This document shows, piece after piece, positions 1 to 64,000 of a stretch of DNA of 64,000 nucleotides. The DNA lies in assembly GCF_000004075.3 (NCBI RefSeq), contig NC_026655.2:4836001-4900000 (forward strand), given 5' to 3'. The notes beneath the pieces are model-generated. The model was not told the DNA's origin. It did not search any database and saw only the letters and a program-made list of their open reading frames with translations. Made by a program: the position numbers and the translations under genes. This DNA is from Cucumis sativus. Its lineage: Eukaryota; Streptophyta; Magnoliopsida; Cucurbitales; Cucurbitaceae. How positions within the stretch are numbered: position 1 is the first letter of the stretch; each line of letters opens with the position of its first letter.

Positions 1-1319
1 AGACACTGTAATATTATTTGGAAGATTTCATAAGAATGACACTTCTGTTTTTTTGTTTACAACTTTTATTTTAAATTTTAAATACTTTCACTTTCAGTTC
101 AAAATTTATTCATTTGTTATTATTATAAATGATTTAGTTATATCATTAAAATTGTAATTTAATTAAACATAGATTACTTAAAAACAAAAACAATAAATAC
201 AAAAACTGCTCCAACCCTACTTGAAATCTAAACATGACATAAGACCAAACAAGAATGGACGAAAAAAAAACTAACACATCTTTTCCAAATTAGATTTTCT
301 TAGTATAGAAGATGTGAATTTGATATTCAAATTTAAGAGAAGTGGCAGATGCATTTTTAGTCATTAGATTGTATTTATTGATGGTGCATATTTATATCTA
401 AACTTATATAGCCTTAGAAAATGGACTAATTATAGACGTTAATTGCTAAATTTAATTCATTTGGAACCCTCTTCTTTGGGCAAATCACTTCAACTCGTTG
501 GGTGTATCCTTTTATTTATTAGTTGACTCAATACGAGGGGCGAACTTTTTCGATATAAATGGATGATCAAATCAATGTGATAAGTAAATAATCGACGTTG
601 ATTAGGTGAAACACAAAATGAGTAACTTTAAGCTAAGCTTCTCAATAAAATTAGACAGTTGCAATGCTCGAAATTTAAAATGTTATTTGAACACCTAAAA
701 TGCATAATAAATCTAGAAATTCATATTTATTCACATCTTTAATGAATTATGTACTTATTTAATGTTATGAAATTTTTATTTATTACAATAGTTGAAATGA
801 TAAAAATTGAATGTCGTGTCCTTTCATTCAACATTTTTAATTAGTATAAATAGAGTTGTAGTTTCACATTTTGCCAAAAAATATCAATATTAAAAAGCTA
901 ATGTCTTCTCAAAACTTGTTTTAAATTTGATGTTAAAAATCAATTCACTGGATCAGTCTTGATCAAGTCAATTCTAAAGTGAGTTATCTTATGATCTAAG
1001 AGTGACCATCATAGATTCTAGCTCAAATTTAAGTCAACTTTATTTATGAATTTTTGCGACCTCCAACTTTTCGTGTCTAACCAACGTAGACACTTATAAC
1101 AAAGTATAACCCAGTAGAAGGAGAAGTTAGCTTATTTTAATAGTGTGAAAGAGATGATGAGGATACATCAATAGTTTATAAGAAGAGAAAGATTTGTTTC
1201 TAATTAAATAAAAAATATAATTATAATATATGAAATGAATTAACTCATTTTAAGTAAAAACATAATTAAAAAATAAGTAAGGTTGATATGGTGGGGCCAA
1301 ATAAGTTATTGGGAGCACA

Positions 1320-1344
1320 CCCACATCGGTGCTGTGTATATAAA
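1320..1344 (+). promoter_or_regulatory. CCCACATCG element followed by TATATAAA
   Basis: CCCACATCG lies at 1320-1328 and TATATAAA at 1337-1344. The first matches nine bases of the upstream sequence element of plant snRNA and 7SL promoters (consensus RTCCCACATCG). Those promoters space the two boxes by about 25 bp (Pol III) or 35 bp (Pol II) start to start, whereas here the gap is only eight bases. The same motif is common near the 5' end of plant LTRs. I see no recognisable snRNA body downstream, so a decayed LTR or snRNA-promoter remnant is about equally likely. Confidence 0.25.
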
Positions 1345-2040
1345 CCATGTGAGGGTGCAATCAGCAATTAGACCAAAACACTAACTTTCTAGAGTCTACT
1401 TGGTGATGGATGAGCAAAAAGGCATGTAATCTTTTTGAATATCAAAGTTGATTCAAATGCAACATAACATAACTTTCTATTTTAATATTCAAAATTTATT
1501 TATTCATTCCAATATAATATTTGAACACAAGTCAACCCTTTTCTTTTTTCTTTCTTTTTTTTTCCTTTGGGAAAATAACTCTTCAATTCCCCTTAATCAT
1601 GTGGAATTTCAAACCTAATTATTGATGTAATTTGGTGGTAAAAAGTTAGATAAATTTAATTAAGTCTAAAGATGTAATTAATGACTACTGTAATTTGGAA
1701 ATGATTGAGAGTAACTTTATGAGGGCTAAACATTAATTCTAATGGTTAAAAATAATTTAATACTCAATTTTACTTTCTTACTTTCGTTTAAATTAATTTA
1801 GAATAGTTAAAAATATATGTTAAAATGTTTATCCAGGTGAATAAAAATGATTTTAATAATTTTTAAATTTCACTCACAAATATGTCAATAAATAGTTGGT
1901 ACATGGTGGTTAACGACTCTCTAAAACAAGAGTTAAAAGTTGATTTTGAAATAACTAAAATCATTTTTTATTTTTACAATTATTTAAAAATATATTTTAA
2001 TTATTGATTTTATTTATATTGAAGGGAACATTTTTTAAAA

Positions 2041-2110
2041 TAACAAAAAAAATTAAAATATTTACAAGTAAAATTTTGGATTATACCCATCGATCATGGT
2101 CTTCTATCAA
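2041..2110. repeat. Fragment of dispersed A/T-rich repeat
   Basis: This stretch carries the ordered words AAATTAAAATATTTAC, AAAATTTTGGATTATA, CCATCGAT and TCTATCAA. The same word order recurs at 31540-31680, 56861-56960 and 57200-57267. It looks like one copy of a dispersed, probably non-autonomous element; its boundaries cannot be fixed from this copy. Confidence 0.45.
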
Positions 2111-2689
2111 TCTAACGTATGTATGAATGACTACTATAAATAAAATTTACTATATATTGTAAATATTTTTTAAAATACGCTATTTTTTAAAATTTTTCGA
2201 ATAAGACCAGTTGAAGACCCATTTTTTTCCAAATATTTTGTTTTTTACGATTTCCTTAAAATAATAACCATAAAAATCCCAACCAGTTTCTTCAAGAAAA
2301 GCATTTTTTTTCTCTGCCTTCAATTTTATAAAATCTAAAATCACAGTTAAATTATAGTAGGAATGATTTTCAATCATGATAAATAAATCAAAATATTTAC
2401 TGACAAAATTTAGCTAAACTTATAGAGTATTGTTAGATTTTAGTCAACAATAACTTGACTCATCTGTATGTATGTCTAATAAATTTATCTATGTTTGTGT
2501 ATTCATGAGAGGTTGCGTATATATTTCAATGCCAATTCAACTAAACTCGAATCTAAATTAACTTTTGTTGCAAAACTAATAAATCAAAATTTGTTAGAGA
2601 TGAGGAGAAAATGGAAGTGGGAAAGGAAAGAGAGTTGAGTTTTGAGAGACATAAAAAAGCCATTATTATTTAAGACAAAACTGCCTTGT

Positions 2690-4315
2690 ACTCGTAGTTG
2701 AACAACAACAACAAACAACAGTTGAAGGAATGCGTAACTTTAGAACCTGAAATAGAGAGGAACGAAAAGAAGCAAAAGCAACCTTTCTTTCCTCTATTTT
2801 TTTTTCTCTCTCTACTTGATTGCCTTTGCATAATTTTTTGAGGTTGAAATGGAGGTGTGTTCCACTAAAAATGTCTGTCTACTTAGGGTTTTTCTTTTTT
2901 TGTTTTGAAGATTGGCTTCTTCTCAATTGACAATTGCTGGAGCTTCGGTGTTTGATGGTGAGGTTGATTTCCTTGTGGATGATTTTTCATTTTTGCTGTT
3001 TTTTGAAGCTCTTAAAACTGTGTGGAATAGTGTTGAAATCTTCAATTCTTGATGTTTTCGTTGAATTCGAAACTTTATAGCTTCTCATTTTAATGTATTT
3101 TTCTTTGGCGGAGCTATTGCCGTATTCTTCTTCTTCTTCTTCTTCTTTTCGAATTTTGTTTGCTGTTGCATTTCCTTGTTTTGGTGAATTTGTTCGTCTC
3201 TGAACTTATCAATTCTCAGTTATCGGCAATTTTCAAGTGTTTCTTCGTTCTCTGTTTCTGTTTTCGTTTGTTCTACTTTCATCTCCTGTATTTCCGTTTC
3301 TTCTTTTCACCTTCAATTCTGACTTGCGGCATGGTTTCTCATCAATACAAGAAACTTTTCATCACCGAAAACGTATCAAGATTATACGTGTTAGCTTAAC
3401 TTTGCTTTTCTTGAACTGTTCCTTGAGCTTGCCTGAATTTCCTTTACTCGCAATCCTTATTTCTGAAAGATTTTGCTTCTCCTCTTACAAGCATCTTTCA
3501 TTTTATTACTTTCTCTGTAGGTTTCCGAATTTTGTGCTACTTTATTCCGTGATTTTCACATTTTCGCTTTTAAACTATGTATTTGCAGAATCGGTGCAAG
3601 GAGAGGAATTCGTTCTTTTTGAGTAAATCAATGCGCCGTTGCTAGCTCGTCGTCTTCTTTATATTCCTATTGTTGTTGCAAGAAAAAGAACGACAAAAAA
3701 TGTAGGTATCAGAAAAAAGTTGCGTAAGGCAACTGTTGCGTCTCATTCCTTTCATGTGACTCTTGCATTTCTTTTAATCTAAGCTCTTAAATATGATCGT
3801 CTTTTTGCATCCGTTGAACTGATTTTGATTAGAACCCGCCAGAAGTTTGACTGATTAATAAGCCATCTGATTAGTGACCGATTGAGCACGGATTTTGTAT
3901 TTCAACAATTTCTTGCAATTAATAAGTGGATTTTTAGTCAAAAAGTTATGAGAAATGAGGACGAAGAACTTTTTTTAGTATTAGGAAGGAAAGAACTCAC
4001 ACTAAAATTTGTGGACAATTTTAAGAGTGGCTCGTGAATAACCTACTACTTCTGCTTTGTTGGTTGGCATTTATTTGATTAATTTATACATCTGCCTTTT
4101 CTGTTGCCATCTGGCAACTGCTCTTGTGAAATTTATGTTATTTGCTTCAGCGATTTTTCATTACCAGCTCATTTGTCAGTTCTTTTGATGTACAATTGGA
4201 CTAATTTGATGAATTGGTACTTATCCCATGCCATATGAATATATAAAATGCCTGAAAGTCCAGAGTAATTGAAAACCACTGATACTGTGTGGGCAGAAAA
4301 TTCATATCTGCGGAT
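2690..4315 (+). promoter_or_regulatory. 5' leader of BRO1-domain gene, with a likely leader intron
   Basis: The segment 2690-2880 is rich in pyrimidine tracts and CAA repeats, as plant leaders often are. A clean 3' splice site (GGGCAG) ends at 4296, 19 bases before the start codon at 4316, so an intron of roughly 1.4 kb probably splits the leader. A (TTC)n microsatellite lies at about 3127-3148. Frames such as the T-rich one at 3237-3626 look like intron noise. The transcription start was not determined. Confidence 0.45.
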
Positions 4316-7300
4316 ATGGGATGCCTTGCTTCAAAGCCGGCAGATAATGGTGGAAACAGGCGGAGGCCGGGAAACATTGGGGAAGTTTCTGTTTATGTTC
4401 CTGGTCTGCGCATTCCTAAACCAGTAGATTTCTCATTGACACTTGGCGATCATCTATCTAAGAATATAGTTGAACGTCTATCAGCTCTGAGAACTCGCAT
4501 TATTGTAATGGCTGGCCAAGAAGGTCCAACTATCACTAGAACGCGGAGAAAAACTGCTACCCAGCATGGTTAGTAATGAAAATAATTTATTCTTTTTTAA
4601 ACTGTGTTTTATCTTCTTTCCTTTTGATACACCAGATGGTACTGTTATCTTTAGGTGGTTCAACGTTAGCTGATCTTCAGCAGGCTCTGGAAGATTATTT
4701 ACCTGTTCTTTTGGGATTAGTTAAAGATGGTAAGTCAGGTTTTAATGATTATGAGTGGTTTATATTTCGTAAGATAATACCTAAGAATATTGCTTGTGTG
4801 CTCTACCTAGGAAACCAGCTTCAACACAAAGTACAGTTTGCGTGGATTAATCAGGAGGATGATTTGGAGGTTGTCATGATGCCAGAAATACTTGCGAACG
4901 TTTGTTGGATTCTTTTAAAATAATGTCATCTTTGAAATTTATGCAGTTTGTTAATAACGGCTAAAACTTAATTATTTTGCAGGAAACTGCCATGTCCAAC
5001 GCTTGGTATGAGGTGCTGTCAGTTTTGCACCTAATGGCAATGCTATCTTTATCACAGGCCAACTTATTACTTCTTCCCAGAACATCTGCCGATGGTTATC
5101 AACCGAAAGTATCAGAAGGTATTTTTTAGGCATATAGTTCATATAGTTTTCGTTACTTTCTTTTCCCTTTTCTTTTAAAGTTTTGTAACCTTTAATGCAT
5201 AATACATATATATCAAATGGGCTATATGCGAGTTTCATTTGTCTCTTCTCAAGCCCTATAAGTATTGCATATAATATGGAAGAATGAGTGTATCAAAATG
5301 TTTGTGTTAGGTAATCGGTAACATGCTATTTTGCAGACAAGGCATATTTCTAATTGATGCACGACCATATGGCATGTTAGTTGCATTCATTTTCCTTACT
5401 TTCTTACTAGTTGCTAGAAGCCTCATTGAGATGATGATGTAATTATAATTTTTTTTAAAGAAAATGACAAAATATTTCGCTTCATTAAAGGATGTAATTC
5501 AAGCTAAAAAGGTAGGTCTCTATCTGTTGCCATTATGTGGTCCAATCTGCTTTCTAAATATGAATTTATGTATGGTCACCATTATCGAAATATCAGACAT
5601 ATTTTCTGTGTATTTGGACATGTAGTTTCCATTTAAGGCAGACCTGCAATTTTCAATATGACAGGCTTTCTTTCTACTTCATTTAATCGTTAACAATGCC
5701 CTGGCCTTGTTACTAATGAACAGTGGTTTCTGTTTTTTTGCAGAGAGTAGGCGAGCCTCAATTGACATTTTTGTAAAAGCTGCAGGATATTTGGATTGTG
5801 CTGTTAGACATGTTCTTCCTCAGTTGCCTGTCGAATTTAGGTATGCAGATTAGTAGTGAGCTTGACATCGTTAACATCCTTGCTATTGTTCATTTGATTC
5901 AAGCATGTTTTACTGAGCATATCAAACAAGAATTAGTTGGTCAAGGATCCGCTGAACCTGAAAAGAAATGACAATAACATAAGATTCACCTTCTATACAA
6001 ACTTGAAAAAGAACTCCATCTTCAACAATCTTTTGTTTTTTTCAACCCATATGACCTCTTGACCTTGAGTTCCTTGAATGTTTGCATGTCCTATTATTCT
6101 TACAATTCACCACTGTAGGAGAAATCTGCCTGTCGACCTTGCTGAAGGAGTTCTTCGAGCACTGTGCCTGCAAGCACTTGGGCAGGTAATATGTTCATAT
6201 TGCTTTTATGATAGGCTGCTACATTGATTAGTTTCATTTTTTTCCTTTGTTTTTTGGGCATACTCTGAAATGTTGAACCTCTTATCATATATATCCATTT
6301 TCCACGTAGAGAAGAACTATACCTTGATCGGTTTTGTTTCTATATTTACCGAACAGTTTAAATTTAGTGTTCGAGGGTCTAGCTGGATAGTGCAACTGCG
6401 CTCCTTTCATCTATGTATTTCATTCAAATATAAACTACGTGTTTCCTATTACTTCGAACTTTTCATGTGCTCATTGCATGCTATAAAAACTACGTGTTTC
6501 CAATTACTTCGACCTTTTCATTTGCTCATTGCATTCTATAAACTGGGGTACAGGGAGTTGATATCCAGCTGGGAATGGCTATCGATAGCACCAAAGCAAC
6601 TCTTGCTGTAAAGCGAAGGCTTGCATGTGAGATGGTAAAATACTGGCAGCAGGTAAGTTTGTATTTTTTAATTTATCACACTATTTGATTACAAATTAGT
6701 ATGGAGTAACTATTGACCTTTGATATCTAATGACTGATTGAAGTGCCATTGATCTGTGTTACATGTTTAGAGTTATAACGATCAAAATATGACTATAAAC
6801 ATGTTCATCACCTCTTATTATCTACTTGTAACAGATGCATTACATATACTAAGTGTATAACATTTCTTGGTCTGATATAGCATCAAGTAAAATTTCTAAT
6901 TGCTACAGCATACAATTTTAGGTTAGGACGTTTATGCAAATTACCTGCATTTTCATGCACCGTTCTATACAAGTAAATACTCTAAAAAATTATTGGAAGG
7001 ACAAGAAAATTATGCTAATTTTACTTGGAATTAAAAAGTGCAAAGTAGGAAATGTACCTGTTTTTTTCCGCTCATTAATAATAATAGTTAATGAATTTAT
7101 TAGGTGCCACTGCCATGTAGTCATAATTGTTTGTTTTCCATCAAAACAATTTTGTTTTGAGGGATGTGCCTTTTTAGTTAATGCTTGTGCATTGGTGCAT
7201 CCTGGTAATGCATGCCAGGTGAACTAGTAGAACATAGTAATCAAAAACTGAAATAAACACTAAACGCTAACTTGAAAGACCAAAAGTGCGATTTGCCCTA

Positions 7301-9783
7301 AAATTAATAAACAGTAATTGATCAAAATATAAATAAATAAAAGACAATTCAATCGATTAATTAATGTCAATTGATAAAATTATAACAAAAAGAAATTTCA
7401 AGTTTCTCATATCCAAGTATTCAGTTCTTGGCTTCTTAATACCAATAGTTGACATTCTTTATTTTCGGATATCTCATATCCAGGTACTCTTTTCTCAAGC
7501 ATCTTAATTCCATGAAAACTTTGAAACAAACAAACCTTTAGGAACTTCACACATGGCACGTCCAGGTATGTTTGGAATTTGGTCGCCTACCAAGAAAAGT
7601 TGCCTGTGACTTTCATTGATTGGGACTGTTATTTTCTCCCATATAACTAAACGACTAGCCCCGTCATGAATTAGTAACCCAACGTGAACACCAAGTGTTC
7701 TATTGGTACAAAATGGAGAAAATGCACAGGAGCAAGACCCATCTTTCTCTTGCAGTAGAATCTTGCTGAAACATCCATTAACCAAATGCACTTCATGGAC
7801 CTTTGTTGATTGTGCGGACATGGATGAATACCCATTAATGCAATGGTTCTTGCTTATGAGTTTCAAGTATAGTTTTACAATGTCATGTAGAACTTATTTC
7901 ACAGTTCACTCGGAAGCTATTATATTCTAATTACTTGCACAACTAGGCTGCCGTTTTCGTTTAGTATGTTCATATATCGACCAAATTTCTTTTCCGCAAA
8001 TACTCAATTCTGATTTGGCTTTGATGAATTTGATGAATTTGAAACGATGTCCACTATCTATTTGCTCAAATAGCCAGCTCATAATATTCTCTCATTGCTT
8101 TGCAGGCCCAAGATAACATCATGAACCTTCCATTATCAAATGGTTGGGGAGAGAAGCACCGGCTCTTCGTTAAATGGAAATACATTGAAGCAAAGGTATG
8201 ATTTGATTGATAGCCTAATTGAGTCTTCACCCATCCTTTCAGCTGATTAAGGAAACTGGTGTGTGCACTCAGTTGTTCGTCTTAAGTATTGCATATTTGG
8301 TTCTTAGTTATCTCGATCTCCAAGTACTTAAAACTGCACTCTTTCCTCCATAAATATAACTAATGGTCGTTCATTTATGTCGATTAGCGTGTAGTCGGTA
8401 ATGTCATAAGGTAGCAAACGAAGCTATGGAAAACTAAGTACGATCGGTTTTGTGTTATTATAAACAGGCTGCAGCATACTATTATCATGGTTTGATACTT
8501 GACGAGGGAAACACAGAGAAGTCCCATGGGATGGCTGTAGCTGCGTTGCAAGCTGCCGATGAATATTTTAAAGAAAGTAAAAAGGCATGCGAGGCATTTA
8601 ACTCTGCTCCTCCATTATCAAGGTACTCCTTTTTCTCTTCACTCCTATTTTTCCTTTCCAACTATAACATAATAAGAATTTACAAATATAGCAAACTTTA
8701 GATCCAGATTTTGAAATCTATCAAGCTAATAAATAGGAGTTTATTAGCAATAAAATTTATCATTAATAAAAGTTTACTATCGTTAGAATTTATTATAGTT
8801 TACATTTTTTAAAAAATGTTATCCTTTCGAGTGTTGTTTGTTTACTGCAACTACCCTAAAACGAATTTTAAGCTAATGTTGTGTACTTAAGGTCCAAGTA
8901 AAATGCATCTACACATCGTTTTGTTGTTATATTTCATACATCAAACCCTCTTTCTTTCAAAACTCTACCTAAGTTTTCGGTTTTAGGGTTCCTATAAAAA
9001 ATTTGTTTTTCTTATATTTCGGTCTATTTAGTCTTTAAAATCTTTAAATTAGTTCTTTAACTTTTGAATTTCTTGAAAAGAAAAAAGTGATTGAACTCCT
9101 AGACAAATGTTTGGCATAGAATTCAAATTCATACGACCTTTGATCAATTAATTTAGAAAAATTTTAATTTGACATAAACATGTTAGACACAAAATGAAAT
9201 TAAAATTAAAAATGTAAGAAATCAAGTTTAAGAACCGATAGTTTAAACATCAAATAGTTTGTTTTCACATTAATTTAGTTTTGTATCAAAAACTCAGAAA
9301 TAGAAATAGATATGATATATGCTTTGCTTAAAAGCTAGCTAAACATATCATTTCTTAAATATGTAGCGTTAGCGCCTTTCCTTAAATATTTACTTAGTTA
9401 GCAAATTTGAAAACGTTACCCCCAACTATTGCAATATTTTCATGCAGAAATCCGCCGCTCTTTGGAACCATGAAGTATCTCTCAGAAAAAATTCCAAAAG
9501 ATGCTTCAAGCAAAGTGCGGATAAACCGTGACTTATACTCTTTCGAAAAGTACGTTTCGTCTTTTTTTTCCCTTTTGTTTTACTTCTTTCATTAATAATA
9601 CTGATAATTCAGCGTTTTAAATTCAGAATCGTGGAGACTGCACCGACATTGCCCGATTTCGCTCTAGCTCTGAAGCCAGACGAATTCCAACTTCCTGCAG
9701 TGGATCCTTCATGGAACGAGGAGAATATAGTAAACAGAGGTCAAGTTGTTGCCCCTAAACAATTAAAAAGTGATCAAAGATAA
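4316..9783 (+). CDS. BRO1-like domain protein (BROX-type), 429 aa
   Basis: Coding exons: 4316-4568, 4655-4729, 4811-4869, 4983-5118, 5744-5840, 6119-6185, 6554-6652, 8106-8195, 8468-8622, 9448-9549 and 9627-9783; phases close to 429 codons plus TAA. The product is almost wholly a BRO1 domain, the boomerang-shaped module that binds ESCRT-III subunits at endosomes. Recognisable stretches include WINQEDDLEETAMSNAWYEV (around residue 123) and the AAAYYHGL-like block encoded at the start of exon 9. The start codon gives MGCLASKP, a Gly2 N-myristoylation site beside Cys3 for palmitoylation, so membrane anchoring is likely. The C-terminus ends in LKSDQR and has no CAAX box, unlike animal BROX as I recall it. 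Family knowledge: Arabidopsis At1g17940 and At1g73390 encode similar endosomal BRO1-like proteins. Family assignment is secure; the cellular role is inferred. Confidence 0.9.
6426..6545 (+). repeat. Imperfect 55-bp tandem duplication in BRO1 gene intron 6
   Basis: Two near-identical copies (around 6432-6486 and 6487-6541) share the blocks AAACTACGTGTTTCC, ATTACTTCGA and TGCTCATTGCAT. The duplication ends just before the 3' splice site of the exon beginning at 6554, so it may have doubled the branch-point region. Confidence 0.7.
7504..7866 (-). other. Unexplained 120-codon antisense reading frame in BRO1 gene intron 7
   Basis: An ATG-to-stop frame of 120 codons lies on the minus strand inside the 1.45-kb intron 6653-8105. 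Its composition is not low-complexity: it has Cys, Trp, His and Gly residues and phrases such as LGVHVGLLIHDGASRLVIW. I do not recognise the family. It could be a captured gene fragment, a transposon remnant, or chance. No introns or promoter could be assigned. Confidence 0.25.
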
Positions 9784-9958
9784 AAAAAAAAAGAAAAGAG
9801 AAGATAAATCTGTGCACATAATTACATCGATACATGACTGAAGCCGCACTAAAAAACGAATATGTAAATGGCAAGGGAAATCTTCAATCATAGTGTGTAT
9901 TTTCATAGGTTTTCGCTTTTTCTTTTTTCTTTCTTTCTTTCCTTCCTTTTGCTTTATT

Positions 9959-9964
9959 AATAAA
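9959..9964 (+). terminator. AATAAA polyadenylation signal of BRO1-domain gene
   Basis: A canonical AATAAA lies 176 bases past the stop codon, followed by T-rich and TTGTGC-type sequence, as in plant 3' ends. The real cleavage site may differ because plants use loose signals. Confidence 0.45.
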
Positions 9965-10248
9965 TTCATGTTTTCCCTTCTTCTTGAGGTTTGTATTTTG
10001 TGCAAGAAGTGTTCTCAAGTTCCTCTGAATGTATTATTTTCTGCCCTGGAAGCAGGCGTTTAACCATATTTGTTTCTTCCTATAGTTTTAGTATCAATGG
10101 AATTTTATTTAGCGTTAGTTATACGGCAAATTATAGATACCCTATAGGTTGCAATTTTATTTTTCTCTACTTCTAAAAAGTGTTAAAATTAGATCTAAAA
10201 ACAACGAAAACTAAATTCTCAATATTGTATAATTCATAACATACCTAT

Positions 10249-10500
10249 ATAATTTTGTTGGCTCAATTTTAAATTTAGATAAAATAATTTGAAAAAATTG
10301 TAAAAAAAATAAAACATTTGACAAAAATTTTACACATAATAATGAAGTTGCCTTCTAGTAGTTTAAATAGTAAATATAATTTTGTTGGCTCAATTTTAAA
10401 TTTTAGATAAAATAATTTTTAAAAAATAGTAAAAAAAATAAAACATTTGACAAAATATTTAATAGTGAAATTGTCGTTTAGTAGTTTAAATATAAATAGT
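10249..10500 (+). repeat. Tandem duplication, 128-bp period, in the BRO1-CCDC12 spacer
   Basis: Copy 1 (10249-10376) and copy 2 (10377-about 10500) share AATTTTGTTGGCTCAATTTT, ATAAAACATTTGACAAAA and TAGTAGTTTAAATA in the same order. The spacer from about 9990 to 11500 lies between two convergent genes and shows no gene otherwise. Confidence 0.75.
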
Positions 10501-11507
10501 TTGTTAAATTTAATTTTTAATTTTGAAAGTTTAGTGGTAGTAGTTGCAATTTGACCTAAGCAGTAAAATACACCTTGTTTTTCTCTTACGGAATAAAGAA
10601 AATAAAATATATAATATTTTCTTTCGAAAGGCAAATCTATTAAAAAGGAGTTATAGAGTTATATAGAGGTTTTATCAGAAAAACAAATTAAGAATACAAT
10701 ATAACATAGGAAAGACAAATTAAGAAAAAAAGTTTTCACTAGAAGGGAAGATACTTGGAACAGAGAGAGGAAGAAGAACATTAATTTAGAAAGAAATATA
10801 TTGAGAGGAAAACAGAAATGCGTCGGGAGGAAAAAAAAAGAAGTAATATTTTGAGTAACTATTTAAAACTTATCCTCCTGAGAAAAACCCTTGCGTACTA
10901 CTTTATAAAATACTTTTCAAAATATTAAATAGTAGATAGTAAATATAATTGGAAACTTTGTAAATACTTTTTTAGAAGTTTTGACATTTACAATAAATTT
11001 TCAATATAATACTGAAAACTGAAACCTCATTCAAACAGCATCCAAAAATGGAAAAATCAAAAGCGTAAAAGGTAATAGTAATCATATAATCACCTTTTAC
11101 TTGCACATATGCTTGCAGTTCCGACGTCATCCGAACTGCCCCAACACAAGACAAAGTGAAGTGAATGAACCGTGGAACATATGCCAAATTAATGTGTGTC
11201 TAATAGATTATAAAATGAAGAAGAAAAACAACGTAGAAGATAAAGTGAAATACAAAGTTAGTTTTAGTTTAGGTAAATTACAAATCACTATGCAGTATGA
11301 GATATTCTATTGGATGTAATGGTCAAGGAACACACAATGAGCCACACCATAGATAAACTATAAATGTAAAGTTTTGCAACTAAGAATGTAAAGTTGCAAG
11401 CCAGAAATGCCATTGCCCTTTAAGGACAATTTTCTCCAAGCATGTCGATATATCGTGAATATTACCGTGACTGTAACATCAGAGAGCATATAAATTGTGG
11501 GAAACTA

Positions 11508-14048
11508 TCACTCTGCACCATTTTCGTCATTGTCTCCTTCAGCTGCCTGCTTTTGCTTTTCTTGTTCCTCTACACAGAATTGAACAAGCAAAAAGTTCAA
11601 AAAGGCAACCAAACAAGGTGCTCTGAATGTTTTAACCGGATCCGTAATTTCAGACTTCAAATAATTTTCTAGCATCTCTATGATACACATGATAACTACT
11701 CTTGCAACTTTCAATGCATAACTAGCTAACTAGGGTAACCTACATCAATTTGAATACAACTATAAGACATGTAATGCCTTCTAAAAAATATAGGTTCAAA
11801 ACCTCATCTCCTATTTGAAGTGTAATGTCCCAAGTAAATGAATAAATAAGAAACTCGCTTATGCCTTCTAAAAAATATAGGTTCAAAACCTCATCTCCTA
11901 TTTGAAGTGTAATGTCCCAAGTAAATGAATAAATAAGAAACTCGCTTATACCGACTCTAAGATCCACAACTACTCTTGATACCAAAAGATCCCTATCCCC
12001 CAAACTTTTACAGCCCAGCCAAGTTCAAAGTTTCAAGATTGAAGACAGCTTATAATCCCAGCAGAGACAAGTGCAATGACTTCGGTTGGAAAATGTTAGA
12101 GAAAAATGTTGCAACCAACAGTACATCACACATGTTTAACCTCAACACAAATGCTTGAAGAAGATAATCAAGATCTCTTAATTGTTCATAACTGCAGTGG
12201 TGCATAGGAATTTGCTCACAAGTTAAATACATCAAAGAGAAACAGAACCAGCAAACAAAATGGTATTATGTATATGCCAATCATCCCGAGATAGATATCT
12301 TCTCAGACAAACAAAGAAAATAAAATTCAATCCATAGTCTAGCTACACTACAAGAAAAGGCAAGTCAAAGAACGAGCATAGTGTAATGACCTATCAAGTT
12401 AACCTTTAATTGAATACTTCTACTTACCCATAAGCTTGAATAGTGCTTTCTGTGTGCGTCTTTCAAGCTTATCAAGCTTCTTCTGCACGTCCCTTCTAAG
12501 GTCCCAGTTTGGTTTCTTTGGAGCGATATTTACAAATGGGTCCTATAATTTTAACGATCGAGTATAATTAATAGAAAAGGATTCAAAAAGTATGATTGTA
12601 GGCCAGTTTAAGAACATATAAAGGCAGAACTGACAAAATTACCTCTTTTAGTTGTGGAGGTTCAGAAGTAACAGGGTCCTCAAATTTAGGCAATACAGGT
12701 GGGGCAAGCTTGCCCTCCTGAAGCTCTTTATCATGAGGAACATAGTTCCGAAATTTCATATTGAGATTACTGCAAAAGAACAATTTATTGGTGAATCAAG
12801 AACTGAAGAGACACGAGGCATAAAAAAATTCAACATCAAAAAATACGTTTGTCTGTATTTTGCACTCTTCCAAGAGGGAAGTTTCATCGTAATTGAGTAC
12901 ATAAATTTTTCAAGTGAGTTTGGAATGAGAACAGCATCAAACAAAACACATATTCAATGGACAAGAGAATGTTATTTATATTGAACGCATTTTCCCCCTC
13001 AAGAGAAAACATATTGGAAAACTTTTGAAGGTAAACATGAGAACATATCGCCCCGAAAAAAAAAAAAGCAATTAGGCTGTATGAAGCATTGCAATCAATG
13101 GGACCACCTCGCCATCATCCTAAACTCCTACAAGCACAAATGTTATTAAAAACTAGAAAGGAAAAGAGAAAACACAAAAAAGAAACAGAAACAAAAACAA
13201 AAACAAAAGAAAAGGAAAGAAAGAATTGAAAAGTAAATGAAAGGAAAAAAAAAAGAAGTAAACATCTTATTGAAGGGAGGATAACTTTATGAGCATACTT
13301 CACATTTCACATGCTTTGTGTTAACATAAGCTTTACAGGTTAGTTTCTAGTACTATTCTATCATATATTTGGTTTTAGTCTTATGCTCTATAGCTTTTGT
13401 GGCCATTTTGCGACTCTAGTCTGCAAAAAGAAAGACACATTTTACTAAGGAAACTAAGGCAACTTTTGTCTGTCCTGCCCCTACGCAAATACTATTGCCA
13501 ATGCTTTTGTTTGTAATATGCCCCAATCCAAGTTCTAGAGAGCTTAGCACACTGGCAACAGCATGCGTTAGTAGCCTGTAACATGTTTCAAGCCAGATTC
13601 TAGAAACTTGGCTCACTATGCTAAGTATGTAATTTCAATATAGACTCCCGCCGTACAATAAAAGAGAGAAAATAAGTCAGATGACAGACACAAAGATAAA
13701 AAGGATGGCTAAACGCTAAAGGAAGGGAATGAGAAAGAAATAGTTAAAACAGAAGGAAAATAGGTCAGGCAATAAACACATAGACAGAGATAAAAGAGAT
13801 AAAGAGGACATTCAAAACGAGATATAAAAGAGAGTAGCATGAATTTGGAGAGATACCACAGAATAGATATTTAAATGAGAATACACTCACGTTTCATCAG
13901 AATCTTCAGTAGCTCCATTCTCTTTATCCTCTCCTCCAGAATTCTTCTCATCTGAATTGTTTAACAATTCCTGAGCAGCTCTTAGAGCTTTCAATCTCTC
14001 TTTACGTGCTGCAGCAACTTGTTCCACGGAGTCTTCTTCAGTAGCCAT
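11508..14048 (-). CDS. CCDC12: CCDC12 / Cwf18 family pre-mRNA splicing factor, 153 aa
   Basis: Exons (minus strand, 5' to 3'): 14048-13891, 12769-12643, 12542-12428 and 11569-11508; phases close to 153 codons plus TGA. Hallmarks of the Cwf18 family are NYVPHDKEL at about residues 60-68, NIAPKKPNWDLRRDV in exon 3, and a basic helix after it (KKLDKLERRTQKAL). Residues 8-31 form a likely N-terminal coiled coil and the tail is acidic. Family knowledge: Cwf18/CCDC12 is a small component of the activated spliceosome (nineteen-complex related) and acts in the nucleus. The length is normal. It lies head to tail with LSM8, another splicing-related gene, though sharing of a promoter is not indicated. 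Identity is well supported. Confidence 0.9.
11774..11947 (+). repeat. Perfect 87-bp tandem duplication in the last intron of CCDC12
   Basis: Bases 11774-11860 are repeated exactly at 11861-11947, with divergence only in the third base after the second copy. Exact identity means a recent duplication. Because 87 is a multiple of three, it creates a repeated-peptide frame that is only an artefact. The exons at 11569 and 12428 are not affected. Confidence 0.9.
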
Positions 14049-14108
14049 TGCCTTTGTGCGTAAAATACCTGATACGAAAATAACTCTGTCTATGATTTCA
14101 AAAATGCA

Positions 14109-14194
14109 TACGCAATTAACGACTTCCGCAGACAGCGGTAGAAGAAACATGAAGATGAGAAAACACAACATACGCAATTAAGGACTTCCGCAGA
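14109..14194 (+). repeat. 24-bp direct repeat in CCDC12 leader intron
   Basis: The block TACGCAATTAA-GACTTCCGCAGA occurs at 14109-14132 and 14171-14194, with one base changed (C/G). It lies between a predicted leader-exon donor (GTAAGT, minus strand, at 14208) and the start codon, so it is probably inside a leader intron. Confidence 0.6.
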
Positions 14195-14310
14195 AGAAAT
14201 ATACTTACAGACAAAGTAGACAGGAAGCTTCGAGCAATGGCGGGAGGGAGAAAAACGAGTGTTTCTTTCTTGCGCAGAAGCCTTTTTGACGCATTTCTCT
14301 TTGGAATGAG

Positions 14311-14344
14311 ATATATATATAAGGCCCGGATCGTAAGAGGCCCA
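14311..14344 (-). promoter_or_regulatory. CCDC12 core promoter: TATA box and GGCCCA element
   Basis: Read on the minus strand, TTATATATATAT (14322-14311) lies upstream of a leader that would begin near 14285. A site-II-like GGCCCA (14339-14344 on the plus strand) lies just upstream. Both are typical of plant housekeeping promoters. The assignment is from motif and position only. Confidence 0.45.
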
Positions 14345-14559
14345 TCAAGAGTTCAATCGGATCCGCTCATGAAATTTTGTTCCTCGTCGGGTTTTTTTCT
14401 TCTAAACTAAAATCTATTTTTTCAGATTTCTAAAATTATAATTTAATATTTGTTTTCCTAAAAAAAATTATTATCTTTATAAAATATAATAAATAGTCTC
14501 AATTGATAATAAATCTATAAAAAAAATCTCTACTTTTAATTTCTCTAAATCTTAAGATC

Positions 14560-14663
14560 AAAACAAACCCTAAGAAATTCCTTCATCCAATGAACCAAAG
14601 CATGTAAATGAGATAAATTGCCCCAAAACAAACCCTAAGAAATTCCTTCATTGAATGAACCAA
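14560..14663 (+). repeat. Duplicated 39-bp block carrying telo-box motifs
   Basis: Nearly the same 39 bases occur at 14560-14598 and 14625-14663, a 65-bp offset. Each copy contains AAACCCTAAG, which includes the plant telo-box AAACCCTAA. The block lies between the CCDC12 promoter and the LSM8 3' end; the rest of 14350-15290 holds nothing I recognise. Confidence 0.6.
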
Positions 14664-15296
14664 CGATACGATATTATATATTGTCGCTTAAATTTTGCTA
14701 TTTCATCAATCATAGTTGGATGTACACAAAGTTTTTCCTTAAACAAAACTTACCATGAAATGTAAATTGCAACGCTTTTAAGTTATAACGTTAAAGAATC
14801 ATCAAGTTGGTTGGTTGTACACTGCTCTCAAAGAGGACGGTTGATTATGTGTTCTGGTTCTATTGTAACTTTGTTCTAAAAAACGAAAAACAAAATTCAA
14901 GGAATTGCAATGGTTGTCCAATTAGATGAACTTAGGAAACTATGGATACAATTAGTCAAATTCTAAGGTTAAAATTGAAGCTTTAGTATTACAAACTACA
15001 TATGCCATTGCGGACACCTAGACTTACTCACTGAATCATTATTTGAACAACTACCTAACTCTACCAAAATATTCAACCACAAGTAATAAACATCTCAAGT
15101 ATTTAAATTCCAAATATTTAACTTTCAAATATTTAATAATATCCATAAGCATCAAATAATACTCACTATCTAAGCAAAGCTGTGAAAGGTGATGAAAGAG
15201 GTTAAAGCCAAAAAAAGAACCGATAACAGCTTGACTTGTTTTAGTGGAAGCTTCTCATAATAATAATAAACACAAACTCATTGCTTCCTGCTCCAA

Positions 15297-17110
15297 TTAG
15301 TGAATCACAGGTTTGAGAGGATGAGCTCTCAATTTGGACAAGTCTAGATTAGAATCAAGTTCCTCGTCTAGCTCCCCAACAATGCTTCTGCACAAGATTA
15401 ACTTCATGAGTTTCAAAACAATAAGTTTCTAGTGAAATTAGGAAAAAGAAATATAACTCTAAACAAGATCATGTTTTTTATGATTCTTTTCTCCTCGATT
15501 CTACAATATGCTTGCAGGAGAGGAGGTATTTGAGCCTCTAACCTCTCGGTTAACTCCTTGAAAAAAAAAACGAGAAGAAAAAAAGTGAGATGGTAGTTAC
15601 ATATTGTCGCCTCGGATTATATATAGACCCAAAACAAGTTGTTGAACGCCTTCCTGCAGATCGAGAAGTAAGTATTGAGTTAATTCAAAGGAAAAATGTA
15701 GAGTTTTAAATCCTTTGAAAGCCATTGCATCAGAAAATTCAAGGATCCAACAAATTCAAATGAAAATTTATCCGTTCACATAATTTAATGAGTATAGACA
15801 TTTCTGTCTGAATGAAAACTTTTGATCCACATGAAAATGCTAGTACTTGTTATTTGAACTATGGAACTGATGAACAAAAACATTATACATATAGTCATGG
15901 AATCAGTTTCCCACAACAAAGGCCTACACGGTGAATAATTGAAATGAAGATAAAATCAGAAATGAAAACTAGATGGCTTACTATCCATTTGCATAGAATA
16001 GAGAAAGCAAACTAGGGCATGCTTTTGAAGGAGTAAATTTAACTCAGCATGAAGGCAGAATTAAGCTAATGTGGTCAGTTTTGGTATCTGTTGAAAAACA
16101 TGCTTTCCTCAAGGGGAAAATTTTGTACTCAAGATCTAACTTCAGTCTTCAAATTTAAAAAACAAAATTTTCATGTATCAATTGAAAGTATAGAACTACC
16201 ACTTCTTAATCATCATATTATCCCCTTGTTGCTTCTACTCCTTCTCACATCTCATTTGATATTTTAGCAGCTCGAATCACATTAATCTAACCAATGTAGA
16301 ATCATGTTTTCTAATTTAAAATATAAACAAAAAATACAACGACAATCAGCCAAGTATGAAAAATTTTGTCCGAACCAGCATAATAGAAATGCATCAACTA
16401 AGGTGTGATAACAGTCAAATCATATAAATTATTTTTACATATTGAAAAAATTCTCTCTCTAAACTAACAGTCAACGGAAGAGCAATAGAAAGTAGAAAAT
16501 TCCATCTTAGTTAACAACGGTTATTGTACAAACCTTGGTAGAGTAAACACGTTCATGAGATTCATCAAGAATAATATTTGTAGCCTGGTCAAACCCTTTC
16601 AACACTCCCTGCATAAAGTATTATTAAATTAAACACAATCTGGGTGGATGAAATATCAGTTAACTAGATGATAGCTCACAACCATACCACTATATTGCGG
16701 CCGTCGTTTGTGATAACTGATATTGTTTCTAAAAAAAGAAGTTAAGAGGATGATTTTAGTGCAAGCAAGTGAGAAGATTAAGAACAGTATATTAGACAAT
16801 AACATAGGATTTCATCTTAAAACCAATCAACAATAGAGGAGAAATCCATATATATCTTCAACAAAGTATAACAGGTTACAAAGAGGTTCTTTTGAATAGC
16901 CTAAAACAGTTCATAACCAGCTCAAAAGGGAACAATCTATTCAACTTCCACCCTCAAGAGTTCAGTAATATCCTCGTTGGATCAATTACTCCGTTTTCAC
17001 ACTGAATGAACTATAGAGACTGATATATGTATAAAAACAAACAGTTCGAGAGAATCTAAATAAAATTACTTACGATCAACCAGAGAATCAAGTCCAGGTC
17101 CACTTGCCAT
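15297..17110 (-). CDS. LSM8: LSM8, U6 snRNA-associated Sm-like protein, 98 aa
   Basis: Exons (5' to 3'): 17110-17074, 16728-16688, 16608-16534, 15653-15601 and 15387-15297, giving 98 codons plus TAA, the usual LSM8 length. The Sm fold covers nearly the whole protein. Sm1 includes TISVITNDGRNIVGVLKGFD (residues 14-33) and Sm2 includes LYIIRGDNISIVGELD (residues 61-76). The conserved LSM8 tail KLRAHPLKPVIH ends the protein. Family knowledge: LSM8 defines the nuclear LSM2-8 ring, which binds the 3' U-tail of U6 snRNA. The start is the only in-frame ATG before the Sm1 motif, reached through a leader that appears to be spliced (3' splice site at 17168-17169, minus strand). No oddities in the coding part. 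Confidence 0.95.
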
Positions 17111-17166
17111 ATTGAAGACCCTTACAATAAGCCGGGAGCTATTCTATGTTATCAGCTCGGCTAGAT

Positions 17167-18060
17167 TCTGCCCAAAACAACAAAGAAAAATAAGACACAA
17201 TAGATTACAAGTTAGTCCCAGAAGAAGAACAAGAAGCGTTATAAGCATTTCAGGAACCAGGTTTCATACTTATACATCAATACTTAAAGCTTAATTTGAA
17301 TGTAAATATCTGAAGTAGCAATTTCCTTACCAGAAATGAACTAGCCTCGATTTTTTCCAATTTCACGCTTGCGGCTGCAAGTGAATTCTCTAAATCACTT
17401 AAACGAACTACAAAGCATAATATAAAGTTCGTAATTCCAGCAAAATTTAAATTGGAAATTCCAATTTTCTAAACAGATTAAGTGTTTTCTTCTCTCCTAT
17501 AGGTTTATAATCTGCCAATATATACATGGTTGGAGTTGTTCTGTCAATCAAAACAACTCCTACATGCTAGGGATCAAAAGAGCATTGGATGACACGATAG
17601 ATTACTTCAACTATTCTACATAAAAGATATAAAGAAGATCAAAGCCTCAACCGTTCGAAAACATCCAATTTGCCACAACGGTTTCCATTTTCGTTGCTAC
17701 TCTGCTAATGTTATAAAATAATCACAAATAACGATAAACATCAAAACATCTCTTCTCCTTCGTTAGACAATTCTAATTTGAGTTTTCAAGGGAGAAGAAA
17801 GACATAGATGGAGATTTTGAGCATACCTTTAACAGTAGCAAGAGAGAGTAGAAAGTCAGTACAACAAAAGGAAGGCTGCGGCAGGACAAGGAGAAGAAAA
17901 CGCCGCCGGCACGAGCGGAAGAAAGACGGGGGCGATACTGAGCTGCTGAAAGGAAGAGCCGGGGGTAACTGTGAAGAAGAAGAAGAAGGTGTAGTACGTG
18001 AGAGTCAGGAAGACGAAAGGGTTTTAGGTTTTCTCTCTCTTTTATTTATTTATTTATTTT
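17167..18060 (-). promoter_or_regulatory. LSM8 leader and promoter, with a probable non-coding leader exon
   Basis: A sequence on the minus strand from 17406 to 17331 is bounded by TTTGTAG and CTG|GTAAGG, and the next 3' splice site (GGGCAG) leads to 17167. This predicts a 76-base leader exon. It reads openly for 25 codons but hits a stop before the LSM8 ATG, so at most it is an upstream frame. The G/C-richer block 17860-18010 is probably the first leader exon; on the plus strand it shows a basic 95-codon frame that I regard as a shadow. A telomere-like AACCTAAAACCCT lies at its outer end. Confidence 0.4.
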
Positions 18061-18109
18061 ACTTGACGAACTATACCTTGAATACACTAGATTGAGTTTT
18101 TCCTCTATT

Positions 18110-18876
18110 TTTTTTTTAAAATGGTATGGTTTCAATTTAGACAAAGATTTTTTTAAAAAGTAATAAAAGATTATTACAATCGAAAATTTAATAAAAAGAT
18201 TTGAACCACAACCTTCAAAGGTTGGTTGTAGTTTTTAATCCATCAATTTACAAACTAATCAATCAATTTACCTTTTAAAAGATAAATTAGTTTATATTAT
18301 ATATTAGATTTTTTAGCATTAATAGAGTTGATATGTCATATGGAGCAACTTCACATAGGAACTCGGAGTGAAAAATGAACGATGATACCTTTTGAAGTGC
18401 TATGAAGTTATGCGGTGTCAAGTGAATGATTCATGACTCCTTTATGGGTACTCATGGAAGGTGATAAACTTGATTAAAAATTGGTGAAGAATATAGTTGT
18501 ATTGACGAGAAGGCTACTTACACACCATGGAGGTCGTTATGCTATTGGGTTTTAAATTATATTATAGTCACACACCAAATAACTATTGTTTCACCGATTT
18601 GTTTTTGTCCAATGTAAGTAGTATTTATTGAATAATAAGAATATTCCACAATAGTAAAAATTCCTTTTACTTTATAAACCACTTTCACCATTCTTTCATG
18701 TAGTAAAGATGAGAAAGTACAATATGTTTCTCCCTGTTTGAAACTAAAAATCCTAATTCTCATAAATCGGAAAACAAAATCGTATTATCTCCATTTTCAT
18801 TTGTACCCTTTGTTAAATCAAATGAAAAACGGAAGATAAATTAACAATAAACTAAGGAATCCAATTTTCACCCTAC
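18110..18876. other. Spacer between RIO1 3' end and LSM8 5' end
   Basis: The spacer should hold the LSM8 promoter and the RIO1 3' untranslated region. No coding exon, repeat array or RNA gene is recognised. Confidence 0.5.
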
Positions 18877-21800
18877 TTACTTATGGGACTTTGCCAACTT
18901 CTTCTTTCGTTTCTTTACAGCCTTTGGGACCTTGTTCTTCCGAGCCTCTCTCTTCTCTTCCTTCACCTTCTTTTTGTTCTCTTTTCTCGCAGCTTTTCTA
19001 TCAACTGGTGTCTGCGTAGTCTCGGTTGAAGAACCCGGTTCTCCTTCTGACTCATTCGAGCTCTCTTCATCTTCCTCTGATGTTGATTCGGTCGCTTTCT
19101 CGCAAGAGTTCGACAAGCCAGTTATACTTTCGGATGGTTTGATCATGTCTGCATTGTGTTCTTCCTCATCTTTTAGATCTGACGTAGGTTGAGCCATTGG
19201 AAGGGCCTGTTTTAAGCCTGTAATGGTCTTATAGTACATATCTTCAGTGTCCTGACCACTTGTTAAACGTATTACATCCTCCTCGGCATGTTTGACACTA
19301 TCCAGTGTCTTCGGAATATATGACTGGAAGCAGGGGGAAAATCGATTAAAACATATCTTGCAATAATCCAAGAACTTAAAAATCAAACCAATACTCAGTC
19401 GATCCGGACATACACATGCTTGATAGCTGAAAATGTTAAGTTACCTGAACAAATACAGAATCTGCAATTTCATCCTCAACAGATATATCACCTCTAGCCG
19501 AGATTTTCTCTTGCATCTGGAAATTTGAAGAAAACATAGTAAAATAAACAGATATTTTCTAAATTTAATAATAATAATAATTAAAAAATAATTTCTTCAA
19601 TAACAAACCTCTTCTAGATAATTATCCATCGTCTCATCAGTGAGGCATGGATCAACTATAAAATCAAACAGTTCTCGTATTGTCATTACCGCTACACCAT
19701 GTTTTTTAAAGAAATCCTGTTTGTCAGTACAAAGTAGCCTCTCAAAGTCACTTCACCAAATGATCAAATTGCATTAAGTTAAGAAAAGAAGTAGGAGAAT
19801 AGAACCCGAGCTTATTTGAGCGTGATTTTGAAATGGTTAAGAACACTTTTGTCATGTGGAAAATCACTTTGAAACACATGGATCATTCAAGATCAATTTA
19901 ATGTTTGATTTCACACATCAAAATGTGATTTTCGTGCCATCAAAACTGATATTGAATCATTAAAGGCATGCACTTTTGTCATATTGAAAATCACTTTGAA
20001 AAACACAGATCATTCAAAATCAATTTAATGCTTGCTTTGATTTCACACTTCCAAATCTAATTTTCAATCCATCAAAATTGATTTTGAATCATTAAAGGCA
20101 TGTATGTATTTGATAGAAGTGAATTCAACCATTTTATAATTACTTGCAAACAAACAATGTCCAAAGACTTACAGAAACATGAAGACAATCTTCACGAAGG
20201 AAATCGAGGGCATGAGGGTGGTCGAGATCAACTGATTGAGAAACATCTATAATATAAAGATGACCCTGTCATGCAAGAGATAAACTTGCATTAGTCTTTC
20301 CATAATGCCATTTTGTCAAGTCGACAATATTAGAAGTCACAAACCTCAAAATAAAGTATGTTATATTCACTAAGATCTCCATGGACTAACTTGCACTTCT
20401 GGTAGAGGGTTCGCATCGTGATGATTATCTGAAAAAATGAAAAGAAAATTACAACATTGAAGCCATGCAAGCAATGTTTGCCTTGAATGAAATATTGAAT
20501 TTTAAAAACTCCAGCATTAATCAGCCGCGTCATGTTGCTGCAGAAGTTAGGGGCTAAAGTGCATGCACTAACTTTTCTTTTTAACATTAATTATGTGCAT
20601 AGCTAATTCATTTATCACTAAAGAGGACTCAACAACTCCAGCACTTGACAGTCTCTATGATTAGCTTCGGTTTTAGAAAAATTGTGGTGGAAACAGAATA
20701 ATGCAGGTGTCTGAACTTTGGTGATAACAACCACACATACAAACATACCTCCAAATAACTTTCACGTAGCCTGTTCAAGGACAAGGCAGCATCCTTAAGA
20801 CGTGGTGCAGCCCAACCTGTCTTGCCTACATAAGAGGAAAAGGACAATGTTAGGCCCCGATAGTGAATACATATGTTAAGAGCCGTAGAACTGAACCATC
20901 ATGGATTGACCTAGTGGTAAAAAAGGAAGTATAGCCTCACAACTAACTAAGAGGTCATGGATTCAATTCGTGATGGTCATCTGCCTAGGAATTAATTTCC
21001 TATGAGTACCAAAATGTTGCAAGGTCATGTGATTTTTCTCGTGAGATTAGTCAAAGTATGCGTAAGCTGACCAGAATACTCACAGATATAAAACAAAAAA
21101 AGAACCCGCAGAACTAGTAATATTTGAGGATCCTTTGTGTATTAGCCACCTTAGGGGGATACTGTTCTAGTTATGTTGTTTTGATATCTACTTTGTGTGT
21201 ACTTTTGAGGAATCATTTGTGTATTAGCGTGTGGTTGGTATATCGCCCTCTTGAATCAGTGGTAAACTTGTGTACCCCTATCCATATTTTGTGAATGAAA
21301 GTTAAATCTCTCATCTAAATAAGGAGTATCCTTGCTGGAAAAATCAATGACATCTTCAAGATGCAACTCAAGAATAGAAGCCAGTCATACTGTGTTAGTT
21401 CGTTAGGTGAAAGTACTCACACAAAATTAGAATGATTTGGACATGTTGAACATCCTAAATACTAGTGATTCACAAACAACAAAATCTCTCATGCCATCTA
21501 TCCAAGTTAAATATCCATTACCGAAATCAGACAGAGAATACCCACTTGTTCTTCTTTTGCTAGATTATCAATTTAATAATAGTGCAGAAGTGTTTACTTT
21601 TTCGTTTTTGGCACTGGTTGGTTCATGCATCTCTCAATGCAAAACGGTTTGTTCTCTTTACAAAGTGGATCTTGTCATAAAAGAAAAGCTGTTGTTTTGC
21701 TCAAATACAATAAAAATAAAAGTAAGAAAAAGTACACCAACATCAAGAACATTTGTTGTTCAAACCTAATGACACAATGAACCAAAAATGAAGAGAACAT

Positions 21801-23669
21801 CTGACATTAAATGAAAATTATTGATTATTCAGGAACATAAGCTCGGAGAAGGGCATATGTACCAATGAACTCCATGACCAGCACATGCATTCTCAAGAGA
21901 AGAGGAGTAGGACATCTAATTCCAGCAGCTTTTAACCTGAAAGTTCAAGGTAGCAAATACTATGATTCAAAAGATTGCATAAAAAATTGCCGTGGGTGTA
22001 AAATTTGCAGGCAACTCGAATGATTCAACCAATTAATGCATATTTAATTTAAAATTTAAGTTTATAAGCACTGCTTATGAATCATGTGTTAACATTTTTT
22101 TTAATCCAATTATTACTCATATTTTCAAAAACCAAGTCAAGTTTTGGAGAGGAAAAAAAATAGTTTTCACAAACTCGTTTTTGTTTCTAAATTTTGAGAA
22201 CTCAAGTGTTTCATTAAGATTTTTGAAAACCATAACACTTGGGAGGAACAAGCATAATTTCATATTAAAAAGATAAAACACAACACATTTGTTTAAAAAA
22301 ATTCATAAAATATTTTTATCTTAAAATGTTGGTCCCATCTTGTACATCAAGAAACTGAGCCCAATGGAGGTCTCTCTTAGGAACTACAAATAGTTGGCGT
22401 GGTTACCTCATCAAATTCCTCATTTCCTTCTCAGCCCATGTCTTGACCATTTTCCTTGGATTATGCCTGCAATATCCGTGTCTGAAACGGTAGTCACCTT
22501 GGACATAGCGATCCCTGTCCCTGAAATTGACCAGAATAATAAAATAAGCTCAGACACTGATGCATATATAAGTTTCAAAATGACAAGGCGAGGCCCTCTT
22601 AGCTCTGTTATAATCATTGCTGAACATAGTTGGTAAAACTTTTGAATGAAACCAAAGCAACGAACACCAAATCAAATTCAATAGCCTTAAGACATACTTA
22701 AACACCAAAACTGAAGTTTTGTAGATTTTGATAGCAAATTCTTGACCATCGGATTTCGTTGCGTGATAAACATTAGCCTGTTGATGAAAGACAGAGAAAG
22801 ACAAATAAATAAATACAACTCGGAATAACCTACTAGACAAAAGCAGAAAATTGTAAAAAGATTTTCATACTTCAATTAGTAAATAAATAACATAATACAT
22901 ACTTCTTTTCCAGTAGAAATGCAGCCATTAATGTCATGAAAAACACCTCGGTTGAGCATCTTGAATAAAACCATTCGAGTTCTAGGATCAATTGCCTACA
23001 GCAGTCGTGCATTCGACCATATAAGTACTTATAATGCACAAGGGAATGGATTGTTTCAAGAGAAAACCAATTAAATGTTATAGCCACCAACCTGTTCAAC
23101 AGTTGCACGATCAGCTTTCTCTGTAGTTTTCGTCTTTCCTATAGCCATTTCCTTGACACTGTCACGAATGGCAGTGGTAACAGAATTTGACATTCCCACA
23201 TTAAACCTCCCTTCCCATTCCTACATTAACAATCAGGATAAACAATTAAGGTGTCACTAAATTATATGGGATGAAACTTATATTATTGGCACAATAGTAA
23301 ACACCACCAGCAGTAGGAAATCAGAAAAAAAAAAAATTAACAATGATATACCGCAAGAGGTGAAGCTCTAATGTGATTGGTAAACTTTTGGTTCCGATTT
23401 GAGAGAGGTTGAAGAGTTGAGGAATTATGACGAGAATAAAGCCCACCATGGGCATTAGGACGCCTAGCATTGAGTGAAAAAGTCCCATCGACTGTTTCTC
23501 GATCTTCCTTCGCATCCAACCAGTCCAATGCATCTCCAATCTCAGAGTCTGATGACCATGAAAGGTCCTCCTCTCCTTCATCTTCTTCCACCGATTCATC
23601 GTTATTCATTATTGAAGGTTCGACTTCATCTACCTTCTCTTCCACAGCAGGCATGCCTGCTGCTTCCAT
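18877..23669 (-). CDS. RIO1: RIO1 family atypical serine kinase / ATPase, 562 aa
   Basis: Exons (5' to 3'): 23669-23352, 23220-23092, 22995-22903, 22777-22698, 22520-22407, 21936-21863, 20825-20749, 20428-20345, 20265-20173, 19716-19609, 19516-19445 and 19323-18877; phases close to 562 codons. Key RIO residues are present: P-loop STGKEANVYHA (about 176-186), catalytic-fold Lys197 in FAIKIYK, the catalytic loop [10 protein letters not shown] with Asp313 and Asn318, and the metal-binding Asp330 in IIDVSQSV, the form RIO kinases have in place of DFG. The acidic N-terminus (residues 8-52) and the Lys-rich tail (about 515-562) are typical. Family knowledge: RIO1 acts in late 40S subunit maturation in the cytoplasm. 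The C-terminal exon carries a long acidic Ser/Glu stretch. A telo-box upstream fits co-regulation with ribosome genes. Identity is secure. Confidence 0.95.
19818..20150. mobile_element. MITE-like element with internal tandem duplication, RIO1 intron 9
   Basis: The left end (GTGATTTTGAAATGGTTAA, from about 19822) pairs in reverse with TTCAACCATTTTATAATTAC near 20124-20143, giving imperfect terminal inverted repeats. Inside, a unit of about 127 bp is repeated (19844-19970 and 19971-20102). Within it ATCATTCAAAATCAATTT and AAATTGATTTTGAATCATT are inverted partners. No coding capacity is present. The class (hAT- or Mutator-like) cannot be told because target duplications are unclear. Confidence 0.6.
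20898..21101 (+). mobile_element. tRNA-derived SINE (Au-like), RIO1 intron 6
   Basis: The head carries an A-box-like TTGACCTAGTGG and a B-box-like GTCATGGATTCAATTC. The body carries GTGAGATTAGTC and GCGTAAGCTGACC, and the end is ACTCACAGATATAAAACAAAAAAA. This word order is that of the Au SINE type found in many flowering plants. A possible 5-bp target duplication, GAACC, flanks it (20893-20897 and 21102-21106). It is oriented opposite to RIO1. Confidence 0.65.
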
Positions 23670-24083
23670 CAGAGGTGTTACTGTATATCAAAACTCAAAA
23701 CTCGCCAAAAGAATCTTTAAATAGATCACCTTAGAAACTTCCGAAAAACCATTAAGTAAAAAAATCCTAAACACAACCAAGAATCTCGCGAAGAGTGGTG
23801 GCTCACGGAGACGTTTCCGGCGAGGTACACAAAGGTGTCGGTTTGCTGATGAGCGAAGAGAACGGTGGCTGCGCTGGAAGACTGGGCAGTAAGGGAAGAT
23901 GTTGAGAGTGACGAAGAGAAGCGGAGAGATAAGAAAACACGTGGGTGTAGTGCGCGACGAAGACCTGCCGGTTTACGTGGCTGTCACCGCTGCTCGTGGG
24001 TTTGCTGCGATCGCCGACGGAGGAGAAAAACCGAGCAGGAAGAGAGGAGGGGTCGATGATAAGTGGAAGAAGCAGAACCCGCG

Positions 24084-24091
24084 TAGGGTTT
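24084..24091 (-). promoter_or_regulatory. Telo-box upstream of RIO1
   Basis: AAACCCTA on the minus strand lies 415 bases upstream of the RIO1 start, at the outer edge of a G/C-rich leader (about 23770-24080). Telo-boxes are common in promoters of plant ribosome and translation genes, which suits RIO1. Plus-strand frames in this leader (for example from 23865 or 23899) are taken as shadows. Confidence 0.45.
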
Positions 24092-24099
24092 TTCTTTTT

Positions 24100-25180
24100 T
24101 CTCTTTTCTTAATCTACTTAGACAACTTTTACCCTCAACTTTTAACTTCGTTAAAATTACTTTTTACTTGGGAACTTTTTCAAATTCTACCTTAATAGTA
24201 ATGAATTTTTTACCTTCAAATAGTATTTCTGATTGTTGTTGCACAAATCCATGTAATATCGTGCCACACACTAATATTTAAGTAAGCAAGTATAACCATG
24301 TTGAAAAATGTAAAACCAATCCTAACAAAAATTTATTGGCTAAGTATTTCATATGATTTCAATCATTATTTTTTTATTAGAATCCGTTTGCATTTCTATT
24401 TAGGTTTTTTATGTCTTTTCATTCCATTTGTCAATATAACTTTTTAATACGGTAAAGATGAGGGATCAAACATTCCACTTCTAGAATGAAAGATCATGTC
24501 AATTATTGTTGAACAAATTTCACTTTTGTATTGACTATGTATTTAAAACTGATAGTTGACTAGTACCGTTAAACTTGTTATGCAACAACAATGATATGTC
24601 AATGATAGTCATGTCACGTATAGAATTCTAAAAATTGAAGTTTAACGTAGATATTATTACGATTGTCACAATTAAATGAAGGAAAACAAATTACATTCAT
24701 TTTTTTTTTTATCATGAAACATCATCAAATATAATAAAATGAACAAAAGATGTTTACAAAATAGAACCTAATGAAATTTTACTCTACCTTGAACATTTTA
24801 AGCAATTTTACAATTTACATTTATTATTTTGCACTTTTTTCTATAATATTCTCATCACTTCTATTATATCACCAAATTGGTTTCCAAAAAGCAGAATTTG
24901 AAACAGAAAATGGGCCTTGGACCTTGGGCCTGATTAGTGTATTGCATAACGGATCAGGCAAATGGGCCACAACATCGGAAACAGGTAAGACGAAAGGAAG
25001 GAAAGAAAATGGGGGAAATGCATCAAAGGCTGGATAACTTCGGAATGTATCTACACTGTATATCTACACATCGTCCGAAACGGAACAGCTCCAAAACGTC
25101 CAAACAAATCCAAAGCAAGGGAAAAGATAAGAGAGTGTGATTTTGTGTTTGGAATCGAAATTGAAGAGCTTACACATATC
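24100..25180. other. Divergent spacer between RIO1 and TIP3
   Basis: A/T-rich spacer with no coding exon. Around 24910-24970 there are several GGGCC words (TGGGCC, TTGGGCCTG), site-II-like elements that could serve either gene. The right end merges with the TIP3 promoter. Confidence 0.45.
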
Positions 25181-25183
25181 ATT

Positions 25184-25281
25184 ACGTGTCACCCCAAAAC
25201 CACCACCTATTTCCACCTGTCTCCCTTCTCTCAACCCCCCATTTTCCCCCTCATTTTAAAAATCCCACAATCCTACATGCA
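25184..25281 (+). promoter_or_regulatory. TIP3 seed-type promoter elements: ABRE and RY
   Basis: ACGTGTC (25184-25190), an ABA-responsive core, and CATGCA (25276-25281), an RY repeat, lie 242 and 150 bases upstream of the TIP3 start. This pair is the usual signature of ABI3/FUS3- and bZIP-driven genes of maturing seeds, matching known TIP3 expression. Binding is inferred from motif only. Confidence 0.55.
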
Positions 25282-25425
25282 AATTTGCAATTTCAAGCTC
25301 TCACACACCATAATTTTCCACCCTCAGGTATTTCAACAACCAAAAAAGGGAAAGGAGACTTAACTAAACACTCTGCTTCGTGAGGAAGTGTTTTGGTTTT
25401 GGTGATCCTGTTTTTCACCGCCGTT

Positions 25426-27109
25426 ATGCCGCCGAGACGATATGCTTTTGGACGGGCCGATGAGGCCACCCACCCCGACTCCATTCGTGCTACCTTAGCT
25501 GAGTTCATTTCCACTTTCATCTTCGTCTTTGCTGGCGAAGGCTCCGTTCTCGCTCTTGGTATGACTGTTTTACAGTTATTTTGAAAGTAAAAAATTGACT
25601 AATAAACTAATTTTAAATAATCAACAACGATTTGACAAATGATTTTTTTTTTTCAAACATGCAACCGCCCAAACTTGATCTTATTAAAAAATTCAATATT
25701 GTATTTGAAAGGATTTTCTTTTAAATTTTTTTACAAACATTTTCAAGTACATGCATGCAAGATCAATGGATGGATTATTAATTTCTTGGTTTTCCATTTT
25801 TGCAGATAAAATTTTCAGGCCAGCGGATTATGGAAGTTATGGTCACGGAAGTTATGGGCATGGAAGTTACGGCCGAGGAGGGTACAGTTATGGTCACGGT
25901 TATGGTAGAAAGGGGACCGACACAGGCAGAGCTGCGTCCGATTTAGTAGTGATAGCGATAGCACACGCGTTTGCGCTGTTCTCGGCGGTGGCAGCGAGCA
26001 TCAACATATCGGGTGGGCATGTGAATCCTGCAGTAACTTTTGGGGCCCTTATCGGAGGGAGGATATCTCTTATTCGTGCATTCTTCTATTGGGTTGCACA
26101 GATTTTGGGTGCCATTATCGCTTCACTTCTCTTGAGACTTGCAACGGGTGGCATGGTAAAAGAAAAACACTCACATATAACTAATGCTTTAGAAAATGTA
26201 GCCTTTAATTTTTTTTTTCTTTTTTCACAATTATATGAAGATTCAAGAATAAAAAAGGTTAAGAAAAAAAAAACAAAATACTAAAGATCTTGAACTCATT
26301 ATTATTTTAAAGTACACATATAACTTTTGTGTATGTTTCCGAAGTATCTAATCAAACTTTTAAGAAGGAAGAAAAAAGAAATGTTTTTATTTTTTTTTTC
26401 ATTTAACTTTTAATTCCACAATTTCGTGCATACTCAAACTGACTCTCTCTGGTTTCACCATCTAAGTTCTGTAAACGTAAGAAAAGAGCTCCAAAATTTT
26501 GGCTAAGCATTCAAAGCAATTGAGGAAAATGTGCTTAATTTTTAAAAACTAAGAGGCTTCCATCTAAGTCTCTCATGCCATGCTTCATAACCCTTTTAGA
26601 TTATTGTTTCTAGTAGAGGCGCTCAAGATATCCATCCCTAATTTTTACTTTCCTTTAACGTCCTTACTTCCTTTGTTTATTTTATCATCTCTTTTTTTTT
26701 TTTTTTTTTTGTCAAATTGCAGAGGCCTATGGGGTTCTTTGTTTCATCAGGAGTATCGGAATTGCACGGGTTTCTACTAGAGATAATCCTTACATTTGCA
26801 TTGGTCTACACAGTTTACGCAACAGCAATAGACCCAAAGAGGGGCAGTTTGGGAACAATAGCACCACTGGCAATCGGGTTAATAGTCGGGGCCAATATTC
26901 TGGTGGGTGGGGCCTTCGATGGGGCCTGCATGAACCCAGCAAGGGCATTTGGGCCTTCTTTAGTGGGCTGGAGATGGGACAATCATTGGATCTATTGGAT
27001 TGGCCCATTAATCGGAGGTGGGCTTGCGGCCCTTGTATATGAGTACTTGGTCATTCCCGTTGAACCTCCTCTACATACTCACCAGCCCTTGGCTCCCGAG
27101 GATTACTGA
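25426..27109 (+). CDS. TIP3: Tonoplast aquaporin TIP3 (alpha-TIP) with repeat-built loop A, 289 aa
   Basis: Exons 25426-25558, 25806-26155 and 26723-27109 give 289 codons plus TGA. The N-terminus ([20 protein letters not shown]) and overall sequence are those of seed TIP3. Both NPA boxes are intact (HVNPAVT, Asn118; CMNPARAFG, Asn232). The selectivity-filter positions read His98 / Ile / Ala / Arg235, the TIP3 pattern. Six membrane helices fit the hydrophobic blocks. Family role: water (and small neutral solute) channel of the protein storage vacuole membrane in maturing seeds. Oddity: residues about 53-80, between helix 1 and helix 2, form a Gly/Tyr/Ser/His-rich repeat (GSYGH units) in place of the short loop usual in TIP3, making the protein some 25-30 residues longer than most. 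The loop should face the vacuole lumen. The conserved LALDK junction before it and RAASDLVV after it show it is in frame. Confidence 0.95.
25750..25759 (+). promoter_or_regulatory. Overlapping RY motifs in TIP3 intron 1
   Basis: CATGCATGCA in the first intron, 47 bases before exon 2, contains two overlapping RY repeats and one palindromic CATGCATG. With the upstream RY and ABRE it could be an intronic seed enhancer. The motif is short and may be chance. Confidence 0.35.
25832..25906 (+). repeat. 15-bp coding minisatellite in TIP3 exon 2
   Basis: Three clear units of the form GGAAGTTAYGGNCAY (25832-25846, 25847-25861, 25862-25876) are followed by two decayed ones (25877-25891, 25892-25906). 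Each encodes Gly-Ser-Tyr-Gly-His or a variant. The unit length of 15 keeps the frame, so the loop probably grew by slippage or unequal exchange. Confidence 0.9.
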
Positions 27110-27301
27110 GTTTTTTTTTTTTTTTTTTTAATTTGTAAAAACATATTCGAATGTGTGTTTTGGATGTGAGACTGTTTTTCTGCTCTATATGTTGTAGGGT
27201 TTTTTTTTCTTCTTTGGAAAAGACTCGAAGCCTTTTGTTGGCCAAGGGTGGTTTGTTGTCTCCGTTTGGGGTTTATTTGTGGTGTTTATGTTCATGAAGG
27301 T

Positions 27302-27307
27302 AATAAA
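27302..27307 (+). terminator. AATAAA polyadenylation signal of TIP3
   Basis: A canonical AATAAA lies 193 bases past the TIP3 stop and follows a GT-rich stretch (27240-27290). The spacer from 27310 to 27880 lies between convergent genes; it contains TCAAGGTTCGATCTTA (27404-27419), a B-box-like word but no recognisable tRNA gene. Confidence 0.5.
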
Positions 27308-27879
27308 TGTCATACAGCTTACATCTTTATCTTTTCTTAAATTCTAAGGTGATGTTTTCTTTTCTTTTCCTTTTTAAATCCATTTGTGATAAGGTCAAGG
27401 TTCGATCTTAAAGGTTACCCCCTATATTTTTTATAAATCCAAATACGGTGACATTTTCAAACGGAGAATTCAATAAATTTCACAACAGAGACAAAAGAGT
27501 TGGATTAGGTTATGGAAATACCATGAATAGGTCCAAAGTTTTGCCCTTAATCCATATCCTTGTCGTCCTCGTAAGTTGACATTTCATTTCCTGTAATTTC
27601 AAGACAAACCAAAAATGGTCCTTCAATCTTTTGTCTTTGCTCTCCATATTCATTTTGGTCCTTAATACTATTGACACGAATTATAAACTAAAATATAGTC
27701 ATCTCTGTAAAAAATGAATTATATATATCTGAAATTGTGAAAGGAAAAAAGGATAAACAAGGAGAAAATGAAACCAAAACCGACGTACAAAAGAACAACA
27801 TGACTTATGACAGTACGTATACTAAAACAATAAACGCAAAAAAAATATACAAAAATAGGATTGAACCTGAACAGTTCTT

Positions 27880-30800
27880 TCATTTCATTTTATAGTATTT
27901 GGCAACCCAAGGAGCAAGTTGGGTGTTGTGAGGTGATCTTGGATTGGATGCATAATAATCAGACCAGTAACAAGGGGTGAGTTTATGAGCGAACCTTCCG
28001 TTGGAAAAAATGCAAAAAGGAAGCCAATCTTCACCGCCATTCATCCTTTTCTTGCGTTCTCTGGGATAAGCCAATGGCGCCTGGACATACCTGAAAATAA
28101 AGCATCTCAGCAATCTTCTTATGATCAAACATATAAGCACAAGTTCATGCGTATAAAAAGGGTCACACAATGAGAAGAATTCATTGTCTTCTACTCCTTT
28201 TCATGCTCTAAAATTTGAACTCGAAGGTCAAGGAAAAATTTTGCATTTTGCAAGTGAAGTGAAATGATTTAACATTACCTGATGCCATCAAGTACTAGAT
28301 CCCAGCAGAAATGGGTATGACCAAACACATGACATGCTGATGTTGTTTCTTTACTCCCGTGTATTGATCTTATACGATCCTCGAGATAATCTGAGCCAAT
28401 GATTTTAGGGAGTTTTGGGTAGAATAGCATCCTCTTTTCTGGACATAGCTCTGGCCTATGAACACAACAAGCAAAGCACATCATTATATTAACAAAAATG
28501 ACAAACACAAAGAAGCTATTGATAAAAAAGTCATAAATCATCATATGCTTGACTTCGTCAAACGTTTCAGTAGCCATGCTTTCCCGTGATTAAGAAGCGA
28601 TCCTAGTGGTAAGAGTATAGGATGTTTAGTGATAAGCTCCAAGATCGTGGATTTAATAACTTCATTATTTTAACCCTAGAAGCTAGCTTTGGATCGGCGA
28701 ACTTTCTCTTCCAAAGGTTAATTGGAATGGGACATGAACATATACATAATGAACATAATCCATGGAGTGGGGTCCTCCTATACCCCTGTTATTTAATATA
28801 ATTGGCAGTTATCAAAATTCTAAAAAAGAAGAAGTAATCCAAACTTGCCCTCTGGTTTGAGTCAGTGTTTGATTGGGTTCAGGAGAAAGAATGTAAATCC
28901 AACTTCATTTAAGAATCTAAGTGCCATAAATGAATCATCACACTTGTTGCTACTTTATATGCAACAATAAAGTGTGGACCAAATACCTCGATTAAATAAT
29001 TGCATTTCCAAGGCAACAGCATACGACATGCAAATTGAACACTGTCTATTGACATAAACGATCCATAATTTAACAACATATAAAAGATGCACCAAATGCT
29101 CTCCATAGAAGACCGTGATATGAGAATCAGTTTGTAAAACACAATTAATGAGTTGGGTGTTTGCGCACGTATATTTACTGACCTGGGAACAAAGTGAGAA
29201 AATGTAATTATCTGACTGCAGGTTCTTCGAATCTTCTCGATCATTATATTATTCTTTTCATTCATTGCATCAAAGAACAATGCTAGTGAAGCACCTTCAT
29301 TTGAAAGATCTCCGGGCCATTTACATGCATGGAAGTCTTTACATACCTGCCATTAGCCATTTAAAACCAATTGGTCCAATTCCACGAGTTTTCATTTTCA
29401 AATCAACGGATTCAAATAAGAAAATGAAGTTGCAAAAATAACCAAAATAAAATTTCGTGTAAAAGGATTAAAAAACAGTACGAAGACACAACAATAATCT
29501 CGAGCCTTCTTCAAACACAAATAATATAACTACCATGCGTGAACATCTACAATAAAGTAACTAATTGGGAGAATTGTTCACTCAATAAAATTTTATCACA
29601 GCAGATATTATAATGAGAAACGAAATGGAAGTTGCCAGCAAGCTATAGGTACAAAACATTGAAATTTCAAAGCTCAACTGTAGAAGAGAGAAAACTCCTT
29701 ATTCCACCAACACAAGTTTTGATCATTGCTCAAGGTAACATTCCATGAGAAATCAAAGAAACAGGAATCTTGAAATAAATACACAGACAAGTTGAAAAGA
29801 TGCAGCCCACATCAAACGAACCAAAAAAGACATTCAAAATGCAAAAATTAAAAGGGATGGAGGACAAAAGGCAAACAAATTAGAGCTCTGGAAATGGAAT
29901 TAGTTCTCCATGATACGAAGAACTAATTTCATTTCCATTTCCATTTTCTATATGTATTATTCAAAAGAAAACAAAAATCCAATGAGACCATTGCAAGAAC
30001 CTTGAATAATAAATAAAAAGATTAACATGAAACTATACCAAAGGCGTTATAGATACAGAAAAAACCTGATATTAAAACTAGATCTAAAGACTCTTACTAG
30101 GGAAAAGAAAGTGAATCACCATCTCCAGAGATGGAATGCGGATACCCTGTAAGTCCATTTCTCTGTCAAAACTCTGATGCAAAAACATCAAATAACGCAC
30201 AAGGATGAGCATTAATATCACTAGAACTGAAAGCTACAAAGAGAAAGTAACAGTCAATCACCCACCTCGTGATACCAAGAGAACAACGGAACTATTCCCA
30301 ATCCGTTCAAGATTGCCGGATTGGTATCAACTCCAAGATCTCTACACGCATCAAGAAGTTTACTCATCTTCTCAATAGAATCGAGCTGAAAAAAAGAAAG
30401 CGTGTAATGAAATAGCTAAGAAGGAAAATCTAATGAAAATCACAATGTATAGATGCTTCAAAACTGGTAAGTCATCCTAAAAATATAAAAACTAAGAAAT
30501 TACGAGAGAGCTTACAGCACGAAACCTAACCTCCAACCACTTACATAATTGTCTTCCTCCCGACGGCACCACAGATCATGATTCCCAGGCACAAAGAAGA
30601 CGCGCTCAAATCTATCCTTCAACATAGCCATTGTCGAAACAAAATTACTTATCGTCTCGGCTACATCTCCGGGGACAATAAGAACATCGTCTCTATATTT
30701 GTCCAATGACAAGGAGTGAATCCAGTTCATATTTTCGTCGTAATCCGTATGTAGATCAGAGAGCACAAAGACTCGCAGGCCACCGTCTTCTCCGAATGCG

Positions 30801-30949
30801 GAAGGCAGAATATGAGGCCTCGCAACACCGAAACATTTCAACTTCGCGCCTCTCTGATTTTTGCGTAGAGGTGCAAGGATCGAAGGGGGATTAGAAGGGC
30901 GGAGTTTTAGTGTAAAGTTCGAACAAAAAGGAACAAACGTAGCCACCAT
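27880..30949 (-). CDS. Calcineurin-like metallophosphoesterase, probably plastid-targeted, 376 aa
   Basis: Exons (5' to 3'): 30949-30545, 30385-30266, 30173-30120, 29346-29183, 28455-28279 and 28090-27880, giving 376 codons plus TGA. The five metal-site motifs are in order: SDLHTD (Asp65, His67), GDVAE (Asp95), GNHD (Asn123, His124), TFSHF (His244) and GHTH (His294, His296). This is a complete dinuclear metal centre of the calcineurin-like superfamily. The first 45 residues are rich in Ser, Pro, Lys and Arg and poor in acid, as in a chloroplast or mitochondrial transit peptide. The ATG at 30949 is the first in frame. The substrate is not known to me; plant relatives are annotated only as metallophosphoesterases. 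The catalytic core looks active. Confidence 0.9.
28596..28700 (+). mobile_element. Possible degenerate SINE head in phosphoesterase intron 4... A-box/B-box-like
   Basis: The intron between exons 5 and 4 (28456-29182) contains GATCCTAGTGGTAAGAG followed by TCCAAGATCGTGGATTTAAT. The first shares CCTAGTGGTAA with the SINE at 20898-21101, and the second sits where the B box would be. The tail is missing or decayed, so this is a weak call. Confidence 0.25.
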
Positions 30950-31539
30950 GAGGCATGAGCGGTGTGGCAATTGGCCGTCCGACTGGCTTCGTGAAATGCG
31001 AGGAGTCGGGATTCTCGCCTCTCGTCGGAGTTAAACAAAAAAATATGGATAAAATGTGGCGCCTAAAATTAAATAGAAAGGTTGGGTTACCTTCTCATAA
31101 TCTTTTCAAAAGTTGCAAAAAGATTTATATTTCTACATTTTGCTATTTAAAATAATTTCTTGTTTTTATTAAACTTAAATTTAGATTCTCTTTTCACAAT
31201 TATTTTTAAGAGATTATTTTAGCAAGAAAGATTATAGAAATTAAATGTTTTGGTTTATTTTTTATATTTAAAATTAGTTAATTAACAAACGGGTCTGAAT
31301 TAGAGGATAGTGAGATCATAAAAAGTAAAAGAAAAAATTAAAATATTTTAAATAACTTGAAGAGGCTTAATTTAAAACAATTATATATTGAGCCGAGATT
31401 TCTATAAATAAAGATGGCGTTGTCAGGTGTGACAGAACGATGTAGCAGATCCAAATTTCGATGTCCAACATTTATTACACTTAGATTTGTAAAATATTTT
31501 ATTTTTTATAATTTCCCTTAAATTAAATAAAAAAATACA

Positions 31540-31680
31540 TTTTTAAAAATAGCAAAATAAATTAAAATATTTACCCGCTATAACAAATTTTTGGATTATA
31601 TTAACGATAGAAACTAAACTTATATCAATGTCTATCGATACGTAGAACCATATATCAATGTCTATCGATACGTAGAACCA
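31540..31680 (+). repeat. Copy of dispersed A/T repeat with perfect 30-bp tandem duplication
   Basis: TTTTTAAAAATAGCAAA, AAATATTTAC and CTATAACAAA here match 57200-57267 closely. The tail 31621-31650 is repeated exactly at 31651-31680 and contains TCTATCGATA, a near-palindrome. The same family is seen at 2041-2110 and 56861-56960. Confidence 0.7.
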
Positions 31681-32007
31681 TATTAACACCTAGTAGACTA
31701 CCTAGACTAGCTAAACATGCATTCTAAAGATTGTATTCTATTGGAACTACATCACTAAAAACATTAACAAAGTAGAGAACAACAATGTAGCTTATGATAA
31801 TGTCTTTCAACAAATTGCAAAGGAAATGGTCTTTCAACAATGCAGCTTATGATATTCTATTGTACTGGTAGCTTTGCAGAGTTTATATGGGATACCAAAT
31901 ATATGTTCGAATTCAAGTTCTAAACTCCAAGGTATGGTTTTTCTATTATTACCGTACATTGCAAAGGAAATGATGGATACGACACTGCCAACGTAGAGGA
32001 GTGGATA

Positions 32008-32210
32008 AGAAATGGAGAGGTCCGGTGAAAACAAACCTGAAATCGAAATGGATGGAAGTGGAGAAGCGTCCGCCGGAGTTGAAGTCGAAAGTAAAACAGA
32101 GACCCGTGCAGAAGAAATGGAGACGTTCGGTGAACAAGTTGAAATCGGAAAATATAGCGGAGAGTCGTGGAGAAGAAATGGACGGAAGAGAAAAACGTTC
32201 ACCGGAGGCG
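32008..32210 (+). repeat. Spaced repeats of an AGAAATGGAGA motif
   Basis: AGAAATGGAGAGGTCCGGTG (from 32008), AGAAATGGAGACGTTCGGTG (from 32113) and a partial AGAAATGGACGGAAGAG (from 32173) recur with about 105- and 60-base spacing. The first two copies are also followed by GAAATCG. This is an old degenerate repeat, perhaps from a coding or element-derived sequence. Confidence 0.4.
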
Positions 32211-32481
32211 GGAGAGAGTTGAAGGGGGTAACTGCAAACGCGGGAGAGTTCAAATACTCTGGTTTACGTTTTTCTTTTGAACGGCCTTCTGTCTTTGGGT
32301 TGAAGAAAAGGAAAAAGAAGAAAGGGAAAAAGAGGCAGGAAAATAAAAAAGGTATTTTCGTCATTTCACCTCCAATTTATCCTAAATTTCAACTTTTTTA
32401 CAATCAATCCTAAAACTCTTTTTCTACCCATTTTTGGCCTATTTTTGTCAATTCCCCGATATTTTTGTTACACGATTGTCC

Positions 32482-32547
32482 ATGGGTTCTTTGCCAAAGC
32501 AATGGAAGAGCGGTGAAATTAATAGACAAACAAATGCAGATTCATAG
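32482..32547 (+). other. Upstream frame overlapping the PPR start
   Basis: An ATG at 32482 opens a 21-codon frame that ends at 32547, 14 bases past the A of the PPR start codon at 32534 and in another frame. If the leader begins upstream of 32482, this would lower translation of the main frame. Confidence 0.4.
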
Positions 32548-34339
32548 GTTCTCTTCATCTTCCACCTTGATTACCAAGAAGCCTCTTTATCTATGGAACT
32601 TGACGATTAGAAGCTCTGTCAATGGCGGGTTTTTCGCCCAATCTCTTGAAACCTACTCGTTTATGCGCCACTCTGGAATCCATGGCAACAATTTCACCTT
32701 TCCTCTCCTCCTCAAGGCTTGCGCCAATCTTGCTTCGATCGGTGATGGCACAATGCTCCACGCTCACCTCATCCATGTAGGCTTTGAATCAGACGTCTTT
32801 GTTCAAACCTCGCTCGTTGACATGTACTCCAAATTTTCTAACTTGCGTGCTTCACGCCAAGTGTTTGACGAAACGTCTACAAGAAGTGTCATTTCTTGGA
32901 ATTCTATGATTGCTGCTTATTCTCGTAGTTTTCGGGTTAATGAAGCTTTAAAGCTATTCAGAGAGATGTTGGGGGGTGGATTTGAGCCAAATTCCTCAAC
33001 TTTTGTAAGCTTATTGTCAGGTTTTGCTGACCCAACTCATGGATCTCTCTTTCAGGGACGTTTGCTACACGGTTGCTTAACCAAGTTTCAACTTCATGAT
33101 GATACGCCTGTCGAAAATTCTCTTGTGCAAATGTACGTAAACTTTGGTCAAATCGATTCTGCTTGCTCTGTTTTTTATGCCATCAGCGAGAAGACAGTAA
33201 TTTCTTGGACAATAATGCTTGGTGGTTACTTGAAAGCTGGGGCTGTTGCCAAAGTATTCGAAACCTTTAGCCAAATGAGGCAAAATAATGTCGTATTGGA
33301 TAAATTTGTTTTTGTAGACATAATCTCCTCTTGTATACAACTAGGAAATTTGTTTTTAGGTTCTTCACTTCATTCCCTCCTCTTGAAAACTGGGCTCAAG
33401 TACGAGGATCCTATTGGTTGTTTGCTCATTAGCATGTATTCAAAATGTGGAGACCTCTTGTCTGCTCGAGCAGTATTTGATTTGTTATCTGAAAAAAGCA
33501 TCTATTCATGGACATCAATGATAAGTGGATATGCCAATGCTGGGTATCCCAGAGAAGCATTAAGTCTATTTTCAATGGCAACACAAAATAATGTTAGACC
33601 AAATGGAGCAATGCTAGCTACTGCTATCTCTGCTTGTGCTGATTTAGGATCATTGAGCATGCGTAGGGAAATTGAGGCATTCATACAGCAGGACGGTTTA
33701 GCATCGGATAGTCAAGTTTCAACATCGTTGATACATTTGTATTGCAAATTTGGAAGTATTGAGAAGGCAGAAAAAGTTTTTAATAGTATGATACATAGAG
33801 ACTTGGCAGCTTGGAGTTCCATGATGAACGGTTATGCCGTGCATGGGATGGGAGAAAAGACGATGAATCTGTTTCATGAGATGCAAAGATCAGGAATAAA
33901 ACCAGATGGTTCTGTTTATGCAAGCATTTTATTGGCTTGCAGTCATTCAGGTCTAGTGGAAGATGGACTAGAGCATTTCAAGAACATGCAGTTGGATTAT
34001 GGAATAGTACCTACCATGGTACACTACACTTGTTTGGTAGACATTCTAAGCCGAGCTGGTCATCTAGAATTAGCTTTGAATACAATTCAAGAGATGCCTA
34101 CCCAATTTCAATCTCAAGCTTGGGCTCCTTTCCTCAGTGCTTGCAGAACTTATTGTGATGTTGAACTTGGAGAAGTTGCAAATAGATGTCTATTAAGTTC
34201 AAATCCTAGAAACCCAGTAAATCATGTTTTGATGGCTAATTTATACACATCTATGGGTAAGTGGAAAGAAGCAGCCAAAGTGAGAAGTTTGATTGATGAT
34301 AAAGGTTTGGTCAAAGAACCAGGATGCAGCCAGCTTTAA
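32534..34339 (+). CDS. PLS-type pentatricopeptide repeat protein, E subgroup, 601 aa
   Basis: An intronless frame of 601 codons. It consists of tandem PPR motifs of P, L and S type, with repeated signatures such as VISWNSMIAAYSR, SWTSMISGYANAGYPREALS and AWSSMMNGYAVHGMGEKTMN. The C-terminus carries an E-type block ending in VKEPGCSQL. No DYW domain follows. The N-terminus (Arg, Ser-rich: MQIHRFSSSSTLITKK) suggests organelle import, probably mitochondrial. Family role: sequence-specific binding of organellar RNA, often as specificity factor for C-to-U editing. The start is the first in-frame ATG; an upstream overlapping frame exists. After the stop, the same frame reads IYGPIHIITEE, like the beginning of an E+ motif, so the tail may have been shortened by a late stop codon. 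The target RNA is unknown. Confidence 0.92.
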   Translation: MQIHRFSSSSTLITKKPLYLWNLTIRSSVNGGFFAQSLETYSFMRHSGIHGNNFTFPLLLKACANLASIGDGTMLHAHLIHVGFESDVFVQTSLVDMYSKFSNLRASRQVFDETSTRSVISWNSMIAAYSRSFRVNEALKLFREMLGGGFEPNSSTFVSLLSGFADPTHGSLFQGRLLHGCLTKFQLHDDTPVENSLVQMYVNFGQIDSACSVFYAISEKTVISWTIMLGGYLKAGAVAKVFETFSQMRQNNVVLDKFVFVDIISSCIQLGNLFLGSSLHSLLLKTGLKYEDPIGCLLISMYSKCGDLLSARAVFDLLSEKSIYSWTSMISGYANAGYPREALSLFSMATQNNVRPNGAMLATAISACADLGSLSMRREIEAFIQQDGLASDSQVSTSLIHLYCKFGSIEKAEKVFNSMIHRDLAAWSSMMNGYAVHGMGEKTMNLFHEMQRSGIKPDGSVYASILLACSHSGLVEDGLEHFKNMQLDYGIVPTMVHYTCLVDILSRAGHLELALNTIQEMPTQFQSQAWAPFLSACRTYCDVELGEVANRCLLSSNPRNPVNHVLMANLYTSMGKWKEAAKVRSLIDDKGLVKEPGCSQL

Positions 34340-35126
34340 ATCTATGGCCCTATCCATATCATAACCGAAGAACTCCATTTTGTTCCATTGATATTTCCCA
34401 TTAAAATGTGCTAATCTTCAAAAAAAAGCTTTGTGAATTGGTGGAAAATGACAAGGGGTGGCTTGGAAATGAAGGGAACAAATAAGTTTAAATGGTGGCA
34501 GCTTCGAAAAGCTTCGATATCTATACAATGCATTGGCTCTCGCCTAAAGATTGCTCAGGATTTTCAAGTACTTAAGAAACTGTGGAACCGAAGGTTCGTC
34601 AAAACAAAAGTAAACATTACAACCATAACTGTTACAATCTCAATATAAGAAAATTAACATTCCAAGAAGATTTTGAAACATCTTCGTGAAATTTGTACAT
34701 CCCTAATTGTGACGGTACGTTTGTTAGTGTTCAAGTAGTGTGTATATATCTTAACAAATACAGAGAAATTACTTTACGTATTGATAAACTCCATTTATTT
34801 GATTTACTTATGGCTAACCAATGTTCATGAGGACTAAGCTGTAATGTATCTATACAGAGAAAAATGTCGAACTAACTCATGAAAACAAGAATATCACATC
34901 TAGGGTTTCCTATACTCAGGACTGGACCAATACAATTTGAATTGCCTCAGCTCCACCTGAATCAAATTCTAGTATTGAGAGAGAGAAAAAAATGATTGCA
35001 AAATTTGTACTCCAGTTGCTTCAGTATTTGTGGGTTTGAAAGAGACGAACCGTCATTTGCACTCTGAATCACATTCACATCTTCTATCGCCCATCTTCAA
35101 ATATTGATGTTTTGTAATATTTATGC
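34340..35126. other. Convergent spacer between PPR and SMP genes
   Basis: Both 3' untranslated regions should lie here. No exon, repeat or RNA gene is recognised; a 71-codon plus-strand frame at 34433-34648 shows no family features. Confidence 0.5.
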
Positions 35127-38100
35127 CTATGGTCCTCGCATTTTCTCAACAATATTCCTACTCTTTTCTTCAATATTACGTCTCTTTTCTTCTAGTTTCT
35201 CCCCCATCTTCTTCCCTATCTCTAACATTCTAGCTCTTCTTCCTATTCTTTTTGGCTTTTCATCTTCTTCAGCGTTATAACTTTCCTGCCCGGATGATAA
35301 GCTGCTTGTAGACCTAGATGGTGAATGATTTTCTTGGGCATACTCTCTATTACGTTGCTGGAAATTTTCAACTGCTTTGTCATTTTCTAATAAAGGGACT
35401 TTCATTTCATTTTCGTCCGATGTCTTTTTTGTAGCTCGAGCTGGATTAGTAGTACTTGATGAAGGCTTTGATGCATTGGACAAGTCAGAGTGTGATTGAG
35501 AAGATTCAGCGTTCTTAGGTCTTTTGTCCTCAATACCCTGCTGGTCTGTGGAGGTGGTTTTAGTGGCTTCAGATCTATTCTTGGCCTCAACAGGATGGGA
35601 GCTTTGATTTTCACATGAAGCTTTATTGTCAGAAGCTCCTTGGTTAAGCCACATAAATGGTGCAATATCCCTTGGAACCCAGTCATCCTTCTCTGCCATC
35701 ATAAATGGGATGTAAATACTTTCACTGTTGGGGAGCACTAAAGTATCTCTTATCACTGCCTGTATATTTGGTAACAATGGCAGTATCAGCAGTTGGACAG
35801 CAATATTGCTCAAATATGGGTTGTAGAAAAGATATCATCAGACATGAGTTCAACTTTTCAGTTACTAAGTTACACGTTTTCATGGTCATGTAAATTTCAA
35901 TTTGAGTCTAGTTCAATGATAAAAAAACTTGCATTCCTTAAGAATAGGAGTTCAAGATGGAGTTCAAATTCCCATATCTCCAATTGTACTAAAAAAACAG
36001 GATAAATTATGGAATGCTGTGAGCGCAAACAAATTGACGTACTTGAGGCTCAATTTTCTATTTGAAAACATCACATGTGATTCTTTGTTATCAATTGCTT
36101 CCTCCTTTTTCATACAAAAACAAAAATATCCCGACACTTTCATTCAAATATCTACCTGAACCAACATTTTCCAAGTGAAAAACAAAATGAGAATGAACAA
36201 TTAACATCCTAATCATTTAACATAAACAATATATATATATATATATAAAACAACGAAAAGCCAACATGTTATGAATTATGAAACACATCTCCATACCTTA
36301 ATTCGATTGTTCAAAAACTGAGCAACATGTGCACTAGTTATCTTATGGTCCCCGAACGATGAAGCCAAGCGCAACTCCAAATAAGGCATGGATGTAAAAC
36401 TGTACCATAGTTGATCAGAAGGAGGTGGCTTTATATGTAACCGAAGTGTCCCCCGAAGAGATCCAACCTTTATTACCAAGGAGATAGGCACCTATAAATT
36501 CATGAACGAAATGAGAGAAGTATTAGACATCTAACAGTGGTTTTTTTAGTTTCAAGATACACTTCTACTTAACTCTCAAGTGCAGAAATTCAACAAACCT
36601 GAGAAACCTGTTTAGCAATGGAATTCATTAAAGATTTCCACCTGGATCCACTAGAGGACGAGGACGAGGAAGCAGGGTTCTTATTGTTTCCTGGCCCACC
36701 TGCAACCGAACATTGTATCGAACTTTTAACTACTTAGTAAAAATATTTGTCTAGCATTTTCATGATGAGCATATAAGAACCTAAAATCAGAATTCTCACT
36801 GTATATTTCCAAATATACAATTTTAAAAGCTCCCATCATGAAAATTAACTTGAGATAAATCTTATACCATCTAGACAGCGTAGAAATTTTAAAAGCTCAA
36901 TAGTTCCAAATATACAATTTAACTTGCAGATATGTGCAGATTTACGAAGACCACTTTTTTCCACTTCCGATAGTAACATTATATTCATTTTGCTTTGAGA
37001 TAAATCTTATACCATCTAGACTTTGTGCAGGCAACACAGTATAAGTAGAAACATAAGCGAAAAGAAATCCATGTTCAAACACGTCATGAAAACCATCTAT
37101 TTGTTAGTCAGTCACCTTCATCGTTCTGATCTGTTCCTTCAGAGGAACTGAGCTGCTTTCCAAGATAATCTTCTAGAAATGAAGAAACCTCCCCAACATC
37201 GCTTGAATCAGATTTTGAGTCTACTGCGTTTTTTTGAAGATCTAATTCATGAACTTCAATTCTAGTTTCAATGTCTAAGGCAAACCCTCCAGAGTATTCA
37301 AAATCGACCTCCAAGGCCCATACCTCATTCAATTCAAAGGGAAGAACCCTAATAATATTAATATTGGGCGGGAGATTTCCAGGATCAACTTTAGTACAGA
37401 TAATTTCACCAATGTAACTTGGAGTCCTCATCTTGGACAACATCCTCTGCCATGGAAAAAAAAAAAGTAACATGACCCTGGCATGAACTAGAACAGTAAC
37501 AACGTTTATTCCAAGAAATGACAGTCCAAAAGGATGTTATCCTAATCAACCAACTATAAATGACTTGATACAACCATAAACGTTTACAAGGTTTGCAGTT
37601 GACACCATTATTTGGCGAATAAATATGTGTTCCTCCTTTTCCCAGTAACAAAATATATTGTATTTATGGATTAAAATTCCAAACATTCATCAAACAATGG
37701 AAGAAAATAGTGACAGGAGTATTAGAAAGATAATTAACAAAAATCATCTACATGCCTCTGACACTACTTAAATTGATTCAACATGCCAAAAAAGAAAAAG
37801 GATCTCTTGGGGAAAGAAATGAACCTGAATTCGATCATGTAAAGATTTCATTAGCCCTTCATTGCTTGTGGCATCAAAAAAGAATCTCGACATCAACAAA
37901 TTCCAACAAAGCGTTCCTTCATCAGTCCAGAATCTGTCATCAGTATCTGCATCAGAGACAACGGAGGCATGACTTTGGCTAATTGAATGAGTCAAGGTTG
38001 ATGGTGCTCCCATATCTTCCTCAAAGAAACTTTTAGTACTCTGCGCCTTTGGAATTCCCTTTACTAAGCCTGCTGATGAAATGAAATCTGGACCGGGATG

Positions 38101-40207
38101 ATACCTCTCGCTAAATCTTTTTTCTTCACGCAAAGAAGAAGAAGGATTTGCTATGTAATCTGAAGCAGCCTTTGAAGTCTTTTTTGCCAGCTTTTTGAAA
38201 AATTGGCGAACCTTTGAAGGAGGAACATTAGGCTTGATCTCCTTATCTATTGCTTCAGTATGGTGCCCTGTAGAGGGCTTCATAAATGAAGGATACCCAG
38301 TACTTAATGAAGAAATATAACTATGGAACTCTTTCTGCAATTTAGCAACCGACCGCAGTTTTTCTTTGTCAACACATGAGGCTAAACGGAGGGCTTTGCA
38401 CCATGATTCCTTCTCCCAGGAAGTCTCAAGAAAAATGAAAATTCTTTTACTTTCATGATAAATTACAGAGGTCCTATTTTCCAATATTAAAGGGAACCTT
38501 TTCACCCTGAAATACCAATACTCAAATTAGAAAGATGGAGTCTCAGAAGAATAATAAAAGGCAAAACTTGAATTCTCATCATATAACTCAAATTTTTGCC
38601 TTCAAGATAACAAAACAAATATTTTGCAGGTTCCACACATCAGGAATATCAACACGTTAACCGCTATATCGTGTAGAGTCAATTTAGAAGAATGATTATG
38701 CAACAAACAACAAAAAATAGTGTGAATTAAAAAATATATATATATAGCATTTGATACAAGAAGGTAATGATAGGACTAGCTTTTGAAAAGATCTGGGTCC
38801 CATAACAGTACACACTACTAATTTTACTTGTATGCATAGCTGCGAGCTACTACAAATTCAACCATTTCTTATCAGAAGGAATTCAGGAAATAGTGCAACT
38901 TAATTTCTTCTGGGGATAAGCACTAACCAGCTCAAATTCATTTCAAGATTTAACTAGTTTGATTAATCGTGGAAAACAAAAGTTATTGAGAGAATATGGG
39001 CAGTGACCAGGGTCGAAGTTATTAGAATTAATTCAGCATCTCAAGGACAAGCAATTAGAATGAAAGAAGCATATGTATGCAAGACAGTTTTGAGCATGAA
39101 GTCATCATTATCATTATATTCTTGAGTGTTATCATTACAATTCAACCAAAATACTCAAAGTCCTTCAGAATCAAGTTTTTGCATCAGTTTTATGTGATTT
39201 AAATCTTATAAAAACAAGAAAACAAGAGAAATATGAAAGAAGCTACCATTTTCTGGAAGGCAAGTCTGTTGCTGAAACAGCTTCAACTGTGCAGCCATTT
39301 AATTGAATTGTTGTTCTCTTCTTACCATCTAGTTCCGTTATCACTAATGTGTGGTCCTTGATTCTTGCATACTTTTTTACCGGAGTTACCTCCAAGAAAT
39401 CCTTCCTTTTCTTTTGCTCTTTGGGTCCTTTCTCTATGATATCTTCTAACACATTTGATTCTAATATCCAAACAGAACCCTGAGGAATAAAGAGCACATT
39501 TACCATACCAGCTTACTTGGCAATGCAAAGAATCACACAAGTAGAAACAGTACATCTTGTACTAAGGCTACACAAGAAAAGCAACTTAAAATAGTTGAAA
39601 CCTGTCTTCCTCTTCTAAATTAATACAAATTGAACCATTATGGCGCAATTGCAGCGGATCAAGACCTGGAAACAATCTTCTCATACCAGAGTTCAAGGTA
39701 ACAAGAAAACCAAACTTATTTCAATAGATCTTCCAATTATGAAGCAACCCCAGTGCAAAGTTAATACAAACACAACGTATGCAAGTAAAATTCAAGAAAC
39801 TAAACTCCAAGCACCAAAATCCCGAATTATTAGTCAATTTAGTAAACTCAACAACCACTACATACACATTTATTAGTAACACAACTATATAATATTTCAG
39901 TCATTTTTCACACGTTTGAAGTCCTAGACGAAACAAGAATACAGAAAACCTGAATTGAGAATTACCATTACATATTTCCAAGATTAGAAGCACCATTAAA
40001 TACCTGTTTGTTCGAAAGAAATTCAAGGGATTGAAGAGGATCTAGCTCGGATTGGTCTAACTTGGCATTGGCTTTAGCTAAATCCTTTTGAGACCTCTTA
40101 CTCAACTTGTTCAAAATGATGAAGATTCCAAAAGCCTCCGCCCCAACGATTGCCACAACCCCAAAAACAAAACCAAACAAGAACGTCAGAATCAAGAGCG
40201 ACCCCAT
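35127..40207 (-). CDS. SMP/PH-domain ER lipid-transfer protein (TEX2/Nvj2 type), 792 aa
   Basis: Exons (5' to 3'): 40207-40004, 39479-39247, 38506-37825, 37446-37116, 36699-36599, 36491-36297 and 35759-35127, giving 792 codons plus TAG or TAA-type stop at 35127. Residues about 4-33 form a membrane anchor (LLILTFLFGFVFGVVAIVG). Residues 69-190 look like a PH domain (SVWILESNVLEDI to WCKALRLAS). The SMP domain begins near GTLCWNLLMSRFFFDA and runs through IGEIICTKVDPGNLPPNINI, exon 5 (a Ser-rich loop) and exon 6 to about residue 595. The tail is Ser-rich and then basic coiled coil (MLEIGKKMGEKLEEKRRNIE). Family knowledge: SMP proteins transfer lipids at ER contact sites; TEX2 and yeast Nvj2 share this layout. 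From memory, At1g17820 and At1g73200 are the Arabidopsis counterparts. Confidence 0.9.
36229..36246 (+). repeat. (AT)9 microsatellite in SMP gene intron 6
   Basis: An uninterrupted AT run in the intron between the exons at 36297 and 35759. Confidence 0.9.
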
Positions 40208-40580
40208 TTCAAATTTGCGAAATTGCCGACGAACTCTGAACCATCAAGACTCGCGAAACTGGGTTGCGAAAAAGTCGAAGGAAAAAAATGTGGCAAAGAA
40301 ACCCCCAAAATGGAAAAATATCAGAAGAATCAAAATCCGGTACTGCTTCTGCTTGCTTCAAAGTTCAGTGTCAAGATAAATTGGAATTAAAATTAATAGA
40401 AATCACCGGATTAAGGCTCTTGGGATCTTGTAACGCATGAGATTCTTCATCCAATTCACTACTTATCACCACATCAATAGCTAGAAATATAGAAAATCAC
40501 AAAAATTTCTGCAGTTTCATAGACGGTTTAAATGAAAAAAAAAAAATGAAGATTGATCGCTACAATGGCGACAGTTGTGA

Positions 40581-40586
40581 TGGGCC
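40581..40586 (-). promoter_or_regulatory. Site-II-like GGCCCA upstream of SMP gene
   Basis: GGCCCA on the minus strand lies 374 bases upstream of the SMP gene start. Such elements are frequent in plant housekeeping promoters; the functional call is from motif and position only. Confidence 0.3.
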
Positions 40587-40619
40587 TCAAAACTATTGAT
40601 TTTCGTTTTATATTTAATT

Positions 40620-43600
40620 TTATAATTAATGGGAAAGTTGGATTTTAAACTTTCTTCCAAACGAAGATATTTACAGATTCTTTCCTAACAACTTCGTTTT
40701 CCTTTTCTTAATCATATTTTTGAAGTGTGTTTAAGTGTTCTTAATCTAATTCTTAAATGATAGTTAATTCCCTCTTGATGAACAGTTTTTCTTTCCCATT
40801 CCCACATTCAATGTAGTTTTTTAAGAACTTAAATTAAATTAATTACAAACTCGAGTAATTTATTTTTTTCCATATTTATTAACAGCCAAAAATTTGAGCT
40901 GAATTCCTATTTCCCTCTTCCTAAAGTTAGAAGAATCATTCAAAATCGTTGTACTGTTTTTTTAATTAATTAAATAGACAATAATCACATTTTCTTTTTA
41001 CATCAAAGAAGTCAATATATATGTGTGTGTGTGATTTTCGAATTTTTATACTAAAATAAATGAAGAAATTTTGTTTTTAATTTTTAAAATTTTAAGAAGG
41101 GAGGCGGGAGCTCGAGGATAATTACTTGTTTGCATCAAGTTAATATAAATGATAAAATTGTTAAAAATATTTATAAAATACAATAAAAAATAATTTGTTA
41201 TAATCGTGACATAGATAAGAGTATATTAATGTTTATCAATAAACTGGTGGAAGTCTATTATAAGTATCTATTATCTATAGTACAGTATGAAATTGTGTTA
41301 TATTTTATAAATATTTTACTTAATTTACTATATTTAAGAATAAGTATTAAAAACCATTGAAGTAACCTTTTGTTTTAAAAATGATATTTCAAATATAGAA
41401 TAATTCTATGAAATAATAATGAAAAGTGACCCTTTAAATTCTAATCGTACCAATCAAAAATTAGAATATACCTTTTCAAAATGTACCAAACATACCCACC
41501 ATTTCTTGAAAAAAAGTTACATTTAAAACTAAAAATATAATATATATTTTAAAAATGTACAAAACAAACAAATTTATAGTATACGTTGGTACATTATTCT
41601 TTAGATAAGTGATAAACAATGAACGGAGGTAGTATAAAAATTATTTCTATACTATATAATGTTTCAGAAATTTTTTTCTCAAACTAAATGTTGTATTATT
41701 GTTCAACGTTTGGAGACTACAAATGTAATTTTTTATCGATAATTTTTTAATAAAGATTTTTCAATAATTAAATTAATTGCAAAGGGAGAGTAAATTATTT
41801 ATTGTAGTCAATTATTTGATACATATGATATGGTATTGTTGGCAGTTTACCTATAAAAGAGAACCATTGGGAGATGACTTTCTTTTCTTGAACTAGAAGC
41901 GAGAGAAGAATGATTTTCTTAAATAAATTACATCAACGGCAATTAAGAAATTATTAATGTCTAATTCCATTATTTACGAGTAAGTTAAAATAAGAAGTAA
42001 TCATTTTTAATTAAAGTTTTAATTGTAGTGAAGTACAGGGGATTTTTAAAGAGAGAAAAAAATTGAGAAAATATAAATATTTTTTCAAGTGTTTTATTTG
42101 TTATTTATTTTTTAATGGATCTTTTTTTAAAATAATGTAATATTTTTTAATGTACACGACTTTCGTGACCCACATTTTTTTATTTTCTCATTATTTATAC
42201 ATGTGAGTCTCACACATTTCATTTCTTCTCATTATTTATATATATACTCACATATAATAATACATATATTAATCATTCAAATTCTAAAAATATATTTCTT
42301 TATTAATTTAATTTATTTTTTTATTTTTTTCTTTATTTATATTTAAATATCTCAATCCTCAATTTTTCTTATTAAATTTATTTTTTTAATTTAATTTAAT
42401 TATTACTTAATCGAAATTATACATTTCTTTTCCAACTTTCAATATGTTTTAAAAAAATATATTAAACAAATGAAAATAATAATAATTAGTAGAAGTTCAA
42501 GTCACTCAAAATAATAATAATAATAATAAATGAATGCACACTACTATTTGAATAAAAAAAAATTAATGTATATATATTAAATATCTCGATCTTCAATTTT
42601 TCTTATTAATTCAATTTTTCTTATTAATTCATTTTTTCTAATTTAATTTAATTATTTCTTAACCAAAATTATATTTTTTTTTCTGATTTTCTGTTTAAAA
42701 AAATACATATATTAACAAAATATGTTATTAAAAAATATATTAAACAAAACAGAATAATAATAATAATATCTTAAGCTTACTCTAATAATAATAATAACAA
42801 CAAATTTGCAATCGAAAATTATTCGTTAAGTTTTTAATTTGTAATCGAACCAATTCTTGTTTTTTTTCTTTTGGCATAAACATGATTTTTTTTATCCAAT
42901 TGCCAATGTGTATTGGTGGCTACAAATGTTATTAATTTTTTTTTGGAGTAATTTCAACTTCTCTCAATTATTATTATTATACTTTTATTTATTTGATATA
43001 TTTTCAACAACATATTTTTGTTAATATACAAGTTTTTTTATAAAAAAAATTGAAAATTGAAAAAAAAAATGTATAGTTTTGATTAAGAAATAATTAAATT
43101 AAATTAAAAAAATAAATTTAATAAGAAAAGTTGAAGGTTGTGATATTTAAATATAAATAAAGAAAAAAATAAAATAATTTAATAATTTAATAAAGAAATA
43201 TATTTTTAGAATTTGAATATTTAATATATATATTATTATATGTGGGTATATATATATATAAATAATAAAAAAAAGTGAAATGTGTGGGACCCACGTATAT
43301 ATGTAATTAGAAGATTAAAAAATGTGAGGTCAAAGTAGTATATATATAAAAATAAGAAAAAATATGAGAGGTGGGATTCACTTCATGGAAATCGTGTACG
43401 AGACCTCAACTCACCTATTTTTAAAAATAGTTTTGCAACAACTATCTTTTAAATATGTTTCAAATTTTACATTATATTTAAAAAAGATCACGATAATAAT
43501 AATAATAATAGAGATTTTTTTTGGAGAAATATTTGATTTTAAAAATAAATTTATGTTAAATGAATATTCCTTGTTTAATTGATTAACAAAGTATTATTAG

Positions 43601-44916
43601 ACACACTACAAAACAAAACTAGTTGAAAATTTTAAAATACTTCATCAACCGTAATAAATATGTTATAATATTTATAGCAAACGGTAAAAAATAGAACATT
43701 TGAAAAAATATTTATTTCATAGACAAATTAAGTGTAGTAAATTTTGTTCCGTGTAAATATCTTATCAATTTTTTTTTACTTTTGAAAAAATCCTTATATA
43801 TATTTTATTTATCAACACTGCATAAGTTTTCCTTTCTATTGAAATTAGAAACAAGCATGAATTCCAAAACTTAAAAAACAAACCTCGTTCTTAATCATGT
43901 GTTAATGCTCTTGTTCTTAAGCTTGTTAATGCTTGTATGTCCCTTTATATTTATAGTCTAGCATTAGTGGAAAAAACTATGGTTGTTTTTTACTTTTATT
44001 GTTGAGATTGACTATACAAATCTAAAGGAAAAAATAATCTAACCTTCACGTGACAGTAAAAATAACTTTATCTGGAGGAGAAAGAATGTGACCTGCAAAA
44101 AAGAAAGAATGTGACCTGCAGAAAGAAAACATGCTCTGATGTTTAAGTTAGTGTGTAATACTTTAAAAGTCTTAAGATATGGGAGTAAGAATCAACTTAA
44201 ATTTTCTTACCATTATAGTATATTTTATAGAAGTCGATGATCAAAGTTATTCACAATAAAGTTTCAAACAACGTTATAATAACCAAGCCTCTTTTAGTCT
44301 GTCTCTAAATTAGCACTCTCTCATGCCCATTTTGGTCCAAATGTGCTATCTTAGGCTCGAATCTTGTTACTTCATTTGTTTATTATTTGTGGATCGTATC
44401 TTTTAATCCAAAATGGTACATAATGATTATTATTATTCAAGAAGGGAGGGGAAAAGGGTCAAGAGATAACAGCAACAGAAACTCACAAAACAACTCCACC
44501 AGATTAACAAATTAACATTCGGTTACAAAAACAACTCCCAATCAGGCATGTCTTAAAACCAGCCTACATGTCTAGGGGAAGTCCAGAAAACAGTGGGGAG
44601 ACAAAAACTGAAGCCTGAATCCAAAAAAGAAAAAAGAAGAAAAAAAACCTCCACCAAAACTCAGTGGGAAATGCCTCTGCTTTTAAAAGCACAACAATGT
44701 TCATCATTTTTCCAGAGTTAAAAAAAACTACGAAAGGGCTGCTTCATAATCAAACCCCTTGGGCTTTCTAACTTTAAAAAAAATGAACTGCTGTGGGCAG
44801 AGGCAGAGGTAAAGAGTTTCTCATGTTGGTTGCAAAACCATGGACACAAACATACAACCTGCATGAAGGAGAGTCAGTTAGGCAGCCTACGAAATGGAAA
44901 AGAAAAAGCTGATTAT
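40620..44916. other. A/T-rich spacer between SMP and DUF789 genes
   Basis: No coding exon is seen. The main content is the foldback repeat at 42152-43399. A weak copy of the dispersed A/T repeat may lie at 41150-41300, and GAAAGAATGTGACCTGCA is repeated at 44080-44097 and 44103-44120. The DUF789 3' untranslated region occupies the right end. Confidence 0.55.
42152..43399. repeat. Long foldback (inverted-repeat) element, about 1.25 kb
   Basis: The left arm (42152 to about 42450) and the reverse complement of the right arm (about 43060-43399) align over roughly 300 bases. Shared words in order are GTACACGA, CCACATTTTTT, CACACATTTCA, CACATATAATAAT, AAATTCTAAAAATATATTTC, TCTTTATTTATATTTAAATA, TTTTTCTTATTAAATTTATT and TTTAATTTAATTATT. 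The outermost words GTACACGA (42152-42159) and TCGTGTAC (43392-43399) are exact inverted partners. The inner part of the left arm is repeated once more directly at about 42577-42800. No coding frame and no clear target duplication are seen. A transcript across it would fold into a long imperfect hairpin. Confidence 0.75.
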
Positions 44917-47900
44917 TTACAAGCTTGAGTGAAGAGAAAAGAAGTTAAAGTCGTGATGATGGACGCCAAGTTGCTTCAACCATGAATCGGCAGCATGATA
45001 GAGATCGACGATTCTTTCGTAATCAGACGTCTCTGGCATCAACCATAGATCTCCCTGCATTCTATAAGTGGCCAGACCAAATGGGGAGAGGCAAGTAGAA
45101 GTAGAAGCACTAGTTTTGGCATAGGTTTGACCCCCGGTTTCGGTTTCGGAACCACTACATCCATCTTGCCCTTCATGATTCATAGAGCAATCTGCAGTCA
45201 TCAATCAAACATTGATCTTAAGTATTATGACGGGTATAAGGTTTGTTACATTTCTGGAAAGAAGTGTAGAAAGTTCCACACCTTGGAAAGATGAAGACAA
45301 TGTATGATAAGTTAGAAAGCATGTTGCGAAATCTTTGTCGTTTTTCTGACTAGGGATGTGATAAATAGGGTACCTGAATCAACAGTGAACAAAATCACTA
45401 AATGGAAACAGGAAGAGAGGAGAAAATATCAACAGCTAAGAAGCTCTCGTGTCGTTAGGTAGATAGAAGAAGGCTATTTTTACCAAGAAATGGCCATCCA
45501 ACTAGCTGGAGAAAGATCCACACTCCTAAGTGTAGTTAGTGCAGGATAGGTTTGAGTTAGCTCTGTTATCTGAAATGGAGATTGTCTAACGTAAGCAAAG
45601 AAGAAGATTTTGATAATGTCATTTTACACTTCTTCTATGCTCCTATGTATACCTCAGCCTAATTTTTTCATCTGAATATCAAAACTTTCTTTAGATCTTC
45701 TACCAAGGCTTATGAACAGCTCTAGAACTGTTAATTTGAAACAATAGACTAAAGATTTTACCTTGTCCATAAAAGGCACTCTCCAATAAGGAGAAGACGT
45801 CTCCATATATTGTAAGGAGAGGTAACCAAGTTTTTCCCTCAGCGGCCACGATCCCTCCTGGTCGAAGCTCGAATCTTCAGAAACCGCATCCCATGTTCTG
45901 CTAGAGTTGTTGCTCAGGGATCTTGACATGTTATCACTCCAGCTATCGTCACTCCAAGAATCGCTTTCACATTCTGCCATGTCACTATCGTATCTTCGGT
46001 TTCTACAAAGAGAATTCGAACAAATATAACTTACATGCACTGCAATGCAATCAAATCCAAATTGTATTTCAAACATTCCCTTTAAAACTTATTCCGAGTT
46101 GTATCGCACTGCCCCATTCCATTAAACAATCATTTATCAAATAGAAACAGAGTTTTTCAAACTCAAAGGACAACATAAAACAAAGTTACTTCAGTATACC
46201 TGGAAGGGGCAACAGGCTTGCTTGTATATATCTGAATTGCAGACAGATAAGGCACGTAGAACTGCGTAGCAGTTTCCAAATCATTCAGTTGTATAGGAAT
46301 ACCGGCACCGTATGCACTCCATTCGTCGTAGTAATCCCACAGCTCACCAAGTGTGAAGTATTGAACGGTATCTTTATCAGGTTGTTGCCACTGACTATTG
46401 AGATCATGAAGGCAGCTCTATATGGAAAAGAAAGCTGTTAAGCTAAGAGAAAGTAAGATGCTCTTGATTTCTAAACCGAAGTTAATCATGTTAAAATACC
46501 ACTAAACTCAACTTTTATTTTACAATCAAGTAGTAAATTTACATCAATCCCCTGTAGTTTTCAAGAGAAAATGATATATGTAAATGTAATAAATTTGGAG
46601 CCAAGTGAGGAAACTAGTCAAGTATTAAGAAGAATAATATTTAAACCTGGGGTCATATATCTTGACAAGTAAAAAAAAAGGAATGAAATCATGACAACAT
46701 CTTTTTTACACATAGCGCCAACATATGATGATGGCCCATAAGTTGTAAGTTCTGTGGATGAGTATGAATGAAATTCAATTTACAAAAAGTCATGCTCTTG
46801 ATTTATGGAAGGGAAAACAAGAAATTAGAAGTTTAAACCAATCAAAATGCCACGTGACACAGAGGGAAGACTTCTAAAGATAAGACATATGATAACATAT
46901 TATATTATACATACGTCGTGTCTATTTAACTCGGGACCCGTCTCTTAGGCACGTTGCTTTATGGCCACTCTTGTAGGGTAAGTTCAAAATATAATTTCAA
47001 ATTTCATTTTCTTTTTTGTATTTTTAAGCAAATGACAAACATGGGAAGTTTTGAAGATAAGGTGGGGACGACTTCGACCCAACACTAAATTTCTTTATTT
47101 CTGTCCATTAGTTTCAAAACAATTATGCTCTAAGAAAAATACAAAATTAGTTTCGCAAAATTTTCAACTTGGGTTTATCACTATTTATTACTAATAAAAA
47201 CTAAATATTTCAATTGATTTTTAAAAGTTGAGGCTAACAGACATATAGTGCTTACAATCCATCCTTGTTGTGGACCTCATATTCTTATGAAATAAGTGAA
47301 TTACTATTTCATGGTTATGAGATCGAACTCTATAGGTATTAGATATTAGAGATCCTAAAGATCAAATAGGTATTTGATTCAATAAAATAAAGAAATGGTT
47401 TGAGAATAAAGTGGAATTCGTCGTTATTTCATTCTCATCCCTCCGACAAAAAATAGAAAATTTATCCTAACGTTATAGTTAGAATTAGTGGATGGGACCT
47501 TATCTTGGAAAGAAAGATTAAATTCAATGAATTATATTTGAAGTTTTATACCTTCGTGTTTTTCACTAGAAGAAAAATCGCCATCTCAAGCAAGAGGATT
47601 AAAAAAAAATTATAAGTTGATTTGGTAAATAATAACTAAAAATTAGTATTTTAAGAGAGAGGTATATTCGGAGTATATTCTCGGAATTATAAAAGCAATC
47701 ACCATCCTAATGGACCCATAGAGTAAAGATATCGGCCCATTAAGGGCCCATAGGTAATTTACACGAAAGGACAGGAAGTGTGACTCAGCCAGTTTAAGGA
47801 AATTAGAAATCTATCCGCCACGTTTTTGTATTATTCCAAACTCTTTCAATTTTTTTATAAAAAAGAAATCTCTCTATATTTCTCTGGTCAAAATAATAAC

Positions 47901-48415
47901 AATAACAATAATAATATAATAAATATCTATGAATTTCAGAAATGGTAAGAAAATTAAGCATCGCCATTTTTTTCAACACATTTCCATTAATACTTTTCAA
48001 TTTATACAAAAATAATGATATCAAAAAGCTGACCATGAAAAATTAGAATATTAACATTGACGATGAAAAATGAAGCAATTTTAATTTGTTTTAATTTAGA
48101 GACTGATGGTAAAAATTCGACAATTTGGGTTGAGAATTGGATTTTTGAAGAAAACTACGGTGGAAAATGGGGGGGAAAATGACCCAAAACGTGCATCACA
48201 TGGATTAGTCATTAGCTTAAACAAGTGCAGAAATGAATCAAAGGGAGAATGTAGGAATTGTAATGAAAATTAAATTAAATTATAAGAAAAAGAAAGGAAA
48301 GAATTACCCGAGGAAGAGTTCGCCAAGGAACAGAAGGAGTAACGCAATGAAGAAAGCGCTCCAAATTGGAGGTAGTTTTATGGTTAGTGAAACTAAACGG
48401 CGTCGTTTGAGCCAT
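44917..48415 (-). CDS. DUF789 family protein, 339 aa
   Basis: Exons (5' to 3'): 48415-48308, 46417-46200, 46002-45762, 45569-45484, 45373-45282 and 45191-44917, giving 339 codons plus TAA. DUF789 landmarks are SNLERFLHCVTPSVPWRTLP at the N-terminus, LWDYYDEWSAYGAGIPIQL in exon 2, the acidic Ser/Asp stretch in exon 3, SVDLSPASWMAISWYPIYHI spanning exons 4-5, and CFLTYHTLSS in exon 5. No catalytic motif is known for this family and I cannot give a function. It has no signal peptide or membrane segment. The first intron is long (46418-48307). Exon 1 is short and was found by its fit to the family N-terminus and a GTAATT donor; it would be missed by length-based gene calling. From memory, At1g17830 and At1g73210 are the Arabidopsis relatives. 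Confidence 0.9.
46418..48307 (-). other. Long first intron of DUF789 gene
   Basis: The intron holds no coding exon that I can see. It contains a G-box (CACGTG, 46851-46856) and, at about 47700-47760, several GGCCCA/GGGCCC words close together, elements more usual in promoters. An alternative internal promoter is possible but not shown. Confidence 0.35.
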
Positions 48416-48654
48416 CGGTTTTTCTCTTTCTCCTCTCGTCTTCTCCGATCTAAATTCCGGCTTTGGGAATTTTTTTTTTTCCGGTGATCGGTTGAATATG
48501 TGGAGGAATCCGGGTAGTGAAAAGGGAAGAAGGCAAAGGCAAATTCAGCAGCTGAATGAAAAATCAGAGAGAGAGGAAGAAGAAGAAGCAAAACATGGTG
48601 GTTGAGCTGTTAATTAGCAGTAAATGGTTGAGCCATTTGGGATTCAGAGGATTT

Positions 48655-48655
48655 A

Positions 48656-48686
<31 letters not shown>

Positions 48687-48692
48687 AAGAGA
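48655..48692 (+). repeat. (AAG)n microsatellite in DUF789 leader region
   Basis: About twelve AAG units; on the sense (minus) strand this is a CTT tract some 240 bases upstream of the DUF789 start codon, a common feature of plant leaders and promoters. Confidence 0.85.
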
Positions 48693-51600
48693 AGGAAATG
48701 AAGAAATGAGGATAACGGTGGGATTAGGAGCAGAGGTTTTGACTGAGAATTTTGTAATGAGGAAACAGAAAGGGCATCTCAGAGGCACAGATTCATTGCA
48801 TTATTTTAATCAGTTTTTATTGGCAATTAATTGAAGTAATTGGGTGAAAGGAAACTGATTCTTTGGCTGTGCCAATAAATAAATGTCTGGGGAGATAAAG
48901 ACTAGAGAATTTTAGAACAAATAAAAATAAATAAAGTTTCAAGGGAATTGGGGGAAATTAAAGTAATAATTTAATAAAGTTGGAGGAGAGGGGGTTAAAG
49001 TGGAAAATTGTGTGTTTTTAAGGGGGTGTTTTGGAAATAAGGAAAAGGTTAGAGATTTGTATTGTAGTGTTTTTGTGCGTTTGGCCGCGTGTAAAAGGGA
49101 CGCAGCGGCAAGGCGATGGAGGGAGGGAAGAGACAGCGCTGAGAATGGTAAGAGGAGGGTTTAGCAAACCAACACGTTTGCAATCAAAGAGTTTTGTTGA
49201 TAGGTCACTTCGACAACTCAATTTCTTCTTTGTTCTTTTCTTTGTAATTTTCATCTTTTGCTTTCTTCTCCTTTTAAATTCACAAATCATGCCTGACTTA
49301 AATTACTCATTCTTTATCTACATACATGAACTACCGTTATTCAACAAAAAAAGCTCTTAAACATGACATGTTGAGAATTCCACCTTAAGATTTCTAGATG
49401 CTAATTGCTTTAAAATGTAACCTTTCAAAATCTTAATTTTTTTTTGTTTTTATTTCGTTTTTCTTTTTACAGTTTAGTTTTTATTTTGTTCAATGAACTA
49501 AAAAATTTAATAGGTGAATAAATAATTTTGATATCATCTTAAATCATCGATTGACCCAAAAGTTTAAGTGAATGAGTGGAGACAATTTAATATTATATCA
49601 TTAACATACTTCAAAAACGTTTTTAACTATTTAAAATCAATTTTAATTGTAATAAAATGAAACTGTGCTTACGAGGATAAGAATAAAACTTTGAATGGAT
49701 TAATTTGTTATTGAAAACTATTTTAATTATAATTAATTCAATTATCAACTAAAGTAAGTATTAAAAAACTAAGGCTTAAAACGTGTAGGATATAAACGTA
49801 ACAATTTGAAACTTATGAACTGATGTTAAGAGTTAATACACTCGATAGAAACTTAGAAACGTTGGTTTCTCTTTTCTAAAATATTTAGCATAACTATTTT
49901 AAGATTGTATTTGGATTGAAATTGCAAACATAAAAAATGATTATTAGAAAATTCTAAGGATTTTAAGATAATTTAAATAAAACCATTGTTCAACTATATG
50001 TTGGTTTGTAAAATTTAGATTAGTGGAGCTTTCATGAAAACTTTTCTAACAAAAGAAAATTCTATTTTATTCTACACTTGATATTAGAATGATATTCTAA
50101 TTTTTAGTTTTTGTGTTTAAACTTCCTAATTCTCTCTCTCTACCATTCATTTGGTGTGTTATTCTCATTTATATATGTGAATGGTTGAAACGTTCGTTAG
50201 CCATGAACATAAAACAAGTTTTTGGAGGTTCTTTTGGATGATGGTATTCATTTAGGTCATTTTGAAACTTATTTTGGTTTTTTTATAAAAAATAAATGGT
50301 TTTGTTTTCTCGCTATTTATTACTCATTGATTTCATATGTTGGGGCCACAAACATTTGAATTTTTAGCCTTTACAAAAAAAAATTGAATGCATACGAAAA
50401 CATTTAGAGAAAAAAACAGTTCATAACATATTTTTTTTTGCATATTGCATACTATCAAGAAACTTATCAACTTTTAAATTTAATATAGTTATATGAATCA
50501 TATTATCATAAATATTTTTGCAAGCAAATCTTAAAAAAAAACCCCTTTTAAAAACTAGTTTTTATTTTTTTAAAAAAATTATTTTAAAACACTTCTAATC
50601 TTGAAAGTAAAAACACAAATAAATGAGGTTATTCATAGGCTTATTTTTTAAAAAATAAAATACTAACAAATAAATGGTTAAACAAATTTATGTTATATAT
50701 ATATATATAGTTTGTGGACTTAAAAATTTAAAGCAATTTTTATTATTAATATAATGATTTAATTTTTGTAATTTATGAATCCTTGATCTCTAATCAATCT
50801 TATCATGATCTACGTTTATAAATAAGAAAATTGCTTATACATCCAAAAATAAGAGAAGTTTCATGTGAGAAAAAAATAAGTTTGAGAATTTTTAAAAATT
50901 AAACTATTATTTTATCTCCACGTGATAGATTACATGGAGATAGATGTCGTGAGCTACATTCGAGTATTATTATTACTCCAACTTAATCTATTGTTAAACC
51001 AAAGTGAGATTAACATATAGTGGTATTAACATGACTTTCGTCCCTAAAAATCAAAGCTTCAACTTTCATACACTAACAAAATTTAATAGTGATTGAGAAT
51101 AAAATAATCTACGTTAAAAAATATTATAATAAACATTTAAATGGAGTACACGTTATATTTTAAAGAAGCTCGATGGATATGAAAACAAAATTATTTAATA
51201 ATTATGCTTTTAAGTTTAAACAACGTTTCTAGAAATTAATTTAATTTAATTTTTATATTTACATAAATGACATTCACACAAGTGATATAGTTGAGTTAAA
51301 TACAAGATAGAATCATTTACCACCAATCACTTTAAATTATATATAAATGTATTTAAATTTACAACGAAAGGAAAAGTTTATTGTGATTTGTTTAATTAAA
51401 ATAAAGTTATAAAAATCATATAATTATGTTATAATGATTCTTAAAAAATATAAAAGATGAAGAAAAAAGAAAAATGTAATCAAATGAAATAATGGTAAAT
51501 ATATAATAATAATGTTTTTCAGATCTTCAAAATCATCCACGTTTTTCCTTATACATTTGTATGAATAAATTATCAAATGATAGTATAATATTTTACATTT

Positions 51601-54600
51601 TATACATACACAATTTGAGAGTATTTAAATTAAATATTGATTGGAGACCCTTTCAATTGTGTCATTTGTTAAATATTGTTTAAGGAAAGTGTTTATTAGA
51701 TAAATTGCTTTTTTCTTATTGACATTTAAATTATTGAATATGCATACTTGTGACTTGTGAGTGCTAGGCTATAATAATAATTGGCACATTAAAAATTTAA
51801 TCCACCTATCAATAAAATAAACTATTCTATTCATAGTTGTCAAATATAATTTTAAAAGTGGTGGTAATTATATAAATATATAGATACTATTGGCTAATTA
51901 AATTGTTGCTTTTCAAAATATATATGACAATGATGAATATCTTATTTAAAATGGTTTATTTTATTGATAGGTCGGTTGATATATATAAACGTATACTTAT
52001 TTTAGTCCGTGCATGATAGTTAAAATTTCTTATATAATCAAAAATGTATTAGACCAAATCTATGACCAAATAAAAAAAAATTGATGTCTAGTTTTAGAGA
52101 AGCTCTTCAAATAACACACCATTCTATATTCAAAAGATAATTAAAAATTCCATACTACAATTCTCGTGTGATGTTTATAATTTTACGTAAAAATGGAATA
52201 ATTAATTAATTTTAAAAATTTTGTTTTACACGTATAATGAAATTATTTTAATATAAATTTGTATAGAAATTAATTTATGTCTATTACTAGAGTGATACAT
52301 GTCAAGCTACATAAGTTTATTATTGTAGATATAAAGTAAGATTATGCTATATTATGTTAGTTCATTTTACTATATTCTCGTATGATGGTTGAGCCATTTT
52401 GGAAGGATTGGTTGATGTTATCTAAATGGTGGACGATATTAAAGAATAAATAAATAAAGGGGAAAATAAAATGTTAAAGGGAATAAATAAATAAATAGAA
52501 GGGAAGTTAGGTTCGTAAATATTAAATTTGTTTATGTAATGAAACATTATATAATTATTTATTAAAAAAGAAGAAAAAGAAAATAGGAATCTTTGAATTT
52601 TCAACACGTTTACCATGCGGCGCAGAGACGGTGGATGCTGACCTTGACACCTCTCTTGTCCTCTTATTCTCACTCTCTCTCTTTCATTTTTATCTCTTCA
52701 TTCTCATTTTCTCCCTTTCGTTATTTTACTTTCTTTCCCTATTTCACATAAATCTCATTTTAAAAAAACAAAAACAAAATTATAATTTTTATGTTTATGA
52801 ATATATAATTTTTTTCAAAATTACTTAAATTATCATTTTAGTTCTTAATGTTGGGAGAAAGTCAGAGTTTAGTCTATTGTTCGATAAAATTTTATATATA
52901 GTTATTATGATGTGATAACCTTCAAGCTATATGTTTTTTTTTTTTTTATCAAACCAAAAATATTAAAAATTATATATAAACCATACAAGACTAAATTTAT
53001 CTTTTTAAAATCATACGAACTTCAAATTTTATATAATTATTATTTGTCTATTATTATATAAGTTGTAATAGATCATGTAATATATATTATATTTATAGAA
53101 AAATGAGTTGGATTATATCTAACAGTTTTTATATGTATTTAATATAATGCTTCCTTTTAAAATGTAAAACTCAAATTTTGGATATAGAATAAAATATATA
53201 AAAAAAATCATATTTTCAAAATTTGTACTAGTTGGATCACCTAATCTCAAAACAATTTTCGAAAACGGAATCTATATTATAAGTTAATTGCATATGTGTT
53301 GAACTTAGTAAATCTAAAAACATAAAACGATATCCAAATTTTCTGCTAAACATATTTCAAACTCTCAAAACTTAAAGCTACTTGGATGAAACGTTAATTA
53401 TTATAGTAAATAATTATATGTTAGTTTGAACGGTTAAAATGTAAATTGTTTTTAATTTAAATTAAAAGTAGTTATATCATAGGTAAATAATGAAAATTTT
53501 TAAATAATTATGTGGTAGCTAAATATAAATTATAATTAGAAACATTGTAATAGGTAACCCTTTTAATTTAAATTAATTATTATATGTAAGCAAAAAAAAC
53601 TTCTAAATAATTACAAATATAATAAAATTTAGGAGTGAAACTCTATTTTGATGGACTCTCGTTAGCAATAGATTACGTTGTTAATATACTTATGCCAGTG
53701 ATATTTATTATTGATATGTTTTATCATGAATATACTTTAAGACAACGACGGATTTAAAGAAAATGCAAAAAAAAAAAAAAAGGACTCCAACTAAGTATAA
53801 AAAGAAGCTAAACCCTAGATTTACCAATAAGGTAACTAATAAAGCTTAGTATGGTTATTTATTAATCTTCTTAAGCAAGTAGATCATAATCATACGGTTT
53901 AATTCACACGTTTAGACAATGCATAATGTATCATATCATAGTTAATTAAAAATGGCAAATGATTAAAATAATTTACTATATATTTTCTCCCTTATTTAAT
54001 TTATTTTTGTTTACATATTGTGTCATTTACTAAGATTAATTATCATAGTTACATTGATCCTTATTTCTTACCCAATTTTTTTGGAAAAAAATTATAAAAT
54101 TTTAAAGCATTAAGTATTAGAAGAAGAAAAACATCTACAAAAGTCCTTTTCAAAATAAACAAATAAATAAAATCTACAGAAAAAAGAAGAACATGTGTTC
54201 TTATTTGATAATTGATATAATATTCTAATTTAAGATTTTTAATTTCGCATTCGTTTATGGAAAAATATGAATTTTGAAGTTTGTATCTATTAAAATTCTA
54301 AATTAATAACAACATCAATTCAAAGAAAGTGACAAATTAATGACCTTATTTTTATTGGTAAAATTATTTAAAATATAACAAAATTAAAATAAAGAGCAAC
54401 AAAAACTATCAACTTTTATATTTGTCGTTTAAAATTTGTACTATTTATAATCATATTTTTAATATTTAAACCTTAATATATTGATCATAACAAAAATGAT
54501 AGTTGTATGGAAATATCAATAGTCTAAGATAAAGATAGGAAAGTAAAACGATTAAGATATATAACTATTATATATTCATAATATTTTTTCATTTTTCTAA

Positions 54601-55430
54601 TTGCTATCTTAATAAGATATTTACTTTTTTAAAAAATAGAGATTCTCCACGCGTGGGAAAACCTCTCCCTATTTTTCTTTTTAAAATTTTCGTTTTTAGT
54701 CCAATCAAAATTTGATGACATTTTCTTGGGTTAAAAATATTTATAAGAATATATTGAAAAAAATCTACTAATTTTAGAGTTCGAAAATATTTGTTCCGAT
54801 TTTTAAAATGTCCAGTTTTAATAAATTTATTTTTAAAAATTAGAACTTATTTGGAAGCGATTTTGAAGTATGTTTAACCAAAATACATGAAGTATGTTTT
54901 TAATTGGTGGTAATATATAAAAAATTGTTTTAGAAAATATAAAATAAAATTTAAATAATTAAAAATGTTAAAACAAAAGTGATGTTAATGTGATGGAAAA
55001 ATATGATTGGAAACCATATTATTTAAAAACCCGAAATACTATTTTTTTTTCAAAAAAATATGAACGAATTGGATAAGGTTTTCCAGTTTGAAAGAAGGAG
55101 TAGAAAGGCCAAAGGTATATTTATATTATATTATGCTTTGAAGAAGTAAAAAAGAAAAAAGAAAAAGATGGTTCAGATGATACACAATATTAGAATATAC
55201 CCTTTTCTTTTGGAGATTCGTACTTTAAATAAAGTAATTTTTTTAAAAAAATTGACGAATTATTTACATTATATAAAATAATTAAATCATACTATTTGCA
55301 TTATATAAAATAATTAAATTATAAAGTATTTTTTGGAAGTATAACAAAATCCACCAATTACAATTAAATCAGACAAAATTCAGGATAAATATTCTTTTTT
55401 TTTAATCATTTTTCTAAAATAAAATATTAT

Positions 55431-55498
<68 letters not shown>

Positions 55499-55515
55499 TT
55501 ATTTATTTATCCAAC
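55431..55515 (+). repeat. Compound microsatellite (AC)n(AT)28(ATTT)n
   Basis: An AC stretch, then an uninterrupted AT run at about 55439-55494, then four ATTT units. Such runs are hypervariable and can extrude cruciforms. Confidence 0.9.
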
Positions 55516-56148
55516 ACCTTTAAAAAAGTAATTAAAAAGTTAGTTCATTTTAAAAAACAAAATTATTAAGTTATGTTTTCTGGCCTCTTTCTTAATTTTA
55601 TGTCCCGCTCATATTTGATATATACATTTTAGAATGTTAAATTTATATTCCTTAATTTTAGTATAGTTTTAATCAATTTAATTGCTTAACATTAAAATGT
55701 TAAAATTTATATTTGAAATTTAATATAAATTTGAAGGGTGAAGTGGTAATATTTTAAAATTTGTAGATTAAATTGAAATTTAAAAAATTAGGTTCAAATA
55801 AAGCTATACTCTAAATATTAAAAGAAAATAATATTTTTTCTTTTAGTTTTTGTACTTTTATTTCTTATAAATTTAGCTTTTATTATTATTATTATTTTTA
55901 TAACAAAAAAATAGTTAATCAATTTAGTTCAAGAAAAAAATATTGCATTTAGTTGCATGATGATGATCAAACTTCCAATCTCTAAAAAAGAAAGTCATAA
56001 TATTGTTGAACTAAGTTTACATCGACAAAATTCTTAACATCTTATCATATTTTACAAGACCGCCAATAAAAATTATATATAGTATATAAATAAACAAAAA
56101 GAGAAGTTTTAAAAAAATAATCAAATATTAAAATTATTCACATATTTG

Positions 56149-56151
<3 letters not shown>

Positions 56152-56208
<57 letters not shown>
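56152..56208 (+). repeat. (AT)28 microsatellite
   Basis: A second uninterrupted AT run of nearly the same length, 0.66 kb from the first. Confidence 0.9.
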
Positions 56209-56213
<5 letters not shown>

Positions 56214-56860
56214 TTTGGCAACGAGTTAAAGAAACTGAACGTGTTAAATGTTAACAGTATCCATATACAATTCAGACATAAATATGAGAGAGCTCATTTA
56301 TTTTTCAATTTATTTATTGTACACTGTTTTTTAGAATATATTATTTCTTTTTAACTATATACAAACAAAAAATATATATTTATTTAAATGAACAATTTTG
56401 GAGTTTAGTTGAAACCATTATAAATCTCACATTTTTTTTCAATTATTATTTTTTGCAGAATGTGTAAATTGATACAAAATGTTTAACATAAGTTTAGAAT
56501 TTTAAAAAACACAAATTGATGTTTTTCTTAAAAAAAACTTAAACAAATAAAATGTTTTTATTAAATAGTGATTGTTGTTGTTATTGACAAGAATTGGAAT
56601 AAAATAAAATACACTAAAAAAAGCCATAATTATAAAAGAACAAAAATATGAAGATAGATGGGTGTAGCCCTAAAATATTTTTATAATCTTACATATAAAA
56701 CTATATTAACAAGTCTTTTAAAATTAAAAAAAATAGACCAACTATTTCTACCAACAAAACACTGAAAAAAACAAAATTTATTACATTTTTTTTATAAATA
56801 ATAAATATTTTATCAAATATAGATAATTTCTCTTTTTATAATTATAAAAATGAAATATGT

Positions 56861-56960
56861 TTTAAATATAGCATAATTAATCAAAATATTTACAAGATAT
56901 ACCAAATTTTTATATTCTACCAAGTTCTAATACATCGATAAACATCGATAAAAGTCGATA
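56861..56960 (+). repeat. Copy of dispersed A/T repeat
   Basis: Contains ATCAAAATATTTACAAGATA, CCAAATTTTTATATTCTA and three tandem-like words of the form CATCGATAAA / GTCGATAAA. The same word order occurs at 2041-2110 and 31540-31680. Confidence 0.55.
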
Positions 56961-57199
56961 AATATTTAGTATTGCTAGACCTTGACAAAAGTCTATTCTT
57001 ATTTATTAGAGAAGTTTGAAAAAAATAGCAAACAAATTTATAATAATAGAGTAAATGTCATTACATTTTCAAAATTACAAAAAATAACAAATTTAAAAGC
57101 AGATTGTCCTTAGATTGCAATATGCAAAAATAGGTATTATGAGCTGTATTTTCTAACTTTTGTTGTCATCTAATACAATTTTCGTATTTATTATAGAAA

Positions 57200-57267
57200 C
57201 ATTTTTAAAAATAGCAAAGTAAATTAAATATTTACGAACTATAACAAAATTTTGTATTTTATCCATG
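57200..57267 (+). repeat. Copy of dispersed A/T repeat
   Basis: TTTTTAAAAATAGCAAAGTA, AAATATTTACGAACTATAAC and AAAATTTTGTATTTTATCC match 31540-31610 almost base for base. Confidence 0.65.
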
Positions 57268-59768
57268 TTTATTATGAATAGAATGCGAACGAATCTTCTT
57301 AATTATAAGTAAAATTAAAATTTTAATTATATTTTGATGGGTTTCGTAATTTTCAATAATATTTTAAAATTAAAATGGAAAAAAATTGAAAGGAAGGAAA
57401 GATGTTTAATTTAGAATTTGCGTAGAGAAGAGAATTTAAAAATGGATAAATATTTGGACAATTCGTATTACATTAGACTATTGAATTCAAATAATACCTA
57501 TCTATCTATATCATATAATTTTATTACCTATTTCAATGCCAAATATTTAGTATCCATTTTATTTAGCTCTCACCTAAACATAGTAAGTTCTATCTCTATC
57601 TTTTTATCTCCATTACTCCATTTCACACACCAACATATATTTTTGTTCCTTCAAAAAGTCTTTTCAAACCCTCTCTGCTTATCCACACACCCAATTTCAA
57701 CTTTTCAAACTTTTTTTTTTTTTTTTAAAAAATTTATCTTTTAAGTTTAAATAATAGAGAATGTAATGTAGGGTTTGAAGACTTGACTAGATTTGGTTTT
57801 GTTTTCCTTTAAAGAAAATCTTTGACAAATGGAAGGATGCTCCAATTAGTTATGAGTGTTGGAGTTAATTAATGTGTATTTAAAAAAATATATAATTGAA
57901 AGTATAATCAATAATTCATATACTAAAGTGGTATGTTATTAATTTATTTCATATAACATACCGTAGGATTCTAATTGGCTTATTGTGTATTTAACGGTTC
58001 AAAATCATCTCGTTTCACATATTGTTAAAGTAAGAAATAAATGTTTGTTTAATTATTCTTTATATTTTGTTCATATCGTGAAACTTCTATAAGGTAATAT
58101 TTTATTTTGGTTAGATAATCATAAATGTATTTAAAATATGGATTATTTCAATTATACTCTTAAACGTTGAAAATATTAAGAATTGTAAAAAATAGTATAA
58201 AATATTTACGACATAATCAAGTGAAGTGGATTTTCATGGCAATAATTAGTTTTTTTTTTTTTTTTTTTTGAAAAAACTTCATTTTAATCATTGTAAATTA
58301 TTGTTTTTCTTTTCGAAACAACTTTACCTTTAAGTTCATCGATGTATACACTCACACGTTGCTTGAATAGTCAAATCTAGACACATACGGAAAGTAATAG
58401 TTGAAGGTTAATTAAGACTATCAAACCAACAGCTAAGAGAAAAGAGTTGTGTGAGATTGAAACGGAGAAGAGAAATATGCATGGTTCACGCACTAGATTT
58501 TCTACGACCAATTTTCTAATTTTGTTTTATGCGTGCTACCATCAATTTTGAAATAGAAAAACATGATAAATTTGGACTATTTTAAAACTTTGTCCAATTC
58601 TTTCTTATATCTTTAGTTTTGATCTCTTTTTTTTTTTTGTTGTATCTTTATGAGTATTTTCTTTGTTTCGGTGTACTTTTGTGTGGTTTGGTTGGATGTT
58701 TTATGGAGTTCCTCAAAAAAACGAGTTTTTGAGAAGTGTATGATGAGAGCATTTCATATGCTTTTATTTGTTTTTACGGAGTGTTTAGATTTGTTCCCAT
58801 AAGTATATACAAAGTTTACAAAGGTTATTTCAAAACCCGGCCATATTCAAAAGAATATTCTTTGTAATTTAACCATTTTCTTTCTAAAGACATTTGTGCA
58901 CCATGTCACGTGCTTTGTACATATCTATAATATTGACTACATTTTAAAAGCGTTTAATTCTATTATGATAAGTTGTTGTCAAAAAGTCAAAATTGTTAAA
59001 AATAACATTTTTTAATTTAAACACTTTAAAAAGTATTCCAAACACTATTGATATTTGATTAAGATGAGAAAAACAATTTTAGAAAACATTAAAAAAACAA
59101 CCGCATGTGATTCCTCAACATTCACTTGATAAGTGATTTTTTTAAAGGTATTGTAAATACAACGCGAGTGGATAAATTTGAACTTGGAACCTTTCGTTCT
59201 CGAGTACAAACAGCAAGCACCAACGGATTCAATATAGGTTATCTTGTAAAATTAATTATAAGAAATGATTTACCTTAAAACATTACTGGTGAAATAAACA
59301 AGTGTAGAACAAAATACTGAAATGATTGTATTGAGATCAGTTTTACAAAAATCAATTTGGATAAAGTCAATTATTCTAAAATTACCTTTAGATTCGTTTG
59401 GATTGACTCTTAAGTGTTTATAAATATCCTTTTCATTTAAAAACACTTATGAAACATTTAAGGCAAAAAATCGGTTATTATCGTCCTATATCATTATAAT
59501 TTGTGCTTGGAGCGTAAACTATTTTTTCTTTTATTATAATAGTATGTGTTTGAGATATAAACTATTTTAATATGAGAAATAAATAGTAAATATTAGAGTA
59601 AATGAAACGAAAAAGTAAAATAGTAAAAATTGGGGAGTACATAATAGTATTTAGCTATTTAGGCGTAGTGTATATTTTCTTTTATAAAAGGTTTGTTTAG
59701 ATTTTTGGAGGTTGAATTGGGCCTTTGTTGAGAATGAGGTTAGTCGCTTTGAGGCCTGGTAATGGGCT

Positions 59769-59791
59769 TGGGCCTCCACTCATGAGGCCCA
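59769..59791. promoter_or_regulatory. Hairpin with two TGGGCC (site-II-like) arms
   Basis: TGGGCCTC (59769-59776) and GAGGCCCA (59784-59791) form a perfect 8-bp stem with a 7-base loop. Another TTGGGCC lies at 59718-59724. TGGGCC is the core of TCP-bound site-II elements. The cluster stands out in a very A/T-rich desert, 1.5 kb upstream of ABCG11. Confidence 0.4.
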
Positions 59792-60336
59792 TTATGTTTT
59801 CCATTTTCTTTTCTAGAAATATAATTGTTTTCGACTCTCCATCTCTTAATATCATTTTCAAGTTAATTAGTTTATTTTCTCAAACTATTTTTCTTTTGAT
59901 AAAGTCGATTCTATATCTTTCTTTTTTTAGTTTAATGCATTTGCATATGCATCTATGTATTTTTACATAAATTTAAATTAATCCGAGTAGTATGATCAAA
60001 CACGTTTGTCCAATCCATTTCAAGTTCCGTTTATTTATTATTATTTTTGACAATTCTAACTTTCATTTATTGTTATTTAAGAACTCTTGTTTTTGCATGT
60101 ACATAGTAATTTGAAGCCCAATAATTTCAAAACACAAATACAATATATTTATGAAGTTAAAAAAAGGTTTACAATTAGAAAACGTGTGAGTTATCAAAGA
60201 AAAGGAAAAATAACTAAGAGTTAAATTAAGATTAAAAATAAACATAATAGAATCTCAATTGCAATAATAAAATATTTAATTTTCATTAAAAAAAAAAGAA
60301 AGACTATCACGAGCATTTAATAACTTTAGAGTGTGC

Positions 60337-60342
60337 CACGTG
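60337..60342 (+). promoter_or_regulatory. G-box (CACGTG) upstream of ABCG11
   Basis: CCACGTGAC lies about 0.99 kb upstream of the ABCG11 start. G-boxes bind bZIP and bHLH factors, including those of ABA response. Called by motif only. Confidence 0.3.
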
Positions 60343-61258
60343 ACATTTTTGTTTTAGTTTTAAAATAAATTTCAACCTTTTTTTGACAAGATAAAACAAT
60401 AGGTTAGAAAAAATAATGCATACATATATATAAAAAAATGTGATAAAAAAATTGAAAAATTTAAAACAATTATGTGTTGAGAACAAATGTTTGGTAATTA
60501 AAGTAGAAGTGAAGTAGATTTAAATAGTAAAAAGATTTTAATGTAATAAAGATAACCTTATGTTGAACAATAATTATTAAGAGGACGAAATTTCAATCAC
60601 CTTCATGATGTATGGTGTTAGTGTTACATAGGATGGGGAATGGGGTAAGGTTATGAATTTTAATGCAAAGCGGCTAAGGTTATTAATTAGAGGCGGATGA
60701 ATTAATGGTTGGTTGTTGTGTGGCTTATGAGTTCGACAGGACGGACTGCAATACCCATCTTCTTCCTCCTGCTGCCTGCAACAAAACTAACTGCAATTAA
60801 ATGGCGGTTGACTCTTTTATATATCCAAAATTAAATTTGGGAAATTGTTTTTCTTCAATAATAAGTGAGAGAGTTGGGTTTCTGTTCACATCTATGATCT
60901 ATTCATGTAGTTGAGTTGCTGCTGATTTAAAGAGAAATGTCACTGTTCCGCCATGGAAGGTAGGAGCAAGCTGTCGGCCTTAGCAATCAATGCTCCTACC
61001 AACATCTACCAGTTCTCATTAATTACGCATTTGAAATATGCCTTCCTCTTCTTCTTCTTCTTCTTACTCTGTTTTCTCTTTAATCTCTTCGAAAATTTTC
61101 ATTTCATCCTTCATACGATTCGTGATCTTTTGTTTTTTCAGGCTGTTTTCGCATGGGGTTTTCTTTTTTTCTCCCTCGAATCTTCTCAGTCTAACTCACA
61201 CGATACTCATTTCACTAGTTGCAGTCAATCTCCCACTTCTCTCTCTCTCTTTCTCTCA

Positions 61259-61267
61259 TTTATATAA
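61259..61267 (+). promoter_or_regulatory. ABCG11 TATA box
   Basis: TTATATAAA follows a CT-rich tract and lies about 68 bases before the start codon, predicting a leader of around 35-40 bases. A second TATA-like TTTATATATCC at about 60815 could serve a longer transcript with an upstream ATG at 60953. Confidence 0.5.
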
Positions 61268-61300
61268 AGGGGGAAACAGAGGAAAACAGAAGGGTGTTGT

Positions 61301-61325
61301 GTGGTGGTGGTGGTGGTGGTGGTGG
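61301..61325 (+). repeat. (GGT)n tract directly before the ABCG11 start
   Basis: About eight GGT/TGG units end three bases before the ATG at 61328. In frame it would read poly-Val, but no ATG precedes it, so it lies in the leader. Confidence 0.85.
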
Positions 61326-61327
61326 AG

Positions 61328-64000
61328 ATGGAGATTGAGGCGAGCAAATCGACGGGGAATGGGGCTGTGGCGATTGGGTTGAGTCCTTTGAGTGAGACGC
61401 TATGGCGAGAGAAGACGAACACGGAGATTGTTGGGGACGTTTCAGCAAGATTGACATGGAAGGATCTGACGGTGATGGTGAGTTTAAGCAATGGAGAAGT
61501 TCAGAAAGTTTTGGAAGGATTGACTGGTTACGCTGAGCCTGGAACTTTCACTGCTTTAATGGGACCTTCTGGTTCTGGAAAATCTACTCTTCTTGATGCT
61601 CTTTCTAGTCGTCTTGCTTCTAATGCCTTTCTTTCTGGTACCATTCTTCTCAATGGACGCAAAACTAAGCTCTCCTTCGGCGCTGCGGTCCGTTCTCTTC
61701 TATTTTCCTCTGTTTTCATACTCTGTTCTGCTTTACTATTGGCTGTTTTGATAATCTATGGGGTTTTGGGTAATCATTTCCCATAAACATGATTAAGATT
61801 GTGTATTTAGAGAAAGGGTTTCATTATATTGAGTTAGTATTACGTGGGTCTTTCTTAAATGGATGATTAACTTTCTTTCAGCCGAATATAAGACGGTTGG
61901 GATTGGAAACGTTTTTTTTTTTTTTTGTTTTTTTCTCGGGAAACAAACAGAAATTTTCTGAAGTTGTGATCTCTTTTTGTTGTTATGGTTCTTAAGTTTT
62001 CTTCACTCTCAGGCTTACGTGACTCAAGATGATAACCTGATCGGCACATTGACGGTGAGGGAGACGATAGCCTATTCAGCTAGGCTTCGTCTCCCGGACA
62101 AAATGCCATGGGAGGAGAAACGAGCTTTGATAGAGAGCACCATCATCGAGATGGGTCTTCAAGATTGTGCCGATACAGTCATTGGGAACTGGCATTTACG
62201 CGGAATCAGTGGCGGCGAGAAGCGGCGGGTTAGTATCGCCATTGAAATTCTCATGAGGCCTCGATTGCTCTTCCTCGATGAACCTACAAGTGGACTCGAC
62301 AGGTACGTTGAAAGAAACCTAACCCTAGGAATAAAATCACTAGAAAAAAATTGCTTGAATTTGTAATGTGGGTTCTGTGATTTTGGTAGTGCTTCTGCTT
62401 TCTTTGTTACTCAAACGTTGAGAGCTTTATCGAGAGATGGAAGAACAGTGATTGCCTCAATTCATCAGCCGAGTAGTGAGGTTTTTGAGCTATTTGATCA
62501 ACTTTACTTGCTGTCGGGTGGCAAAACTGTGTATTTTGGTCAAGCTTCAGAGGCTTATGAGGTGAGAATTCTTCCATTTTTGAGCTAATGCGCGTTACAG
62601 AGGTGAATCTTTTCACCATTGTTGGAGGTTTTGATATTGAATTGTTGATCTGTGCAGTTCTTTGCTCAAGCTGGCTTTCCCTGCCCCGCTCTGAGGAACC
62701 CTTCTGATCATTTTCTTAGATGTATCAATTCAGACTTCGATAAAGTCAAGGCCACTCTCAAAGGTTCTATGAAATTAAGGGTATAACTTTTTCTCCAATG
62801 AAGATTCTATAAGTTGAATATGATAGCAAATGGTGTTTTTCATAATTAAAGTTGCTTAGATAAACAAGGACAGCCAGAAAGTTGAGGCTAGGTCATGCAT
62901 TTCTTTGTCTCTAAACCTGTGTGCTAATTTAGTATATGGGAAGATTTAATCATTTACTGTCCCCTGCTTTGTTCAAGGTTGGTTGCTAAGTAAGGACAAT
63001 CAAAATCCTTTTACTAAATGCTGATTGCTAATTTCTAATCCATTTGCGTTGTTCAGTTTGAATCTAGTGATGATCCTTTGGAAAGAATTACCACGGCTGA
63101 AGCAATGCGAACTCTTATCGACTTCTATCGTTCGTCACAACATTGTTATGCAGCATTAGAAAAAGTTGAGGAGATCTCTAAATATGTAAGTCTTCAACTA
63201 GCTAGTTTTTTCCACTGCCAAATTATTCCCATTTCAACATTACTGACTCTTGAAGTTTTAACATTCTTCACAATCTCCATCGTGTTGCAGAAAGGAACCG
63301 TGTTAGATTTGGGAGGGAGTCAAGCTAGTTTCTTTATGCAAGCGTTTACATTGACAAAACGTTCCTTTATCAACATGTCAAGGGACTTCGGTTATTATTG
63401 GCTCAGGCTTGTGATTTACGTCGTTGTTACAATCTGCATTGGAACCATCTATCTTAACGTTGGAACAGGCTATAACTCCATTCTGGTATTTGATTTTGTT
63501 TACTGTGTTTTGTGCCTTCTTTTTCTTTACTTCCTTATATTAAGTGCCAAGATTATATTAGGACAAACAAGTCTGATTGTTCTGTTCAAAAGACTATCTA
63601 TATACACAAACTAATGATTTCAAGAAATAAATTCAAATTCATTGTTCAATGCTAACAAGTTCACCTATCTTGATCTGCTATAATATGGTGCAGGCTAGAG
63701 GATCTTGTGCATCTTTTGTCTTTGGTTTCGTTACATTTATGTCAATCGGAGGATTCCCATCCTTTGCAGAGGATATGAAGGTAAAATTCATAGTGAAACA
63801 CTGAAAATTTCGCATCATCTTGATTAGAAGAGAATGATTTAAACTTTCAACATGAATATTTTCCCCCAGGTTTTCCATAGGGAGAGATTGAATGGTCATT
63901 ATGGGGTCGGTTCATTTGTCATCAGCAATACTATCTCAGCCATGCCATTCCTTCTACTAATCACCTTCCTTTCTGGAACTATTTGTTACTTTATGGTTCG
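61328..64000 (+). CDS. ABCG11: ABCG11-type (WBC11) half-size ABC transporter, 3' part outside the window
   Basis: Exons seen: 61328-61687, 62013-62302, 62390-62561, 62658-62780, 63057-63185, 63291-63485, 63694-63780 and 63870 to the window edge; 452 full codons are complete before the last exon. The ABC domain has Walker [10 protein letters not shown] (residues 79-87), the signature ISGGEKRR (185-192) and Walker [13 protein letters not shown] (205-216), followed by the H-loop stretch [10 protein letters not shown]. Membrane helices begin with [20 protein letters not shown] in exon 6 and the order ABC-TM is that of ABCG half transporters. Family knowledge: Arabidopsis ABCG11 (At1g17840) exports wax and cutin precursors across the epidermal plasma membrane, as a homodimer or with ABCG12. 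The start is the only ATG before the conserved domain. Orthology to ABCG11 rather than another cuticular ABCG rests on sequence and on neighbours; I am fairly sure. Confidence 0.93.

Follow-up and report, generated by a model that had tools for sequence, protein, structure and literature searches.

The window analysed here is a 64,000-nucleotide stretch of the cucumber genome (C1:4836001-4900000; genome of 226.6 Mb in 88 contigs), and its gene at 25426-27109 is most likely cucumber TIP3;1, an otherwise ordinary TIP3 channel. A script-made splice model places three exons on the + strand, encoding a protein of 289 amino acids (aa):

25426..25558 (+): TIP3;1 exon 1, with the ATG, N-terminus and helix 1 (residues 1-44 and the first base of codon 45); from the splice model and the match to the published CsTIP3;1
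25806..26155 (+): TIP3;1 exon 2, with the expanded loop A, helix 2, the first NPA and helix 3; from the splice model
26723..27109 (+): TIP3;1 exon 3, with helices 4-6, the second NPA and the stop; from the splice model

The computed mass (30.66 kDa), pI (7.17) and GRAVY (0.46) of the encoded protein, together with its length, all equal the values published for CsTIP3;1 (Csa1M043290.1, chromosome 1, 289 aa, 30.66 kDa, pI 7.17, GRAVY 0.46; PMC6686268), and we therefore take the gene to be CsTIP3;1. That genome survey lists eight cucumber TIPs, one of them a CsTIP3, and a single aquaporin on chromosome 1 (PMC6686268); in our whole-genome search with Pfam MIP, the C1 matches were confined to the TIP3;1 gene (2 of 76 rows). 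The protein matches PF00230 (MIP) at 262.6 bits over residues 14-267, against a cut-off of 25, and carries two NPA motifs (residues 118 and 232) and a sole cysteine, residue 230. Its placement in the TIP3 subgroup is taken from the survey, which gives the ar/R filter H-I-A-R for CsTIP3;1, common there to TIP4;1 (PMC6686268); from this filter, H98 was located in the encoded protein. The channel core is unchanged and, judged from the family, should conduct like that of other TIP3s. A separate point of nomenclature is that a cucumber heat-stress paper names a CsTIP3;2 (PMC9990136), whereas the genome survey has the single CsTIP3.

Besides TIP3;1, nine of the 16 window frames of at least 130 aa were scanned against Pfam, four of the nine yielding no match. 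Other features of the window include:

11774..11949: 87-bp tandem duplication, its two copies 100% alike, which points to either a recent event or a duplication in the assembly
30515..31030 (-): calcineurin-like phosphoesterase match (Pfam)
31621..31683: 30-bp unit, 2.1 copies, 100% alike
32414..34339 (+): pentatricopeptide repeat protein with E motif, a single 641-aa open frame
37771..38526 (-): match to the PH domain associated with SMP (Pfam)
61268..61783 (+): ABC transporter ATPase match (Pfam)
63039..63611 (+): ABC-2 membrane domain match (Pfam)

Loop A and its 15-bp coding repeat

Loop A of TIP3;1, measured from the final helix 1 residue to the first Leu of helix 2, comprises 46 residues (45-90). 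Within it, after helix 1 and before helix 2, exon 2 carries an in-frame repeat array:

25808..25942 (+): loop A coding stretch, residues 46-90, after split codon 45; boundaries from the cucumber TIP paralogues and AtTIP2;1
25829..25909 (+): Gly/Tyr/His-rich core, residues 53-79
25835..25849 (+): unit 1, SYGHG, 15 bp
25850..25864 (+): unit 2, SYGHG, 15 bp
25865..25879 (+): unit 3, SYGRG, 15 bp
25880..25885 (+): interruption, GY, 6 bp
25886..25900 (+): unit 4, SYGHG, 15 bp; 14 of 15 bases identical to unit 1
25901..25909 (+): partial unit, YGR

The loop is unusually long, as the preliminary description had proposed. In the other seven TIPs of cucumber, taken from genomic loci and assigned names by chromosome and by sequence against the published table, loop A measures 13 (TIP1;1), 13 (TIP1;2), 14 (TIP1;3), 13 (TIP2;1), 13 (TIP2;2), 10 (TIP4;1) and 14 residues (TIP5;1); in five of the seven the stretch crosses an intron and was joined by eye. 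AtTIP2;1 (PDB 5i32), the best-scoring solved chain, has the TIP fold in common with TIP3;1 but a loop A about 33 residues shorter, which appears as a 33-residue offset between two aligned blocks. Tobacco TIPs, SIPs and XIPs have a loop A of 14 residues on average (PMC7285608).

Tandem Repeats Finder, run with a score cut-off of 40 (51 rows across the window), called 25832-25869 with a period of 15, 2.5 copies, 91% match and a score of 62. The sequence resolves into four SYGH/RG units starting at 25835, 25850, 25865 and 25886 (array to 25900), with pairwise identities of 10 to 14 of 15 bases. The repeat is where the preliminary description had reported it, as are the GSYGH-type pentapeptides, which exon 2 encodes in frame in the segment linking helices 1 and 2, and the three His of the core (residues 53-79). 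The core is made up of 11 Gly, 7 Tyr, 4 Ser, 3 His and 2 Arg with no acidic residue, and loop A as a whole contains Asp and is free of Cys and Asn.

Minisatellites consist of tandem units of about 10-60 bp, in many copies whose number varies among individuals. The 15-bp units fall within that size; as to copy number, there are four interrupted units and a length difference of one unit to melon. 'Minisatellite', the term first applied to this array, therefore suits the tandem 15-bp units and is generous for four short units called as 2.5 copies. The accompanying claim that the repeat built the loop survives in part: the repeat contributed length, but its units explain only part of the roughly 33 extra residues of loop A (45-90).

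No shuffle of the exon 2 codons matched the observed periodicity (0 of 2000), and shuffles of the 27 loop codons alone (25832-25912) matched it in 7 of 10000; the order of the units thus goes beyond codon composition alone. A search of the cucumber genome with the loop peptide, in which the best candidates are scored, scored one candidate and gave a single match at E up to 10, to itself; within that scope no donor gene was found, a weak negative.

Differences among the units fall mainly at third codon positions, where four of five columns vary compared with one of ten elsewhere (one-sided Fisher p=0.017 from four short units). Over the six unit pairs we count 13 synonymous codon differences and 3 replacements, all three from the Arg-for-His unit. 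At the level of sequence, this third-position bias is a weak sign of constraint on the peptide. It also bears on the possible, if rather unlikely, reading that the loop is neutral length variation, in which slippage lengthened a tolerant, exposed loop without effect. The imperfection of the repeat is in keeping with neutrality, as is the fact that, in tobacco, it is at loop A that the aquaporin subfamilies differ most markedly in length (PMC7285608); the mostly synonymous changes among units speak against it.

TIP3 length in Cucumis and other eudicots

The melon protein CmTIP3;1 (MELO3C002183.2; 284 aa, 30.08 kDa, pI 7.17) is the longest melon TIP (PMC7747737). It shares its pI with CsTIP3;1 and, compared by total length, which does not locate the difference, is 5 residues shorter, the length of one unit. 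A table value of 3 for CmTIP3;1, which we take as its exon number (PMC7747737), agrees with the three exons of the cucumber gene. Both published CmTIP3;1 qPCR primers match the cucumber TIP3;1 3' UTR with 0 mismatches, at 27177 and 27296, and for that reason we treat the two genes as orthologues:

27177..27317 (+): 3' UTR stretch, primer-matched at both ends, 141 bp; for melon, an amplicon of 144 bp is published

Removing GSYGH from CsTIP3;1 in silico gives 30.16 kDa and pI 7.13, against the published 30.08 kDa and 7.17 of melon; the melon mass is compatible with loss of a GSYGH unit only if other changes occurred besides, and is not proof of it. The one-unit length difference between cucumber and melon counts in favour of neutral variation, whereas the presence of a long protein in two species, not one, weighs on the other side.

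Outside Cucumis, we compared eight TIP3s from six eudicots, assigned to the same subgroup by their authors (nine rows, one dropped): sweet orange, 256 aa; tobacco, 260, 260 and 259 aa (PMC7285608); birch, 253 aa; apricot PaTIP3-2, 260 aa (PMC8520955); Kosteletzkya, 256 aa; and sugar beet, 257 aa. All eight measure 253-260 aa in total, a figure that does not give the placement of residues, and such proteins leave little room for a loop of this kind unless it is offset elsewhere. At 289 aa, CsTIP3;1 lies outside the usual TIP3 length of about 253-260 aa, a feature that does not define the subgroup. Because these eight TIP3s are all short, the long form is not general among TIP3s; judged on protein lengths, the loop is not one that all TIP3s carry. 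The long form probably goes back at least to the Cucumis (cucumber-melon) ancestor, as the lengths suggest. As far as they were consulted, papers on passion fruit, flax, Arachis, common bean and cork oak, and the cucumber heat-stress paper, supplied no length for a TIP3.

The dropped row is apricot PaTIP3-1 (255 aa), rejected as a TIP3 for its N-V-G-C filter, as in TIP5; the range is unaffected. PaTIP3-1 looks misnamed, its filter being that of PaTIP5-1 in the same table (PMC8520955). The low predicted helix count of CsTIP3;1 (5) was likewise rejected as a mark of the loop, since sugar beet TIP3;1 (257 aa) also has 5. A translated search for relatives in viral_contigs confirmed none of 82 pattern matches. 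Among the matches listed, open-access titles and abstract beginnings contained no description of the TIP3;1 loop, and the accessible part of the CsTIP3;1 paper (PMC6686268) does not remark on loop A or its repeat.

Expression and splicing

CsTIP3;1 is published as relatively more highly expressed in seed, and a predictor places it in the vacuole (PMC6686268). This expression and the four matching published numbers bear out the initial assignment of the gene as a cucurbit TIP3 of seed. Its melon orthologue is predicted to reside in the tonoplast or mitochondrion; qPCR detected its expression in root and leaf, though RNA-seq showed it to be low (PMC7747737). Given the root and leaf signal, the role may not be confined to the seed vacuole. 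Upstream of cucumber TIP3;1 there are one RY motif (25276) and one ACGTG (25184), weak hints of seed expression, and intron 1 holds three RY motifs (25658, 25750 and 25754). RY and ACGTG motifs number 18 and 21 in the window, which makes this weak evidence. The overlapping intronic RY seed motifs at 25750-25759, CATGCATGCA, form a possible intronic seed element.

Alternative splicing could remove the array partly or wholly, leaving the usual protein short-looped, and exon 2 up to 25990 does contain nine in-phase AG sites. Use of the AG before 25926 would neatly remove the array and leave a loop of about 6 residues, and four later in-phase AGs (exon start 25947-25962) would remove it while trimming the start of helix 2. 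In the 20 bases upstream of the modelled acceptor (exon start 25806), however, there are 14 pyrimidines, 11 of them T, compared with 5 pyrimidines and 1 T before 25926 and at most 10 pyrimidines at each of the other eight (8-10 pyrimidines and 5-7 T at the four later sites). The published CsTIP3;1 model is the 289-aa form and the melon model is also long, both being gene-model predictions. We regard such splicing as very improbable.

Possible roles of the presumed lumenal extension

We hold with middling confidence that this seed TIP3;1 carries a loop A grown by a repeat into a flexible lumenal extension that is weakly kept at the peptide level and acts electrostatically. Loop A would have lengthened to 46 residues, probably from a TIP-like length (10-14 in cucumber). 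Part of the growth would have come from in-frame slippage of the 15-bp SYGHG unit, in a lineage to which at least the common ancestor of cucumber and melon belongs. The expansion itself, assisted by the repeat, is real, and probably Cucumis-wide or older.

Aquaporins are homotetramers, and in the AtTIP2;1 structure the loops do not overlap onto neighbouring subunits, loop A folding back onto its own subunit with the channel open (PMC4814140). By comparison with that fold, the extra segment of TIP3;1 most likely projects into the lumen at the side of the pore, as a presumably flexible lengthening of loop A; it would be tolerated because loop A lies to one side of the pore.

An effect on gating or permeability, in which the extended loop alters water flow, perhaps with pH, seems unlikely. 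Mutations in PIP loop A do alter permeability, as with C69A in cork oak PIP2;4, which is said to resemble SoPIP2;1 (PMC13242448), and the His content of the TIP3;1 loop would change its charge between pH 7 and 5.5. The PIP mechanism, however, works through a loop A cysteine, whereas TIP3;1 has only Cys 230, outside the loop; the open channel of AtTIP2;1 with its loop A folded back also argues against this reading.

The most plausible effect of the extension would be electrostatic. With textbook pKa values, the core has a charge per subunit of +2.3 at pH 7, +4.3 at pH 5.5 and +4.7 at pH 5.0, so that each loop may pass from about +2 at pH 7 to +4 to +5 at pH 5-5.5. Four such loops per tetramer could form a cationic patch able to touch anionic contents of the vacuole, for example phytate or storage globulins, if binding occurs. 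Since the core charge comes without acidic residues, at the pH of the vacuole contact with polyanions is favoured over the binding of metal. That the three loop His bind metal is, in our judgement, highly unlikely. The three His lie in the core near Tyr, and the homotetramer (PMC4814140) would present four loops; most of these His would, however, be protonated at pH 5-5.5 (pKa 6.0), and they are spaced within a Gly-rich core that lacks Cys and acidic residues. Of the roles suggested in the preliminary description, metal binding and gating meet these counter-arguments, and attachment to storage proteins or phytate and condensation are hypothetical.

A stronger version of the electrostatic role seems quite unlikely to us. 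Here the extension would act as an acid-switched sticker. As the storage vacuole acidifies and dries, the four cationic, aromatic loops of a tetramer would attach to phytate and storage globulins, or to one another; this would gather TIP3 into clusters and anchor the membrane to the vacuole matrix as the matrix condenses, and the number of units would tune the strength among cucurbits.

Exposed flexible loops make good protease targets, and the loop could be a cleavage site at which helix 1 is trimmed off in the storage vacuole. Pumpkin has a protein-body membrane protein in two sizes, MP23 and MP28, on which a search of the open-access literature found nothing relevant. Vacuolar processing enzyme prefers Asn, which the loop lacks, though Asp is present, and we give proteolysis hardly any credence.

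The leading readings of the extension are a mild electrostatic role and drift. The loop is real, but as a departure from a well-known protein it is modest. Should it matter, TIP3;1 would be a case of a short coding repeat altering a major seed vacuole protein on its lumenal side, and the number of units could be tested for a link with seed drying, longevity or vacuole structure across related crops. Should it have no effect, TIP3;1 would be a clean case of an expanded loop being tolerated. In both cases, loop A calls for caution in any TIP3 alignment or model that includes cucumber.
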